Origin: Gemmatimonadales bacterium | GTDB taxonomy: Bacteria; Gemmatimonadota; Gemmatimonadetes; Palauibacterales; Palauibacteraceae | Length of the DNA stretch: 53,568 nucleotides | NCBI GenBank assembly: GCA_009838765.1 | Contig: VXQX01000064.1 | Span: 15,577-69,144 of the forward strand | Reading direction: 5' to 3' | Shown here: positions 1 through 53,568 of the stretch, piece after piece | How positions within the stretch are numbered: the first letter of the stretch is position 1 | How the letters are laid out: each line of letters opens with the position of its first letter | Notes under the pieces: model-generated | What the model was told of the DNA's origin: nothing | Database searches by the model: none | The model's input: only the letters and a program-made list of their open reading frames with translations | Program-made: the position numbers and the translations under genes

Positions 1-21
1 GCCACCCCTCGCCATTGGCGG

Positions 22-1071
22 TTAGGGTCCGGGGCGGATGCGGGGTATGCCGTCGCCGAGTGTCATTTCGCCCACCTGGCGGGCGAGGCCGGCCTCGCGG
101 GCGGGGGCGATGGCCTGTTCGAAGCGGCGGATCTCGCTCTCGGGAAGGTCGATGATCTCGACGCCGGCTTCCTCCGCCATCCGCAGGCCGTCGGCGCCGG
201 CGCGCGCGTAGGCGGTGGCCCCGGCCATCGACAGGGAGGCGTCGGCGGCTTCGTCGATCCAGCCCCGTTCCTCGGGGGAAAGGGACTCGTAGATGCCCCG
301 ATTCATCAGCAGGACGAACGGAAGTCCGGAGGTGGGGAGCCAGGTCGTGAGGTAGGCGGCCGGCTCGTGAAGCTGGAACGTCCCGATCCCCGACGGGGAT
401 ATCGCGACGCCGTCGATGACGCCGGTGGTCAGGCTCTGGTGGACCACCGTGCCGGGCTGCATGACCGCGCTCGCGCCGAGCGCTTCGATGAATGGGATAA
501 GGCTCCGCGTCGACACCCGGATCTTGAGCCCGTTCATGTCCTCAAGCGTCCGCACCGGCCTCTCGCGGGTGAGCAGCACGGGGGCGTCGTTGGCCCACAG
601 CCCCAGCACCTTCGCGTCGTACTCCGCCTCGAGCGCCGGCCGGGCGCGACGCATGGCCTCGGTACACTCGACCGCCGTCTTGCAGATGCCGGGGAAGCCG
701 ATGAGGTCGGTCTTCGGAAAGACGTCGGCCGTGTAGGCGGGAATGGCGAGGGCGATGTCCGCCACGCCGCTCCGCAGGATCGAGTACTGCGCCGGCGCGG
801 ACGAGTTGAGGGCCCCGGCGGGGAACTGCCGGACGGTGAGTCTGCCGCCCGAGAGTTCCGCGAGCCTCTCCGCGAGCGGCGTGAACATGTCCCCGGTGAG
901 GACGTGATCCGCCGGCAGGAAGTGCGCCAGCGACAACTCCCTCGTACCGCCCGTGTCGGGCGCTTCCCGGCATCCGCCCGCGCCGCCGCCCGCGACGAGC
1001 AGTCCAAGGACGAGCGTCCGCCTCGCGCGCGTCATTGCCTGCGTCATTGCCTGCGTCATTGCCCGCGTCAT
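22..1071 (-). CDS. dctP: TRAP transporter substrate-binding protein (DctP family)
   Basis: Periplasmic solute-binding subunit of a TRAP transporter, 349 residues, which captures an organic acid and delivers it to the DctQM membrane part. The mature part opens with the family's typical SLAHFLPADHVL strand, and contains the LKIRV segment whose Arg normally binds the substrate carboxylate. The N-terminus is basic, then hydrophobic and ends in GGC, so a lipid anchor is possible though the lipobox is not canonical. I chose the ATG at 1071 because it forms an ATGA overlap with the stop of the upstream permease, implying coupled translation. Three more in-frame ATGs follow at 12-base steps inside a tandem repeat, so the exact start is uncertain. 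Last gene of the TRAP operon; the ligand cannot be read from sequence. Confidence 0.88.
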   Translation of the reverse strand: MTRAMTQAMTQAMTRARRTLVLGLLVAGGGAGGCREAPDTGGTRELSLAHFLPADHVLTGDMFTPLAERLAELSGGRLTVRQFPAGALNSSAPAQYSILRSGVADIALAIPAYTADVFPKTDLIGFPGICKTAVECTEAMRRARPALEAEYDAKVLGLWANDAPVLLTRERPVRTLEDMNGLKIRVSTRSLIPFIEALGASAVMQPGTVVHQSLTTGVIDGVAISPSGIGTFQLHEPAAYLTTWLPTSGLPFVLLMNRGIYESLSPEERGWIDEAADASLSMAGATAYARAGADGLRMAEEAGVEIIDLPESEIRRFEQAIAPAREAGLARQVGEMTLGDGIPRIRPGP

Positions 1072-1076
1072 TGCCG
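1029..1076. repeat. four copies of a 12-bp tandem repeat over the dctP start
   Basis: The unit GCGTCATTGCCT (plus strand) is repeated four times with minor end variation. On the minus strand each unit supplies an in-frame ATG for dctP at 1071, 1059, 1047 and 1035, so the protein begins with up to four repeats of Met-Thr-(Arg/Gln)-Ala. The first ATG also overlaps the stop codon of the upstream permease. Because the unit is a multiple of three, slippage would change the number of start codons without changing frame. Confidence 0.85.
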
Positions 1077-2840
1077 GGACTCGTGATCGGGGACCGCGGA
1101 AACGCGGAGGGTCAGTATGTCCACGTCGTGAAACTGCTGGTGCCGGACGGAGGAGGCGAGGTGCCGGAGCAGGCGGAGCGAGATCTCCTGCTCCACGTCG
1201 GCCTCCCTCGTGTCCGCCTCGAGCCACGCCAGCCGGTCCTGGAGGTTGAGATCGTCGCTGTCCGCGGCGCCGACCCTGAACTCCAGCACGGCCTCGCCGT
1301 CCACCTTGCCCGCCGTCAGGAGCAGTTGGTGTCTCGCGTAGTCCGGCGTCCCCTCCGCCCCGTCCGCGCCCTGCACCGCATCCCGCGACTCAAGCAGCGT
1401 GAGCAGCGCCTCCTCGCTCGCGGCTTCGATCCGATCCCGGATCTCCGCCAGCCCGTGCCGGGCCGAAAACGCCTGGATGAACTCCCGGACCCGGGGCAGT
1501 TCCGCCATGTCGAGCGTGCCCCTCAGCCGGCGCTTCCGCCGCGCCGTGAGCCCCGTGAGCAGCAGCGCCACCAGGCCTCCCGCCGTCAGCCCGCTGCTCA
1601 ACACCCCGCCCGCGAACTCCGCGAAGAATGCGGGGAAGACCATGTCGAACTCGCAGGCGACGCCCGTCCAGAACGACACGCCCGCGATGAGGCCATTGCG
1701 GGGGTTCGCCCCGATGCTCCGCGCGACTTCGCGCATCCCGACGGTGAACAGCGTCGCCATGATCACGGCCATGGTGGCGGCCACGACGGCGCCGGGAATG
1801 GCGAGGATGAGGGCGAGCGCCTTGGGGACGAAGGCAAGGACGGCGAAGACGAGTCCGGACGCGACGGCGATCCGGCGCGCCGCGACGCCCGTGACTTCGA
1901 TGGCGGCCACGGCGTTGCCGTTGAGCGTGTTGGGCATCGTTCCCGCCAGCCCCGCGAGCAGGTTTCCGGCGCCTTTCGCGGCCACGGCGCGCTGCACGGC
2001 GCGATAATCGACCGCCCGCGGCCGGCGCCACGACACACGCTGAGCGGCGACCGCAATGGCGACCGACTTGGTCGTGCCGACGAGCGCCACGAACAGGAAC
2101 GCGGGCAGCAATCCCCAGAACGCCGGGCCGAAGCCGATGTCCGGCGCGGGCGGCCTGCCGGCCGGGAAGCCGATCCACCGGGCGTCGGCCACGAGGCCGG
2201 CGTCGTAGATGCCGAAGGCCGTCCCGGTCACGGAGCCGGCGACGATGCCGATGGCCGGCGCCCAGAGGCGGAGCGTCCCTCTCGCCCGGAGCGCGATCGC
2301 GAGCGTGGCGACGATCGTCACGGCGGCGCTCAGCGGCCCGGCCGGCACCGGGGCTCCAGGCGGCAACTCGTTGAGCATGCCGAAGAGGATCGGCATCACG
2401 GTGACGGGGAGGAGCATGACCACCGTCCCCGTGATGACGGGCGTGAGCATCCGGTGCAGCAGCGAGAGCCGCGCCGAAAACGCCGCCTGGGCGAGCGCCG
2501 AGAGGACGACCAGCGTGGCGAGCAGCCCCGGTCCTCCCTGGATCAGCGCCTCCGCGCACACGCCGATGAAGATCGCCGAGCTGACGTGCGGCAGCGCGTA
2601 TCCCGCCCCGAAGCGTCCCGCGCGCCGGCCCTGGAGGATGGTGGCGACGCTGCACGCGAGGACGGAGGCGAACACGGCCCACAGCACGCGTTCCCCGGCG
2701 CCCCCCGCCTGGAACACGATCGTCGGGATCAGCACGGCCCCGTTGATTCCCATCGCGGCGAGCTGCAGGCCGAGACCCAGGGCAACCGGCGCCGGAACCC
2801 GGTCCTCCACCTCGTATCGGAGACCGCCGCCCGCGCTCAT
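1068..2840 (-). CDS. NCS2-fold permease with C-terminal soluble extension
   Basis: A 590-residue protein. Residues about 15-432 are a polytopic membrane domain of the nucleobase-cation symporter-2 (SLC23) fold, recognised by the segment around 300-323 (GTMPNTLNGNAVAAIEVTGV), which matches the TM10 region of UraA/xanthine permeases. The usual family length is about 430-480, so residues 440-590 are extra. That tail has a helix with SEEALLTLLE, a strand with EFRVG, and a final LRLLRHLASSVRH helix and strand, which resembles a degenerate GHKL/anti-sigma ATPase fold without clear ATP-binding residues. The TM1 Gln-His and the nucleobase-binding glutamates of UraA-type proteins appear replaced (GLQL; TLNGN). 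It lies between dctM (10-base gap) and dctP (ATGA overlap), so it is part of the TRAP operon. Substrate unknown. Confidence 0.8.
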   Translation of the reverse strand: MSAGGGLRYEVEDRVPAPVALGLGLQLAAMGINGAVLIPTIVFQAGGAGERVLWAVFASVLACSVATILQGRRAGRFGAGYALPHVSSAIFIGVCAEALIQGGPGLLATLVVLSALAQAAFSARLSLLHRMLTPVITGTVVMLLPVTVMPILFGMLNELPPGAPVPAGPLSAAVTIVATLAIALRARGTLRLWAPAIGIVAGSVTGTAFGIYDAGLVADARWIGFPAGRPPAPDIGFGPAFWGLLPAFLFVALVGTTKSVAIAVAAQRVSWRRPRAVDYRAVQRAVAAKGAGNLLAGLAGTMPNTLNGNAVAAIEVTGVAARRIAVASGLVFAVLAFVPKALALILAIPGAVVAATMAVIMATLFTVGMREVARSIGANPRNGLIAGVSFWTGVACEFDMVFPAFFAEFAGGVLSSGLTAGGLVALLLTGLTARRKRRLRGTLDMAELPRVREFIQAFSARHGLAEIRDRIEAASEEALLTLLESRDAVQGADGAEGTPDYARHQLLLTAGKVDGEAVLEFRVGAADSDDLNLQDRLAWLEADTREADVEQEISLRLLRHLASSVRHQQFHDVDILTLRVSAVPDHESRQ

Positions 2841-2850
2841 CCGTGGATCC

Positions 2851-4158
2851 TCATCCGTACATGGCGTTCGGGAGGAAGGTGGCGATGCGCGGGAAGAGGG
2901 CGATCAGGATCAGCGCCGCCAGCATCGCGAGCCAGAACGGCAGGATGCCGCGGAACATCGCGCTAACCGGCACGTCCGGGGCGACGCCCTTGACCACGAA
3001 GATGTTCAGCCCGACGGGCGGCGAGATGAGTCCCATCTCGAGCGTGACCACGATCATCACGCCGAACCAGATCATGTCGACGCCGAGCGACTCGAGGATC
3101 GGCTGAACGAGGGGCACGGTCAGCACGAGCATCGCGAACCCGTCCAGGAAGGTGCCGAGCACGATGAACATGAGCAGCACGAGCACGACCACCTGGGCGC
3201 CCGAGAACGCCTGCTCGCCGACCCACTCCGCTGCCACGAACGCGATCCCGGTGAGCCCGAGGAAGACCTTGAACACGAAGGCGCCGAACAGGACGAGGAA
3301 GGCGGTGCCGCTCGCCTTCAGCGTGCCGTTGACGATGTCGACGACGGTCCGCCGGTTCAGCGCCCGCCGCGCGCAGGCCGCGACGAGGGTCAGGCACGCG
3401 CCGACGCCGGCCGCCTCGATGGCGGAGAAGATGCCGGCGTAGATGCCGCCGATGGTTACGATGACGATGCCCAGGATCCACGCCGCGCTCGCGGTGGCCC
3501 GCAGGCGCTCCCGCCAGGGCACGGGCGTCCTGGGGTGGGGCGCCTTGTCGGGGTCGCGCCGGACGATGATCCAGACGGCGAGCACGAAGAGCAGCGTGAG
3601 TACGATCCCGGGCACGACGCCGGCCATGAACAGGCGGCCGATGCTCTCCTCGGTGACGATGCCGTAGATGACGAGTCCCGCCGAGGGCGGGATGAGGATG
3701 CCGAGCGTGCCGCCGGCGGCGATGGCGCCGGTCGCGAGCGAGTCGTCGTACCTGAATCGCCGCATCTCGGGCAGGGAAACGCGGCCCATGGTCAGCGCGG
3801 CGGCCAGCGACGAGCCCGAAAGCGCCGAGAATCCGGCGCAGGCGACGATCGACGCGGACGCGAGACTGCCCCGGAAGCGACCGAGCCAACTGTGGGCGGC
3901 GCGGTACAGGTCCTGACTCATCCCGGACGCCACGGCCAGGTTCCCCATCAGCATGAACAGCGGCAGGATGGTGAGGGGATACCGGGAGGCGACGGCGAAG
4001 ATCTCGCCCGCCAGCACCGCCGTGACGGCGCCCGGGCGGACGGCCGCGATGCCGCCCACCCCGACGACGAGCATCGCCAGCCCCACCGGCACCCGGATGA
4101 AGAGCAGGACGAAGAGGGCGAGGAAGCCCGCGAGGGCGATGCCGGTCCCGTCCATCAC
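2851..4158 (-). CDS. dctM: TRAP transporter large permease (DctM family)
   Basis: Large membrane subunit of the TRAP transporter, 435 residues, the normal length for DctM, which forms the sodium-coupled elevator-type transport path. It is almost wholly hydrophobic with about a dozen membrane segments. Family hallmarks are visible: the early RVPVGLAML segment, the conserved GFSALSGSSLAAALTMG loop with TLGILIPPSAGLVIYG behind it, and the late LISPPVGLNIFVVKG motif. It follows dctQ by 47 bases and precedes the NCS2-type gene by 10 bases, consistent with one transcript running leftward from about 4745. Start taken at the first ATG; a second ATG follows immediately. Confidence 0.93.
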   Translation of the reverse strand: MMDGTGIALAGFLALFVLLFIRVPVGLAMLVVGVGGIAAVRPGAVTAVLAGEIFAVASRYPLTILPLFMLMGNLAVASGMSQDLYRAAHSWLGRFRGSLASASIVACAGFSALSGSSLAAALTMGRVSLPEMRRFRYDDSLATGAIAAGGTLGILIPPSAGLVIYGIVTEESIGRLFMAGVVPGIVLTLLFVLAVWIIVRRDPDKAPHPRTPVPWRERLRATASAAWILGIVIVTIGGIYAGIFSAIEAAGVGACLTLVAACARRALNRRTVVDIVNGTLKASGTAFLVLFGAFVFKVFLGLTGIAFVAAEWVGEQAFSGAQVVVLVLLMFIVLGTFLDGFAMLVLTVPLVQPILESLGVDMIWFGVMIVVTLEMGLISPPVGLNIFVVKGVAPDVPVSAMFRGILPFWLAMLAALILIALFPRIATFLPNAMYG

Positions 4159-4183
4159 GCGTCCGGGTCGTTCATTCGACCGG

Positions 4184-4216
4184 CTCCATCACTCGGCCGA
4201 CTCCATCACTCGGCCG
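4184..4216. repeat. 17-bp tandem duplication at the end of dctQ
   Basis: The string CTCCATCACTCGGCCG occurs at 4184-4199 and again at 4201-4216. The right copy contains the dctQ stop codon (minus-strand TGA at 4208-4206); the left copy carries the same TGA in the dctQ-dctM gap. It looks like a local duplication of the gene's 3' end. No function is evident. Confidence 0.8.
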
Positions 4217-4745
4217 GTTCGTTGGGGTCTTCCGCGTTCCACGTCGCGAACCCCAGGAGAAGCTGGGACAGGAGCAGGAGTCCGTAGGCGGCGAGCGACG
4301 CGCCGAGCGCGTAGTAGAAGGGCAGGTGCGGGATCGACACGCTGCCGGTGACGGCGCCGCAGGGAAGGCCGCAACTGCCGTGCGCGAACAGGGCGTACGC
4401 GGCCGCGGCGGCCGCGCCCACGCCGAGCAGCCGCGCGATGACGTCCGTGACCCGGGTGACGCGCCGGCCCGCGAGGCGGGCGAGCAGGTTCACGCAAACG
4501 TGCGAGCCCTCTCGCGCCCCGTAGGCGACGGCCGCCGCCACGACGACCGCGAGCGACATGGTCGAGACGTCCTCGATCCAGAGCAGGGAATCGTTGAGGA
4601 CGTAGCGCCAGAAGACCTCGGCCACGGTGATCGCCAGCAGCACCGCGAGCGCGACTCCGCCGGCGACGGCGAACCCCGCCGCCACGCGGCCGCAGAACGC
4701 CTCCGCGCGCGCGAAGCCCTCCCTGTGGGCCTCGAAAACCGTCAT
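4206..4745 (-). CDS. dctQ: TRAP transporter small permease (DctQ family)
   Basis: Small membrane subunit of the TRAP transporter, 179 residues, expected to have four transmembrane helices and to scaffold DctM. Visible features are the first membrane helix, the LAITVAEVFWRYVLNDSLLW segment (the AEVFWRYV signature of DctQ, followed by a Trp-rich turn), then WIEDVSTMSLAVVVAAAVAYG with the Glu typical of the second helix, and two further helices. First gene of the TRAP/NCS2 operon on the minus strand. The reading frame ends inside a 17-bp duplication that also repeats the stop codon. Confidence 0.9.
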   Translation of the reverse strand: MTVFEAHREGFARAEAFCGRVAAGFAVAGGVALAVLLAITVAEVFWRYVLNDSLLWIEDVSTMSLAVVVAAAVAYGAREGSHVCVNLLARLAGRRVTRVTDVIARLLGVGAAAAAAYALFAHGSCGLPCGAVTGSVSIPHLPFYYALGASLAAYGLLLLSQLLLGFATWNAEDPNEPAE

Positions 4746-4858
4746 GTCTCCCCGCCGAGGTCGAGTCGAGAGCCTACCCTGAATCGCGCCTCAGCATAGC
4801 GGATTGGACGGGATTTGCGTACGGCGCCGCGGATGCGACGGGGACGGACGCCGTGCTG

Positions 4859-4880
4859 GGACGGGGGGCGCCCGCCGTCC
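4859..4880 (-). terminator. possible GC-rich hairpin after the TonB receptor
   Basis: A 22-base near-perfect palindrome (GGACGG...CCGTCC with an inner GGGCGCCC, one mismatched pair) starts 3 bases past the stop of the minus-strand TonB receptor. There is no following T-run, so it is either a weak intrinsic terminator or an RNA 3'-end protecting hairpin. Position is the main support. Confidence 0.4.
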
Positions 4881-4883
4881 GCG

Positions 4884-6941
4884 CTAGTACACGACGCTGT
4901 AGGTCACGCTCAGGCTCCTCCCGGCCTCGGGCATGATCTCCTTCACCCGAGACAGGTGACGCCGGTACTCGGTGTTGCCGATATTGTCGAGGTGGAGCGT
5001 CAGGACGTGCGGCCGCCCGGCGAAGGAGAACCGCACGCCGCCGGAAAGGCCGAAGGTCGCGTATCCATCGGTGGGATCCTCGAACCGCCCGGTCCGTTCC
5101 TGGCTCGAGGCCATCCGCGTCTCGGCCTCCACGAACCAGCTCACCGGCGAATAGCCGACCGACACCCGACCCTGGAGCGGGGGGATGAACGGGAGGGGTT
5201 CGTCGGTGGCGCGGATCGTGCCGCGCACATACGACGCGGCGGCCTCCAGCCGGAGTCCGGCCGGCACCGACCACTCGAGCTGGCTCTCGAACCCGGTCAG
5301 CACGGCGTCCTCTCCCACGAACTGATAGATGGGGAGCCGCACGCGGCTGAGTTCACCGGTCGCCTGCGGAAAAATGTAGCCCGCGATCGTGTTTCTGAAC
5401 CACGTCGCCTCGGCGCTCAGGCGCGGTCCCGTGACGCGCCCGAACACGTCGATGCCGAGTCCCGTCTCCGTCCCGAGCGAGGGATTGCCGACGTCGTATG
5501 AATTGGCCGCGAGGTGCGGCCCCTCCGAGTAGAGTTCGTGTACATCCGGGGTGCGAAAGGCACGGCCCACGCTCGCGCCGAGCGTGAACTGCCCCGTCAC
5601 CGGCAGAAGTGCACCCAGCGATCCGGAGACCGCGTTGAAGGAACGCGCCCGGATATGCCCGATGTCGGAGGACGCGTCTTCCTCCTCCGGTTCAAGCTGG
5701 ACCCGGTCGTAGCGGAGCCCGGCCTCGAGCTTGACCGGATCGAGCTGGATCTGCTCGAGGACATACGCCGCCTGTGTCCTGCGCCGGGAATTCGGGGTGT
5801 ACAGCGCGCCCGCGAATCCGAAGTCCTCCCACGACACTCTCGCCCCGACGGCCCCCGATGAGAACGGCCCCCAGCCCGCGTGCCGCGCCCGGGCCTCCCC
5901 GCTCACGATCTCGCGATCATATTGGGCGCCGAGGATGTCCGGGGGTTCCACCTCGTGGTGCCGGTACCACGTGTAGCCGGCATCAAGTTCGATCGCCTCC
6001 AGGCCGCCCTGTCCGGGCCGGATGACGCTGCTGAACCGGCCCGCGGCTCTCTCCTGCTCCGTGCGCACCGCGTTCGTGTGGCCGCCGACGAAGCCTCCGG
6101 GGATCCCGTAGTCGTTCGCGAAGTAGCGGAACGAACCGCCCGCGTAACCCCAGTCGTCCACCCACGATGTCCCCGCCGCCACGCTCCGCACGTCGGTCTG
6201 GGTTCCCACCAGCCTCCCGATCGGCGTCCGCAGATCCCCTCCCTCGCGCTTCGAGACCTCGACGCGAAGCGGGATGTTCTCGGTGACGCCGACCGTGAGC
6301 TGGCTGCTCCCCCCGATGCCGCGGGTCGCCCCGTGCCCCTGGACCGAGGTGAACCCGGTCGCGCCGCGAGGCACCGTCTGCGGGACCTCCTCCCGAATCA
6401 CGTTGATCACGCCCCCGAGTGCGTTGCTCCCGTAGAGAATCGCGCTCGGTCCGCGAATCACGTCGATCCGCCGGGCCGAGGAAGGGGCGAGCGCCGAGGC
6501 GTGGTCCGGGCCGCTGCTGAGGACGTCCCCCACCCGCTGGCCGTCTTCGAGCACGAGGATGCGGTCTCCGCTCAGGCCACGGATGACGGGCTGGGACGTG
6601 CCCGGCCCCATGCTGGTCACGGTGACCCCCGGGACCGATTCCACCGTCTGCGCGAGGGTGCCCGCCAGCCGCCGCTGCAGGGTCTCGTCCGAGAACACGG
6701 CGGAAGGCCGGATCGCCTCGCTCACGGCCGTGGGACCCAGGACCGCCGTGACGACGATGTCCGGCAGGGTGATGGCGGCAGTCTCCCCGGCCTCGGAGGC
6801 CACCTCGACGGTGTCCGCGGCCTGTTGCTCGTGCTCGGCCTGCTGCGCGACCGGCGTCGAGCCCGCGGCGCGCGCCGGCACGCCCGCGAGGGCGATCCCG
6901 AGGAGGAGAGGGAGGACGAGATGGCGTCTGGATATCGTCAT
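4884..6941 (-). CDS. ZnuD-like TonB-dependent outer-membrane receptor
   Basis: Outer-membrane beta-barrel of 685 residues that imports a metal or metal complex using TonB energy. A signal peptide covers about residues 1-25, followed by a TonB-box-like segment ITLPDIVVTA (about 57-66). The plug domain contains PVIRGLSGDRILVLEDGQRV, then GPDHASALAPSSARRIDVIRGP and YGSNALGGVIN. The Pro-Asp-His-Ala string matches the plug of the ZnuD zinc receptors. The barrel fills the rest and ends in VVY, a normal barrel end. Upstream at 7009-7030 lies a Fur/Zur-type box shared with the neighbouring Fur-family gene and the DUF169 gene, supporting zinc control. A copper or cobalamin receptor is a less likely alternative. 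Confidence 0.82.
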   Translation of the reverse strand: MTISRRHLVLPLLLGIALAGVPARAAGSTPVAQQAEHEQQAADTVEVASEAGETAAITLPDIVVTAVLGPTAVSEAIRPSAVFSDETLQRRLAGTLAQTVESVPGVTVTSMGPGTSQPVIRGLSGDRILVLEDGQRVGDVLSSGPDHASALAPSSARRIDVIRGPSAILYGSNALGGVINVIREEVPQTVPRGATGFTSVQGHGATRGIGGSSQLTVGVTENIPLRVEVSKREGGDLRTPIGRLVGTQTDVRSVAAGTSWVDDWGYAGGSFRYFANDYGIPGGFVGGHTNAVRTEQERAAGRFSSVIRPGQGGLEAIELDAGYTWYRHHEVEPPDILGAQYDREIVSGEARARHAGWGPFSSGAVGARVSWEDFGFAGALYTPNSRRRTQAAYVLEQIQLDPVKLEAGLRYDRVQLEPEEEDASSDIGHIRARSFNAVSGSLGALLPVTGQFTLGASVGRAFRTPDVHELYSEGPHLAANSYDVGNPSLGTETGLGIDVFGRVTGPRLSAEATWFRNTIAGYIFPQATGELSRVRLPIYQFVGEDAVLTGFESQLEWSVPAGLRLEAAASYVRGTIRATDEPLPFIPPLQGRVSVGYSPVSWFVEAETRMASSQERTGRFEDPTDGYATFGLSGGVRFSFAGRPHVLTLHLDNIGNTEYRRHLSRVKEIMPEAGRSLSVTYSVVY

Positions 6942-7008
6942 GTGGGCCGTGTGGGAGTGGGGAGTGGGTTTGCCTGCGCCCGGCCGGGATTCCGCCTGCG
7001 CCTGACCG

Positions 7009-7030
7009 TAATGATAACGGATTATCGATA
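7009..7030 (-). promoter_or_regulatory. Fur/Zur-type box upstream of the TonB receptor
   Basis: TAATGATAA, spacer CGGA, TTATCGATA: a 9-4-9 inverted repeat with two mismatches, 68 bases before the receptor ATG. The 17 bases GACCGTAATGATAACGG are identical to those in front of the Fur-family gene (7531-7547). It is AT-rich in a GC-rich region. Binding by the neighbouring repressor is inferred. Confidence 0.75.
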
Positions 7031-7135
7031 AGGGGCAAAGGTGCGGCCGGCGACCTCCGATCGGGTCGCCGTGGGGGGCCGCCGAAGCAGCCGGGTCAGT
7101 GGCCCGTCAGGTACACATGTCGGGTCAGGGGTGCG

Positions 7136-7504
7136 TCACGCGCACGCCGCGCAGCGGCCGAAGAGGATCAGTTCGTGGCTGTCGACCTCGAAGCCGTCCG
7201 GTGCCAGCGTCTCGACTTCGTCCGGGCACCGGTGGACATCGAACGCCTGATCGCAGGAGTTGCAGAGGAAATGGTGGTGATGCGGACGGTCGGCCAACTC
7301 GTAGCGCAGCCCGCCGCCCGGGAACTTCACCCCCGACAGCCACCCCTCGCGGACCAGCGTCTTCACGTTTCGGTAGACGGTCGCCACGCCGAGCGACGGC
7401 ACGATCCGCTGGCCGTACTCGAGGATCTCGTCGAGCGTGAGCGGGCGGCCGGCCGTCGTGAACACGCGGCGGATCGCCCGGCGTTGTCGAGTATCTCGTT
7501 GCAT
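7136..7504 (-). CDS. zur: Fur-family metalloregulator, probably Zur
   Basis: A 122-residue Fur-family repressor. The N-terminal winged helix includes LGVATVYRNVKTLVREGW, the family recognition helix. The C-terminal domain has HHHHFLCNSC and a terminal RCAAC, giving two Cys-x2-Cys pairs for the structural zinc and a His cluster for the regulatory site. Context favours zinc over iron or peroxide: the next gene downstream is a ZnuD-like receptor, and both genes plus the DUF169 gene carry the same box. Its own box lies 32-53 bases upstream of the ATG, so it is probably autorepressed. Fur or PerR specificity cannot be excluded from residues alone. Confidence 0.85.
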   Translation of the reverse strand: MQRDTRQRRAIRRVFTTAGRPLTLDEILEYGQRIVPSLGVATVYRNVKTLVREGWLSGVKFPGGGLRYELADRPHHHHFLCNSCDQAFDVHRCPDEVETLAPDGFEVDSHELILFGRCAACA

Positions 7505-7535
7505 CGAAGTCTACCCCCCCGGCGCAGTTGGACCG

Positions 7536-7557
7536 TAATGATAACGGTTTATCGCCC
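7536..7557 (-). promoter_or_regulatory. Fur/Zur-type box upstream of zur
   Basis: TAATGATAA, spacer CGGT, then TTATC followed by a diverged right end (GCCC). It sits between the DUF169 stop (7579) and the zur ATG (7504). The left arm and 17 flanking bases are identical to the receptor box at 7009. Likely autoregulatory site. Confidence 0.7.
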
Positions 7558-7578
7558 CCTGTCACGCGAGGGATCCAC

Positions 7579-8319
7579 TCATCCGAACCGTTTTGTGTCC
7601 GCCGAGGCGTAGCGCGCCATCGCGCGGTCGAGCCCGGCCGTCGCCTCGAGCGTTTCGACGACGTCCGACAGTCGCTTCCCCGGGATCACGCACGTCATCT
7701 CCTCGGAGCGCATACCCGTGCGCGAGCGACTGAGGGCGCACCCGACGCTGGCCGCCACCATGTTCTGATCCTTGGCCATGGCCACGATGTGGCACTGCGG
7801 CTTGCCCTCGATCGGCATCTCCGGGAAGGCGTTCTGCAGCGTCATCAGCGCGAGACCGTGGATGCGCAGCAGCACGACATCCGGGGCCGTGCTGCGCTCG
7901 GCAAGCGGTCCATACACCACCGACTCCGGCCGCTCGGCGACGTGCGGCAGGGCCATCACGGCCGCCTGGTCGACCCAGCCGGCCTCGAGGACCGCTCCGA
8001 CGTCGTCCTTCGTCGCCGCTTCCTCCAGCGTGATGAAGCCGTGGGTGTAGCTGCCGACGCTGCAGTTGGCGTGGTCCGCGCCGACGGTGGCGAAGGTGTC
8101 GGTGGCGCCCTGGATCCAGAACACGCAGCCAGCCGGGACCTGGCCCGTCCGACCGTGCTCGTTTGGCGGGGGGTAGCTGGCCTCGACGCGAGCCGCGGGC
8201 GGCGTCTGGCCGGGGCCGTGGAACGAGATCGCCAGCGGCGGCGCGAATGGCTTGAGCGCAGCGACGAGGCGGTCGTTGAGGTCTCTCCAGTCCTGTGTGT
8301 CTTCGCTCGACGTCTTCAT
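7579..8319 (-). CDS. DUF169 family protein under a Zur-type box
   Basis: A cytoplasmic-looking protein of 246 residues belonging by overall pattern to DUF169 (COG2043), a family of unknown function. Recognisable parts are the PLAISFHGP strand near residue 30, the central ATDTFATVGADHANCSVGSY segment, and a C-terminal KDQNMVAASVGCALSRSRTGM motif. Cysteines and histidines recur (HANC, PQCHIV, VGCAL, TCVIPG), so metal binding is conceivable but not shown. The ATG at 8319 is preferred over one at 8355 because residues before it do not look like the family. A perfect 9-4-9 Fur/Zur-type palindrome lies 95 bases upstream. No function is claimed. Confidence 0.8.
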   Translation of the reverse strand: MKTSSEDTQDWRDLNDRLVAALKPFAPPLAISFHGPGQTPPAARVEASYPPPNEHGRTGQVPAGCVFWIQGATDTFATVGADHANCSVGSYTHGFITLEEAATKDDVGAVLEAGWVDQAAVMALPHVAERPESVVYGPLAERSTAPDVVLLRIHGLALMTLQNAFPEMPIEGKPQCHIVAMAKDQNMVAASVGCALSRSRTGMRSEEMTCVIPGKRLSDVVETLEATAGLDRAMARYASADTKRFG

Positions 8320-8414
8320 TTCATGTTCGCTCCGGGGCTTGGCCCAGCCGGCCATCGTCAGGGGCGCTGGACGTGTGGGGCGGTTCCGTCATCACGGGGC
8401 GCGAGTGACTTGCT

Positions 8415-8436
8415 TAATGATAACGTATTATCATTA
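8415..8436 (-). promoter_or_regulatory. perfect 9-4-9 Fur/Zur-type palindrome upstream of DUF169 gene
   Basis: TAATGATAA, spacer CGTA, TTATCATTA: both nine-base arms are exact reverse complements. This is the best of the three boxes in the window, and the only gene it can serve is the DUF169 gene at 8319, since the gene on its other side points towards it. Confidence 0.82.
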
Positions 8437-8438
8437 GT

Positions 8439-8510
8439 GAGCCAAGCGACCCCGGCGAGCCAAGCGACCCCGGCGAGCCAAGTGACCCCGGCGAGCCAAG
8501 CGGCCCCGGC
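8439..8510. repeat. four tandem copies of an 18-bp repeat
   Basis: The unit GAGCCAAGCGACCCCGGC is repeated at 8439, 8457, 8475 and 8493 with single-base changes, then a partial fifth copy. It lies between the MerR-type gene stop and the DUF169 box, directly abutting the latter. There are no spacers, so it is a minisatellite, not a CRISPR array. Confidence 0.9.
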
Positions 8511-8551
8511 GAGCCCGGGGGTCGCGCTCGGCCTCGGTGGCGCGCAGGGCT

Positions 8552-9343
8552 CTAGACGCCCTCGGCGACCCGGTTCCTCCAGCGGGCTTCGTTGGCGCGG
8601 ATCGCGTCCTGGACGAACGCGGCGAGCCCCTTCCCGCGCTTCTCGAAGTACGCCTCGAAGCGTGGATCGGCCGTGTACATTTCGGCGAGGTTCCGGTGCA
8701 TGCCGTGGCTGCACGGATAGAACCAGCGGTCGATGTGGCGCCGGTGCTCCTCGGCCAGCTCCATCGCCGCGCGGCCGGCGGCGTGGCCGCCCTCCGCCAT
8801 CAGCGCGGCCAGCCCCGCCACCACCGTCTCGCCCTCCTCGGTGATCCGCGCCCAGTCGTCCTTGCCGTACCCGCGCGTACGCCGCATCGACTCCGCGTAG
8901 GCTTCGCTCCCGCCCCAGCGCCGCTCGACCTCCTCCTCGTACTGCTCGTGATCGAACTCCTCCAACCCCTCGAACATCTCCGTCCGGTCCATCTCCGTCT
9001 CCTCATCCATCGCCCTCAGGGCGCGGTCGACCCCTTGGATGATGCTGTCGGTCCTCCGCTGCCGTTCCCTGAGCAACTCACGCTGCGCCTCGAGCGCGCT
9101 CCGCCGGTCGTACGCAGGGGCGTCGAGCAGTCGGCCGATCGCGTCGAGGCTGAAGCGCAGTTCGCGCAGCAGCCGTATCTGGCGCAGCCGCTCGAGGTCG
9201 TCGTAGGCGTAGAGCCGATAGCCGTTCTCCGCCCGCCCGGAAGGGACGAGCAGCCCGATCCGGTCGTAGTGATGCAGCGTGCGCACCGTGACGCCGGCCA
9301 GCCGCGCGACCTCCCCCACCGTATGAAGTTGCCCCGTTTCCAT
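8552..9343 (-). CDS. TipA-like MerR-family regulator with TipAS drug-binding domain
   Basis: A 263-residue transcription activator. Residues about 5-75 form a MerR winged helix (TVGEVARLAGVTVRTLHHYD, then GYRLYAYDDLERL). A long coiled-coil with ELLRERQRR follows, and the C-terminal part about 145-255 is a TipAS-type antibiotic-recognition domain, with HRRHIDRWFYPCSHGMHRNL and MYTADPRFEAYFE as its hallmarks. TipAS proteins bind thiopeptide and other drugs and then activate their own promoter. The ATG at 9343 fits a MerR-type promoter whose -10 would end about 8 bases upstream, giving an almost leaderless message. No obvious target gene is next to it, so it may only control itself or distant efflux genes. 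Confidence 0.87.
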   Translation of the reverse strand: METGQLHTVGEVARLAGVTVRTLHHYDRIGLLVPSGRAENGYRLYAYDDLERLRQIRLLRELRFSLDAIGRLLDAPAYDRRSALEAQRELLRERQRRTDSIIQGVDRALRAMDEETEMDRTEMFEGLEEFDHEQYEEEVERRWGGSEAYAESMRRTRGYGKDDWARITEEGETVVAGLAALMAEGGHAAGRAAMELAEEHRRHIDRWFYPCSHGMHRNLAEMYTADPRFEAYFEKRGKGLAAFVQDAIRANEARWRNRVAEGV

Positions 9344-9350
9344 GCGCCTC

Positions 9351-9381
9351 ACGGTAAACCCTCACGTAACGTCAGGGTCAA
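9351..9381 (-). promoter_or_regulatory. MerR-type promoter and operator of the TipA-like gene
   Basis: On the minus strand a -35-like TTGACC (9381-9376) is followed, at 19-base spacing, by TACCGT (9356-9351). Between them lies an imperfect 19-base dyad, CCCT-ACGT-T-ACGT-AGGG, at 9359-9377. A long spacer with a dyad inside it is the classic MerR activator arrangement. It predicts a start of transcription at or next to the ATG at 9343. Confidence 0.55.
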
Positions 9382-9464
9382 GGGGGGAGAGATCCGGTCG
9401 ACGCTGGGAAGGCGAAGGTGGCGTCGTGGCTGGCCGGGGCCCGATCCGGCCGTACTTTTGCAGC

Positions 9465-11462
9465 ATGATCTCCGATCCACGATTCGTCCGCACGGCGCCG
9501 CGCCTGGCGGCCGTTTTCGTCCTCGCCTCCGTACTCATTCTCACGACTGCGGCGTGCGCGCCGCCTGAACAGCCGCGCCACGGGCGCTCCTTGATCCAGG
9601 TGGGGCGGAATGTGCTGGTCAGTAGCGATCATGCGGCTGCGGCGCACTCGGAGTACTTCGCCCATGCCGATCCCTCGGACTCGACCCGCATGGCGGTGTG
9701 CTCGATGATCGTCGACCCGACGCGAAGCCGGCTGTCGACGGGCATCTATGTGTCCCATGACGCGGGTGCGACCTGGGGCATCGCGGTGAACGACACGGTC
9801 TCGCGGTGGGGCGAGACCTGGGACCCCGCCTGCGCCTTCGGGCCGGGAGGTGTGGTCTACTTCGCGTCGCTGCCGACCCGCGGGGACCCGAGGATCGCGT
9901 ACGAGTCAGGCGCCATCACCCGCTTCTTCCGCTCGACGGACGGTGGCCTCACGTGGGGCGAACCCGTGCTCGGACCATTCGTGGGCAACGCGGATCTCGT
10001 CGTCGACTGGACGGGCGGGCCGTATCACGGGCATGTCTACGCTGTGGGCGTGCGGGTCGAGGAGGAGGAGGGCGAGCTTCCGCGGCGGCATGTGTCGCTC
10101 GTGGTCTCGGCCGACTCCGGCCGAACCTACGCGGATCCCGTCGACATGTTCATCCCGAAGGACTGGTATCAGGGCCATGTCGGTGCACCGGTCGTGCACC
10201 CGGATGGGCGGGTCCTCGTTCCTGTCGAGGTCCAGCCCCCGTATCGGCCCACGCCCCCAGGTCCCCCGCGGACCCCCTGGTGGGAACCGGCCTGGTGGGT
10301 ACAAGCCCCCCGAGACACGGCCACGAAGAACTTTGCCTCCGTCGTGACGGTCACCGAAGGTGGGAGGGCCATCCGCCAACCTCACCACGTCGCAAAGACC
10401 ACGCCGTGTACGCCCGCTGGCGGTCCTCCGGAGATCGCGGTCGATCATTCCGACGGCCCATTCCGCGGGCGGGTCTACGTCGCGTTCACGGACCACACGT
10501 ACGGACGCTGTCAGATCATGCTGAGCTGGTCGGACGACGGTGAGGAATGGGCGAGCCCCCTTCCGGTCGACGACCCCCGCATTCCCCTCGATTCCGCAGG
10601 CCCGAACGCGTTCATGCCCGACATCGCAGTCAACCGCGACGGGGTCGTTGGGATCACCTGGCTCGACCGTCGTGAGGACCCCCTCAATCAGGAGTTCCGT
10701 CAGCGATTCACGGCCTCTCTGGACGGGGGCGAAAGCGTGCTGCCCAGCGTTCCGGTGAGCGAGGCCGCACACACCTACGCGCGAGGGGAGGGAGAACGGG
10801 AAGGGTATGCGGGCCTGGGCGCCGTCTCCAGACCCAGTGACGGCAGCAGCTGGATCGCGATCATCACGGGCGGAGCGCACCGCACCTACGAGGAGGTGGG
10901 AGACTACGTCGGAATAATGGTTGCGGCAGACGGTCGATTCCACCCCGTTTGGGTCGACAACCGGACCGGGGTCGCGCAGCTGTATACGGCGCCCGTGGAG
11001 GTCGCCGGAACGGCCAGGACCCGGGCGGAGTGGAACGCCGATCTGGGACGCAACGTTACCGATTCGGTCGCGGTTCTCGTCAACAAGAGCACGTTCGACG
11101 CCGCCTCCTGCAGCTTCGATGTGAGCGTGGACTTGCTCAACCGATGGAGCGAGCCTCTGGACCTCCCGCTGACGGTGAAGGTCGAGCAGATGTTCTCTCA
11201 GATAGGCGTGCCCCGGTCCGAAGGGCCGATCGATGGCCTCGGCAGGCCGGAGTGGATCGTGGGGGAGGGCGGGGTGCTCCCGAGAGACAGCTTCGTCACC
11301 TACGCGACCCGTATCGCTCTCGAGGAGTGCGCGACGCTCGAGGGCAAGGCCGCGGTGTACCGCCACGACATCGACGCGCGCATGACGGGTACGCCGGTCG
11401 CCAACTACGTCGGACAGAGGATCCTGGCCATGCGGGTGTCGATCTTCGAGCCGAAACGCTAG
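9465..11462 (+). CDS. secreted Asp-box (sialidase-like) propeller lipoprotein
   Basis: A 665-residue exported protein. The start at 9465 is chosen because it gives a clean lipoprotein signal: Arg-containing n-region, hydrophobic core and LTTAAC. The body carries several Asp-box motifs (SHDAGATWG, STDGGLTWG, SADSGRTYA, SWSDDGEEWA), which form turns in sialidase and sortilin-type beta-propellers. The C-terminal 130 residues look like an immunoglobulin-like domain. Asp boxes are structural and I do not see the arginine triad of true sialidases with confidence, so glycosidase activity is not claimed. Its TAG stop overlaps the stop of the convergent HEAT gene in the tetramer CTAG. Confidence 0.75.
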   Translation: MISDPRFVRTAPRLAAVFVLASVLILTTAACAPPEQPRHGRSLIQVGRNVLVSSDHAAAAHSEYFAHADPSDSTRMAVCSMIVDPTRSRLSTGIYVSHDAGATWGIAVNDTVSRWGETWDPACAFGPGGVVYFASLPTRGDPRIAYESGAITRFFRSTDGGLTWGEPVLGPFVGNADLVVDWTGGPYHGHVYAVGVRVEEEEGELPRRHVSLVVSADSGRTYADPVDMFIPKDWYQGHVGAPVVHPDGRVLVPVEVQPPYRPTPPGPPRTPWWEPAWWVQAPRDTATKNFASVVTVTEGGRAIRQPHHVAKTTPCTPAGGPPEIAVDHSDGPFRGRVYVAFTDHTYGRCQIMLSWSDDGEEWASPLPVDDPRIPLDSAGPNAFMPDIAVNRDGVVGITWLDRREDPLNQEFRQRFTASLDGGESVLPSVPVSEAAHTYARGEGEREGYAGLGAVSRPSDGSSWIAIITGGAHRTYEEVGDYVGIMVAADGRFHPVWVDNRTGVAQLYTAPVEVAGTARTRAEWNADLGRNVTDSVAVLVNKSTFDAASCSFDVSVDLLNRWSEPLDLPLTVKVEQMFSQIGVPRSEGPIDGLGRPEWIVGEGGVLPRDSFVTYATRIALEECATLEGKAAVYRHDIDARMTGTPVANYVGQRILAMRVSIFEPKR

Positions 11463-12775
11463 GGAGCTTTGGGGGGATCACCACCCCAGGGCGCCTGGGA
11501 GCTGCGGGGGAGGGTGCCGGGGTCGGGGCCGGGTGCCTGCGCGGATCGCGGGAGGGTGTCGACTTCGACGTCGGCCGCGGCGGCGGCGCGCGGAAGAGCG
11601 GCCCGTGCCTCGAGCTTCCCGATCGCCGCGGAGACCGCCTGACCCGTGGCGTCCCGCGCGCCGAGGCTCCTGCGCACCTCCCGCAGGCGGGGGAGCGCCT
11701 CCACGGCGTGAATCTTGGCGAGCGCGTTCGCGGCGTGCGCGCCCGAGGAGCCCTCGAGCGCGTGGCCGAGCGCCGCGATGATCCCCGCTCTGTATGGACC
11801 ATCGTACACCTTGAGACGCCCGAAATCGCCGCCGAGCGCCGCGCCCACGGTCACGACCAGCTCGCCTTCGCCCAGTTGGCGCAACGCCTCGGCGACCCCG
11901 TCGCGGAACCGCAGGCCGGCGGCCTTCCGCGCGTCGCCGAGCAGGGGGACGAGCGGTCCGACCGCGTCGGGGTGCCGGATTGCCGCGAGCGCTTCGACCG
12001 CCCGCAGCCGGAGCACGGCGTCGTCCTCCCAGAGGACATCCGCCAGGGCCGGAATCGCCGCGGCATCGCCGAGCCGCCCGAGTGCGGCGGCCGCGTCGCG
12101 TCGCGGGCCGTCTCCCTCCCAGAGGACGTACTTGTTGGTGATTCGGCCGCCGGGCGCGCTCACGCGACGGATGTGAAACGGGACATCGTCCGCGCGCGCC
12201 CTTCCCCCGTGACACAGCTCCCACAGGACCTCGGTGAACAGGTCGAACAGGTTTCGAAGCCGCGCGGGATCCTTGATCGCTCCGAGCGCCTGGAAGTGGA
12301 GTTCGTCCATCCCGTCCGGGTATCTGCCGAACCACCCGTCGCGCCCCTTCACGGAAAGCTGGATCCTGGGCTGAGCCTGGATGAGTCGACGGACCGTGGC
12401 GTTGCCGAAGAGCCGCCGCAGGCGGCGCGGCGCGTTGCCCTTGATCACGAAGTCCCGGTCGAACCCGGGATGGCCCACCTCGACGTCCTGCATGCCGAGC
12501 GCCTTCCCGAAGCCGCTGAAGACGCCCGCCCGGTAGATGTCGAACCGGAACCCCCCGGGATTGAAATAGGGCGCGCGGAGCCTCGTGAACGTCTGGTTCG
12601 TCTTCCCGTCGCCCGAGGTGAAGGTGTCGAGCGTGAGGGTCCAGTCGCCGCTTGGGGCCTGGACGGCGGAGTGGCCGAAGAGGCCTCCGTCGTGGAACTG
12701 CCCCTCCAGCTCTCTGGAAAGCTGACGCCAGATCTCCTTCCGGCTCGGCCCGAACAGGGCTTTGAGGAAGTTCAT
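11459..12775 (-). CDS. HEAT-repeat protein paired with an Hsp70-like gene
   Basis: A 438-residue soluble protein. The first 200 residues are a non-repeated domain with FNPGGFRFDIYRAG and a FDRDFVIKGN segment. From about 215 to 390 come alpha-helical HEAT repeats (DAAAALGRLGDAAAIPALAD, RLRAVEALAAIRHPDAVGPL, ANALAKIHAVEALPRLREVR), a protein-binding scaffold. The tail is Pro/Ala-rich with a repeated TLPRS-QAP element. It lies 7 bases after the Hsp70-like gene, so the two are very likely co-transcribed and may work together, with the HEAT domain as adaptor or client-binder. That partnership is inferred from linkage alone. Confidence 0.75.
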   Translation of the reverse strand: MNFLKALFGPSRKEIWRQLSRELEGQFHDGGLFGHSAVQAPSGDWTLTLDTFTSGDGKTNQTFTRLRAPYFNPGGFRFDIYRAGVFSGFGKALGMQDVEVGHPGFDRDFVIKGNAPRRLRRLFGNATVRRLIQAQPRIQLSVKGRDGWFGRYPDGMDELHFQALGAIKDPARLRNLFDLFTEVLWELCHGGRARADDVPFHIRRVSAPGGRITNKYVLWEGDGPRRDAAAALGRLGDAAAIPALADVLWEDDAVLRLRAVEALAAIRHPDAVGPLVPLLGDARKAAGLRFRDGVAEALRQLGEGELVVTVGAALGGDFGRLKVYDGPYRAGIIAALGHALEGSSGAHAANALAKIHAVEALPRLREVRRSLGARDATGQAVSAAIGKLEARAALPRAAAAADVEVDTLPRSAQAPGPDPGTLPRSSQAPWGGDPPKAP

Positions 12776-12782
12776 CGCAAGC

Positions 12783-14375
12783 TCATCGCAATCTCACCAC
12801 GGGGTGCTTGACTTTCAGGTCCGTCTTCCGGAGCAGGTCATGTACGGTTACACACAGCCAGCGGTTTTCATCCACCGAGTAGGTAACGCGCAGCCGGGGC
12901 GCCGTGCCCGTGCCGGGCGGGTCCAGCGGCAGGGCGGGGTCCGCCTCGTTGAGGCACAGACAGAACGCCCGTTCACCCGCGGTCCGGGGCACGAAGTAGC
13001 TGGAGCCGTTGCTGCGCTCGGCCCAGTCGATCGGGCGCCCCGCCACCCGCCCGACCTCGCAGACGAAGAGGTTGATGTGCCGCTGGCCATCGCGGCCGGG
13101 GGCGTAGTAGCGCGTCGCGAAGTTGTCGACGGTCGGGAAGCAGGTTCCGCCGGGGATGAGCAGCTCGTACTCGGCGTCGGCATCGTCGTCGGGCAGGACG
13201 CGGAGCGCGTAGTCGTGGTAGATGAAGTCCTCGACGTGCGCGCCACCCGCGAAGATGCACGCGCCGCGCGCGACGGCCGCGAAGGGGAGCCACTCCCGCA
13301 CCTTCTCCCGGCCCAGCACGTCGCCCACGACGTTCCGTACCTCCGGCAGGAGCGTCGACCCGCCCTCGAGGATCACGTCGTCGATGCCGTCGGCGAGAAC
13401 CCCGTGCCGCGTCCGCAGCTCGGCGAGGAGCGCGTCGAGCAGTTCGCGGATCCGCACGTACAGGCCGTTCGCGGCGAGAATGTCGTTCAGGACGGGATGG
13501 TCCAGCTTCCCGTAGGATTCGTTGCGGAAGGTGAAGTCGCCTTCGTTACCGGCGCTCGCGAGCAGCTTCACGCGCTCGGCCTCCCAACGGAGCGCGACCT
13601 CCCATTCGGGCCAGTCGTGCAGGGCCGAGGGGACGAAGCGCTCCAGGATCCAGCCGTCGACGTCGTCCCCGCCGAGTTCCACCGCCTGCTTCGCCAGCAC
13701 CTCCGCGCGCCCGGTCTCCACGGTTTGCGCGCCGTGAGTCCTCACGACCGCCGCTTCCATCGATCCACCCCCGAAATCGAAGGCGACGAGGGTCGTGGGA
13801 CGCCCGACATCCACGCCGTAGCCGAGCGCGGCCGCGACGGGCTCGTCGAGCGTGCGGAACGCGATCCCGGCCGGCTTCCGCCGGACGCGCGCCCACATGC
13901 GCGCCCACCATCCGCGGCGCTTCAGGCGCCGGATGATCGCCTGCAGCTCGGCGCGGTACGTCTCGTAGAAACCGCTCGGCGTGGCGATCGTGACGTCGGT
14001 GACCTCCTCGCCGAATCGCGTCTCGAGGGCGCCGATGACCTCTCGCAGGAAGAGCGCCGCGATGTCCTGGGCGGTGAAGGCTCTCCCGTCGGCCCGCGCC
14101 AGGGCCCGGCCGCTCTCCGTGCCGAGGTAGCGCTTGAAGCCGCGCGCGAAGCCGGTGGCCTGTCCGTCCCAGTTGTAGGTGACGGCCGCCTGCCCGATCA
14201 GGACTTCCTCGCCGTCCCCGTCCATGATGCACGCGCACGATGGGATGACCGGGGTCTGCGTGACGGGCTCGAGCTTCGCGAGGTCCGGCAGGTTGACGAT
14301 GTGCGGCCGCCCGGACCGGTCTTCGCAGATGGTGGTATTGGACGTGCCGAGATCAATGGCCCAATGAGTCGACAT
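12783..14375 (-). CDS. Hsp70-like ATPase lacking the C-terminal lid
   Basis: A 530-residue member of the Hsp70/actin ATPase superfamily. Phosphate-1 motif WAIDLGTSNTT is at the N-terminus, phosphate-2 FDFGGGSMEAAVV near residue 200, and the adenosine motif LEGGSTLLPEV near 355. The nucleotide-binding domain is followed by about 120 residues of beta-rich sequence resembling a substrate-binding beta domain, but the helical lid and EEVD-like tail of DnaK are absent (DnaK is about 640). A basic Trp/Arg-rich insert sits in the ATPase domain before the DEPVAAALGYG motif. No DnaJ or GrpE gene is nearby; the partner appears to be the HEAT gene downstream. An upstream in-frame ATG at 14384 is an alternative start. 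Confidence 0.82.
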   Translation of the reverse strand: MSTHWAIDLGTSNTTICEDRSGRPHIVNLPDLAKLEPVTQTPVIPSCACIMDGDGEEVLIGQAAVTYNWDGQATGFARGFKRYLGTESGRALARADGRAFTAQDIAALFLREVIGALETRFGEEVTDVTIATPSGFYETYRAELQAIIRRLKRRGWWARMWARVRRKPAGIAFRTLDEPVAAALGYGVDVGRPTTLVAFDFGGGSMEAAVVRTHGAQTVETGRAEVLAKQAVELGGDDVDGWILERFVPSALHDWPEWEVALRWEAERVKLLASAGNEGDFTFRNESYGKLDHPVLNDILAANGLYVRIRELLDALLAELRTRHGVLADGIDDVILEGGSTLLPEVRNVVGDVLGREKVREWLPFAAVARGACIFAGGAHVEDFIYHDYALRVLPDDDADAEYELLIPGGTCFPTVDNFATRYYAPGRDGQRHINLFVCEVGRVAGRPIDWAERSNGSSYFVPRTAGERAFCLCLNEADPALPLDPPGTGTAPRLRVTYSVDENRWLCVTVHDLLRKTDLKVKHPVVRLR

Positions 14376-14447
14376 GGGCAGCATCTTGCGCCGTTCGGGG
14401 GGTCGCGGGAAAGGAGGGAGGCTCCCGTCCGCGCCCGGGAGTCGGGG

Positions 14448-15101
14448 CTAGTTCACCCGGAAAGTCACCCATTGTGAGACCCAGACCGCGGTGGCCCGGT
14501 CGCGGTTCTTCGCCGGACTGAACCGCATCGCCGGAACGACCCTGCCTGCCGCCTCGTCGAGCAGCGGGTTACCGGAGGACGTCTTGACCTCGGATCTCTC
14601 GACCTGGCCCTCGTCCGACAGGTAGATCCACAGTTCGACGCGCCCTTCGATACCGGCGTCCATCAGCGCCCGCGGGTATTCACGTTCCAGCACCTGCAGT
14701 ACCTCTGCCAGGTTCAGCAGCACGGGAGGCGTGTCGTAGGGGATCAGGATCGGACTCTCGGACGGGTCGGTCGCCCGGGGACGCGGCGGCAGACCCCTCG
14801 GGACCCGGTCCGGGGTCGTCGGTACGATCGTGATGTCCGGGGAAATATCGACGGAGGCCATCCTCGGCCTTGCGGGACGCGCGATCGCTTCCGGCGGGGG
14901 CGGCATCCTCACCTCCGGCGGCAGCCGGATCGACTCGATCTCATTCCCGACGGACCGCAGGTCCGCCGCCTCGAACGGCTGCACGAGGACGAAGAGCCCG
15001 ACGTGGAGAAAGACGGCGACCAGCAAACCGATCCGCGTGAAGTTTGTACTGGCGCGCTTGAACCTGTCGTTCGCCGTGAGCCGAATGCCGGTGTCTTCCA
15101 T
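14448..15101 (-). CDS. TonB-family energy transducer
   Basis: A 217-residue inner-membrane-anchored periplasmic protein that would pass proton-motive force to outer-membrane receptors. A single N-terminal helix (IGLLVAVFLHVGLFVLV, about 23-39) contains a His in the membrane as in TonB. A proline-rich stretch (EVRMPPPPEAIARPARPR) spans the periplasm, and the C-terminal domain about 125-217 includes YPRALMDAGIEGRVELWIYL and the closing AMRFSPAKNRDRATAVWVSQ, typical of TonB C-terminal domains. The ATG at 15101 is supported by an excellent GGGAGGTGA ribosome site 6 bases upstream. No exbB or exbD lies in the window. It could serve either TonB receptor here. Confidence 0.87.
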   Translation of the reverse strand: MEDTGIRLTANDRFKRASTNFTRIGLLVAVFLHVGLFVLVQPFEAADLRSVGNEIESIRLPPEVRMPPPPEAIARPARPRMASVDISPDITIVPTTPDRVPRGLPPRPRATDPSESPILIPYDTPPVLLNLAEVLQVLEREYPRALMDAGIEGRVELWIYLSDEGQVERSEVKTSSGNPLLDEAAGRVVPAMRFSPAKNRDRATAVWVSQWVTFRVN

Positions 15102-15191
15102 CAGAATCACCTCCCGGTTCCCGGCGGCCCCTTCCGAGGCCTGCCGCTGTTCGCCCCTCCGGTTGTCCCACCACCCATCTCATTGACGAAC

Positions 15192-15220
15192 CTCCCCGCG
15201 GGAACGTCACGAACCGCTCC
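15192..15220 (+). repeat. degenerate copy of the dispersed palindromic repeat (copy A)
   Basis: CCCGCGGGAAC followed by a tail that aligns with copy B 66 bases on (CGAACCGCTCC against TGAGCGGCTCC). The left palindrome arm has two mismatches. Orientation, tail to the right, is the same as copy B. Located upstream of the TonB-like gene. Confidence 0.6.
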
Positions 15221-15257
15221 ACGCTGGGGCAGCTCCAGGAGAGCGCGTCGCCGTGCG

Positions 15258-15285
15258 CGTTCCCGCGGGAACGTGTCATGAGCGG
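15258..15285 (+). repeat. palindromic repeat, copy B (left inverted copy flanking the reductase)
   Basis: The 16-base perfect palindrome CGTTCCCGCGGGAACG at 15258-15273 is followed by tail TGTCATGAGCGG. Copy C at 16486-16513 is the reverse complement of the same 28 bases with two mismatches, so the two copies bracket the flavin reductase gene with tails facing inward. 21 bases (15257-15277) are identical to copy D at 48292-48312. Confidence 0.88.
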
Positions 15286-15312
15286 CTCCATGCGGCCGGG
15301 CGCGTCGGAAGC

Positions 15313-16473
15313 CTACCGGGAGCGGTGGAAGAAGACGGTCTCGGCCAGCCGCCTGAACACGTTCCAGCTCAGGAGTCCGGCCTGCAGCGCGCGCGCCACC
15401 GGAAGGTGATCGAACCCCCAGCGGGCGGCGCGCTTGAGGGTGTGGTTCGGATACGCGCGGCGCACGACGTCGCCGGGGTGGGCGGCGCCTCGATCAGAGC
15501 CGCTTCCGCCGAGGTGGTCCGCGATCGCGTCGGCGGCGAGCTTGCCGAACCGGTAGGCCTGGTGAATGCCGCCGGCGGTGAGCGGCGACACCATGCCGGC
15601 CGCGTCTCCGACGAGCAGGACCCGGTCCGCATGGAAGTTCCGCAGCCGGCCGCCGATCGGGATGACGCCGCCGCGCTTCTCCAGCACCCGTCTCCCGGAC
15701 AACCCGAACAGGCCGTCGATCTTCTCGCTGAACCGGCGCATGTCCGCTCGGCGGTCGCGGTGGAGCGCCAGCCCGACCTGCGTGGCCCGGACGCCGGGCA
15801 CCACCCACCCGATGTATCCCGGCGCGCACTCGGGATCGATGAAGCAGTGCAGGCAGTCGCCGTCGCCGCCGCTGGCCTCGTACTCCCACTCCACGCCCTT
15901 GAGGAGCCGGCGGTTGCGGTCGAGCGCGAAGCTCTCCGCCACCCTGGAGCGCGCCCCGTCGGCCCCGACGAGAAACCGGCAGGTCACGCCGGAAGCCGCG
16001 CCGGAGCCCGCGAGCGTCAGCGGCATCGAGCCCCGCGTCGCGCCCGGCGCCGCGGTTGGCGCCGCCGTCATCCCTGAGGTCGGCACCACGCCCTCGAACG
16101 GAGCGCCAAACCGGATCTCGGCCCCCGAGCGAAGCGTCTCATCGACGAGGTGGCGGAGAAGCCCCGCGGTGTCCGTGGCCATGAAGAAGTAGGAGTCCCG
16201 CTCCAGTTCGACGAAGCGGTGCCGCGGATCGTAGACCCGGACGCGCTGGATTCGGCGGACGAGCGACGCCGGGGCGGCCCACTCGTCCCACGCCTCCTTG
16301 ACGAGAATCCCGGTCGTGTGGATGCGCTCGCCCGGTTCCGACTGCCGCTCCAGGACGAGCACGGAGAGCCCGCGCTCCGCCGCCCGCCGCGCGCAGGCCA
16401 GCCCCGCGAACCCGGCCCCCACCACGGCGAGATCGTAGTCCGCCGACTCCGGCAACGCCCCGACGGCCGTCAA
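15313..16473 (-). CDS. geranylgeranyl-reductase-family FAD oxidoreductase
   Basis: A 386-residue flavoprotein of the NAD(P)/FAD-dependent geranylgeranyl reductase group, which usually saturates isoprenoid chains or oxidises related lipids. The N-terminal Rossmann motif AVVGAGFAGLACARRAAERG binds FAD; ADGARSRV in the middle and VLLVGDAAGMVSPLTAGGIH near residue 310 are the DG and GD motifs of the group. Length is normal. It may be membrane-associated through its hydrophobic C-terminal region. The gene is bracketed by inverted copies of a palindromic repeat, 28 bases downstream and 13 bases upstream of the reading frame, which is unusual. Substrate is not predictable; a hydroxylase-type flavin monooxygenase is an alternative. 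Confidence 0.8.
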   Translation of the reverse strand: MTAVGALPESADYDLAVVGAGFAGLACARRAAERGLSVLVLERQSEPGERIHTTGILVKEAWDEWAAPASLVRRIQRVRVYDPRHRFVELERDSYFFMATDTAGLLRHLVDETLRSGAEIRFGAPFEGVVPTSGMTAAPTAAPGATRGSMPLTLAGSGAASGVTCRFLVGADGARSRVAESFALDRNRRLLKGVEWEYEASGGDGDCLHCFIDPECAPGYIGWVVPGVRATQVGLALHRDRRADMRRFSEKIDGLFGLSGRRVLEKRGGVIPIGGRLRNFHADRVLLVGDAAGMVSPLTAGGIHQAYRFGKLAADAIADHLGGSGSDRGAAHPGDVVRRAYPNHTLKRAARWGFDHLPVARALQAGLLSWNVFRRLAETVFFHRSR

Positions 16474-16485
16474 CGCCCCGCTCGT

Positions 16486-16513
16486 CCGCTCACGAGACGT
16501 TCCCGCGGGAACG
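16486..16513 (-). repeat. palindromic repeat, copy C (right inverted copy flanking the reductase)
   Basis: Same 16-base palindrome CGTTCCCGCGGGAACG (16498-16513) with its tail running leftward; reverse complement of copy B with 26 of 28 matches. It lies in the 51-base gap between the rhodanese stop and the reductase ATG, so it could also be an operator for the reductase. Confidence 0.88.
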
Positions 16514-16524
16514 CCGCGACGGGC

Positions 16525-16920
16525 TCAGCAGCCGCAGGCGATCCCGGTCCCGGCGCGGGCTTCGGCGCCCTCGGTCGCGTGGCCGTCGCGCTTCCACCAG
16601 TCGAGGCCGCCCATGAGTTCGCGCACCTCGAACCCCAGGCTGAGGAGCTTGAAGGCGGTCTTCGTGGAAGCGTTGCAGCCGATGCCGTCGCAGTAGCAGA
16701 TGTAGAGCCTCGACCGGTCGAGCGCCGCCGTCGTCTCGGCGCTGATCTCCCGGTGCGGAAGGTTCACGGCCCCGGGGATGCGCTCGCGGGCGTAGGCTTC
16801 GGCGGACCGGCCGTCGATTACGACGACGGGATCGTCCCGGTCCAGCGCTTCCTTGAGGTCCCACGCGTCGGTCTCGAAGGCGAGCTTCTGCTTGTAGTGC
16901 TCCATCTGGGCGGTGTTCAT
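16525..16920 (-). CDS. single-domain rhodanese-like sulfurtransferase
   Basis: A 131-residue cytoplasmic rhodanese domain. VVVIDGRSAEAYARERIPGAVNLPH is the CH2-type first half (key residues Asp35, Arg38 and the Pro-Gly-Ala turn), and the active-site loop is CDGIGCNAST with its central Cys as the likely sulfur carrier. The loop is followed by FKLLSLGFEVRELMGGLDWW, the usual end of the fold. The protein finishes in ACGC, an extra pair of cysteines. It would transfer sulfane sulfur to a thiophilic acceptor. It is upstream of the flavin reductase on the same strand and divergent from the VOC gene; a sulfur-transfer role in a shared pathway is not evident. Confidence 0.87.
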   Translation of the reverse strand: MNTAQMEHYKQKLAFETDAWDLKEALDRDDPVVVIDGRSAEAYARERIPGAVNLPHREISAETTAALDRSRLYICYCDGIGCNASTKTAFKLLSLGFEVRELMGGLDWWKRDGHATEGAEARAGTGIACGC

Positions 16921-17086
16921 GTATCGCTCCGATTCATCCGGAAGGGTCCCGAAGGCGGTGTGGCGGCGGGCCGGCCGGCTGCGGGAGCTACGCTCCTACT
17001 ACCGAAGAGCATGAGCCGGTGCAAGTGCGGGCCGGTGGCCGTCGCGCGGAGTTGTCATAGTTCCCACTGATCGCCAACCTTGAGCC

Positions 17087-17533
17087 ATGCAAATTGCGAG
17101 GAACGTCTTTATCAGCCTTCCGGTGGAGGATCTCGCTCGCTCGCGGGCCTTTTTCGCCGCTCTCGGTTTCGCCTTCGATGACGATTTCAGCGACGAAGCG
17201 ACGCTCGGGATGGAGATCGGCGGGAACTGCTACTGCATGCTCGTTACGCACGAGAGGTTCGCCACGTTCACGCCGCGGCCCATCGCGGACGCTCGGGAGG
17301 CGACGGAGGTCCTGGTCTCGCTCCAACTGGAAAGTCGCGAGGCGGTGGACGGCCTCACGGAGACGGCGCTCGCGCACGGAGCGGACGAACCGCGGGAACC
17401 GATGGACCACGGGTTCATGTACGCGCGCGCCTTCGCGGACCCGGACGGGCACATCTGGGAGCCGTTCTGGCTCGATCTCGAGGCGGCCCTCGCGGCCGGA
17501 CCCGTCGATGTCGACGACGGGGGCGCCCCATGA
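17087..17533 (+). CDS. VOC-family (glyoxalase/bleomycin-resistance fold) protein
   Basis: A 148-residue protein of the vicinal-oxygen-chelate superfamily. It has the paired beta-alpha-beta-beta-beta layout with VFISLPVEDLARSRAFFAAL at the start and a final DPDGHIWEPFW strand, the usual metal-ligand region (Glu in the last strand). The first-strand ligand position is not a clear His, so metal binding is uncertain. Members include lactoylglutathione lyases and antibiotic-binding proteins; the small size and PhnB-like style give no substrate. It overlaps the next gene by 4 bases (ATGA at 17530), so the two are translationally coupled. Confidence 0.85.
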   Translation: MQIARNVFISLPVEDLARSRAFFAALGFAFDDDFSDEATLGMEIGGNCYCMLVTHERFATFTPRPIADAREATEVLVSLQLESREAVDGLTETALAHGADEPREPMDHGFMYARAFADPDGHIWEPFWLDLEAALAAGPVDVDDGGAP

Positions 17534-18342
17534 CGGAGCCACGGCCGTTGTCGATGGTCTTTGTTCTTCCCGCCCTGGCCGCGGTTGCGGTCGCGCCGAT
17601 CCAGACTCCGTGCGAGGGCTGGTTTACGAAACCTTTCTGGGAGACGGCGGATCCGGCGGCGGTGGGCGCCTGCCTTGCCGCCGGGTACAGCGTCGATGAC
17701 CTGTCCACCCCCGGCGACCGGACGCCCCTGCACTGGGCGGCGCGATTCAGCGACGATCCCGACGTGATCAGGGTGCTCGCCGAGGCGGGGGCCCGCCTGG
17801 AGGCCAGGACCCGCGCGCGCCTGACGCCCCTGCACTGGGCGGCCCGGTACAACCGGAACCCCGCGGTCGTCGGGGCGCTGCTGGAATACGGGGCGAACGT
17901 CTACGCCGAGACCCGGCATGGCCGTACACCCCTTCACCTTGCCGCACTGTACAACGAGAACCCCGCCGCCGTGGATGCACTCGCCGGCGTGACCAACGTC
18001 GACGTCCGAAAGCACAACGGAGGGACGCCGCTGCACGACGCCGCCAGGAGGATTCGGGAAGGCTCCATGGGGAGCCCGAATCCCGCCATCGTGGACGTGC
18101 TGATCCGGCGCGGCGCCGACCTTTCGGCGGAGACCGAGGGCGGCCTTACCCCCGCGGGGAGGGCCAGGGACGAGCGTCTGGCCGAGCTGCTGCGGGAGGA
18201 GGTAGCGCTCCGGGAGGCGGTGCGGGCGCGGTTCCTCCAGTCCGTGGCGACGAGATGCGCGATGGGGGCCCTGATCCTAAGCCTGGTGGGATACCTCGTC
18301 GCGCGAGTCCGGAGAGTGCGCCGGGGTATCTCCGGTGCCTGA
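17530..18342 (+). CDS. exported ankyrin-repeat protein with C-terminal membrane helix
   Basis: A 270-residue protein. A hydrophobic N-terminus (about 8-21) looks like a signal peptide, followed by Cys and four to five ankyrin repeats between about 40 and 205; the repeats read TPLHWAAR, TPLHWAAR, TPLHLAAL and TPLHDAAR. A basic-flanked hydrophobic helix (ALILSLVGYLVARVRR, about 240-256) near the C-terminus should anchor it in the inner membrane. Two conserved Cys in the first 50 residues may pair in the periplasm. Ankyrin repeats bind other proteins; the partner is unknown. Coupled to the VOC gene by an ATGA overlap. Confidence 0.82.
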   Translation: MTEPRPLSMVFVLPALAAVAVAPIQTPCEGWFTKPFWETADPAAVGACLAAGYSVDDLSTPGDRTPLHWAARFSDDPDVIRVLAEAGARLEARTRARLTPLHWAARYNRNPAVVGALLEYGANVYAETRHGRTPLHLAALYNENPAAVDALAGVTNVDVRKHNGGTPLHDAARRIREGSMGSPNPAIVDVLIRRGADLSAETEGGLTPAGRARDERLAELLREEVALREAVRARFLQSVATRCAMGALILSLVGYLVARVRRVRRGISGA

Positions 18343-18374
18343 ATACTCGCGGTTGCAACGATTCGCCGCACATG

Positions 18375-18412
18375 ATATGTAGATGTTTAAGCTACATCGT
18401 ACTTCTACATAT
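18375..18412 (+). promoter_or_regulatory. probable PadR operator/promoter
   Basis: An AT-rich stretch directly before the PadR gene. ATATGTAGA (18375-18383) and TCTACATAT (18404-18412) form a perfect 9-base inverted repeat with a 20-base gap, and a third CTACAT lies at 18392. ATGT...ACAT pairs are typical PadR sites. TTTAAG (18386) and TATAGA (18410) at 18-base spacing could be the promoter, which would place the start of transcription within a few bases of the ATG at 18424. Autoregulation is inferred. Confidence 0.65.
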
Positions 18413-18423
18413 AGAGAACGCGG

Positions 18424-18774
18424 ATGAAAAAGTCGGTCTACAAGGAGCTGGTGGCGGCCTCCTCGCGCCCTCTGGTGCTCTCGATCCTGGCCGGCGGCGA
18501 CACGTACGGCTACGAGATCATCAAGCAGGTGAAGCGGCTATCCGGCGGTGACCTGGAGTGGTCGGGCGGGATGCTCTACCCCCTCCTGCACCGGCTGGAG
18601 AAGGACGGTCTCATTGAAGGCTACTGGGAACCCGCCGACGAAGGACGACCGCGCAAGTACTACAGCCTGACGACCCGCGGCCGGCGGCAGCTGGCTGCCG
18701 ACCGGAAGAGCTGGCGGGCCATGTACGGAGTGCTGGAGCTATCCTGGCGAGGCGGCGATGTCTCGGCTGGATGA
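18424..18774 (+). CDS. PadR-family transcriptional repressor
   Basis: A 116-residue PadR regulator. The winged helix contains PLVLSILAGGDTYGYEIIKQ and SGGMLYPLLHRLEKDGLI, then GRPRKYYSLTTRGRRQLAAD, the family signature wing. It has only a short C-terminal helix, as in PadR subfamily 2. It overlaps the next gene (prefix-domain membrane protein) by 17 bases, an arrangement seen widely where PadR controls membrane proteins of that type. Inverted repeats just upstream suggest autoregulation. The inducer is not known. Confidence 0.9.
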   Translation: MKKSVYKELVAASSRPLVLSILAGGDTYGYEIIKQVKRLSGGDLEWSGGMLYPLLHRLEKDGLIEGYWEPADEGRPRKYYSLTTRGRRQLAADRKSWRAMYGVLELSWRGGDVSAG

Positions 18775-19471
18775 TGAGATCCGGAAGTGGCGCGGGGATC
18801 TGGACGCCGGGGGGCGGTTCTCACGACGCGAACTGGCTGAACTCGAGGACCACCTCCGGGCCCACGCGGCCGACGAGGGGGCGCGGGACGCCACGCCGGC
18901 CCTGGCTGCCTCTATCGAGGCCGCCGCCCGGAAAGAACTCGGCGATCCCAACCTGCTCTCCCGGGAGTTCGCGAAGCAGGACACCCCGGCGTGGCGGAGT
19001 CTCCTCCTGGGGGCGTGGGGAATTCACGCGCTGTCGTTGGTTCTCTCGGACTTCGGCGCCGTGGCGTTCGAGCCGTTGCACCCGGACTTCAGGATGTCGG
19101 TTTCGTGGCAGGAGCTTCTGCAGCCTGCGCCGATCTCTGTGTGGATCCTCGCGGCGTTCTCGGCCCTGGTCATGATGTCCACGGGCCTGACCTTCGGGCG
19201 TGCCCGACGCTCGGTCGACGCGTGGGTGGGATACGTCGTCGGAGTTTTCGGCGCTACCGCCCTGGGAGTGGGAGCGTTCAATCTCTTCCTGCCCATCCCG
19301 ATCCCGGTCGATGCCGAACTCGTCGCGCACGGCCACCTGGGTCTCTCCTATTGGGTGTGGTCCGCCTCGTTCACGCTGGCGGCCATCGCCCTGTGGCTGC
19401 GCGGCCGTGAGTGGGCCTCCCCTCCGCCGAGGGAATCGCAGAGGCAATCTCCGAAGCAATCGCTGGCGTAA
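18758..19471 (+). CDS. membrane protein with N-terminal HAAS/permease-prefix-like domain
   Basis: A 237-residue protein. The first 75 residues form a helical domain (LDDEIRKWRGDL, then ELAELEDHLRAH and the closing LGDPNLLSREF) that matches the HAAS/permease-prefix type seen beside PadR genes. After it come four predicted membrane helices: about 82-100, 125-142, 155-178 and 195-215. It begins inside the PadR gene in another frame, so it is the direct partner of that regulator. It lacks ABC permease domains, so it is a stand-alone membrane protein of unknown role, possibly an envelope sensor. Confidence 0.72.
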   Translation: MSRLDDEIRKWRGDLDAGGRFSRRELAELEDHLRAHAADEGARDATPALAASIEAAARKELGDPNLLSREFAKQDTPAWRSLLLGAWGIHALSLVLSDFGAVAFEPLHPDFRMSVSWQELLQPAPISVWILAAFSALVMMSTGLTFGRARRSVDAWVGYVVGVFGATALGVGAFNLFLPIPIPVDAELVAHGHLGLSYWVWSASFTLAAIALWLRGREWASPPPRESQRQSPKQSLA

Positions 19472-19485
19472 CCGGGAGTCGAAGA

Positions 19486-20265
19486 ATGATCGGCATCCTC
19501 GCGGATACGCCTCACGATGCGGAACTCATGAGAGGAGCCGTGGTCGGCGGTGTTCGCGTGATCCACACGGCAAGCGACCTCTCGGCCGCCGACCTCGGCA
19601 TCGAGTGCCTGGTGTTCGGTAGCCGCAGCGGGCTCCTGGCGGAAAGGATCGCCGTCCTGCGCGAGGTCGAGCGGAAACTCCCGTGGGTTCCGGTGATCCT
19701 CGTGACGGACCGGAAAATCGCCATCGCGCGCCTCCTGAGCAGAGTGCAGGTGGCGGACCTCGTCTGGTTCGAGGACATCGAGCGTCAACTCGCCTCGCGT
19801 ATCGAGTCCGCATGCAGCGGGTCCGCCCTGCTGCAGATGGCGGAGAAGATCCGGCGGTCGACGGCGCCGCCGGCTCTCCGCTCCGCCGTGGCCCACGCCC
19901 TGCGGGAAGCCCGCCGCACGCCCGTCCGCAACGTGCAGGAACTCGCGGCGGCGGTGGACTGCTCTCCCGTGACGCTGTTTCAGCAGTTTCAGGCCCGCGC
20001 CCTCGGCCGGACGACGTTCAACCGGTTCCTTGGCGCCCTGGCCATCCTCCGGGCGCAACAGTTGCGAGCCTCCGGCTCGAAGTGGAAGCACGCGAGCGCG
20101 CAACTCGGGCTGCCCCGGGAAACCCTCCGCCGGAAGGCGAAGAGGTGGCTCGGCTGCAATCTCCTGGAGCTTGAACGCATCCCCCCGCACCAGCTCCTCG
20201 CCGCCTTCGCCCTGGAGCACTTCGCTCCCCTGCTCGAACCGCCGCCACGCGACGCCGGGGCCTGA
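19486..20265 (+). CDS. AraC-like regulator with degenerate receiver-like N-terminal domain
   Basis: A 259-residue probable transcription factor. The ATG at 19486, 15 bases after the previous stop and behind GGGAGTCGAAGA, is preferred over 19411, which would start inside the upstream gene. The first 110 residues alternate strands and helices (ECLVFGSRSG, VPVILVTDRKIA, VADLVWFEDI) like a response-regulator receiver, but the phospho-acceptor Asp is absent. Residues about 145-245 carry two helix-turn-helix units (VQELAAAVDCSPVTLFQQFQ and KHASAQLGLPRETLRRKAKR) of AraC style. Co-directional with the PadR and HAAS genes. Target unknown. Confidence 0.68.
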   Translation: MIGILADTPHDAELMRGAVVGGVRVIHTASDLSAADLGIECLVFGSRSGLLAERIAVLREVERKLPWVPVILVTDRKIAIARLLSRVQVADLVWFEDIERQLASRIESACSGSALLQMAEKIRRSTAPPALRSAVAHALREARRTPVRNVQELAAAVDCSPVTLFQQFQARALGRTTFNRFLGALAILRAQQLRASGSKWKHASAQLGLPRETLRRKAKRWLGCNLLELERIPPHQLLAAFALEHFAPLLEPPPRDAGA

Positions 20266-20303
20266 CGAGGGTCTCGGGCCGGGAGTCCACCACATGGCGC
20301 CAT

Positions 20304-20339
20304 TCCATGGTGCCGCTCGTGTCCATGGTGCCGCTCGTG
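20304..20339. repeat. 18-bp tandem duplication
   Basis: TCCATGGTGCCGCTCGTG occurs twice in direct succession (20304-20321 and 20322-20339), within the 249-base gap between the AraC-like gene and the propeller lipoprotein. The rest of the gap shows no recognisable gene. Confidence 0.85.
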
Positions 20340-20514
20340 GCGGCGTTCACGGACGGAGGAACGCAGATCCGCGGCACGATGTAGCCCGCGAACACCCGAC
20401 CAGCTCTTCGCCCCCTTGAGCAGAATGTTGCATCTGTCACCCCGTTGACGGCGCTGGTCTCCGACACATCTTGACCGCATGGGCGAACTCGGCGTCATCG
20501 AGGGATGCGGAAGA

Positions 20515-21741
20515 ATGATCACGAGTCTCGTCATGCCGGCTGCATCGTTTCTCTCCCCGAGGCGACGACGGTCGCGCGGACCCGTCTCCCGGTTCGCCGT
20601 TCCCCTGTGCGCGGCCATTCTCCTCTGGTTCACCGCCTGCACCGCTGGCGGCGCCCCGCAGCCGGAGATCGTCGTCCCCACGTTCGACGGGACCGTGGAC
20701 CTCGAAATCGGGGAACTCGACGGGGACGAAGCGTATCTGTTCAGCCGCATCGCCTCGGTGGCCGAGGATTCGCTGGGGAGGGTCCTAGTCGTCGACCGGG
20801 AGGCGAGCGAGGTCCGCGTCTTCGATCGGGACGGTGCGTTCCTCTTCCGGCTCGGTGGGGAAGGGGACGGACCCGAGGAGTTCAGGGGTCCCTGTTGCCT
20901 GGGGTTCTCGCCGGAGGGCGTGCTTTGGGTGCGCCAGGCGGCGCGTTACACGGCGTTCGAACTGGGCGACGCGGCCGCCACCTACCTGCGCGTCCAGCGG
21001 CGACCGTTCGGCGGGCAGGGAGGGGCCGCCCCCGTGACCTTCGACGCTGACGGGAGGCTGATCGACATCGGCTCGCTTCGGAGTTCCGGCGAGCCCTTCG
21101 TCCACGGTCGCGTCCACGTGAACGCGGACGGGAGCGCGGACACGGTCGTGCTCAGGGAGCCGGAAACCGCGGCGGCGGGACACCGGACCGTGGTCGTCGA
21201 CATGAGCGGGCTCGCGGAAGGCTTCCGCGGCACCGCCCAGTTGTACCTCTACCAGCCGCACGGGCCTCTCTGGCTGCGGGCCCACGGGCCGGGGGGCGTC
21301 TGGGCCAGCGCCTCGCGTTCTCTCTACGCGGTCGAACTTCACGCCGCCGACGGGTCCGTGACGGAGATCGTCGGTCCGCCCGACCCGGGCCCGCCCCTCA
21401 GCCCGGAGGAGCGGGAGTACGCCCGGAGCCGCCTGGAGCGGGACATGGAGCGCGGGAATCTCGACGAGCCGGCGTTCGAGATTCCCGAGAGGAAGGGGCC
21501 CCTCGCGGACATATTCTTCGATCAGGCGGGTCGGCTGTGGGTCGAGAAGGCCGCGGCCGACGGCGCGGCGATGGTCGAGGCGGACGTCTACGAGGGGGCG
21601 GCGCTCGTCGCCCGCTACCGCTGGCCGAGCCACGTGGATCCGCGAGCAGTGCCCTGGGCGACGGAAACGGCGCTCTACGGCATCACTACCGACGAACTCG
21701 GCGTGGAGCGCGCGGCCCGCGTCCGCTTCGAACCGCGATGA
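20515..21741 (+). CDS. 6-bladed beta-propeller lipoprotein
   Basis: A 408-residue exported protein. The start at 20515 follows GGAAGA and gives a long n-region rich in Arg, a hydrophobic core and a Cys in FTACTAGG, so it is a probable lipoprotein. The body repeats short blades of the NHL/6-bladed type: DSLGRVLVVDREASEVRVFD and the following RLGGEGDGPEEF are the standard linker motif of this family, common next to transport genes in Gemmatimonadota-like genomes. The protein likely binds a ligand or partner in the periplasm. It overlaps the symporter gene by ATGA, so it probably serves that transport operon. Confidence 0.8.
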   Translation: MITSLVMPAASFLSPRRRRSRGPVSRFAVPLCAAILLWFTACTAGGAPQPEIVVPTFDGTVDLEIGELDGDEAYLFSRIASVAEDSLGRVLVVDREASEVRVFDRDGAFLFRLGGEGDGPEEFRGPCCLGFSPEGVLWVRQAARYTAFELGDAAATYLRVQRRPFGGQGGAAPVTFDADGRLIDIGSLRSSGEPFVHGRVHVNADGSADTVVLREPETAAAGHRTVVVDMSGLAEGFRGTAQLYLYQPHGPLWLRAHGPGGVWASASRSLYAVELHAADGSVTEIVGPPDPGPPLSPEEREYARSRLERDMERGNLDEPAFEIPERKGPLADIFFDQAGRLWVEKAAADGAAMVEADVYEGAALVARYRWPSHVDPRAVPWATETALYGITTDELGVERAARVRFEPR

Positions 21742-22934
21742 AGGTGGGGCCGGGCGGGCGGATACTGATCGGGATGCTCGCCGGTGTCGTCCTGGGTGCG
21801 GTCCTGGGCGAGCGCGTCGCCGCGATCCAGCCGCTCGGCGACCTCTTCATCACGCTTCTCGTTCTGGTGGCCGCCCCCCTCGTCTTCTTCAACCTCCTGG
21901 CGGGCCTCACGTCGCTGGCGGACCTGCGCACCTTGGGGAGACTCGCGGGCAAGACCATCGGGTTCTTCCTCACGACGGAACTCGTCGCGCTCTCACTGGG
22001 GCTTGGCGCCATGGCGCTCCTCGGCCCCGGCGTCGGCCTGAGGCTCACGGAGCCGGTCACGGAGCCGGTCTCGGGGGCGGTGGGCGAGGCCCCGTCCGCG
22101 GTGGACGTCCTCGTGGACATGATCCCGACGAATGTCTTCCGTGCCTTCGTCGATGGGAACGTCGTGCAAATCGTCATTCTCGCGCTGGTGCTGGGGATCG
22201 CGACGTTGGCTCTGGGGGACGGCCCGCGCGCTCGCCTCGCCACCCTGTTCGAGGATCTGGCGGCGCTCTTCCGCCGGCTCGTCCACATGATCCTGTGGAT
22301 CGCCCCGGTCGGCATTGGCGCCCTCGTCGCGGTCACGGTGGGCCGCTACGGGACCGACCTGATCGGCCCGACGGCGCGGTTCCTCGCGGGCGTGTGGGGA
22401 GCGCAGATCGTCATCGTGACGGGGTACATGCTCCTGCTCAGGTTCTTCAGCGACTACCGGCCGGCCCGCTTCCTGCGGGCCACGGGTTCGCTGTGGGCCA
22501 CGACCGCCGCGACGACGTCCAGCCTCGCCTCGCTCTCGGTCGGACTGGAGACGGCCGGGCGTCTCGACCTCCCGCGCCGCGTCTACTCCTTCGTCCTTCC
22601 GCTCGGGGCGCAGCTCAACAAGGACGGGACCTCGGTCATGCTGGCGGCGGTGCTCCTCTTCACGGCGCAGGCGGCCGGCGTCACCTTTTCTCCGGCGGAT
22701 TTCGTCACGATCATGCTCCTGGGCCTGCTGCTCTCGCACGGCACGGGCGGGGTCCCGGGCGGCGGCTTCGTAGTCGCGCTCATCTACGTGCAGGCGCTGA
22801 ACCTGCCGATCGAGGTCGCGGCGATCGTCGGGGGGATCTACCGTCTGGTGGACATGAGCAACACGACGGTGAACATCATGGGCGACATGGTCGGCGCATC
22901 GCTCGTCGCCCGTTCCGAAGCGAGGCGAGCGTGA
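21738..22934 (+). CDS. DAACS-family sodium:amino-acid symporter, predicted neutral substrate
   Basis: Secondary transporter of 398 residues of the glutamate/dicarboxylate symporter family. Hallmarks are visible: the HP1 region TTSSLASLSVG, the TM7 motif LNKDGTSV (equivalent of NMDGT), the HP2 loop GTGGVPGGG, and TM8 with DMSNTTVN ahead of a GD. The position of the Arg that holds the side-chain carboxylate in aspartate/glutamate carriers (the R of DMGRT in GltPh) is Asn375 here. In neutral carriers of this family that Arg is also replaced, so serine, threonine or alanine is a better guess than glutamate. Start by ATGA overlap with the lipoprotein gene; its own end overlaps the aminotransferase start. 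Confidence 0.88.
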   Translation: MKVGPGGRILIGMLAGVVLGAVLGERVAAIQPLGDLFITLLVLVAAPLVFFNLLAGLTSLADLRTLGRLAGKTIGFFLTTELVALSLGLGAMALLGPGVGLRLTEPVTEPVSGAVGEAPSAVDVLVDMIPTNVFRAFVDGNVVQIVILALVLGIATLALGDGPRARLATLFEDLAALFRRLVHMILWIAPVGIGALVAVTVGRYGTDLIGPTARFLAGVWGAQIVIVTGYMLLLRFFSDYRPARFLRATGSLWATTAATTSSLASLSVGLETAGRLDLPRRVYSFVLPLGAQLNKDGTSVMLAAVLLFTAQAAGVTFSPADFVTIMLLGLLLSHGTGGVPGGGFVVALIYVQALNLPIEVAAIVGGIYRLVDMSNTTVNIMGDMVGASLVARSEARRA

Positions 22935-24136
22935 ATCCGGACGTGAGAGCGCTCTTCCCCGGCGCGGACGAGCAGCCCTACTTCGACATTTCGGCGAATT
23001 CCCTGATGGCGGCGCCCGTTCGGGAAGCGATCGAGCGGCACCTGGGCGGGCGAACGTCGGGCCGGGGCGACAAGAAGGAGATGGTCGCCACCGTCGATCG
23101 CGCCCGGTCCTCGTTCGCAGCGCTCATCGGAGCGGCCCCCGACGAGGTTGCGATCACGAAGAACGTCTCCGACGGCCTCAACCTCTTCGGCGCGAGCCTC
23201 CCATGGCAGGCGGGAGACAACGTCGTGCTGTGCCCCGCGCTCGAGCACCCGAACAACATCTATCTCTGGTACAGTCTCGCCCGCACGCACGGGATCGAGG
23301 TGAGGTCGGTCGCGCCGGAGGACGGGCACATCCCGGTGGGGGCGACGGCCGCGGCGATGGACGAACGCACGCGGCTCGTGACGATCCCGAGCATCACCTT
23401 CGCCCCCGGCTTCGTGACGGACATGAGGGCGATCGCGGCGGCGGCCCGGAGGGTCGGAGCGCTGACGCTGGTGGACGCGGCGCAGTCGATCGGCGCCCAG
23501 CACACCGATGTGGACGAACTGGGCGTCGACGCGCTCGCCGTCGCGGCGCAGAAGGCCCTCCTCTCGGTGTACGGGTTCGGGTTCCTGTACGTCCGGCGCG
23601 ACGTGGCGGAGACGATGACGCCCGTGCACGTGGCGCGGTTCGGGATCGAACTCGACGCGCACGAGACGGCGTATTCGGACGACGAACTCCGCTTCCGGGC
23701 GGGGGCGCTCCGCTTCGATGTCGGCAACTACAACTACCTCGGCGCGGCGGCGACGGACGCGGCGCTGGACCTTCTCTCCGCCTGGGGCGTGGCCCGCGTG
23801 GAGGCGCACGTGCGGGGGCTGGCGGCGAACCTCTCGGACCGACTCCGCGACCTCGGCCTCCCGGTGGTGGGACGGCCGGGACCCCGCCTCGCGCATATCG
23901 TCTCGGTGGGAGAGAGCGGCGGCGGGCGCCACTACACGGCCGACGACCCCGCCATGAACTCGCTCTACGAACAGCTGACCGCCGCCGGCATCCGCCTCGC
24001 GATCCGCACCGGCATGCTCCGCTTCTCCATTGGCGTCTACAACGACCAGAGCGACATCGACCGCGTCGTGGAAGCCGCTCAAGCGTGGTGTGCCCGGACA
24101 CGGTATGGTCAGTCGGATCGGGAGAAGGCGCCGTGA
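22931..24136 (+). CDS. class V aminotransferase / cysteine-desulfurase-like PLP enzyme
   Basis: A 401-residue fold-type I PLP enzyme. It begins at a GTG that shares GTGA with the symporter stop; the open frame extends much further upstream but there it only shadows the transporter. Key regions: FDISANSLMAAP at the start, AITKNVSDGLNLFG (cofactor phosphate side), the VDAAQSIGAQH motif with the Asp that holds the pyridine nitrogen, and AVAAQKALLSVYGFG with the Schiff-base Lys. The C-terminal segment RLAIRTGMLRFSIGVYN contains the Arg that binds the substrate carboxylate. No active Cys loop typical of IscS is clear, so an aminotransferase, lyase or epimerase role on the imported amino acid fits the operon better than iron-sulfur assembly. 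Confidence 0.84.
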   Translation: MNPDVRALFPGADEQPYFDISANSLMAAPVREAIERHLGGRTSGRGDKKEMVATVDRARSSFAALIGAAPDEVAITKNVSDGLNLFGASLPWQAGDNVVLCPALEHPNNIYLWYSLARTHGIEVRSVAPEDGHIPVGATAAAMDERTRLVTIPSITFAPGFVTDMRAIAAAARRVGALTLVDAAQSIGAQHTDVDELGVDALAVAAQKALLSVYGFGFLYVRRDVAETMTPVHVARFGIELDAHETAYSDDELRFRAGALRFDVGNYNYLGAAATDAALDLLSAWGVARVEAHVRGLAANLSDRLRDLGLPVVGRPGPRLAHIVSVGESGGGRHYTADDPAMNSLYEQLTAAGIRLAIRTGMLRFSIGVYNDQSDIDRVVEAAQAWCARTRYGQSDREKAP

Positions 24137-24166
24137 GATACGCGACCATGAGTAGTTGCCGGCACC

Positions 24167-25942
24167 ATGACACTGACAACTGAAGACGGGAGTTTGGGAT
24201 TGTCTGCTCACCACGGAAGTGAATCCCGTAATTCCGGCCGCCCTACGCTGGATCGCCGCGCGTTCATGGCGTCGGCCTCGGCGCTGGGGCTGGGGGCGAC
24301 GGCGCTTCCCGCGGCCCTGTGGGCGCGGACCCGGGAGGGGCAGGAGGCGCTGACCCAGGCGGACATCGCCGCCGCCGCCCGCGTCGCGGGGCTCGAGTTC
24401 ACGGACGAGGAACTCGACCTCATGGTGGAGGACCTGAACGGGACACGGGAGAGCTACGGCGAGCTGCGCACGGTCGAGATCCCGAACTCCGTCGTCCCCG
24501 CGCTCCACTTCGAGCCCGCGCTCCCGGACGCCCGCTATCCGACCGAGTCGACCGTCTTCCGCTATACGCGTCCACGGGGGCTGGAGCGGCCGGCCGAACT
24601 CGAGACGCTGGCGTTCGCGCCGGTCACCGAACTGGCCGAACTCGTCCGCTCGCGCCAGGTGACGTCCACCGAACTCACGGAGATGTACCTGGGCCGGCTG
24701 AAGGCGTACGGGGAGACGCTCGAGTGCGTGATCACGCTCACCGAGGAACTCGCGCTGCGGCAGGCGGCGCGCGCGGACGCGGAGATCGCGCGCGGCTACT
24801 ACCGGGGTCCGCTGCACGGGATACCGTGGGGGGCGAAGGACCTCCTCGCCGAGGACGCCTACCGCACGACGTGGGGCGCCAAGCCGTACGAGGACCAGCA
24901 CATCCCGGATGACTCCACCGTGGGCCGGCGGCTCGAGGAGGCCGGCGCGGTGCTCGTGGCGAAGCTCACGCTGGGCGCGCTCGCGCAGGGGGACCGCTGG
25001 TACGGCGGGCAGACGAAGAACCCGTGGAACCTGGAGCAGGGGTCGAGCGGTTCGTCGGCCGGCTCCGCCTCGGCGGTCGTGGCGGGACTCGTCGGCTTCA
25101 CGATCGGGAGCGAGACGCTGGGTTCCATCGTCTCTCCCTCCACCCGCTGCGGCGCCTCCGGGCTCCGGCCCACCTTCGGGCGCGTGAGCCGGGCCGGGGC
25201 GATGGCGCTCTCGTGGTCGATGGACAAGCTGGGGCCGATCTGCCGCAGCGTGGAGGACTGCGCTCTCGTCCTGCATGCGATCCACGGCGCGGACGGGGTG
25301 GACGCCACGGCGCGCGATGTCGCCTTCGACTGGGATCCCGCCCGGCCGCTCTCCGACCTCCGCGTCGCCTGGGTGCCGTCGGCCTTCGAGTCGGAGCGGG
25401 AGGACGGGGAGTGGAAGGCGTTCGACGAGGCCTCGCTCGAGGTCGTGCGCGGGCTCGGGATCGACCCCTTGCCGGTGGAGCTGCCGGACGACATCCCCTA
25501 CGGCGCGATGCGGATCATCCTCAGCGCCGAGGCCGGGGCCGCCTTCGACGAACTCACCCGGAGCGGGCGGGACGAGTTGCTCGTCCGCCAGACGCGGGGC
25601 GCGTGGCCCAACACGTTCCGCAAGGCGCGCATGATCCCTGCGGTGGAGTACATCCAGGCGAACCGGCTGCGCACGATCGCGATGCACCGCTTCGCGCGGA
25701 CGATGGAGGGGATCGACGTCGTCGTCACGCCGAGCTTCGGGGGATCGATGCTCCTGCTCACGAACCTCACGGGCCACCCCCAGGTCGTGATCCCCAACGG
25801 CTATCGCTCGGAGGACGGGACGCCGACGAGCATCTCGTTCGTGGGGAAGCTGTTCGGCGACGCGGAGGCGTTGCGGCTCGCGAAGGCGGTGCAGGACGCG
25901 ACGGAGCACCACCTGCGCCGTCCGACGCAGTTCGCCTCGTGA
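24167..25942 (+). CDS. Tat-exported amidase-signature hydrolase
   Basis: A 591-residue amidase of the amidase-signature family (relatives include GatA and AtzF-type hydrolases), which cleaves amides to acid plus ammonia or amine. The N-terminus has a Tat signal (TLDRRAFMASASALGLG), so the folded enzyme is probably exported. The catalytic Ser-Ser-Lys triad can be placed: Lys in GIPWGAKDLL and the serines in QGSSGSSAGSASAV. The last third is the family's usual cap. It lies 30 bases after the aminotransferase and shares a possible GTGA with the next gene. It may release amino acids in the periplasm for the symporter encoded upstream; the actual amide is unknown. Confidence 0.88.
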   Translation: MTLTTEDGSLGLSAHHGSESRNSGRPTLDRRAFMASASALGLGATALPAALWARTREGQEALTQADIAAAARVAGLEFTDEELDLMVEDLNGTRESYGELRTVEIPNSVVPALHFEPALPDARYPTESTVFRYTRPRGLERPAELETLAFAPVTELAELVRSRQVTSTELTEMYLGRLKAYGETLECVITLTEELALRQAARADAEIARGYYRGPLHGIPWGAKDLLAEDAYRTTWGAKPYEDQHIPDDSTVGRRLEEAGAVLVAKLTLGALAQGDRWYGGQTKNPWNLEQGSSGSSAGSASAVVAGLVGFTIGSETLGSIVSPSTRCGASGLRPTFGRVSRAGAMALSWSMDKLGPICRSVEDCALVLHAIHGADGVDATARDVAFDWDPARPLSDLRVAWVPSAFESEREDGEWKAFDEASLEVVRGLGIDPLPVELPDDIPYGAMRIILSAEAGAAFDELTRSGRDELLVRQTRGAWPNTFRKARMIPAVEYIQANRLRTIAMHRFARTMEGIDVVVTPSFGGSMLLLTNLTGHPQVVIPNGYRSEDGTPTSISFVGKLFGDAEALRLAKAVQDATEHHLRRPTQFAS

Positions 25943-25995
25943 GCCCCGCGGCCGGGAACGAGGCAAGCGGGGCCGCGAACCGGGCAGCGAGCGGG

Positions 25996-27042
25996 ATGGG
26001 GAAGATGATCGATCTCCGCAGCGACACGGTGACGCGCCCGACGGAGGCGATGCGGGCGGCGATGGCGGCGGCGCCCGTGGGCGACGACTGCTACGGGGAC
26101 GACCCGACGGTGCTCGAACTGGAGCGGCGGACGGCGGAGATCCTCGGCAAGGAAGCCGCCATGTACGTGCCGACGGGCACGATGAGCAACCAGCTCGCCC
26201 TGCGCGCGCACACGGAGCCGGGCGATGCCGTCCTCATCGGCCCGGGCGCGCACATCTGGTTCGGCGAGGGGGGCGCGCCGTCGCCGATCTCCGGGGTCGT
26301 CATCCGGCCGCTCGAGGGCGAACGCGGCATGTTCGGGGCGGCGACGCTGCGGGCGGCGCTCAACCTCGACATGGGGACCGTCCGCGCGCGCATGCAGTCG
26401 CCCGTGCGGCTCGTCTGCGCCGAGAACACGCACAACGGGGCGGGCGGCGCCGTGTGGCCGCCGGACCTCCTGCGCGAGATGCTCGACGCCGCGCGCGAGG
26501 CCGGCCTCGCGACCCACCTCGACGGCGCCCGGCTGTGGAACGCGACCGCGGCCACCGGCATCCCCGAGGCCGAGTTCGCGGCCGGCTTCGACACGGTTAA
26601 CGTCTGCTTCTCGAAGGCGCTCGGCGCCCCGCTGGGATCGGCCCTCGCGGGTCCGGCCGGCCTCGTCGAGCGCGCCCGCCGCTTCAAGCAGCTCTACGGC
26701 GGCGGGTTCCGGCAGGCGGGGATCGTCGCCGCCGGCGCCCTGTACGCGCTCGAGCACCACCGCGGACGGCTCGCGGACGACCACGCCCGGGCGAAGAAGC
26801 TGGCCCGCGGACTCGCCGCCATTAACGGGCTGGACGTCGACGTCGAAGGCGTGGAGACGAATATCGTCCGCTTCCGGACGACCGCAGTCGAGGCGCCGAT
26901 GTTCGCGGCCCGCTGCCGCGGGAACGGGGTCATGCTGAACGCCTACAGCCAGCGGGACCTGCGGGTCATCCCCCACCTCCACACGACGGATGATGACGTG
27001 GAGGCGGCGCTCGACATCTTCCGCGCGGCGGCGGTGGTTTAG
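25996..27042 (+). CDS. low-specificity L-threonine aldolase
   Basis: A 348-residue PLP enzyme of the beta-eliminating lyase group, which splits L-threonine or related beta-hydroxy amino acids to glycine and an aldehyde. Motifs: IDLRSDTVTRPTEAMR at the N-terminus, DDPTVLELE, ENTHNGAGG, THLDGARLWNA (Asp to the cofactor nitrogen) and VCFSKALGAPLGS with the Schiff-base Lys. Length is typical. A GTG at 25939 overlapping the amidase stop would add 19 non-conserved residues, so the ATG at 25996 is preferred. Last gene of the 20515-27042 operon, giving an outlet for imported or released hydroxy amino acids. Confidence 0.93.
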   Translation: MGKMIDLRSDTVTRPTEAMRAAMAAAPVGDDCYGDDPTVLELERRTAEILGKEAAMYVPTGTMSNQLALRAHTEPGDAVLIGPGAHIWFGEGGAPSPISGVVIRPLEGERGMFGAATLRAALNLDMGTVRARMQSPVRLVCAENTHNGAGGAVWPPDLLREMLDAAREAGLATHLDGARLWNATAATGIPEAEFAAGFDTVNVCFSKALGAPLGSALAGPAGLVERARRFKQLYGGGFRQAGIVAAGALYALEHHRGRLADDHARAKKLARGLAAINGLDVDVEGVETNIVRFRTTAVEAPMFAARCRGNGVMLNAYSQRDLRVIPHLHTTDDDVEAALDIFRAAAVV

Positions 27043-27063
27043 CGCCGCCCGGGACGTGGCCGG

Positions 27064-28173
27064 CTAGCCCTCTCTCCCGAGGGCGACGGCGACTTCGGCG
27101 TCGATCGCGGTGGTGATTTCGTCCGAGCGCTCCGAGCCGAGCAGGACCGCGATCCAGCGGGTGGACTCGTTCGTCCCCAGCACGATGCGGCACATCACCG
27201 TGAGCGGCACCGACAGCAGCATCCCCACGGGTCCCAGGACCCAGCCCCAGAAGACGAGCGAGGCGAACACGACGAGCGTCGACAGGCCCACGCTGTACCC
27301 CATGACTTTCGGCTCGATGAGGTTGCCCCACATGATGTTGACGACGAGGAACCCGGCGGCGGCGGCGACCGCCGTCCCGACTCCGACCGTCAGCCACGCG
27401 ACGAGCACCGCCGGTATGGCGGCGATGAAGGACCCGATGTTGGGCACGTAGTTCAGCAGGAACGCGAGCCCGCCCCACAGCATCGGGTAGTTGACGCCCA
27501 GCAGCGCCATCAGCCCCGCGACGCAGAGGCCGGTTCCCAGGCTGACGATCGTCTTGAGCACGACGTAGCGGCGGACCGCGCTGCCGACCTTTTCCCAGTT
27601 CTCCCGCGCCTCCGTCGCATCCGCCTCGCCGAGGGCGACCCGCACCTTGGTGGGGAAGCTCGACACCTCGAGCAGCATGAAGACCATCGTGAGGATGATC
27701 AGGAGCCCGTTGGCGAGAATGAACCCGAGGTTCTCGACGAGCTGCCGCATCAGGCCGAGCATCCAGCTCGGCGAGATCGAGATGAGCTCGTCGGCATCGA
27801 GCACGGGCGACTGAAGCCCGAAACGCACCATGTAGTCGCTCAGCGTGGCCTCCACCGCCTCGATCTGCTCCGCGAAGAGGCGGTCGAGTTGCGCCTCGGA
27901 GCGTCCGAGCTCGACGACGGGCGTCGCGAGCAGGCCCCCCGCCACCGTCCCGAGGGCGAGGATGACGAGCACGAGGGCGAGGACCGCGACGAACTTGGGA
28001 ATCCTGCGGTCGGTCATCCAGCGGAGCGGCGTGGAGCACAGGATGGTGAGAAAGAGCGCGAGCAGGAAAGAGACGACCAGCGCGGAGGCGGCCCGCATCC
28101 CGGCCACGATGATGACGAAGGCCGCCAGGTTCAGAAGGGTCCGGTGTACTCGTGTCGCGTCGTCGCGCATCAC
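27064..28173 (-). CDS. AI-2E family (PerM/TqsA-type) membrane transporter
   Basis: A 369-residue inner-membrane protein of the AI-2E family. Layout: paired helices at the N-terminus ([31 protein letters not shown]), a long cytoplasmic helical segment about 85-145, then the family core [32 protein letters not shown] and [20 protein letters not shown]. The IEPKVMG-type motif is diagnostic. Members export small signals or exchange sodium and protons; the substrate here is not predictable. It converges on the threonine aldolase (21-base gap) and diverges from the mutase-subunit gene. Confidence 0.9.
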
Positions 28174-28283
28174 ACGAGGGTGCGCGCCGGAGCGGGCCGG
28201 GGCAACCCCGGAGATGGCGCGCGCCGGCGCCGGATCGTCGTTGCAGCGCCTGCCTTTCCGCGGATACTTTCGACCGTTCCCTC

Positions 28284-28766
28284 ATGACCGAAAACTCCCG
28301 GGCTGAACTCCCGGGACGAACCGCCGGGAAGAAGCGCTTGATCGAACCGAAGATCCGTGTGCTCGTGGCCAAGCCGGGGCTCGACGGCCACGACCGGGGT
28401 GCGAAGGTGATGGCAGCCGCCCTGCAGGACGCGGGGATGGAGGTCATCTACACGGGACTCCACCAGACGCCCGAGATGATCGCCGCCACCGCCCTCCAGG
28501 AGGACGTGGATGTCGTGGCGCTCTCGATCCTGTCGGGGGCGCACATGACGCTCTTCCCGCGCGTGAAGTCGCTCCTCGACGGCCAGGGGATGGACCGCGT
28601 GCTTCTCACGGGCGGAGGGATCATCCCCGCCGAGGACATGGAGGCGCTGAACGATCTCGGCGTCGGCCGCCTCTTCGGTCCGGGGACCTCCACCTCCGAA
28701 GCCGTCGACTACATCCGCGCCTGGTTCGACGAGCATGGGCGCCAGGCCTCCGGGGCAACGGGCTAG
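28284..28766 (+). CDS. B12-binding small subunit of a methylmalonyl-CoA-type mutase
   Basis: A 160-residue stand-alone cobalamin-binding domain. [20 protein letters not shown] contains the DxHxxG motif whose His replaces the lower base of B12, followed by [20 protein letters not shown], the SILSGAH loop and [13 protein letters not shown], all as in methylmalonyl-CoA mutase C-terminal domains. It would pair with a separate catalytic large subunit, which is not in the window. The ATG at 28284 gives a short Lys/Arg-rich lead before the domain. It starts the acyl-CoA operon; the next gene begins 10 bases later. An ethylmalonyl- or isobutyryl-CoA mutase partner is possible. Confidence 0.9.
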
Positions 28767-28775
28767 CCGCGGCCG

Positions 28776-30386
28776 GTGAGCAAGACCGACGACAGCCGGA
28801 TGGGCGCGCTCGTGGCAGCACTGCGCGGGCTCGAGGCCCGGATCCAGCGCGGCGGCGGCGAGGAGCGCGTGGCTCGGCAGCACGCTCAGGGCAAGCTCAC
28901 GGCCCGCGAGCGGGTCGACCTCCTCATCGACGAGGGCGGCGGGTTCCTCGAGATCGGCCTCCTCATCGCGCACGACCGGTACGACGGCGGGGCGCCGGCG
29001 GCCGGCGTCGTCACCGGAGTGGGCGAGGTCTGCGGGCGCGAGGTCGTCATCGTCGCGAACGACCAGACGGTGAAGGCCGGGAGCTGGTGGCCGGAGACGA
29101 TCGTGAAGATCCTGCGGGCGCAGGAGATCGCGATGCGGTGCCGCGTGCCGATCGTCTACCTCGTGGACTCGGCCGGCGTGAACCTGCCGTATCAGGGCGG
29201 GGTCTTCCCGGGACAGTACGGCGCCAGCCGCATCTTCTACTACAACTCGATCATGCGACACTACCTCGAGGTGCCGCAGATCTCCGCCGTGATGGGCCAG
29301 TGCATCGCGGGGGGCGCGTATCTTCCCGCCCTCTCGGACGTGATCGTGATGGTCGAGGGGACGAGCTTCATGGGTCTCGGGGGCCCGAACCTCGTGAAGG
29401 GAGCGACGGGGCAGGAGGTCGAAGCCGAGGAACTCGGCGGGGCGCTCATGCACAACCGGGTGAGCGGCGTGGCGCACTACCGGGTGGAGGACGACAACGC
29501 GTGCATCGAAAAGGTCCGCGCGCTCGTCGCCGGCCTCCCCGCCGGGCTCCGCCCGGACCCCGCCGTTGCAGCGCGGCATGCGACGCGCGCCCCGGAGGAG
29601 GTCTACGCGCTCCTGCCCGTCGACCACCGCCAGCCCTTCGACATGGAGGCGGTCCTCGAGACGATCCTCGACGAGGGTCCGTTCGAGGAGTTCCAGGCCG
29701 ACCGCGCGCCGGAGATGCTGACGGGAACGGGGCACATCGACGGCTACCGCGTGGGGGTCATCGCGAACCGGCGGGGCATGTTCCGGGGCGAGGCCGGCGC
29801 CCCGCCGAAGTTCGGCGGCATCGTGTACACGGAGAGTGCGGAGAAGGTGGCGTACTTCATGGACTTGTGCGACCGGCACGACACGCCGCTCCTCTTCGTG
29901 CAGGACGTGAGCGGGTTCATGGTCGGGCCGCAGGCGGAGCAGTCCGGGATCATCCGGGCGGGCGCGCGCATGGTCGAGTCGATGGCGACGGCCCGCGTGC
30001 CCAAGATCGTGCTCACGGTCAACCACGCGAGCGGGGCGGGGTATTACGCGATGGCGGCCCAGGGGTTCGATCCCGACTTCATCTTCACGTGGCCGACGGG
30101 ACGGATGGGGGTGATGGAGGGAGAGGCCGCCGTACAGGCCGCGTTCGGGCGCAAGCTGGATGAGGCGGCGGGCGGAGAGCTGGACGAGGAGACGGCGGCG
30201 GCGATCGAACGGACGCGGGAGGACTACGAGGAGCAACTCGATGCGAAATACGCGGCGGCGCGCGGCTTCGTGGACGCGATCCTGACTCCCGAGGACACGC
30301 GTGCCGTGCTGTCTCTCGCGCTCCGCTGCTCCCTCGGGAACCCGGGGCCTCACCTCGGACCCTTCACCCTCCCGGACGGCCTGTGA
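28776..30386 (+). CDS. biotin-dependent acyl-CoA carboxylase carboxyltransferase (beta) subunit
   Basis: A 536-residue carboxyltransferase that moves CO2 from biotin to an acyl-CoA. GTG start. The N-terminal crotonase-fold half has GKLTARERVDLLIDEGG and YLVDSAGVNLPYQGGVFPG; the C-terminal half has QDVSGFMVGPQAEQSGII and ASGAGYYAMAAQGFDPDF followed by WPTGRMGVMEGE. The pattern is that of methylcrotonyl-/geranoyl-CoA and propionyl-CoA carboxylase beta chains. Next to an AtuA-type gene and a crotonase, a branched or terpenoid acyl-CoA is likely, but propionyl-CoA fits the mutase subunit upstream. The biotin-carboxylase/carrier alpha chain is not in the window. Confidence 0.9.
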   Translation: MSKTDDSRMGALVAALRGLEARIQRGGGEERVARQHAQGKLTARERVDLLIDEGGGFLEIGLLIAHDRYDGGAPAAGVVTGVGEVCGREVVIVANDQTVKAGSWWPETIVKILRAQEIAMRCRVPIVYLVDSAGVNLPYQGGVFPGQYGASRIFYYNSIMRHYLEVPQISAVMGQCIAGGAYLPALSDVIVMVEGTSFMGLGGPNLVKGATGQEVEAEELGGALMHNRVSGVAHYRVEDDNACIEKVRALVAGLPAGLRPDPAVAARHATRAPEEVYALLPVDHRQPFDMEAVLETILDEGPFEEFQADRAPEMLTGTGHIDGYRVGVIANRRGMFRGEAGAPPKFGGIVYTESAEKVAYFMDLCDRHDTPLLFVQDVSGFMVGPQAEQSGIIRAGARMVESMATARVPKIVLTVNHASGAGYYAMAAQGFDPDFIFTWPTGRMGVMEGEAAVQAAFGRKLDEAAGGELDEETAAAIERTREDYEEQLDAKYAAARGFVDAILTPEDTRAVLSLALRCSLGNPGPHLGPFTLPDGL

Positions 30387-31852
30387 ACGCGCAGCCGGGG
30401 GCGCCCGAAGCCCTGCTGGAGGAGCCGTCCACCGCGGTGGGACTCGAGGAGCGCCCGCTCCCGGCCCGCGCCCGCCGCGATGGCGGCCGCCGGGTACGCG
30501 TCGCCTCCGGGCAGGGGTTCTGGGGGGACTGGCAGGAGGCGCCCAAGCTGCAGGTGCGGCGCGGGTCGATCGACTACCTGATGCTCGACTACCTGGCCGA
30601 GATCACGATGTCGATCATGCAGAAGCAGCGGGACCGGAACCCCGCCGCCGGCTACGCGCGGGACTTCGTGCCCCTGATGGACGACCTCATCCGCGACCTC
30701 CTCGACAAGGAGATCCGCGTGGTGTCGAACGCGGGCGGCGTGAACCCGGAGGGGTGCCGGGCCGAACTCGGGTATGCGTTCGCCGATGAATCGCTGCCGC
30801 GGCGGCCGCGGGTGGCGGTGATCACGGGCGACGATCTGATGGACTCGCTCGACGATCTCCTCGCGGCGGGACACGAACTCCGCCACATGGAGACGGGCGA
30901 GCCGCTCTCCACCGTGCGCGACCGCGTGGCCGCGGCGAACGCGTACCTCGGTGCCGAACCGATCATCGAGGCGCTGCGGCAGGAGGCGGACATCGTCGTG
31001 GCCGGGCGCTCGACGGACACCGCGCTCACCTACGCGCCCCTCATGCACGAGTTCTCCTGGGCGGGGGACGACTGGGACCGGCTCGCACACGGGGTCGTCG
31101 CCGGACACATCAACGAATGCGGCTGCCAGGCCTCCGGAGGAAACTCGCTCGTCGACTGGCGGGAGATCGATCTCACGCTGCCGGGCTATCCCATCATCGA
31201 GGCGCAGGAGGGCGGGACCTTCGTGGTGACGAAGCACCCGGGGCTCGGCGGCCGGGTGACGTGGGAGACGGTCGCGGAGCAGGTCCTGTACGAACTCGGC
31301 GATCCGCGGGAGTACATCACGCCGGACGTGGTCGCGGACTTCTCGACCATCCGTCTCCGCGATCTGGGCAGGGACCGGGTCCGGGTCGAAGGCGTGGCCG
31401 GTCGCTCGCGCACGGACAAGCTCAAGGTCTCCATCGCGTACCACGATGGCTTCAAGGCTGTGGGCGCCCTGACCTACGCCTGGCCCGACGCGGTGGACAA
31501 GGCGCGGCGCGCGGACGAGATCCTCCGGAGCCGACTGCGGCACCTGGGGCTCGAGTTCGACGAGATCCGCACGGAGATCGTCGGCGCCGGGGCCTGTCAC
31601 GGGCCGCTGGCCGGCCCCCCCTCCGACGACCTGCCCGAGGTCACGCTGCGGGTCGGCGTCCGCAGTCCGGACCGCCACGCCGTGTCGCGCTTCAGCCGGG
31701 AGATCGCGCCCCTCATCCTCGCGGGCCCGCCGACCGTCACCGGCTTCGCGGGCGGCCGCCCCCGCGTGCAGGAGGTCGTCGCCTACTGGCCCGCCCTCAT
31801 CGACCGCGGGGTCGTGGAAGGCAACGTGAGAGTGGAGACGATGGAGCTGTGA
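30383..31852 (+). CDS. AtuA-family protein (DUF1446)
   Basis: A 489-residue protein of the acyclic-terpene-utilisation AtuA family. GTG start overlapping the carboxylase stop (GTGA). Recognised by VRVASGQGFWGDWQEAPKLQ with its Gly-rich turn, DYLMLDYLAEITMSIMQKQR, SNAGGVNPEGC, VVAGRSTDTALTYAPL and HINECGCQASGG. Pseudomonas AtuA is needed for growth on citronellol and geraniol, though its reaction is not settled. The C-terminal domain that is fused in many AtuA proteins is encoded here by the next, overlapping gene. Cytoplasmic; presumably acts on an acyl-CoA intermediate together with the carboxylase and hydratase. Confidence 0.88.
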   Translation: MNAQPGAPEALLEEPSTAVGLEERPLPARARRDGGRRVRVASGQGFWGDWQEAPKLQVRRGSIDYLMLDYLAEITMSIMQKQRDRNPAAGYARDFVPLMDDLIRDLLDKEIRVVSNAGGVNPEGCRAELGYAFADESLPRRPRVAVITGDDLMDSLDDLLAAGHELRHMETGEPLSTVRDRVAAANAYLGAEPIIEALRQEADIVVAGRSTDTALTYAPLMHEFSWAGDDWDRLAHGVVAGHINECGCQASGGNSLVDWREIDLTLPGYPIIEAQEGGTFVVTKHPGLGGRVTWETVAEQVLYELGDPREYITPDVVADFSTIRLRDLGRDRVRVEGVAGRSRTDKLKVSIAYHDGFKAVGALTYAWPDAVDKARRADEILRSRLRHLGLEFDEIRTEIVGAGACHGPLAGPPSDDLPEVTLRVGVRSPDRHAVSRFSREIAPLILAGPPTVTGFAGGRPRVQEVVAYWPALIDRGVVEGNVRVETMEL

Positions 31853-32187
31853 GAGTGCAGCTGCGCGAAATCGCGTTTGCCCGTTCGGGCGATAAGGGGG
31901 ACACGGCGAACGTGGGTCTAATCGCGTTCAGACCGTCACTTTATCCAGTTTTGGTAAAAGAAGTTACTGCGGAACGTGTGAAGTATCACTTCAAGGGAAT
32001 CTGCGAGGGCGGGGTCGAGCGGTTCGAGCTTCCCAACCTGCGTGCGCTCAACTTCCTCCTCCACCGCTCGCTGGGAGGGGGCGGGACCGTATCGCTCATG
32101 CTCGATGCCCAGGGGAAGACGTTCGCCACCGCCCTGCTGAGGATGGAGATCGACGTGCCGGACCACTTCCTGAACCGGGCGGACTGA
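31849..32187 (+). CDS. AtuA C-terminal domain as a separate small protein
   Basis: A 112-residue protein corresponding to the small C-terminal domain of AtuA/DUF1446 proteins. VQLREIAFARSGDKGDTANVG is the signature opening (Gly-Asp-Lys-Gly-Asp), and the rest alternates strands and helices to RMEIDVPDHFL at the end. GTG start overlapping the AtuA stop (GTGA); a second GTG at 31855 is possible. The tight overlap suggests equal synthesis of both parts and a two-chain complex. A larger open frame in the same register upstream only shadows AtuA. Confidence 0.87.
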   Translation: MRVQLREIAFARSGDKGDTANVGLIAFRPSLYPVLVKEVTAERVKYHFKGICEGGVERFELPNLRALNFLLHRSLGGGGTVSLMLDAQGKTFATALLRMEIDVPDHFLNRAD

Positions 32188-32214
32188 GGCGCGGCTCGGG
32201 CACCCGGGAGGCTC

Positions 32215-33009
32215 ATGTTCGAACACCTCGAGATCGAGATCGACGAACGGACCGGCGTGAACCGGATCCGTCTCGACCGCGCGGAGCGCCGCAACGCGCT
32301 GAGCGGGGCGCTCGTGGCGGAAATCAAGGAGGCGCTCGCGCTCGCCGAGGCGGACGCCCGCGTGCGCGTGATCGGCATCGGAGGGCACGGCCCGGACTTC
32401 TGCGCCGGCGCCGACCTGGCGGAGGTGCAGGCCTCCGTCGAGGAGGGGGTCATGGCCAGCCTGCGGGAGGCGGAAGCGCTGGGCGAACTCTTCACGCTCC
32501 TCAGAAGACTCTCGAAGCCGGTCGTCGCGACCGTACACGGCCGGGCGCTGGCGGGCGGCTGCGGCCTGGCGACGGCGTGCGACCTCGTGTTTGCGGCGGA
32601 GAGCGCCCGCTTCGGCTACCCGGAGGTACGGCTCGGTTTCGTGCCCGCGATGGTGACGGCCATCCTGCGCCGGAACCTGGGGGAGAAGCGCGCCTTCGAG
32701 TTGATGGCGCTCGGGGACACGATCGATGCGGCGGAAGCGTCGCGGCTGGGCCTCGTGAACCGCACCTGCCCGGACGCGGAGTTCGAGGCGGAGAGTTCCG
32801 CCTTTCTGGCCGAACTCGCGGGGCGGAGTGCGTCCGCGCTCGCGCTTGCGAAGAAGCTGCTGTACGGCACCGAGGGGCAGAGCTTCGAGGCGGCGGTGGC
32901 GACGGGCGCGCGCGTGAACGCGCTCGCCCGCATGACGGACGACTGTCAGGCGGGGATCCGCCGGTTTCTGGATCGCGGCAAGCCCGCGCGTCCGCGCCGT
33001 GAGCGGTGA
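32215..33009 (+). CDS. enoyl-CoA hydratase/isomerase family protein
   Basis: A 264-residue crotonase-fold enzyme. The oxyanion-hole segments are GPDFCAGADLAEVQ and VHGRALAGGCGLATACDLVFA, followed by FGYPEVRLGFVPAMV where the second catalytic Glu normally lies (position in YPEVRLG is present; the Gly-Ala-Gly-Gly loop is replaced by PAMVTAI). This pattern is closest to methylglutaconyl-/isohexenylglutaconyl-CoA hydratases, matching the carboxylase and AtuA genes of the operon. It lies 27 bases after the small AtuA gene. It would hydrate the carboxylated enoyl-CoA. Confidence 0.88.
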   Translation: MFEHLEIEIDERTGVNRIRLDRAERRNALSGALVAEIKEALALAEADARVRVIGIGGHGPDFCAGADLAEVQASVEEGVMASLREAEALGELFTLLRRLSKPVVATVHGRALAGGCGLATACDLVFAAESARFGYPEVRLGFVPAMVTAILRRNLGEKRAFELMALGDTIDAAEASRLGLVNRTCPDAEFEAESSAFLAELAGRSASALALAKKLLYGTEGQSFEAAVATGARVNALARMTDDCQAGIRRFLDRGKPARPRRER

Positions 33010-33031
33010 GGCGGGAGAAAGGGGAGAGAGC

Positions 33032-33718
33032 ATGAGCGAGAACGGCGTGGCTTCGGCGTCGGGGTCGGCCTTCCTGTGGCGGGTCGGGGCGCTTGGCGCC
33101 GGCGCGTCGGGCATCGTCCTCCTCGCGACGGACGGCGCGGCGCTCACGCTCGCCGTCCTCCTGCTCATCGCGGCGCTCGCCGCGGCGGGCGTGCTCCTGG
33201 GCGGCGGCGCGCACGGCGCCGCGGTCGAGGGCCGGCTCGACCTGAGTGCCCGCCTCGGGCTCGGATTGCTCGGCGGATTCCTCGGCGCCGCGGTCTCCGC
33301 CGCGGCGCGCACGGTCGTGACAACGTTCGGCTCCATCGGAGCGGTGAGCATGGGACTGGCTTCGGGGTGGACGGGGGCGGAGTTCCTGTCGCACCTCGGA
33401 AGCGGCGCGGTCTGGGGCCTCATGCTCGGCGTGCTCTACCCCTACCTGTCCGGCTCGCCCGCCGCCCGCGGCGCGACCTTCGCCCTGGCGCCGACCCTCT
33501 ACGTCGTCATCCGGCTCGGCCTCGGAGAGCCCGCGCTGGATTTCGCGAGAGGAGACCTCCCGCTGATATCCGCACTGGCGCTCTACGCGGGGCGGGGCGT
33601 GTTCGCGGTCTTCTCCATCCTCGCGGTGAACGTGTTATTGGGGACGATCGCCGGCGCGACGCTGGGCTGGGGCGAAGCGGGCGATGAGACCCCGGTCGCC
33701 CGCCCGATCGACGAATAG
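33032..33718 (+). CDS. multi-pass membrane protein of unknown function
   Basis: A 228-residue hydrophobic protein that I do not recognise. It has about six membrane helices (roughly 15-45, 68-90, 95-110, 118-140, 155-170, 185-215), rich in Ala, Gly and Leu, with short loops. A good GGGGAGAG ribosome site 5 bases before the ATG supports this start over a GTG at 32999. It follows the crotonase gene by 22 bases but the link to acyl-CoA catabolism is not evident. A YqhR-like or DUF1440-style membrane family is a guess only. Confidence 0.65.
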   Translation: MSENGVASASGSAFLWRVGALGAGASGIVLLATDGAALTLAVLLLIAALAAAGVLLGGGAHGAAVEGRLDLSARLGLGLLGGFLGAAVSAAARTVVTTFGSIGAVSMGLASGWTGAEFLSHLGSGAVWGLMLGVLYPYLSGSPAARGATFALAPTLYVVIRLGLGEPALDFARGDLPLISALALYAGRGVFAVFSILAVNVLLGTIAGATLGWGEAGDETPVARPIDE

Positions 33719-33722
33719 CGGA

Positions 33723-33911
33723 TTGGACGGGCCGGCGGGGGCCCCGACGGCGGGCCGCGACTGGTGGCTGCGGCTTCAGGTCGGTCTCGGCCTGGCCGGC
33801 GGCGCCACATGGTTCATCGGCGCGCTCACCGAACAGGACTTCGTGGCCGGCGCCGGCTGCGGCCTCCTGATCGCCGCGGTCGTCCTCCGCCTCGGGCGCA
33901 CGAAGGCCTGA
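33723..33911 (+). CDS. small two-helix membrane protein (TTG start)
   Basis: A possible 62-residue protein starting at TTG 33723, five bases after the previous stop. It has two hydrophobic segments (LQVGLGLAGGATWFIGAL and AGAGCGLLIAAVVLRLG) with basic ends, a common layout for small inner-membrane proteins. The frame is also open from an ATG at 33684 inside the upstream gene. Unrecognised; the composition is credible for a real gene but nothing proves expression. Confidence 0.5.
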   Translation: MDGPAGAPTAGRDWWLRLQVGLGLAGGATWFIGALTEQDFVAGAGCGLLIAAVVLRLGRTKA

Positions 33912-34002
33912 TCCGTCCGGCGGCCGGGCTCGCCGGCGCTCGGCGGTCCCGGGGGTGGATTCCGCGTTGATTCTGCGTTGACCGCGCGGCGCATCGAGGG
34001 GT

Positions 34003-35352
34003 GTGAGTAGAGACGAAAGGCCCGCCCCGGGCCGCCCCGCGGCCACGCTCAGCGACGCGCGCGACCTCCTGAGGGACCGGTTCGGCTACGACGACTTCCG
34101 GCCCGCCCAGTCGCGCGTGGTGGAAGCCGTGCTCAGCGGCCGGGACACCCTCGCGGTGCTGCCGACGGGGTTCGGCAAGTCCGTGTGCTTCCAGATCCCC
34201 GCGCTGTTGCATCCGCGGGCGACGCTCGTCGTTTCGCCGCTCATCTCGCTCATCGAGGACCAGGTCGCCGGGGCCGCGCGCCGGGGCATGCGCGTGCTCG
34301 GCTGGACGAGTGCGACGCCGCGGCAGGAGGTGGCCCGGGCGCTCGAGGGCGCCCGGCGCGGCGAACTCGACCTCCTGTACCTGGCGCCCGAACGCCTGGA
34401 GAACCGGGCCGTCTGCGACCGGCTGCGCGAAATCGGCGTGGGGGGCATCGCCGTGGACGAGGCGCACTGCGTGTCCCAGTGGGGGCACGACTTCCGTCCG
34501 TCGTACCTGCGGATCGGGCGTGCGAGAGAGAGGCTGGGCCGCCCGCCGCTGACGGCCCTCACGGCCACCGCGACGTGGCGAACGCGGCGCGAGATCGAGC
34601 GGTTCCTGGGGATGGAGGAGGCGATCCGCATCTTCGTGCCCGCGAACCGGCCGAACCTGCGCTACTCGGTGGAGATGGCCCCGGATACGCGCGAGGCCTA
34701 TCGGCGCGTGCGGCGCGAGGTGACGGCGTGCCGGGGGGCGTCGGCGGTCGTCTACGCGCGCACGCGGGGCCTGAGCGCGCAGCTTGCGATCGCGCTCTCG
34801 AGGACGGGCGTGCCCAGCGCGCCGTACCATGCGCGTCTGCCGATCGAGCGGCGCCAGGCGACGCAACGGGCCTTCCTGGACGGGAGCATTCGCGTGGTCT
34901 GCGCCACGACCGCGTTCGGCATGGGGATCGACCACCCGCATGTGCGCCTCGTCGCGCACCTCGGCGCCCCGTCGTCGCTGGAGGAGTACGTCCAGGAAGC
35001 GGGTCGCGCCGGCCGCGACGGCGAACCGGCACGCTGCGCGATGGTCGCGATCGGCGAGACTCGCCGCCGCGCCCTTCGGTTCGGCCGGCGCGAGCGCCCC
35101 CGGCCGGGCAGCCCGCCGCCCGGCTCCGACCGGGCCGCCGCCCACGCCGAGCGGCGCGCCGCCATGCAGGCCTACATCGAGACCGCCGCCTGCCGCCGGG
35201 CGGCCATCGCCGCCTACTTCGGCGAACGCGCTCCGGTCTGCGACGGCTGTGACAACTGCGATCGCGGCCGAGCCCCGCCACGCCGGGCTCCGGGGAGGAG
35301 CGTCAGAACGACCAGGACACGCCGAAGATGGCGATCACGGGGAGGGAAGTGA
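34003..35352 (+). CDS. recQ: minimal RecQ-family DNA helicase
   Basis: A 449-residue 3'-5' DNA helicase of the RecQ family. Motifs: FRPAQSRVVEAVLSGRDTL (motif 0), LPTGFGKSVCFQ (Walker A), DEAHCVSQWGHDFRPSY (Walker B and aromatic-rich loop), ALTATATWRTRREI (III), VVYARTRG (IV), TTAFGMGIDHPHVRLV (V) and QEAGRAGRDGEPARC (VI). A zinc module with CRRAAIAAYFGE and CDGCDNC follows. It ends there: the winged-helix (RQC) and HRDC domains of full RecQ are missing, as in short bacterial RecQ forms. GTG start behind GAGGGG. Its last 17 codons run into the convergent TonB-receptor gene (50-base overlap) and are Arg-rich, possibly non-functional read-on. Confidence 0.9.
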   Translation: MSRDERPAPGRPAATLSDARDLLRDRFGYDDFRPAQSRVVEAVLSGRDTLAVLPTGFGKSVCFQIPALLHPRATLVVSPLISLIEDQVAGAARRGMRVLGWTSATPRQEVARALEGARRGELDLLYLAPERLENRAVCDRLREIGVGGIAVDEAHCVSQWGHDFRPSYLRIGRARERLGRPPLTALTATATWRTRREIERFLGMEEAIRIFVPANRPNLRYSVEMAPDTREAYRRVRREVTACRGASAVVYARTRGLSAQLAIALSRTGVPSAPYHARLPIERRQATQRAFLDGSIRVVCATTAFGMGIDHPHVRLVAHLGAPSSLEEYVQEAGRAGRDGEPARCAMVAIGETRRRALRFGRRERPRPGSPPPGSDRAAAHAERRAAMQAYIETAACRRAAIAAYFGERAPVCDGCDNCDRGRAPPRRAPGRSVRTTRTRRRWRSRGGK

Positions 35353-37627
35353 GCGGAGCGGGACGCGTGAGCGGCTGGTCCGACGTTGTCTGGTAGAAAA
35401 GTGCGTCCCGGCGATCCAGCGCGTTGAGCACGCGCACATACGGGGCGATCACGATGGACGAGGGACCGATGCTCGCGACCCAGCGTCGCGAAATCTCCGC
35501 GTCGACCCGGAGATATGAGTCCTCCGGCGCCCCCGAGAGCACCGGCAGCGGATCGTCGCCGGTCGGTACACCCTTCTCCTCGATTCCCCCGGTTACGGAC
35601 GCGAAGGAAAGGCCGGCCCCGTAGGCGAGCCGGATCCCGAAGTCGAACTCCCGGACGCTCGAGGAGAGCCCGCCGCTCAGGAGCTGCCGGCCCACGAACG
35701 GCGTCTCCTCTTCCGGATCGTTCGTCCACACGAACGCGATCGAGTAGCCGACCCAGCCCCGGACGGGACCCTCCTTCGCCTGCAACCACAGGTCCACGCC
35801 CCAGGAGTAGAGCTGATTGGCATCGGGGAGATCGTCGAAGGACTTGAGGTAGCTTTCGACGCCGACATCGACGCCGTTCTCGAGCGAGTTCCCGAATCCC
35901 ACCACCAGGTGGGAGGCTCCCGCGATACTGGATCCCGGCGTCGATAGCGGGATGTGGTCGGGATCCAGCGTGGGGAATACACCGCCGATCGTGGGTCCGG
36001 TGAGGTCTCCCGAAAGGATGGACTCCGGTCCGCGCACGACCTGATAGAACCTTCCGGCGGAAAGCCGGAGGTCCGCCGCCTCCGTGACGTGCCAGGTGAT
36101 GGTGCCCCGCGGCGCGAACTTCGCGCGGCGGGAGGAGGCGAAATAGCTGGTCCGGAATCCCCCTCTCACCTCGACTTCGGGAGCCAGCTTCCAAATGGCC
36201 TCGCCCCAGCCGGCCACCACTTCGGCGCGCCTCACCGCGTGCGTCAGGTCGTGCACCGTTTTGCCGCCGAGTACGGTCCGCCGGTCTACCACCGTCTCAT
36301 AAGAATCGAAGCCGCCGCCCGCGGCCCAGCGGATTTCGCGGCCTCCCGATTCGAACAGCGCCTCGGCGCGGGTTCGTCCGGTCCGTGCGATGGCGTCCGC
36401 GAAAGAGACCTCGAAGTCCAGTTCCTTGTCGCGCGGCAACGGGAGGCCCGTGCCGAACCGTCCGTGAGCGCCCCGCAGCGTGAACGTCCCGTCGGCCAGC
36501 GGAACTCGATAGCTTGCCGACCCCGCCAGGTTGCCCCAGTAGGCCGACCCCACCGCCCCGGCGTCCTCCAGCCGGCCAACGTCGAGCAGCACGGATTCGC
36601 GGTTCCAGAACCCGGTGGCCGTGAGCTGTCCGGGCCCCAGACGATAATCGAGCCGGCCCAGGAGGTCGCCGTACCCGTACGGCATCTCCTGCTCGTTCGT
36701 GATAATCGGATAGCCGAGTCCGTGCAGGGCGCGGCCGCTGACGAGCAGCTGACCGGCGGGTCCGATCGGGCCCTCCGCCCGCAGGGTGCCGCCCAGGAGG
36801 TCGGCCGCACCGGCGACGCGAAACCTCTCCGGATCCCCCTCCCGAATCTTGAGATCGAGGACGTAGGAGAGTCCTCCGTCGTAGCGGGCCGGCGTTCCAC
36901 CGATGTAGAGAGACGCCTCGTCGAGCACGCCATCCGGGAAGGCGTCGAGGAGTCCGCTGAGGTGGAACGGCGCGTAGACCGGCGCGCCATCGAGCAGCAC
37001 GAGCTTCAGGTCCGACGCGGCGCCCCGCACGTAGAGCACGTTGGTCGGGTCGGCGGGATCGATGCCGGTTTCGTCCAGCGTCAGGCCTGCCTCCGCCACG
37101 CCCGGCGACGAATCGAGCGCGCGGAGTTCCGTTTCTCCCTCTTCCCGAAACCCGGCGCGAGTGAGGCCGGGAGCCGAGAGCTGCCGTGCGGCGATGTGGG
37201 CGAACAGGCTCGGCATCGCGACGGGCCGCCGCTCCAGCGCCAGGTCGAGCGGGACGTCACCGCCCGCCGGCACCACGATGCTGGCGGCGAGCGGGGCGCG
37301 GTCCAGCGCCCGTGCCACGAGGTGGATGGGTCCCGCCGGAAGCCCCTCCGCCCGGTAGGAGCCGTCGTCCTCGGTAACGAGGAACCACGAGAAGGCGGGG
37401 AAGCGGATTTCCACCGAAGCGGCCGCGATCGGCGTCTGGGTTTCTGCTCGCAGCACCCGGCCGAAGACGGCGCCGACGACCGGCGCGTCCTCGGAAGAGT
37501 CGGGCCGCGGGGGATCCTGAGCGAAAGCCGGCGGGGCGAAGAAACAGATCGAAACCGGTACGAGGAGCAGGGCGAGCCGCCACCGATGGGAGACGGGCCC
37601 CGACCTTCCGTACATGGGCTTCGTCAT
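35303..37627 (-). CDS. TonB-dependent receptor with carboxypeptidase-like regulatory domain
   Basis: Outer-membrane receptor of about 774 residues. After a signal peptide ending PPAFAQD comes a CarboxypepD-reg-like domain (VFGRVLRAETQTPIAAASVE, then GSYRAEGLPAGP), then a plug with NVLYVRGAASDLKLVLLDGA and SLYIGGTPARYDGGLSYVLD, then the barrel ending in VSWSF with the terminal Phe used for barrel insertion. It looks like the SusC/fused-domain style of receptor. Immediately downstream, by transcription, of the ECF sigma and anti-sigma genes on the same strand, so it may be controlled by them. Its 3' end overlaps the end of recQ. Start uncertain (GTG 37639 or ATG 37615 are alternatives). Confidence 0.85.
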   Translation of the reverse strand: MTKPMYGRSGPVSHRWRLALLLVPVSICFFAPPAFAQDPPRPDSSEDAPVVGAVFGRVLRAETQTPIAAASVEIRFPAFSWFLVTEDDGSYRAEGLPAGPIHLVARALDRAPLAASIVVPAGGDVPLDLALERRPVAMPSLFAHIAARQLSAPGLTRAGFREEGETELRALDSSPGVAEAGLTLDETGIDPADPTNVLYVRGAASDLKLVLLDGAPVYAPFHLSGLLDAFPDGVLDEASLYIGGTPARYDGGLSYVLDLKIREGDPERFRVAGAADLLGGTLRAEGPIGPAGQLLVSGRALHGLGYPIITNEQEMPYGYGDLLGRLDYRLGPGQLTATGFWNRESVLLDVGRLEDAGAVGSAYWGNLAGSASYRVPLADGTFTLRGAHGRFGTGLPLPRDKELDFEVSFADAIARTGRTRAEALFESGGREIRWAAGGGFDSYETVVDRRTVLGGKTVHDLTHAVRRAEVVAGWGEAIWKLAPEVEVRGGFRTSYFASSRRAKFAPRGTITWHVTEAADLRLSAGRFYQVVRGPESILSGDLTGPTIGGVFPTLDPDHIPLSTPGSSIAGASHLVVGFGNSLENGVDVGVESYLKSFDDLPDANQLYSWGVDLWLQAKEGPVRGWVGYSIAFVWTNDPEEETPFVGRQLLSGGLSSSVREFDFGIRLAYGAGLSFASVTGGIEEKGVPTGDDPLPVLSGAPEDSYLRVDAEISRRWVASIGPSSIVIAPYVRVLNALDRRDALFYQTTSDQPLTRPAPLTSLPVIAIFGVSWSF

Positions 37628-37704
37628 CCCGGGATACACCCCTCGATGTTAGCAGTCCGTCAGGTCACCGTCGTCCGCCGCGGCGGCGTTCGCTGCCTGC
37701 GCTG

Positions 37705-38475
37705 CTACCCGTCGGTGCCGAGAAAGATCTCCAGGCTCGCCGCCGCCGAATCCGCGCGCCGCAACTCACCATCCTCGAGGCGAACGACCTCGTGCCCATC
37801 GACGACTACAGAACCGGTCGCGGCGTTCCGCGGCAAGATCACGCGGATCTCATCCGCCGCCCCTGCAACTTCGATAACGCCCGGCTCCACGTGGAAGCTC
37901 GCGTCACGGGCCGCTACCGTGGCCGTCTCGTCGTCGGACAATTCGACCGTCAACCGCGTGCCTTCGTGCCCACCGACGACCACGATGCGCACGGCGCCGT
38001 CGTGGGGATCCACCGACACCTGCGAAGGTCCGGCGTCCCCGGCGACCGGGGAGTCGCCCGCGATCCAGGCGGCAACGGCATCGATCCCGCTGTCGACCCA
38101 GCCTCGGACCGGTGATCCCGGCACCGCGTAGGCGCCCGCGGCGACGAGCAGCGTAATCCCCGCCGCCACCGCGGCGGCGCGCCGGCTCAGCCTTGCCCAG
38201 CGTCGCGCCCGCGCGCTCGCCAGAGACATCGGCGCCTTGCGCGCAGCTTCCCGCAGCGTCGCCGGCATATCGAGCCGCGATGCCGGCTCCGAAAGCAGGT
38301 CGAGCGCCGCCGTCGCGCGCCGCGTCGCAGAGCGTATTTCGTCGAGGCGCGCCGCGCTCGCCGGGCACGCCGCCACGCGCGCCTGCACGGATCTCCGTTC
38401 TGTCATGGCCAGCTCACCATCGAGCAGAGCCAGCAGCGCTCCGTCGTCGACATGTGGCTGTTCACGCGTAGACAT
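37705..38475 (-). CDS. membrane anti-sigma factor
   Basis: A 256-residue protein. The N-terminal 60 residues have DGALLALLDGELAMTERRSV and VAACPASAARLDEI, the helical layout of zinc-finger anti-sigma domains, but only one of the zinc Cys remains, so it is probably a metal-free variant. A single membrane helix (AAAVAAGITLLVAAGAYAV, about 101-119) follows, then a periplasmic beta-rich domain. It lies 67 bases after the ECF sigma gene on the same strand and is expected to hold that factor at the membrane. The ATG at 38475 follows GAGG; a TTG two codons upstream is less likely. Confidence 0.8.
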   Translation of the reverse strand: MSTREQPHVDDGALLALLDGELAMTERRSVQARVAACPASAARLDEIRSATRRATAALDLLSEPASRLDMPATLREAARKAPMSLASARARRWARLSRRAAAVAAGITLLVAAGAYAVPGSPVRGWVDSGIDAVAAWIAGDSPVAGDAGPSQVSVDPHDGAVRIVVVGGHEGTRLTVELSDDETATVAARDASFHVEPGVIEVAGAADEIRVILPRNAATGSVVVDGHEVVRLEDGELRRADSAAASLEIFLGTDG

Positions 38476-38542
38476 ACTCAATCCTCACTATTTTTGACGC
38501 GGATTTCCAGTCGCAGCCCGGCCCGTCACCCATCGTCCCCCC

Positions 38543-39058
38543 TCACCGGCCCCGACCGGTCTCGTCCTCCACGATCCGCGGATCCAGCGCCTCCGTGAAC
38601 CTGCGCAACGCGCGCGCAAGCAGCGTTCCCACCGACCCCGGCGCGACTTCGATCACCTCGGCGATCTCGGCGTACCGGAAGCCTTCCTCTCTCATCAGCA
38701 GCAACTGACGGTCGCGTTCGGGCATCTCCGCCAGCGCGGCGCGCACCGCCGCGACCCGTTCAGCCCGCAAGACCGGCCGGTCCGGCGATTCCACCGGATC
38801 GTGCGCGAGATCCGTGTGCTCGTAGCGCTGCGACAGCAACCGCCGCCGTCGCGAGCTCATGCGAGCGTCGTCCCGTACCAGGTTCGTCGCCACCGTGAAC
38901 AGCCAGCGCCGCACCTCCTCGTCCGGCAGAGTCTGTTCCAGGAGCCGAACGAACGCCTCCTGTACGATATCCGCCGCAAGATCGGCGTCACCCACCATCC
39001 GGTCGACATACCGAAGGAGTGGCGCCCAGTGGCTCCTGTATGCTGCTTCAAAGTCCAC
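38543..39058 (-). CDS. ECF-type RNA polymerase sigma factor
   Basis: A 171-residue sigma-70 family ECF factor. Region 2 includes DADLAADIVQEAFVRLLEQ and VRRWLFTVATNLVRDD; region 4 includes MPERDRQLLLMREEGFRYAEIAEV with its helix-turn-helix. Length is normal for the class. The GTG at 39058 is preferred because GGAGGGGAG lies 6 bases before it; a GTG at 39073 is the alternative. Coupled to the following anti-sigma gene. Its regulon may include the TonB receptor downstream. Confidence 0.9.
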   Translation of the reverse strand: MDFEAAYRSHWAPLLRYVDRMVGDADLAADIVQEAFVRLLEQTLPDEEVRRWLFTVATNLVRDDARMSSRRRRLLSQRYEHTDLAHDPVESPDRPVLRAERVAAVRAALAEMPERDRQLLLMREEGFRYAEIAEVIEVAPGSVGTLLARALRRFTEALDPRIVEDETGRGR

Positions 39059-39260
39059 GGTTCTCCCCTCCACACCGTTGCCGGTACGCGAAGAGCGCCG
39101 CGGGCTTGCACCCTTGCCATCCTATAGGGTCAACGCCTGCGGGGGCCCGATCATGACGCGTCCGACTTCCAGCCGTTTGGGCGGAAGGCCCGCCTCCGGT
39201 ACGTTAGGCGTGTGGCGTCTCGAGTCACAGCCCGCCCGCCGCCGGGACACGCACTCGACC

Positions 39261-39296
39261 CCGGCGCGCATACGAACCCCGGCGCGCATACGAACC
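39261..39296. repeat. 18-bp tandem duplication
   Basis: CCGGCGCGCATACGAACC occurs twice in a row (39261-39278 and 39279-39296) in the divergent region between the sigma-factor gene and the acyl-CoA dehydrogenase, about 45 bases upstream of the latter's ATG. It could be a regulator half-site pair but is not palindromic. The rest of the 283-base gap shows nothing recognisable. Confidence 0.85.
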
Positions 39297-39341
39297 CCGG
39301 CCGATCGCAGCGACGGCCGCACGCACCGAACCGAGGAGTGA

Positions 39342-40568
39342 ATGGGAGACCCGAGTTTCTACCTCGAAGACCATCATGGGATGATCCTCGAGATGGTGCG
39401 GGAGTTCGCCGAGGCGGAGATCGCACCCGTCGCCGCCCGCTACGATGAATCGGAGGATTTTCCGTGGGACACCGGCGCCCTCATGTCCGAACTGGGGCTG
39501 TTCGGGATTCCGTTCGAGGAGGAGATCGGCGGCGCCGGGATGGACCTTCTCGCCGCGTCGATCGCCGTGGAGGAACTCGCGCGCGTGGATGCGAGTCATT
39601 CGATCATGATCGGGGCGCACACGAGCCTGGCCGCGACCCCGATTGCGCGCTGGGGGACGAAGTCACAGAAGGAACGTTTCCTGCGGCCCCTCGCGAGCGG
39701 CCTCGTGCTCGGCGGATTCGGGCTCACGGAGCCGGGGTCGGGTTCCGACGCGGGCGGCATGCGGACGACGGCCCGGAAGGCCGGGGATCGCTGGATCCTC
39801 AATGGCCGCAAGACGTGGATCACGCACGGCGGCGTGGGCGAGGTGTTCATTGTCGGCGCCCTCACGTCTCCCGAGAAGGGTTCGCGCGGCATTACGGCGT
39901 TCATCCTCACCAAGGAGACTTGCGATCTTGAAGACGCCGCGCGCGTCGGGTTCGGACACTCCGCGGACCTCGAGCCGATGCCGGGCTTCACCGCCGGGCA
40001 GAAGCTGCGCAAGCTGGGCTGGAACGCTTCCGACACGCGCGAACTCACGCTGGAGGACGTTGAAGTTCCGGAGGAAAACGTGCTCGGCGAGGTGGACCGG
40101 GGTTTCCCCATCTTCCTCGACACGCTGGACGGCGGACGCATCGGGATCGCCGCCCACGCGATCGGGATCGCGCAGGGGGCACTGGACGAGACGGTCCGGT
40201 ACACGGGCGAGCGGAAGCAGTTCAGCAAGAAGATCCACGACTTTCAGGGCGTCCGCTTCATGCTGGCCGAAGCGCAGACCCGCATCCACGCGGCGCGGCT
40301 CATGATGCACCACGCCGCGCGCCTCCGGATGGCGGGGACGAGGCACAAGAAGGAGGCCGCGATGGCCAAGCTCTTCGCCTCGGAGACGGCGATGGACGTG
40401 ACGACGATGGCGGTGCAGTTGCACGGCGGGTACGGCTATTCTCGCGAGTATCCTGTCGAACGGATGATGCGCGACGCGAAGATCACGGAGATCGGCGAGG
40501 GGACGAGCGAGATTCTCAAGATCGTGATTTCAAGGGAGATGCTGCGCGAAGCGGGCTCCCTCGATTAG
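39342..40568 (+). CDS. acyl-CoA dehydrogenase
   Basis: A 408-residue flavoprotein that makes enoyl-CoA from acyl-CoA and passes electrons to ETF. Family motifs: GFGLTEPGSGSDAGGMRTTA (flavin and substrate loop), WILNGRKTWITHG, VRYTGERKQFSKKIHDFQ, QLHGGYGYSREYPVERMMRD and ITEIGEGTSEI, where the catalytic Glu of the short/medium-chain type lies in GEGT. Length is normal. It is a single gene but could supply the substrate for the carboxylase/AtuA/hydratase operon (isovaleryl- or citronellyl-CoA type) or for the crotonase at 43356. Confidence 0.93.
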   Translation: MGDPSFYLEDHHGMILEMVREFAEAEIAPVAARYDESEDFPWDTGALMSELGLFGIPFEEEIGGAGMDLLAASIAVEELARVDASHSIMIGAHTSLAATPIARWGTKSQKERFLRPLASGLVLGGFGLTEPGSGSDAGGMRTTARKAGDRWILNGRKTWITHGGVGEVFIVGALTSPEKGSRGITAFILTKETCDLEDAARVGFGHSADLEPMPGFTAGQKLRKLGWNASDTRELTLEDVEVPEENVLGEVDRGFPIFLDTLDGGRIGIAAHAIGIAQGALDETVRYTGERKQFSKKIHDFQGVRFMLAEAQTRIHAARLMMHHAARLRMAGTRHKKEAAMAKLFASETAMDVTTMAVQLHGGYGYSREYPVERMMRDAKITEIGEGTSEILKIVISREMLREAGSLD

Positions 40569-40739
40569 TTTGGCGAGCGGTTCGGCCGTGCCTCACGTTC
40601 ACCAGCGGAAACCGGGCAGCAATCAAAATACACGAACCCCCGGGCAGCGACCGGCGGTTCGCAGCGAAGAATCGAGCCCTACAGGATGTCAGCCCTCTGG
40701 TAGCACAATCGGGCGCGGCGACGCCGTGCGCGCGCTGAC

Positions 40740-42230
40740 GTGCGCCGCGAGATCGTCGTAAACGCCACGACCCGCGAGAAACGGGTCGCGATCGTAGAAG
40801 ACCGCAAGCTCGTCGAACTGATGTACGAACGGCCCGACGAGCGCCGCATCGTCGGCGATATCTATCTCGGCGCGGTCGAGGCGATCGTGCCCGGACTTCA
40901 GGCCGCCTTCGTCGACATCGGCGCCGGGAAGTCCGCCTTCCTGCACGCCTCCGATCTACAGTCCGACGAAGATCCCGATGGAGACGGGAAGAACGCTCCC
41001 CGCATCGAGGAGGCGATCCGCAAGGATCAGACGCTCCTCGTGCAGGTCGTGAAGGAGCCCATCGGCACGAAGGGGGCCCGCGTCACGACGCAGATCTCCC
41101 TCCCGGGCCGCTTCCTCGTGTACATCCCGGACTCCTCCCACGTGGGCGTCAGCCGCAAGATCGGAGACCGGGAGACGCGCGTCCGTCTGCGAAGCATGGT
41201 GCGGGACATCCTCGGCGAGGACGGAGGAGTCATCGTCCGGACCGTCGGCGAGGAATTGACGAAGGAGGCCTGCGAGCGGGAACTCAAGTCGCTGCGCAAG
41301 ACGTGGCGGAAGGTGCGGCGTCGGCAGAAGGGCATGAAGGCGCCGGCCCTCGTGTACCAGGACGCGCGGCTGACATCCGGCATCATCCGCGACCTCTTCA
41401 GCGACCGGATCGACCAGCTCACGGTGGATTCCGCGGAGCTGTACCACGAGATCCGCTCCTACCTGGGACAGGTAGACCCGAACCTGCTCGAGCGGGTGAG
41501 CAAGTACGACGGCACGGCGCCCATCTTCGACGAGTTCGGGATCGAGGACGAGATCCGGCGCGCGTTCCGCCGCACCGTCCACCTGAAATCCGGCGGGCAT
41601 GTCGTGATCGAACAGACCGAGGCCCTCGTCTCGATCGACGTGAACACGGGGCGCTACACGGGCCGCCGCGACCCGGCGAAGACCATTCTCAAGACGAACC
41701 TCGAGGCCGCGGGAGAGATCGCTCGCCAACTCCGTCTGCGTGACGTGGGCGGGATTATCGTCATCGACTTCATCGACATGAACGAGGAGGAGTCGCGCAA
41801 CAAGGTCGTGCGGCAGATGCGGACGCTGCTGGGCCATGACCGCGCACGCACGAAGGCGTTCGGGCTCTCCGAACTCGGCCTGCTGCAACTCAGCCGGCAG
41901 CGCGTGAGCCCCAGCCTGCACCAGCGAATGATGGAACCGTGTCCGTACTGCGAGGGCGCGGGGCGAATCCTCGCCTCCGAGACGGTGGTTCGCCGGCTGG
42001 AGCGGGCGCTGGACCGGGTCGCCGCGGCCGGCCGGGAGAGCGGGATCACGATTCTCACGCACCCGGTGATCGCCCTCCACCTGCTGGAGCGCGAACGCGA
42101 GTTCCTGGGCCGGATGAGGAACAGCGGCGGGATCGCGCTCGATCTGCGCGACGACCCTCTTGTCGGTCTCGACGAGTTCCGGCTCCTCGCCCACCCCGCC
42201 GACGCCGACGTCACGAAGAAGTACATCTAG
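40740..42230 (+). CDS. rng: ribonuclease G/E family
   Basis: A 496-residue endoribonuclease for rRNA and mRNA processing. REIVVNATTREKRVAIVEDR is the family opening, followed by an S1 domain with VGDIYLGAVEAIVPGLQAAF and IGAGKSAFLH. The RNase H-like/DNase I-like core has VSIDVNTGRYTGRRDPAKT with catalytic Asp and GGIIVIDFIDMNEEESRNKV with the second Asp pair. MEPCPYCEGAG is the zinc-link. Size matches RNase G, without the long RNase E tail. GTG start at 40740. It precedes rplU and rpmA, an arrangement common in bacteria. Confidence 0.94.
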   Translation: MRREIVVNATTREKRVAIVEDRKLVELMYERPDERRIVGDIYLGAVEAIVPGLQAAFVDIGAGKSAFLHASDLQSDEDPDGDGKNAPRIEEAIRKDQTLLVQVVKEPIGTKGARVTTQISLPGRFLVYIPDSSHVGVSRKIGDRETRVRLRSMVRDILGEDGGVIVRTVGEELTKEACERELKSLRKTWRKVRRRQKGMKAPALVYQDARLTSGIIRDLFSDRIDQLTVDSAELYHEIRSYLGQVDPNLLERVSKYDGTAPIFDEFGIEDEIRRAFRRTVHLKSGGHVVIEQTEALVSIDVNTGRYTGRRDPAKTILKTNLEAAGEIARQLRLRDVGGIIVIDFIDMNEEESRNKVVRQMRTLLGHDRARTKAFGLSELGLLQLSRQRVSPSLHQRMMEPCPYCEGAGRILASETVVRRLERALDRVAAAGRESGITILTHPVIALHLLEREREFLGRMRNSGGIALDLRDDPLVGLDEFRLLAHPADADVTKKYI

Positions 42231-42297
42231 TGTGGTGTCGCAGAAATCCGCGAGTCACCGCGGGCCGTCAGGACGTGTCGGGTGCACGCCGTTTTGT

Positions 42298-42326
42298 TTG
42301 ACACGTCAGCCCGCCGCGGGTAATCT
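42298..42326 (+). promoter_or_regulatory. sigma-70-type promoter of rplU-rpmA
   Basis: TTGACA at 42298-42303 and TAATCT at 42321-42326 with exactly 17 bases between them, 44 bases before the rplU ATG. It is the best consensus promoter I see in the window and implies that the ribosomal genes are transcribed independently of rng. Confidence 0.65.
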
Positions 42327-42369
42327 CAGCGGCTCGCAATTCGTGGAATTCCAGTGGTGATCTGACGAT

Positions 42370-42957
42370 ATGTACGCGATTTTCAGGGCCCAGGGGAAGC
42401 AGTTTCGAGCGGTGGAGGACGCGGTGCTCCGCATCCCCTCCCTCGCGGCCGAGCCCGGGGACACGGTGAAGTTCGATGACGTGCTGCTCGCCGAGCAGGA
42501 CGGGGACGTTCACGTGGGAGCCCCGTGCGTGGCGGGCGCCTCGGTCGCGGCCGAGGTCATGAACCACGGGCGCGGCGACAAGATCGTCGTCTACAAGATG
42601 AAGCGGCGGAAGGGCTACCGGCGGAAGCAGGGCCACCGCCAGGGGTACACGGAGATCCGCATCCTCGGCATCGACCTGCCCGACGAGCCGCAGGAAGCGG
42701 GGGCGACGTCGGCGGCCGCGGCGCCTGGGCCCGAGGCCTCGCCGAAGCCCGGGGCCGCCCCGAAGGCCGAGGCCGCTCCGGAAGCCGAAGCCGCTCCCGA
42801 GCCCGTCGAGCCGCCGCCGGTGGACATCACGCCCGTCGCGCGGAAACTCGCGGAGGAGCATGGACTCGACCCGGGCGCGATCGAGGGGACGGGCAAGGAC
42901 GGCCGCATCGTCAAGAGCGACGTGGACAAGGCGATTGCGGCGAAGGAAGGCGACTGA
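42370..42957 (+). CDS. rplU: ribosomal protein L21 fused to an E3-binding-like domain
   Basis: A 195-residue L21. Residues 1-103 are a complete L21 ([40 protein letters not shown], the rRNA-binding signature). Normal L21 ends there. Residues 106-150 are an Ala/Pro/Glu linker, and 151-191 match the peripheral subunit-binding domain of 2-oxoacid dehydrogenase E2 enzymes: [20 protein letters not shown], then GTGKDGRI and KSDVDKAI. The frame is continuous and ends by a one-base overlap with rpmA, so this is not an assembly join. In E2 proteins this domain docks E1 or E3. No dehydrogenase genes are present in the window. What it binds on the ribosome is unknown. Confidence 0.93.
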
Positions 42958-43211
42958 TGGCGCACAAGAAAGGTGTCGGCTCCAGCCGCAACGGACGCGA
43001 TTCGAACCCGCAGTACCTCGGCGTCAAGAAGTACGGCGGCGAGCACGTGGTCGCGGGCAACATCCTCATTCGGCAGCGGGGCACCCCCTTCCATCCGGGA
43101 CGCAACGTCGGCCGGGGAAAGGACGACACGCTGTTCGCGCTCGCCGATGGACAGGTCGAATTCCACCGCCGGCGAGGTCGGCGCTTCGTCAGCGTCGTGA
43201 CGCCGCACTAG
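42957..43211 (+). CDS. rpmA: ribosomal protein L27
   Basis: An 84-residue L27 of the large subunit, near the peptidyl-transferase centre. [20 protein letters not shown] starts directly with the mature Ala-His-Lys-Lys tail, so there is no cleavable Firmicutes-type extension. [20 protein letters not shown] is the conserved core. Start by TGATG overlap with rplU. The expected rplU-rpmA pair. Confidence 0.97.
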
Positions 43212-43331
43212 CATAGCGTCGCGACACCGGCCCGCCGCGCGCTCGCAGCCGCACCGCCACCGGCTGCAGCCGCGCCGCGGGCCATCCAGGCACGCCCGCC
43301 GCCGGAATCCCGTGACGATCCCGCTCAGGAA

Positions 43332-43359
43332 CCCGTGAACCTGAGCCCGTGAACCTCAG
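43332..43359. repeat. 14-bp direct repeat at the crotonase 3' end
   Basis: CCCGTGAACCT(G/C)AG appears at 43332-43345 and 43346-43359, with a third partial copy GAGCCCGTGAATT at 43360. The right-hand copies contain the last codons and the stop of the minus-strand crotonase, so the gene end appears to have been copied outward. Confidence 0.75.
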
Positions 43360-44135
43360 GAGCCCGTGAATTCCGGCTTCCGCTTCTCCAGGAAGGCGCC
43401 CACGCCCTCCGCCATATCGTCCGTCGAGAAGAGGAGCGAGAACCAGCTCCGCTCGAACTTCAGCCCCTCGTCCAGCGGCATCCGGCGGGCGGCGAGGATG
43501 GACTCCTTGGCGGCCTGAAGCGCGACCGGGCTGCGGCTCGCGATGTTCGACGCGAGTTCCAGCACGTGGTCCTCGAGCGTCTCCGGGGCGACCGCCGCTT
43601 CCACGAGGCCGATCTGCTCCGCCTTCTCCCCCGGGATCAGCTCGCCGCTCATCACGAGCCGCATGGCCCAGCCTTCGCCCACGAGGCGCGGGAGCCGCTG
43701 GGTGCCGCCGGCGCCCGGGATGAGTCCGAGGTTGATCTCCGGCTGGCCGATGCGAGCCGAGGTCGAGGCCACGCGCATGTCGCACGACATCGCCAGTTCG
43801 CACCCTCCGCCCAGGCAGAAACCGTTGATCATCGCGATGACGGGCTTGGGGAAGGACTCGATCGCGCTGTACATGTCGCCACGCGTCATGCTGCGGTACT
43901 GCTCGACCGGGCGCGCGTCCTTGAACTCCGAGATGTCGGCGCCCGCGATGAAAGACCGGTCGCCCGCCCCGGTGATGACGACGACGCGCACATCGTCGTC
44001 GGCCGCGAGGCGGTCGAGCGCGCCGAAGATGGCGCGGCGGACGGCGCCGTTCAGCGCGTTGAGCTTCTCCGGCCGGTTGACCGTGAGCTTGGCGATATGT
44101 CCGTCGAGTTTCTCGACGAGAAGAACGTCACTCAT
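43356..44135 (-). CDS. enoyl-CoA hydratase (crotonase family)
   Basis: A 259-residue enoyl-CoA hydratase. RSFIAGADISEFKDARPVEQ and MINGFCLGGGCELAMSCDMR form the oxyanion hole; the first catalytic Glu lies in GGGCELAMSCD and the second region is GQPEINLGLIPGAGGTQRLP, the full classic motif. Unlike the crotonase at 32215, this one keeps the GAGGTQRL loop of short-chain enoyl-CoA hydratases. Length is typical. It is convergent with rpmA and 44 bases beyond the end of the amidohydrolase genes, perhaps on the same message. Confidence 0.93.
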   Translation of the reverse strand: MSDVLLVEKLDGHIAKLTVNRPEKLNALNGAVRRAIFGALDRLAADDDVRVVVITGAGDRSFIAGADISEFKDARPVEQYRSMTRGDMYSAIESFPKPVIAMINGFCLGGGCELAMSCDMRVASTSARIGQPEINLGLIPGAGGTQRLPRLVGEGWAMRLVMSGELIPGEKAEQIGLVEAAVAPETLEDHVLELASNIASRSPVALQAAKESILAARRMPLDEGLKFERSWFSLLFSTDDMAEGVGAFLEKRKPEFTGS

Positions 44136-44178
44136 GACGACTCCAGGCTACAGGTTGACGGTTTGAGGCGGCGCGCGC

Positions 44179-45885
44179 TCAGGCTTCGTGGGTGGTGCGG
44201 CCGCCGAGGACGGTGCGGACGACTTCGATCTCCTTGATCGCGTACGGGTCGGCCGTGTGCGGATCGTCGCCCAGGATGACGTAGTCCGCCAGCTTCCCCC
44301 CGGTGATCGAGCCCTTGATGTGCTCCTCGAAGGAGGCGTGGGCCCCGTTGATCGTGCAGATGCGGAGCGCCTCAGGGACGGAGATCTTCTGGCTCGGGCC
44401 CCACTCGCGCCCCTGCATGTCCGTGCGCGTGACCATGCTCTGGATCGCCATCAGCGCCTCGAACGGGCCCGGCGGGTAGTCGGAGGCGCCCGCCACGGGG
44501 ATGTCGTAGTCGAGGAAGCGGCGGTGCGCGAACATCCATTCCATCTTCTCCGCCCCGTACTCGCCCCACTTGTTCCCGTGGAAGTGAATGTAGGTGTAGA
44601 ACGGGGTGGGGATGGCGCCGATGTCCTTGATGCGCCGGAGCAGGGGGTCGTCCACGAGCGAGCAGTGCTCGAGGCGGAAGCGGGGGTCGCCCTGCGGCAT
44701 CTCGCGCTGGGCCCGCTCGTACGCGTTGAGGCACATGTCGATCGTCTTGTCGCCGTTCGCGTGGATCGCGATCTGGAAACCGGCGCGGACCGCGTCGTCC
44801 ACCGCCGCGTCGATGTCCGCCTGGCTCATCGTGGAGATGCCGTAGTCGTCCGGGCGTCCGACGTACGGGGTGCGCATCGCCATCGTGCGCTCCGAGGCGG
44901 AGCCGTCCGCGCTGTACTTGACCGCGCCGATGCGCAGGTTCTCGTCGCCGAGGCCGGTGCGGACCCCCGCCTGCTTGAGCGCCGAGAACAGCAGGCTGCC
45001 GCCGGAGGGGAAGTAGTACATGCGGAAGCGCAGGTCCCCCGCGTCGTAGGCGTCCTGCAGCGCGGTCAGGCCCTGGCTGTTCCCGCCCGTCTCGTGGACC
45101 GAGGTGATGCCGGCCGCGGACATCAGTTCGCCGATGAGGGCGACGCCGGCCTGACGGTCCTCCCGCGTGCTCCCGCCGGGGACGAGGCGCTGCAGCGGGC
45201 GGCGGGCGAGCGAGGCGACCTTGCCCGTGAGTTCGCCGTCCTCGCGGTAGAAGTGTCCGCCGGGCGGGTCGGGCGTGTCCACCGTGATCCCGGCCAGTTC
45301 GAACGCCTTCGAGTTGTAGACGCTCGTGTGTCCGCCCCGGTGCGTGACCTGGACCGGGTGGTCGGGGACGGCCTCGTCGATGTCGCGCCGGTTGAGCGGG
45401 CGCCCCTCCTCGATCTTCGTGTCGTCGTAGAGGAAGCCGACGACCCACTCGCCGGGAGGCGTGTTCTGCGCGCGCTCGCGGAGCGCGGACTTCATCCCCT
45501 CGATCGTGCGGATGTTCATGTCCACCTGCGTGAGGTGGCGCATGCCGGCGGAGGAGGGGTGGTTGTGCGCGTCGATGAAGCCGGGGACGACGGTGCCGCC
45601 GCCCGCGTCGATCCGCTCGGTGCCGGGGCCGATGAGGTTGGCGATATCGTCGTTCGAACCCACGGCGAGGAAGCGCCCGCTCTTCACGGCGAGCGCCTCG
45701 GCCCGGGGGTTCGCGTCGTCCACCGTGTAGACGGCCGCGTTGGTCACGACTTGGTCGGCGTGCCGGGCATCGCCGGCGCCGGCCTGCCCGCCGCGCCCGC
45801 CCTGCGTCGCGCAGCCCGCCAGGGCCGCGCCCCCGGCCGCGAGCCCGGAGATCGCCATGAACTCCCGGCGATTGACCTCGCTCAT
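44179..45885 (-). CDS. Tat-exported YtcJ-type amidohydrolase, copy 1
   Basis: A 568-residue metal-dependent hydrolase of the amidohydrolase-3/YtcJ group. The N-terminus NRREFMAISGLAAGGAALAGC has both twin arginines and a lipobox, so it is a probable Tat lipoprotein. Metal-site motifs: VPGFIDAHNHP (HxH), DGSASERTMAM, IAIHANGDKTID and RLEHCSLVDD, with the closing ASDYPPGPFEAL carrying the last Asp. The relatives hydrolyse cyclic or acyl amides; the substrate is unknown. Copy 2 lies 10 bases upstream on the same strand and is highly similar through its length, a tandem duplication. Confidence 0.87.
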   Translation of the reverse strand: MSEVNRREFMAISGLAAGGAALAGCATQGGRGGQAGAGDARHADQVVTNAAVYTVDDANPRAEALAVKSGRFLAVGSNDDIANLIGPGTERIDAGGGTVVPGFIDAHNHPSSAGMRHLTQVDMNIRTIEGMKSALRERAQNTPPGEWVVGFLYDDTKIEEGRPLNRRDIDEAVPDHPVQVTHRGGHTSVYNSKAFELAGITVDTPDPPGGHFYREDGELTGKVASLARRPLQRLVPGGSTREDRQAGVALIGELMSAAGITSVHETGGNSQGLTALQDAYDAGDLRFRMYYFPSGGSLLFSALKQAGVRTGLGDENLRIGAVKYSADGSASERTMAMRTPYVGRPDDYGISTMSQADIDAAVDDAVRAGFQIAIHANGDKTIDMCLNAYERAQREMPQGDPRFRLEHCSLVDDPLLRRIKDIGAIPTPFYTYIHFHGNKWGEYGAEKMEWMFAHRRFLDYDIPVAGASDYPPGPFEALMAIQSMVTRTDMQGREWGPSQKISVPEALRICTINGAHASFEEHIKGSITGGKLADYVILGDDPHTADPYAIKEIEVVRTVLGGRTTHEA

Positions 45886-45895
45886 CTTCGCCTCC

Positions 45896-47623
45896 TCAGG
45901 CTTCGTGCGTCGCGCGCCCGCCGACGACGGTGCGCAGAATCTCGATCTCCTTGATCGCGAAGGGGTCGGCCGTGTGCGGGTCCTCCGCGAGAATCACGAA
46001 GTCCGCCAGCTTACCCGCGGTGATCGATCCCTTGATCCCCTCCTCGAACGCGGCGTGGGCTCCGTTGATCGTGCACACGCGGAGCGCCTCCTCGACCGTG
46101 ATCTTCTGGCTCGGGCCCCACTCGCGTCCCTGCATGTCCGTGCGCGTGACCATGCTCTGGATGCCCATCAGCGTCTCGAACGGCCCCGGCGGATAGTCGG
46201 AGGCGGCCGCCACGGGGATCCCGTAGTCGATGAACCGGCGGTGCGCGAACATCCATTCCATCTTCTCGGCGCCGTACTCGCCCCACTTGTTCCCGTGGAA
46301 GTGGACGTAGGTGTAGAACGGCGTGGGGATCGCGCCCACGTCCCGGATCCGGCGCAGGAGGTCGTCGTTCACGAGCGAGCAGTGCTCGAGGCGGAAGCGG
46401 GGGTCGGCCTGCGGCATCTCCCGCTGCGCGCGCTCGAAGGCGGTGAGGCACATGTCGATCGCGAGGTCCCCGTTCGCGTGGATCCCGATCTGCCAGCCGT
46501 TGCGCACCGCGTCGTCCACCGCCTCGTGGATCCCCTCCTGGTTCATCGTGAGGATGCCGAAGTCGTCCGGGCGTCCGACGTAGGGCGTGGACATGGCCAT
46601 GGTGCGCTCGGAGGCGGAGCCGTCCGCCACGTACTTGATCCCGCCGACTCTCACCCACTCGTCCCCGAAGCCGGTCCGGATGCCCGCCGCCTTGAGGTTG
46701 GCGAAGAGGAAGGAGGCGTCGCCGGCGTTGGGGAAGACGTAGGCGCGGAAGTGGAGTTCGTCCGCCTCGTAGGCGTCCCGATAGCTCACGAGATCGTTGC
46801 CGGCGCCGGTCTCGTGCACGGAGGTGAGGCCGGCGGCCGCCATGCGCTCGCCGATGAGGCGGATGCTCTCCTGCCGTTCGGCGCGCGTCGTCCCGGCGGG
46901 GATGAGGCTCTCGAGCGGGTCCTTGGCGTGTTCGGCCACGCGCCCGGTGAGTTCGCCGTTTTCCTTGTAGTACTTTCCCCCCGGCGGGTCGGGAGTGTCC
47001 GCGGTGATTCCGGCGAGTTCGAACGCCCGGGAGTTGTAGACGCCGGTGTGGCCGCCGCGGTGGGTGACGGAGACGGGGTGGTTCGGGATCGCGTCGTCGA
47101 GGTCCGCGCGCGTCAGCGGACGCCCGTCCTCGAGCTTCGTGTCGTCGTAGAGGAAGCCCTGCACCCACTGCCCCGGCGGCGTGTTCTGGGCGCGTTCGCT
47201 CAGGGCGCTCTTGATGCCCTCGATCGAGCGCACGTCGAGGCTCACCTGCTTGAGGTGCTTCGTGCCGGAGTAGAAGGGATGGTTGTGCGCGTCGATGAAG
47301 CCGGGGACGACGGTGTGGCCGGCGGCGTCGATGACCTCGGTGCCGGGGCCGATGAGGTTCGAGACGTCGTCGCTCGAGCCCACGGCGAGGAAGCGCCCGC
47401 TCTTGACGGCGAACGCCTCCGCCCGGGGCAGGTCGTCGTCCACGGTGTAGACGGTGGCGTCGCGGACGACGAGATCCGCGTGGCCGCCCGCCGCGGTGCC
47501 GGCGGCGGCGCGGGATCCGCCTTCGGTGCCTCCGGAGCCTCCGGGGCCGCAGCCCGCCAGCGCTGCGCCGCCCGCCGCGAGGCCGGAGATCGCCATGAAA
47601 TCGCGTCGCGTGAAGTCGCTCAT
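45896..47623 (-). CDS. Tat-exported YtcJ-type amidohydrolase, copy 2
   Basis: A 575-residue paralogue of the 44179 gene, with the same Tat/lipobox start (TRRDFMAISGLAAGGAALAGC), the metal motifs VPGFIDAHNHP, IGIHANGDLAID and RLEHCSLVND, and an almost identical C-terminal third ending in ATHEA (copy 1 ends TTHEA). Differences cluster in the region about 240-330 (loop after the third strand), which often shapes the substrate pocket, so the two may have diverged in specificity. The ATG at 47623 fits the signal peptide better than one at 47647. It is preceded by the cupin gene with a 35-base gap. Confidence 0.87.
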   Translation of the reverse strand: MSDFTRRDFMAISGLAAGGAALAGCGPGGSGGTEGGSRAAAGTAAGGHADLVVRDATVYTVDDDLPRAEAFAVKSGRFLAVGSSDDVSNLIGPGTEVIDAAGHTVVPGFIDAHNHPFYSGTKHLKQVSLDVRSIEGIKSALSERAQNTPPGQWVQGFLYDDTKLEDGRPLTRADLDDAIPNHPVSVTHRGGHTGVYNSRAFELAGITADTPDPPGGKYYKENGELTGRVAEHAKDPLESLIPAGTTRAERQESIRLIGERMAAAGLTSVHETGAGNDLVSYRDAYEADELHFRAYVFPNAGDASFLFANLKAAGIRTGFGDEWVRVGGIKYVADGSASERTMAMSTPYVGRPDDFGILTMNQEGIHEAVDDAVRNGWQIGIHANGDLAIDMCLTAFERAQREMPQADPRFRLEHCSLVNDDLLRRIRDVGAIPTPFYTYVHFHGNKWGEYGAEKMEWMFAHRRFIDYGIPVAAASDYPPGPFETLMGIQSMVTRTDMQGREWGPSQKITVEEALRVCTINGAHAAFEEGIKGSITAGKLADFVILAEDPHTADPFAIKEIEILRTVVGGRATHEA

Positions 47624-47658
47624 CCGGTCATCCTCCGACGGTGGCACGGTGGCGTTCC

Positions 47659-48186
47659 CTACTTTAGCTCGACGAGTTGCTCGGGGTCCACGCGCACGAC
47701 GATATAGGTGATCGTCTCGATGATCTCGCTGAAACCGTGCGGCGAGCCCGCAGGGATGATGAGCATGTCGCCGGGGCCGATCTCCTGGCTCGCTCCGCCC
47801 ACGATCCCGCCTACGGCACTGGGCCCGGTGAGCGTCCGCACGGTCCGTCCCTCCGGGTCCAGCTCACGTGCGTTGGACAGTTCGCCTCCGGTCACCAGCG
47901 TGCCGCGGCCGGAGACGACATAGTAGACCTCCGTCTGTTTGTGGTGCTGGATGGCCCCGAGCGACGTGGTCGGCGGGCGCTGGACGACGCCGATGCCGGC
48001 GTTGTGTCCGCCCGCGTCGACGTGCCGGATCTGCTGGTCGCTGACCCGCCCCTCCGGCGCGTTCGCGATCGTGGCGAGGATGTCGGCGGCGGAGATGTAG
48101 GTGGCCGGCGCGTTGTCCGGGCGGTCCCCCGGCGCCGCGCTCCAGAGGACGCCCGCCGCGAGGGCGGCGACGATGAGCTTCGACAT
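47659..48186 (-). CDS. secreted cupin-domain protein
   Basis: A 175-residue protein with a signal peptide (LIVAALAAGVLWSAAPGD) and a single cupin barrel. The first cupin motif is seen in QHHKQTEVYYVVSGRGTLVTGG (two His and Glu as metal ligands) and the second in EIGPGDMLIIPAGSPHGF with the last His. Such small exported cupins may act as isomerases, dioxygenases or sugar-binding proteins. It is the first gene of a probable cupin-amidohydrolase-amidohydrolase unit on the minus strand. Confidence 0.8.
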   Translation of the reverse strand: MSKLIVAALAAGVLWSAAPGDRPDNAPATYISAADILATIANAPEGRVSDQQIRHVDAGGHNAGIGVVQRPPTTSLGAIQHHKQTEVYYVVSGRGTLVTGGELSNARELDPEGRTVRTLTGPSAVGGIVGGASQEIGPGDMLIIPAGSPHGFSEIIETITYIVVRVDPEQLVELK

Positions 48187-48291
48187 GGTCCGGCTCCCGT
48201 TTCGATCGATGGAGAGATGAGAAGGTCCACGACACTAAGCGCGGCCAAGGGTCCCGGTCCACGGCTCGACCCAGGGCTTGTGGGTTGGCAG

Positions 48292-48312
48292 GCGTTCCCG
48301 CGGGAACGTGTC
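48292..48312 (+). repeat. palindromic repeat, copy D
   Basis: CGTTCCCGCGGGAACG followed by TGTC; 21 bases identical with copy B 33 kb away. It lies in the 227-base divergent region between the cupin and the Tat-exported aminotransferase, 102 bases upstream of the latter. The similarity stops after TGTC. Confidence 0.85.
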
Positions 48313-48413
48313 GCATCGCTTCGCTGTCCCGCGCGCGGGTCGTGGACGTACCTTTCGGGGGTCGTTCTGGAGGTCTGCGACAGACCGCGCATGAGAGGGA
48401 TCAGGAGGGACGG

Positions 48414-49673
48414 ATGACCGAGTGGAGCCGCCGTAACTTCGTCAGGACGGCCGCCGCCGCGGGGCTCGCGCTCCCGGCCGCGTCGGCCCTCGCCGCACAT
48501 GCGCCCGCGGCCACGGATGCCCGCTCGCTTCCGTCTCCCGTCCCTGGATCGGACGATGATCCGCTTGGGATCCGGGGCCAGTTCCCGGTCACCGAGGAGT
48601 TCGCCTATCTGAACACGGCCTCCACGGGGCCGCTCCCGCGTCCGGTGCACGAGGCGCTCGTCTCGTACGCGGACGAGAAGCACACGTACCGGGATCCGGG
48701 GAGCCGCGGACGGGCGACGGCCCGCGCCCGCCAGCGCTTCGCGAGCCTGTTCGGGGCGGACGAGGAGGAGATCGCGCTCCTGTTCTCGACCAGCGACGGC
48801 GAGAACATGGTGGCGAAGGCGATCGACTGGCAGCCGGGCGACAACGTGGTCATCGACGAACTCCACTTCGTCACGGCCTTCGTCGTGTACCGGGAGCTGG
48901 AGCGGCGCGAGGGCGTCGAACTGCGGATCATCCCCTCGCGCGAGGGGCGCGCACATCCCGAGGACTACGACGCCTACACGGACGACCGCACCCGCCTGAT
49001 CAGCGTGGCGTGGGTGTCGAACCGGAACGGGTTCCGGCACGACCTGCCGACGCTGGCCGAGATCGTCCACGCGCGCGGCGGATACCTTTTCGCCGACGGC
49101 ATCCAGGCGTTCGGGACGTTCCCCACGAACCTGCACGACGAGGGCGTCGACTTCGCGTGCGGCAACGGCTACAAGTGGCTCTTCGCCGACTTCGGCTGCG
49201 CGCCGCTCTACGTGCGCCGGGAACACCACGAGTGGATGCAGCCCGACCGCTTCGGGCACGGGCACGTGGCCGAGACGCTCCCCGAGCACCAGTACCGGCT
49301 GAAGACGGACGCGCAGAAGTACGAGTACGCGAACCCGGCCTACGGCCCGATCGCCGCCATGGACGCCGCCTTGGGGTTCCTCGGCGAGGTGGGTCTGGAG
49401 CGGATCGCCGAGCACACGCACGCGCTCGCCGGCCAGCTCCGGGAGGGGGCCGCGGACCTCGGCATGAAGCTCTTCACGCCGCCCGCCAATCCGTCGGCGA
49501 TCGTGAGCTTCTACCACGGGATGGATCCGGATGAGCTCGGCGACGCTCTGCGCGCGGAAGGCGTGTTCTTCACGTACCAGGAGGGAGGCGAACTCCTCCG
49601 CGCCGCCGTCGCGCTGTTCAACAACCGCGACGACGTCGACCGCCTCCTCGGAGTCATCGCCGCCCGCGTGTAG
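48414..49673 (+). CDS. Tat-exported class V aminotransferase-fold PLP enzyme
   Basis: A 419-residue fold-type I PLP enzyme. The ATG at 48414 gives a clear Tat signal (WSRRNFVRTAAAAGLALPAA), so the enzyme is probably exported folded with its cofactor. The body matches the isopenicillin-N-epimerase/cysteine-desulfurase class: FAYLNTASTGPLPRPV, LLFSTSDGENMVAKAI, FADGIQAFGTFP (Asp to the pyridine nitrogen) and CGNGYKWLFADFGCAPLYVR with the Schiff-base Lys. Divergent from the cupin/amidohydrolase group, all of whose products are exported, so these may form one periplasmic route. Substrate unknown; lyase, racemase or transaminase are all possible. Confidence 0.87.
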   Translation: MTEWSRRNFVRTAAAAGLALPAASALAAHAPAATDARSLPSPVPGSDDDPLGIRGQFPVTEEFAYLNTASTGPLPRPVHEALVSYADEKHTYRDPGSRGRATARARQRFASLFGADEEEIALLFSTSDGENMVAKAIDWQPGDNVVIDELHFVTAFVVYRELERREGVELRIIPSREGRAHPEDYDAYTDDRTRLISVAWVSNRNGFRHDLPTLAEIVHARGGYLFADGIQAFGTFPTNLHDEGVDFACGNGYKWLFADFGCAPLYVRREHHEWMQPDRFGHGHVAETLPEHQYRLKTDAQKYEYANPAYGPIAAMDAALGFLGEVGLERIAEHTHALAGQLREGAADLGMKLFTPPANPSAIVSFYHGMDPDELGDALRAEGVFFTYQEGGELLRAAVALFNNRDDVDRLLGVIAARV

Positions 49674-49705
49674 CGCTCGGGGCGGCGCGCAGCTTCTCTC
49701 GGGGT

Positions 49706-50034
49706 TTACGCCGCCGGATCGATCACTGTAAGGAACGGGAAACGGCGGAAACCCGCATCGCGTGTGCATATGCGGCTGACGCCGTGCTCGCGCATCAGGA
49801 CGGCCGTGTGCAGATCGTGCATCTGGTTGCCGCGGATCTCCGGAAGCTCCTCGACCGTCCGCGCGAGAACCGCCGCGTGACGCGGCGTCGCGGTCAGCAC
49901 GTGGATCCCGGGCGACTCCAGGAGTTCCGACAGAAGCGCGCCTCTTCCAGCCGCCGTCGGCCGGCGAGATGGAATTCCGAGTCTCCATTCACCGCGTACA
50001 CGAGCACATTCGTGTCCAGGACCAGCGACTTACT
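49706..50034 (-). pseudogene. broken VapC-type PIN toxin
   Basis: Remnant of a PIN-domain ribonuclease toxin. The 5' part reads SKSLVLDTNVLVYAVNG with the first catalytic Asp, but has no ATG, GTG or TTG in frame before it. After GRRRLEEA the frame shifts near 49936-49948, and the rest continues in another frame as LLSELLESPGIHVLTATPRH then MHDLHTAVLMREHGV and ICTRDAGF, with the last two acidic residues. Compared with intact relatives, a middle block that contains the second catalytic Glu is missing. Loss of the start, a frame change and an internal deletion make an inactive gene the best reading. It follows the antitoxin gene directly. Confidence 0.75.
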
Positions 50035-50287
50035 CCTCTTCCATCAAGCGGTAGAGCGCGTCCCGGTCGGCGATGTCGACCCGAGGCTGGCCAAGGTGCC
50101 AGGTTGGAAGGGGCTTCAGCGCGTCGGGATCGGCGTCGACCGTGCTCGGCTCGGCCAGCACGCGCCTCAGCCCCGCCTCCACGAGTTCGGACGCGGTCGT
50201 CCGCCGCCGCTCGGCCTCTGCTCGCAGGCGACGCATCAATGTTTCGTCGACGCGAAGGGCTTCGCAGGGCGTCGACCTTTCGCGCAC
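50030..50287 (-). CDS. VapB-like antitoxin (ribbon-helix-helix type)
   Basis: About 85 residues. LRVDETLMRRLRAEAERRRT followed by TASELVEAGLRRVLAEP resembles a ribbon-helix-helix DNA-binding domain, then a short acidic tail (DIADRDALYRLMEEE) that would wrap the toxin. The start is uncertain; a GTG at 50287 gives the usual size, while the frame is open to 50386. The stop TAA overlaps where the toxin should begin; a change from TGAAG to TAAG there would explain both the stop and the lost toxin start. The toxin is broken, so the antitoxin is probably an orphan. Confidence 0.6.
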   Translation of the reverse strand: MRERSTPCEALRVDETLMRRLRAEAERRRTTASELVEAGLRRVLAEPSTVDADPDALKPLPTWHLGQPRVDIADRDALYRLMEEE

Positions 50288-50341
50288 AGCCTCTGTATGA
50301 CGTCCTCCGGAGGTGAGTCTTCGAACCGTACTCCGTAAAGT

Positions 50342-50379
50342 GTCGCATGACGCCATACGGGTCGCATGACGCCATACGG
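50342..50379. repeat. 19-bp tandem duplication
   Basis: GTCGCATGACGCCATACGG occurs twice in direct succession (50342-50360, 50361-50379) upstream of the antitoxin gene and just past the end of the large propeller gene. It could be antitoxin operator DNA, but the unit is not palindromic. Confidence 0.85.
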
Positions 50380-50394
50380 ATGGCAAATCTTCGA

Positions 50395-53300
50395 TCAGTC
50401 GCGCGCAGTCCCGACGTCTACCCGCGGGAGTCCGGCACTCTCGAGCCGCCGGTTCAGGCGGGACAGGTCGTCGCTGAGCATCCGCTGCAGGGTCCGCAGG
50501 TGTTCGTCCAGCTCCGCGGACAGCTCGTTGAAGACCGCCTCGTACGCGTCGGCCGGGGTGCCGTCTCCCCGTTCCAGGTGGCTGCGCAGACCGGTCAGGC
50601 GGTCGTTGAGCTTGATCGGGAAGGCGATCTTGTCCTTCGGGCTCTGGTTCCGGAGCTGGTAGAGTTCTCCCGCGACCGCCTCGATCCCCGCCGCGAAGGC
50701 GGTTGCCTCCTCCCGGAGGGCGTCGTCTTCGATGTCCGCGATGATCGCGTCGATCCGGGCGAGGAGGTCACGCGCCAGGATGACACTCTCGTTGGCCCGG
50801 CTCTCGGCATCGCCGATCGCCATCGCGAGGTGGAACTGATCGGTGAAGGCGGCGGCGGGGACGTTCCCGAGTCTCGGGTCGCGGCGCACGTCGAAGGCCT
50901 CCTCGCGCGTCGTTCCGTGGACCGTCAACTGCGCCAGGTAGCGCCCCGGCGGCGCCCACGGTCCCAGCGCGGGATTGCCGCCCTCGAGGACGATCCCGGG
51001 GAAGGTGACCGCGCCCGGGTAGCGGAGGTCCCAGCGGATCCGGTGGGTGCCCCCGCGCACCGTTTCGTCGACGAGGGTGCGGACGGGTTCGCCCTCGCCC
51101 GTCAGGATGTCGAGCCGCACGTGGGCCTCCGGCGCGCTCACGCGGAAGTCGATGACCGCGGGGATCGATCGCCGAACCGCGTCGGCCGGGGAGAAGAGGT
51201 GTGCGTCGGCGGTCGCGACATCCGCCCGCAGTTGCCGAAGCGTCTCGATGTCGTCGAGGACCCAGAAGGAGCGGCCGTGCGTGCTGATCACGAGATCGCG
51301 CTCCTCCACCGAGATCCCCGTGACGGGCGTATCCGGAAGTCGTAACGACAGATCGCTCCAACTCGAGCCGCCGTCGAAGGAGGCGAAGACGCCGTGCTCG
51401 GTGCCCGCGTACAGGAGCCCGGCGCGCTCCGGATCCTCCCGGATGACGCGCACGAAGGCGCCATCGGGAATGCCGTCGCCGATCCGGGTCCAGCTCCGGC
51501 CGTAGTCATCGGTCTTCCACGCGTACGGCGCCCGGTCGTCCATCTCGTACCGGATCCCGGCCACGTGCGCGCCGGCGGGATGGTGCGGAGACACCTCCAC
51601 GGTCATGACGCGCGTGTGCGGGGGCATGTCGGGCGGCGTGACGTCGCGCCAGTTGCCGCCGCCATCGCGCGACACGTGCACGAGACCGTCGTCGGATCCC
51701 GTCCAGATCGTCTCCGGCTCGTGCGGTGATAGCCCGATCGAGTAGAGCGTGCCGTAGATTTCGGGCCCGTCTTGATCCTTGACGATGGGGCCACCGGAGT
51801 CGTCCAGCGTTTCCGGTTCGGCGCGAGTCAGATCCGGGCTGATCTTCGCCCACGACTCACCCTCGTCGACGGACCTCCACAGGTGCTGCGATCCGACGTG
51901 CAGCGCGTGAGGCGCCAGCGGCGACACCGCGATGGGATAGGTCCAGTTCCAGCGCTCGGGCATGTCCCGCGCGGGCTCGCCCATGACGATGCGGGGCCAC
52001 GGCTGGATGTCCGCGGCGGCACCGGTCTCCCGATCGTAGCGGGTGAGCGTGTTCGTCGCGCCCGCGTAGAAGATGTCGGGGTCGGCGGGGTGCGGTGCGA
52101 TGTAGCCGCTCTCGCCTCCGCCCACCGGGTACATCCACTCGGCGCTTGGGCTCGCGGGATCCCGCAGGTGCGCCCACTCGGACGACACGCACACGGTGGT
52201 GTTGTCCTGCTGCGCGCCGCACACGTGGTAGGGGAAATCCGCGGTCGTCGCGAGGCGGTAGATCTGGGCCGTGGGATACCGCATCGAGGTCCACGTACGA
52301 CCCCCGTTCACCGTGACGACGCCACCCCCGTCGTTGCCGTTGACCATGCGCAGGGGATTCGCGGGATCGATCCACAGGTCGTGGTGGTCGACGTGGGTCT
52401 CGGGCACGCTCTCGAGCGTCCGGCCGCCGTCGGTCGAGCGCATGAGCCGGAAGTTGAGGATGTAGAGCGTGTTCCGGTCGACGGGGTCCGCCACCAGGCG
52501 CTGGAAGTAGAAGGCGCGCTGCCAGATGTCGCGGTGGCCGTTGACGAATTCCCACGTCCGGCCGCCATCGTCGGACCGGTACAGCCCGCCCTGCTCGGCC
52601 TCGAGGTTGGCCCACACCCGATCCGGGTCCGTCCCGGACACGGCGACCGTGATCTTGCCGAGCACGCCGGCCGGGAGGCCCGGGTTGCGCGTGAGTTCGG
52701 TCCACGTGTCGCCGCCATCGGTGGACTTGAAGATCCCCGATCCCTCGCCGCCGCTCCACAGGCGCCACGGCTTCCGGTACACCTGCCACAGCGTCGCGTA
52801 CAGGACGTCCGGATCGCTCGGATCCATGACGAGATCGACGGCGCCCGTGCGCTCGTCGCGGAAGAGGACCTTCGCCCACGTCTTGCCTCCATCGGCCGTC
52901 CGGAAGACGCCGCGCTCCGGGTTGGGTCCGAAGGGATGGCCGAGGGCCGCCACGTAGGCGCGGTCCGGGTCGGTCGGGTGGATGCGGATGCGTCCGATCG
53001 CATGGGTGTCGGCGAGGCCGAGGTGCCGCCAGCTCTTCCCGGCATCGTCCGAGCGGTAGACGCCGTCGCCCTGGAGGACGTTGGCGCGGAGCTGCACCTC
53101 GCCCATGCCGATGTAGACGATGTCCGGGTTGGACGGGGCCATCGCGACCGCGCCGACCGAGGCGCTCCCGACCTGTCCATCGGTTACGGGCATCCACGTC
53201 GTCCCGCCATCGGTCGTCTTGAACAGCCCTCCGCCCGTGGCGCCGAAGTAGTACTCGAACGGCCGCTCGGCGTGGCCCGCCACGGCGATGGAGCGCCCGC

Positions 53301-53478
53301 CCCGGTCCGGTCCGATGGGGCGCCACTCCATGGGAGGCAGGAGCGAGACGTAGTCCTGGGCTCCGAGTCCGGCCGGCAGCGCGGCCGACGACAGCGAAGC
53401 CAACGCTGCGAGCGCGAGGAACGGCGCTCGGACTCGCTGCAGGCGCGAGACGACCGGCGGGCGAATGCTGTCGTACAT
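50395..53478 (-). CDS. large secreted sortilin/VPS10-like beta-propeller protein
   Basis: A 1027-residue exported protein. The ATG at 53478 gives a signal peptide ending GLGAQDY. More than ten Asp-box motifs recur (FKTTDGGTTW, YRSDDAGKSW, FRTADGGKTW, FKSTDGGDTW, YRSDDGGRTW, WRSVDEGESW, WKTDDYGRSW), giving two stacked propellers over about residues 45-720, like VPS10/sortilin and YCF48-type proteins. Residues about 760-850 look like an FlgD/immunoglobulin-type domain (VRLDILTGEGEPVRTLVDET), and the last 150 are helical, possibly coiled-coil. Such proteins are often annotated as glycosyl hydrolases without proof. Multi-copy families of them are common in Gemmatimonadota-like genomes. Role is likely binding or processing of polymers outside the cell. 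Confidence 0.82.
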   Translation of the reverse strand: MYDSIRPPVVSRLQRVRAPFLALAALASLSSAALPAGLGAQDYVSLLPPMEWRPIGPDRGGRSIAVAGHAERPFEYYFGATGGGLFKTTDGGTTWMPVTDGQVGSASVGAVAMAPSNPDIVYIGMGEVQLRANVLQGDGVYRSDDAGKSWRHLGLADTHAIGRIRIHPTDPDRAYVAALGHPFGPNPERGVFRTADGGKTWAKVLFRDERTGAVDLVMDPSDPDVLYATLWQVYRKPWRLWSGGEGSGIFKSTDGGDTWTELTRNPGLPAGVLGKITVAVSGTDPDRVWANLEAEQGGLYRSDDGGRTWEFVNGHRDIWQRAFYFQRLVADPVDRNTLYILNFRLMRSTDGGRTLESVPETHVDHHDLWIDPANPLRMVNGNDGGGVVTVNGGRTWTSMRYPTAQIYRLATTADFPYHVCGAQQDNTTVCVSSEWAHLRDPASPSAEWMYPVGGGESGYIAPHPADPDIFYAGATNTLTRYDRETGAAADIQPWPRIVMGEPARDMPERWNWTYPIAVSPLAPHALHVGSQHLWRSVDEGESWAKISPDLTRAEPETLDDSGGPIVKDQDGPEIYGTLYSIGLSPHEPETIWTGSDDGLVHVSRDGGGNWRDVTPPDMPPHTRVMTVEVSPHHPAGAHVAGIRYEMDDRAPYAWKTDDYGRSWTRIGDGIPDGAFVRVIREDPERAGLLYAGTEHGVFASFDGGSSWSDLSLRLPDTPVTGISVEERDLVISTHGRSFWVLDDIETLRQLRADVATADAHLFSPADAVRRSIPAVIDFRVSAPEAHVRLDILTGEGEPVRTLVDETVRGGTHRIRWDLRYPGAVTFPGIVLEGGNPALGPWAPPGRYLAQLTVHGTTREEAFDVRRDPRLGNVPAAAFTDQFHLAMAIGDAESRANESVILARDLLARIDAIIADIEDDALREEATAFAAGIEAVAGELYQLRNQSPKDKIAFPIKLNDRLTGLRSHLERGDGTPADAYEAVFNELSAELDEHLRTLQRMLSDDLSRLNRRLESAGLPRVDVGTARD

Positions 53479-53568
53479 GCTGCCTCCGAAGCCGAAGGGT
53501 TGAGTCCGGACCACTAGCTGTAGATGCCAGGGACGTTGTTGACCCTTGCCCCGACGAGTTGTTGCAGG

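Follow-up and report, generated by a model that had tools for sequence, protein, structure and literature searches.

DUF169 proteins (COG2043) range across archaea and many bacteria, and the evidence on them elsewhere is limited to gene neighbourhoods and fitness data (PMC4001038, PMC8762117, PMC5322559); the accessible parts of the literature searched gave no functional assignment for the family. A Gemmatimonadota bacterium with a 3.6-Mb genome carries a DUF169 gene close to a Fur-family repressor gene and a TonB-dependent receptor gene, and we asked whether these genes share metal-dependent control and what such control would say about DUF169. The window is the whole stretch of DNA analysed (53,568 nucleotides), and coordinates are positions in it (Table 1).

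Operators and promoters in the window

The pattern TAATGATAA-N4-TTATC, allowing at most three mismatches, had five matches against 0.10 expected, and no shuffle had five. Sites were then scored with a weight matrix (PWM) whose training boxes exclude all those upstream of DUF169. Even so, the DUF169 box (score of 44.1) exceeded every training site, followed by the receptor box (39.8; itself a member of the training set) and the fur-family gene box (18.0), while the next-best site within the window scored 3.4. In the DUF169 operator, TAATGATAA-CGTA-TTATCATTA, the 9-4-9 inverted repeat is perfect. An earlier note on this DNA had described near-identical boxes before the three genes, with that of DUF169 a perfect palindrome and the strongest; pattern matches and PWM scores bear out the boxes as real and the rank of the DUF169 site, and all three are present, but the fur-family box has one degenerate half, on its outer side, and near-identity does not extend to it. 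This box is nevertheless kept across the genus, and we read it as a weaker site of predicted autoregulation. A chance origin of the palindromes was rejected on the match counts against expectation and shuffles, the reversed-pattern controls described below and the PWM. No structured RNA was found in the region 6900–8700.

The boxes overlap promoters: the right half doubles as the -10 element (TATCAT), with TTGnCC 16 bp upstream. Across 28 operator sites the TTGACA-like match was 3.5 of 6 at the 16-bp spacer, compared with about 0.6–2 elsewhere. With promoter elements assigned by consensus match, palindromic operators therefore lie over the promoters of their targets, as expected of a Zur regulon.

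Table 1. Genes, operators and promoter elements at the DUF169 locus.
Feature	Position	Strand	Details
TonB-dependent receptor gene	4884..6941	-	PF07715/PF00593; nearest NCBIfam model ZnuD
Receptor-gene operator	7009..7030	.	TAATGATAACGGATTATCGATA
Receptor promoter, -10	7011..7016	-	TATCAT
Receptor promoter, -35	7033..7038	-	TTGCCC
Fur-family repressor gene	7136..7504	-	122 aa; PF01475 match; putative Zur
Repressor-gene operator	7536..7557	.	TAATGATAACGGTTTATCGCCC; outer half degenerate (GGGCGATAA)
DUF169 gene (PF02596)	7579..8319	-	246 aa from ATG at 8319
DUF169 operator, Zur-type	8415..8436	.	TAATGATAACGTATTATCATTA; 95 bp before ATG
DUF169 promoter, -10-like	8417..8422	-	TATCAT; inside right half of operator
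DUF169 promoter, -35-like	8440..8445	-	TTGGCT; 17-bp spacer to -10

Box targets in the genome and in relatives

A genome-wide search for the full palindrome, again allowing three mismatches at most, yielded no more than four sites. Two boxes stand outside the window, before a His-rich lipoprotein gene (C91) and a MerC-like gene (C43), and the regulon is therefore larger than the three genes previously proposed. Relatives have 0–5 box sites per genome at the same threshold, and the reversed-pattern control gave 0 matches in every genome scanned. The search across related genomes that the earlier note had called for returned DUF169 repeatedly: the box precedes DUF169 in 5/5 genomes having both an intact DUF169 gene and this box type. 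Flanks of these boxes are unrelated (identity of 82% inside the box vs 35–42% in 30 bp each side), and the DUF169 box is the sole such site in two of the genomes (G404 and G406).

The other targets point to zinc. The receptor of the window scored highest against the ZnuD zinc-piracy model among NCBIfam models (NF038289; 188.6 bits) but below its curated cut-off of 950, and we therefore call it a ZnuD-like receptor rather than a true ZnuD; together with the His-rich lipoprotein it provides the zinc-uptake type of target within this genome. Among relatives the box also precedes zrgA, ZnuD-like receptor operons and a His-rich lipoprotein gene, and one genome (G407) has it before ZrgA (PF10986, zinc uptake), DUF3299 and zur. 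This recurrence, the zinc-uptake targets and the operon contexts described below support the earlier suggestion that DUF169 has a role in the zinc or metal economy of this lineage.

Fur boxes have a 7-1-7 arrangement. The core here, TGATAA-N4-TTATCA (6-4-6), is one base longer, and none of the box targets could be identified as an iron-uptake gene; on these two grounds the boxes do not fit a Fur (iron) regulon. According to the accessible text of PMC2823685, the box half-sites are near-identical, with TAATGATAA identical, to those of the verified cg0042 operator of Corynebacterium glutamicum Zur (TAATGATAACGGTTATCATTT, verified by gel shift), whose spacer has 3 bases as opposed to 4 in the window boxes. 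In Pseudomonas and Vibrio, Zur controls operons of the ZrgA type, as given in the accessible part of PMC11481552. What this text, PMC2823685 and the review PMC6103462 describe, as far as accessible, is shared here: a Fur-family repressor whose gene carries a box of its own, TonB receptors and an operator on the promoter, with ZrgA (Pseudomonas PA4063-PA4066, PMC11481552) found in the relatives. By contrast, the accessible parts of these papers do not list DUF169, MerC-like or His-rich lipoprotein targets, or the flavoprotein, FeoB-like permease and 180-aa trio of the relatives.

The DUF169 protein and its neighbours

The window protein is a full-length family member (PF02596, 45 bits vs a cut-off of 27; profile positions 2–208 of 209), and its sub-clade differs from the family elsewhere in lying under Zur-type boxes. 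An alternative in-frame ATG lies at 8355, with 8319 being the conserved start as judged from homologues (L029–L033). Four cysteines and one histidine (C65, H83, C86, C176 and C194) are invariant in 19 diverse DUF169 proteins, and these residues suggest metal handling. A sequence search found no solved relative, and no solved fold resembling the AlphaFold2 model (mean pLDDT 83, pTM 0.84) was found.

DUF169 is present in 2/17 genomes of the genus, and in the window it forms a single-gene insertion adjoining the putative zur gene, a slot that holds a box-carrying 180-aa gene in G011. In one genome an intact DUF169 gene comes first in an operon whose other members encode a flavoprotein, a FeoB-like permease and a 180-aa protein of an unnamed family; decayed remnants head the same operon in two others (G222 and G434). 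The gene order at L033 is zur, box, DUF169, flavoprotein, permease and 180-aa gene. The flavoprotein shares PF13738 with YpdA-like/Pyr_redox_3 flavoproteins but lies below the YpdA cut-off (64.7 bits vs 339.9), and the permease shares PF07670 with the FeoB GATE domain but comes without a G domain. A further genome (G188) gathers zrgA, DUF3299, zur, the box, receptor, His-rich lipoprotein, flavoprotein, FeoB-like permease and 180-aa gene in a single cluster. In Ca. Versatilivorator (Acidobacteriota; L031), where no box was found anywhere, DUF169 comes last in an operon after COG0523, MerC and receptor genes.

Copies in Vicinamibacterales, Bacteroidota, gammaproteobacteria and Nitrospira have no box and no recognisable zinc neighbours, those of Nitrospira adjoining an rSAM_CUAEP gene. 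The link between DUF169 and zinc is therefore lineage-specific, and we rejected DUF169 as a universal zinc gene.

Tentatively, DUF169, the YpdA-like flavoprotein, the G-domain-less FeoB-like permease and the 180-aa protein may work together as a Zur-controlled system, so far undescribed, by which Gemmatimonadota and Acidobacteriota import or release metal; DUF169 would then be a cytosolic protein of a new type that handles zinc or a substitute metal. The accessible portions of the literature searched contain nothing relevant on Zur regulation of DUF169 or of a pyridine nucleotide-disulfide oxidoreductase.

Zinc-independent substitutes such as RpmE2 and FolE2 are common members of Zur regulons, and DUF169 might instead be such a stand-in for a zinc enzyme and no metal handler, a reading compatible with Zur control. 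The accessible part of PMC6103462 lists such substitutes, and the close DUF169 proteins without zinc context are what an ordinary enzyme would show. However, we consider this reading unlikely: the genome has one DUF169 match and thus no paralogue to replace, invariant Cys/His residues are unusual for zinc-free substitutes, and DUF169 is linked to a transport and redox module.

The metal sensed and a proposed model of zinc shortage

The Fur-family gene has its own operator, and its product is the presumed binder of the boxes. Zinc as its metal would follow from the target genes; the repressor matched no Zur-specific NCBIfam model and reached no model cut-off, and its PDB matches mix Fur, PerR, Nur and Zur at similar scores. 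A regulator sensing iron, manganese, nickel or cobalt, with an operon set serving that metal, is one alternative, and the true Zur would then be the Zur-like protein encoded at C23. The genome has four Fur-family genes, the repressor gene included; this second one is divergent from a COG0523 GTPase gene across a palindrome of another type (ACTTGCA-N2-TGCAAGT). Moreover, the module permease is FeoB-like and the repressor scores best against a PerR model among NCBIfam models, though far short of its cut-off. Nevertheless, ZrgA, DUF3299, His-rich lipoproteins and ZnuD-like receptors are among the relatives' targets, the half-site is that of the verified Zur operator (PMC2823685, accessible text), and the remaining two Fur-family genes look Fur-like (C93) and PerR-like (C19) by eye, which makes another metal quite improbable.

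Incidental regulation, in which DUF169 acquired an existing Zur-box promoter on landing beside zur, fits a sporadic, horizontally moved gene and the slot shared with the box-carrying 180-aa gene, but is largely contradicted by the data and very improbable, since the box is retained at four other places with differing flanks and neighbours, DUF169 or its remnant comes first in the flavoprotein-permease-180-aa operon at L033, L122 and L114, and a zinc operon context persists even in the box-less Ca. Versatilivorator.

We therefore favor a Zur-type repressor whose box regulon includes DUF169 and serves zinc shortage, an overall explanation that we regard as probable. With sufficient zinc, the repressor would occupy the 22-bp operator over the -10 element of its own, the receptor and the DUF169 genes, blocking RNA polymerase; when zinc is short, these genes would be switched on together with those of the His-rich lipoprotein and the MerC-like membrane protein. 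DUF169 would be grouped with the module adjoining it in relatives and would handle metal in the cytosol, with zinc or a substitute metal bound at the invariant Cys/His and passed on or held. This biochemical role, given the regulation, is the weakest step, plausible but short of probable. As judged from sequence comparisons, Zur-type control and a role of DUF169 in zinc economy appear well supported, and DUF169 most likely assists the cell when zinc is scarce.

The linked four-gene module looks undescribed in the accessible parts of the literature searched. For the DUF169 family, the promoter, placed under what can be recognised as a zinc repressor, provides a testable condition (zinc starvation) and partner genes, together with five Cys/His residues that are invariant. 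The boxes also outline a probable zinc regulon for a phylum with few cultured members.

Boxes in the window and its genome

We scored candidate Zur-type operators in the window, where three AT-rich boxes lie in otherwise GC-rich surroundings. An 18-base pattern (≤3 mismatches) matched 5 times against 0.10 expected. A weight matrix trained without any DUF169 box ranked the DUF169 box highest (44.1), ahead of the receptor box (39.8), the repressor-gene box (18.0) and the next-best window site (3.4), bearing out the earlier note's description of the boxes. Scanning the whole 3.6-Mb genome for the complete 22-base palindrome (9-4-9; ≤3 mismatches) gave four sites, and the reversed pattern at this threshold had no match. 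Two sites are the DUF169 and receptor boxes; the others precede genes for a His-rich lipoprotein (protein end HVHVHEH; no Pfam match) and a MerC-like protein (PF03203). The proposed regulon thus extends beyond its three boxed genes in the window.

Tandem copies (4.3) of the 18-base unit GAGCCAAGCGACCCCGGC lie immediately upstream of the DUF169 operator and supply the −35-like TTGGCT of its promoter. A regulator gene of the MerR family, which encodes a TipAS ligand-binding domain, adjoins the locus; a regulator of this type also lies near zur, the putative Zur gene, in genome G016. Among the TRAP transporter genes, a xanthine/uracil-type permease gene sits between DctP and DctM.

Coordinates of features in the window and in other loci (L numbers)
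Feature	Position	Strand	Remark
DUF169 gene (PF02596)	8319-7579	minus	first in transcription order
Fur-family gene	7504-7136	minus	second in transcription order
TonB-dependent receptor gene	6941-4884	minus	third in transcription order
Box upstream of DUF169	8415-8436
Box upstream of Fur-family gene	7536-7557
Box upstream of receptor gene	7009-7030
Tandem array	8439-8515
MerR/TipAS regulator gene	8552-9352	minus
TRAP transporter genes	22-4745	minus	DctP, DctM, DctQ
Trio loci	L082 4808-7569, L083, L094, L112-L124
DUF169 remnants	L122 about 7913-8072, L114 about 3604-3699
DUF169-like tandem pair	L043 5140-6726
Second Zur-like Fur-family gene	L081 (contig C23) about 15334-15621
Second repressor copy	L026, L064 (2021-2389)

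Conservation and promoter overlap

Within the genus, the genes repeatedly preceded by boxes are those for receptors, the repressor (whose box is half-degenerate and almost constant in form), the His-rich lipoprotein, MerC, a flavoprotein and an unnamed 180-aa protein. The earlier note's proposed search for the box in relatives found it upstream of DUF169 in 5/5 genomes with intact DUF169 and this box type (the window's, G016, G402, G206 and G404; DUF169 loci L029, L030, L032 and L033 in the latter four). Pairwise identity was 82% in the DUF169 box versus 42% and 35% in the 30 flanking bases on either side. G404 and G406 each have a single site at ≤3 mismatches, the one before DUF169, and four genomes with unboxed DUF169 (G403, G405, G409, G410) had no such box anywhere.

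When 28 boxes were aligned in the direction of their genes, TATCAT or a close variant fell in the operator's right half, in most cases with TTGnCC or GTGACA lying 16 or 17 bp upstream; no good element of this kind is present at L032 or at the zrgA/DUF3299 sites. The mean match to TTGACA was 3.5/6 at a 16-bp spacer versus about 0.6-2 at other spacings. The −10 element and spacer of a predicted sigma-70-type promoter thus lie under the operator, where bound repressor would block polymerase, by analogy with established Fur-family behaviour. The Corynebacterium glutamicum cg0042 operator, bound by Zur with zinc in a gel shift (PMC2823685), has the same half-sites (TAATGATAA/TTATCATT), although its spacer is 3 bases rather than 4.

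Gene neighbourhoods and the metal

At L033, zur, the box and DUF169 are followed by genes for a Pyr_redox_3 flavoprotein, a FeoB-like GATE permease and the 180-aa protein (the trio). L030 reads box, DUF169, 180-aa gene, and at L034 DUF169 and the flavoprotein gene precede the contig end. The trio of G222 and G434, which belong to different phyla, is still headed by a DUF169 with an internal deletion, in G222 under a box with 1 mismatch. A perfect box in G003 heads a small His/Cys protein, receptor, His-rich lipoprotein and trio, and in G011 a boxed 180-aa gene fills the slot beside zur held by DUF169 in the window. In G589, the neighbours of a distant 180-aa homologue are a COG0523 gene and a gene of the Fur family whose product shares 48% identity with the L033 repressor. 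Ca. Versatilivorator (Acidobacteriota) has no such box; there DUF169 comes after genes for a COG0523 GTPase, MerC, a small Cys-rich protein and a ZnuD-like receptor. Through these contexts, both DUF169 and the trio are linked with zinc acquisition, and this in more than one phylum.

Both Gemmatimonadota and Acidobacteriota have the trio (PF13738; PF07670 without G domain; 180-aa) in conserved form, and in many cases it is preceded by the same box or has zur, zrgA or COG0523 nearby. The DUF169 remnants at L122 and L114, from two different phyla, keep both ends, have lost most of the interior and head the same operon.

G407, whose DUF169 is boxed, has the same box between zrgA (PF10986, 119 bits) and DUF3299-zur; a further box lies ahead of a receptor operon. 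One G188 cluster holds zrgA, DUF3299, zur, box, receptor, His-rich lipoprotein and the trio genes. ZrgA operons are Zur-controlled in Pseudomonas and Vibrio (PMC11481552). The top NCBIfam model for the receptor in the window's genome is ZnuD, with a score far under cut-off. Two points count against certainty on zinc: the repressor's sequence does not fix its metal, and on contig C23 another Fur-family gene neighbours a COG0523 GTPase and has a palindrome that differs from the box. This Zur-like gene is divergent from the GTPase gene, with ACTTGCA-N2-TGCAAGT between them, and possibly encodes a second zinc regulator that has an operator to itself. In G001 and G016 the boxed MerC gene is immediately followed by a second window-type repressor copy, which shares 76% identity with the one at L033.

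Distribution and possible role of DUF169

DUF169 occurs in 2/17 genomes of the genus and 4/395 sampled genomes of the phylum, and relatives at 78-93% identity span Gemmatimonadota, Acidobacteriota, Bacteroidota and one gammaproteobacterium; it is therefore a mobile gene. Relatives at 45-52% identity are chiefly from Nitrospirota. In the tree, box-bearing DUF169s group with the zinc-operon copy from Ca. Versatilivorator as a six-row set (support 95/84). A proteobacterial MAG holds a tandem DUF169-like pair, the first only ~25% and the second ~51% identical to the window's protein.

DUF169 has no sequence relatives in the PDB, and its AlphaFold2 model (pLDDT 83, pTM 0.84; shallow alignment, 24) matched no solved fold below E = 0.001. 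Across 19 proteins, with identities as low as about 25%, the residues C65, H83, C86, C176, C194 and R198 (Met1 counted as the first) do not vary. Given its regulation, the most economical reading is that DUF169 would be a cytosolic metal-handling protein; the main rival makes it a zinc-free substitute enzyme. Close DUF169s can also have zinc-free surroundings: in some Acidobacteriota the neighbour is a D-alanyl-D-alanine carboxypeptidase-like gene (judged by eye), and in Nitrospira the neighbours are rSAM_CUAEP and an ATP-grasp-like gene. This argues that the chemistry of the protein is a general one, co-opted here for the zinc response. At the Nitrospirales loci L045-L051, which have no zinc genes near DUF169, the order is DUF169, then the radical SAM gene (NF040546 in L045, 644 bits versus a cut-off of 500) and the ATP-grasp-like gene.

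As far as regulation and gene context go, the earlier suggestion that DUF169 serves zinc or metal economy is supported. Judged from sequence, this is a regulon of a familiar kind, the Zur type. Its content is new: DUF169 and its linked module, neither of which turned up as a Zur-regulon member in the papers searched.
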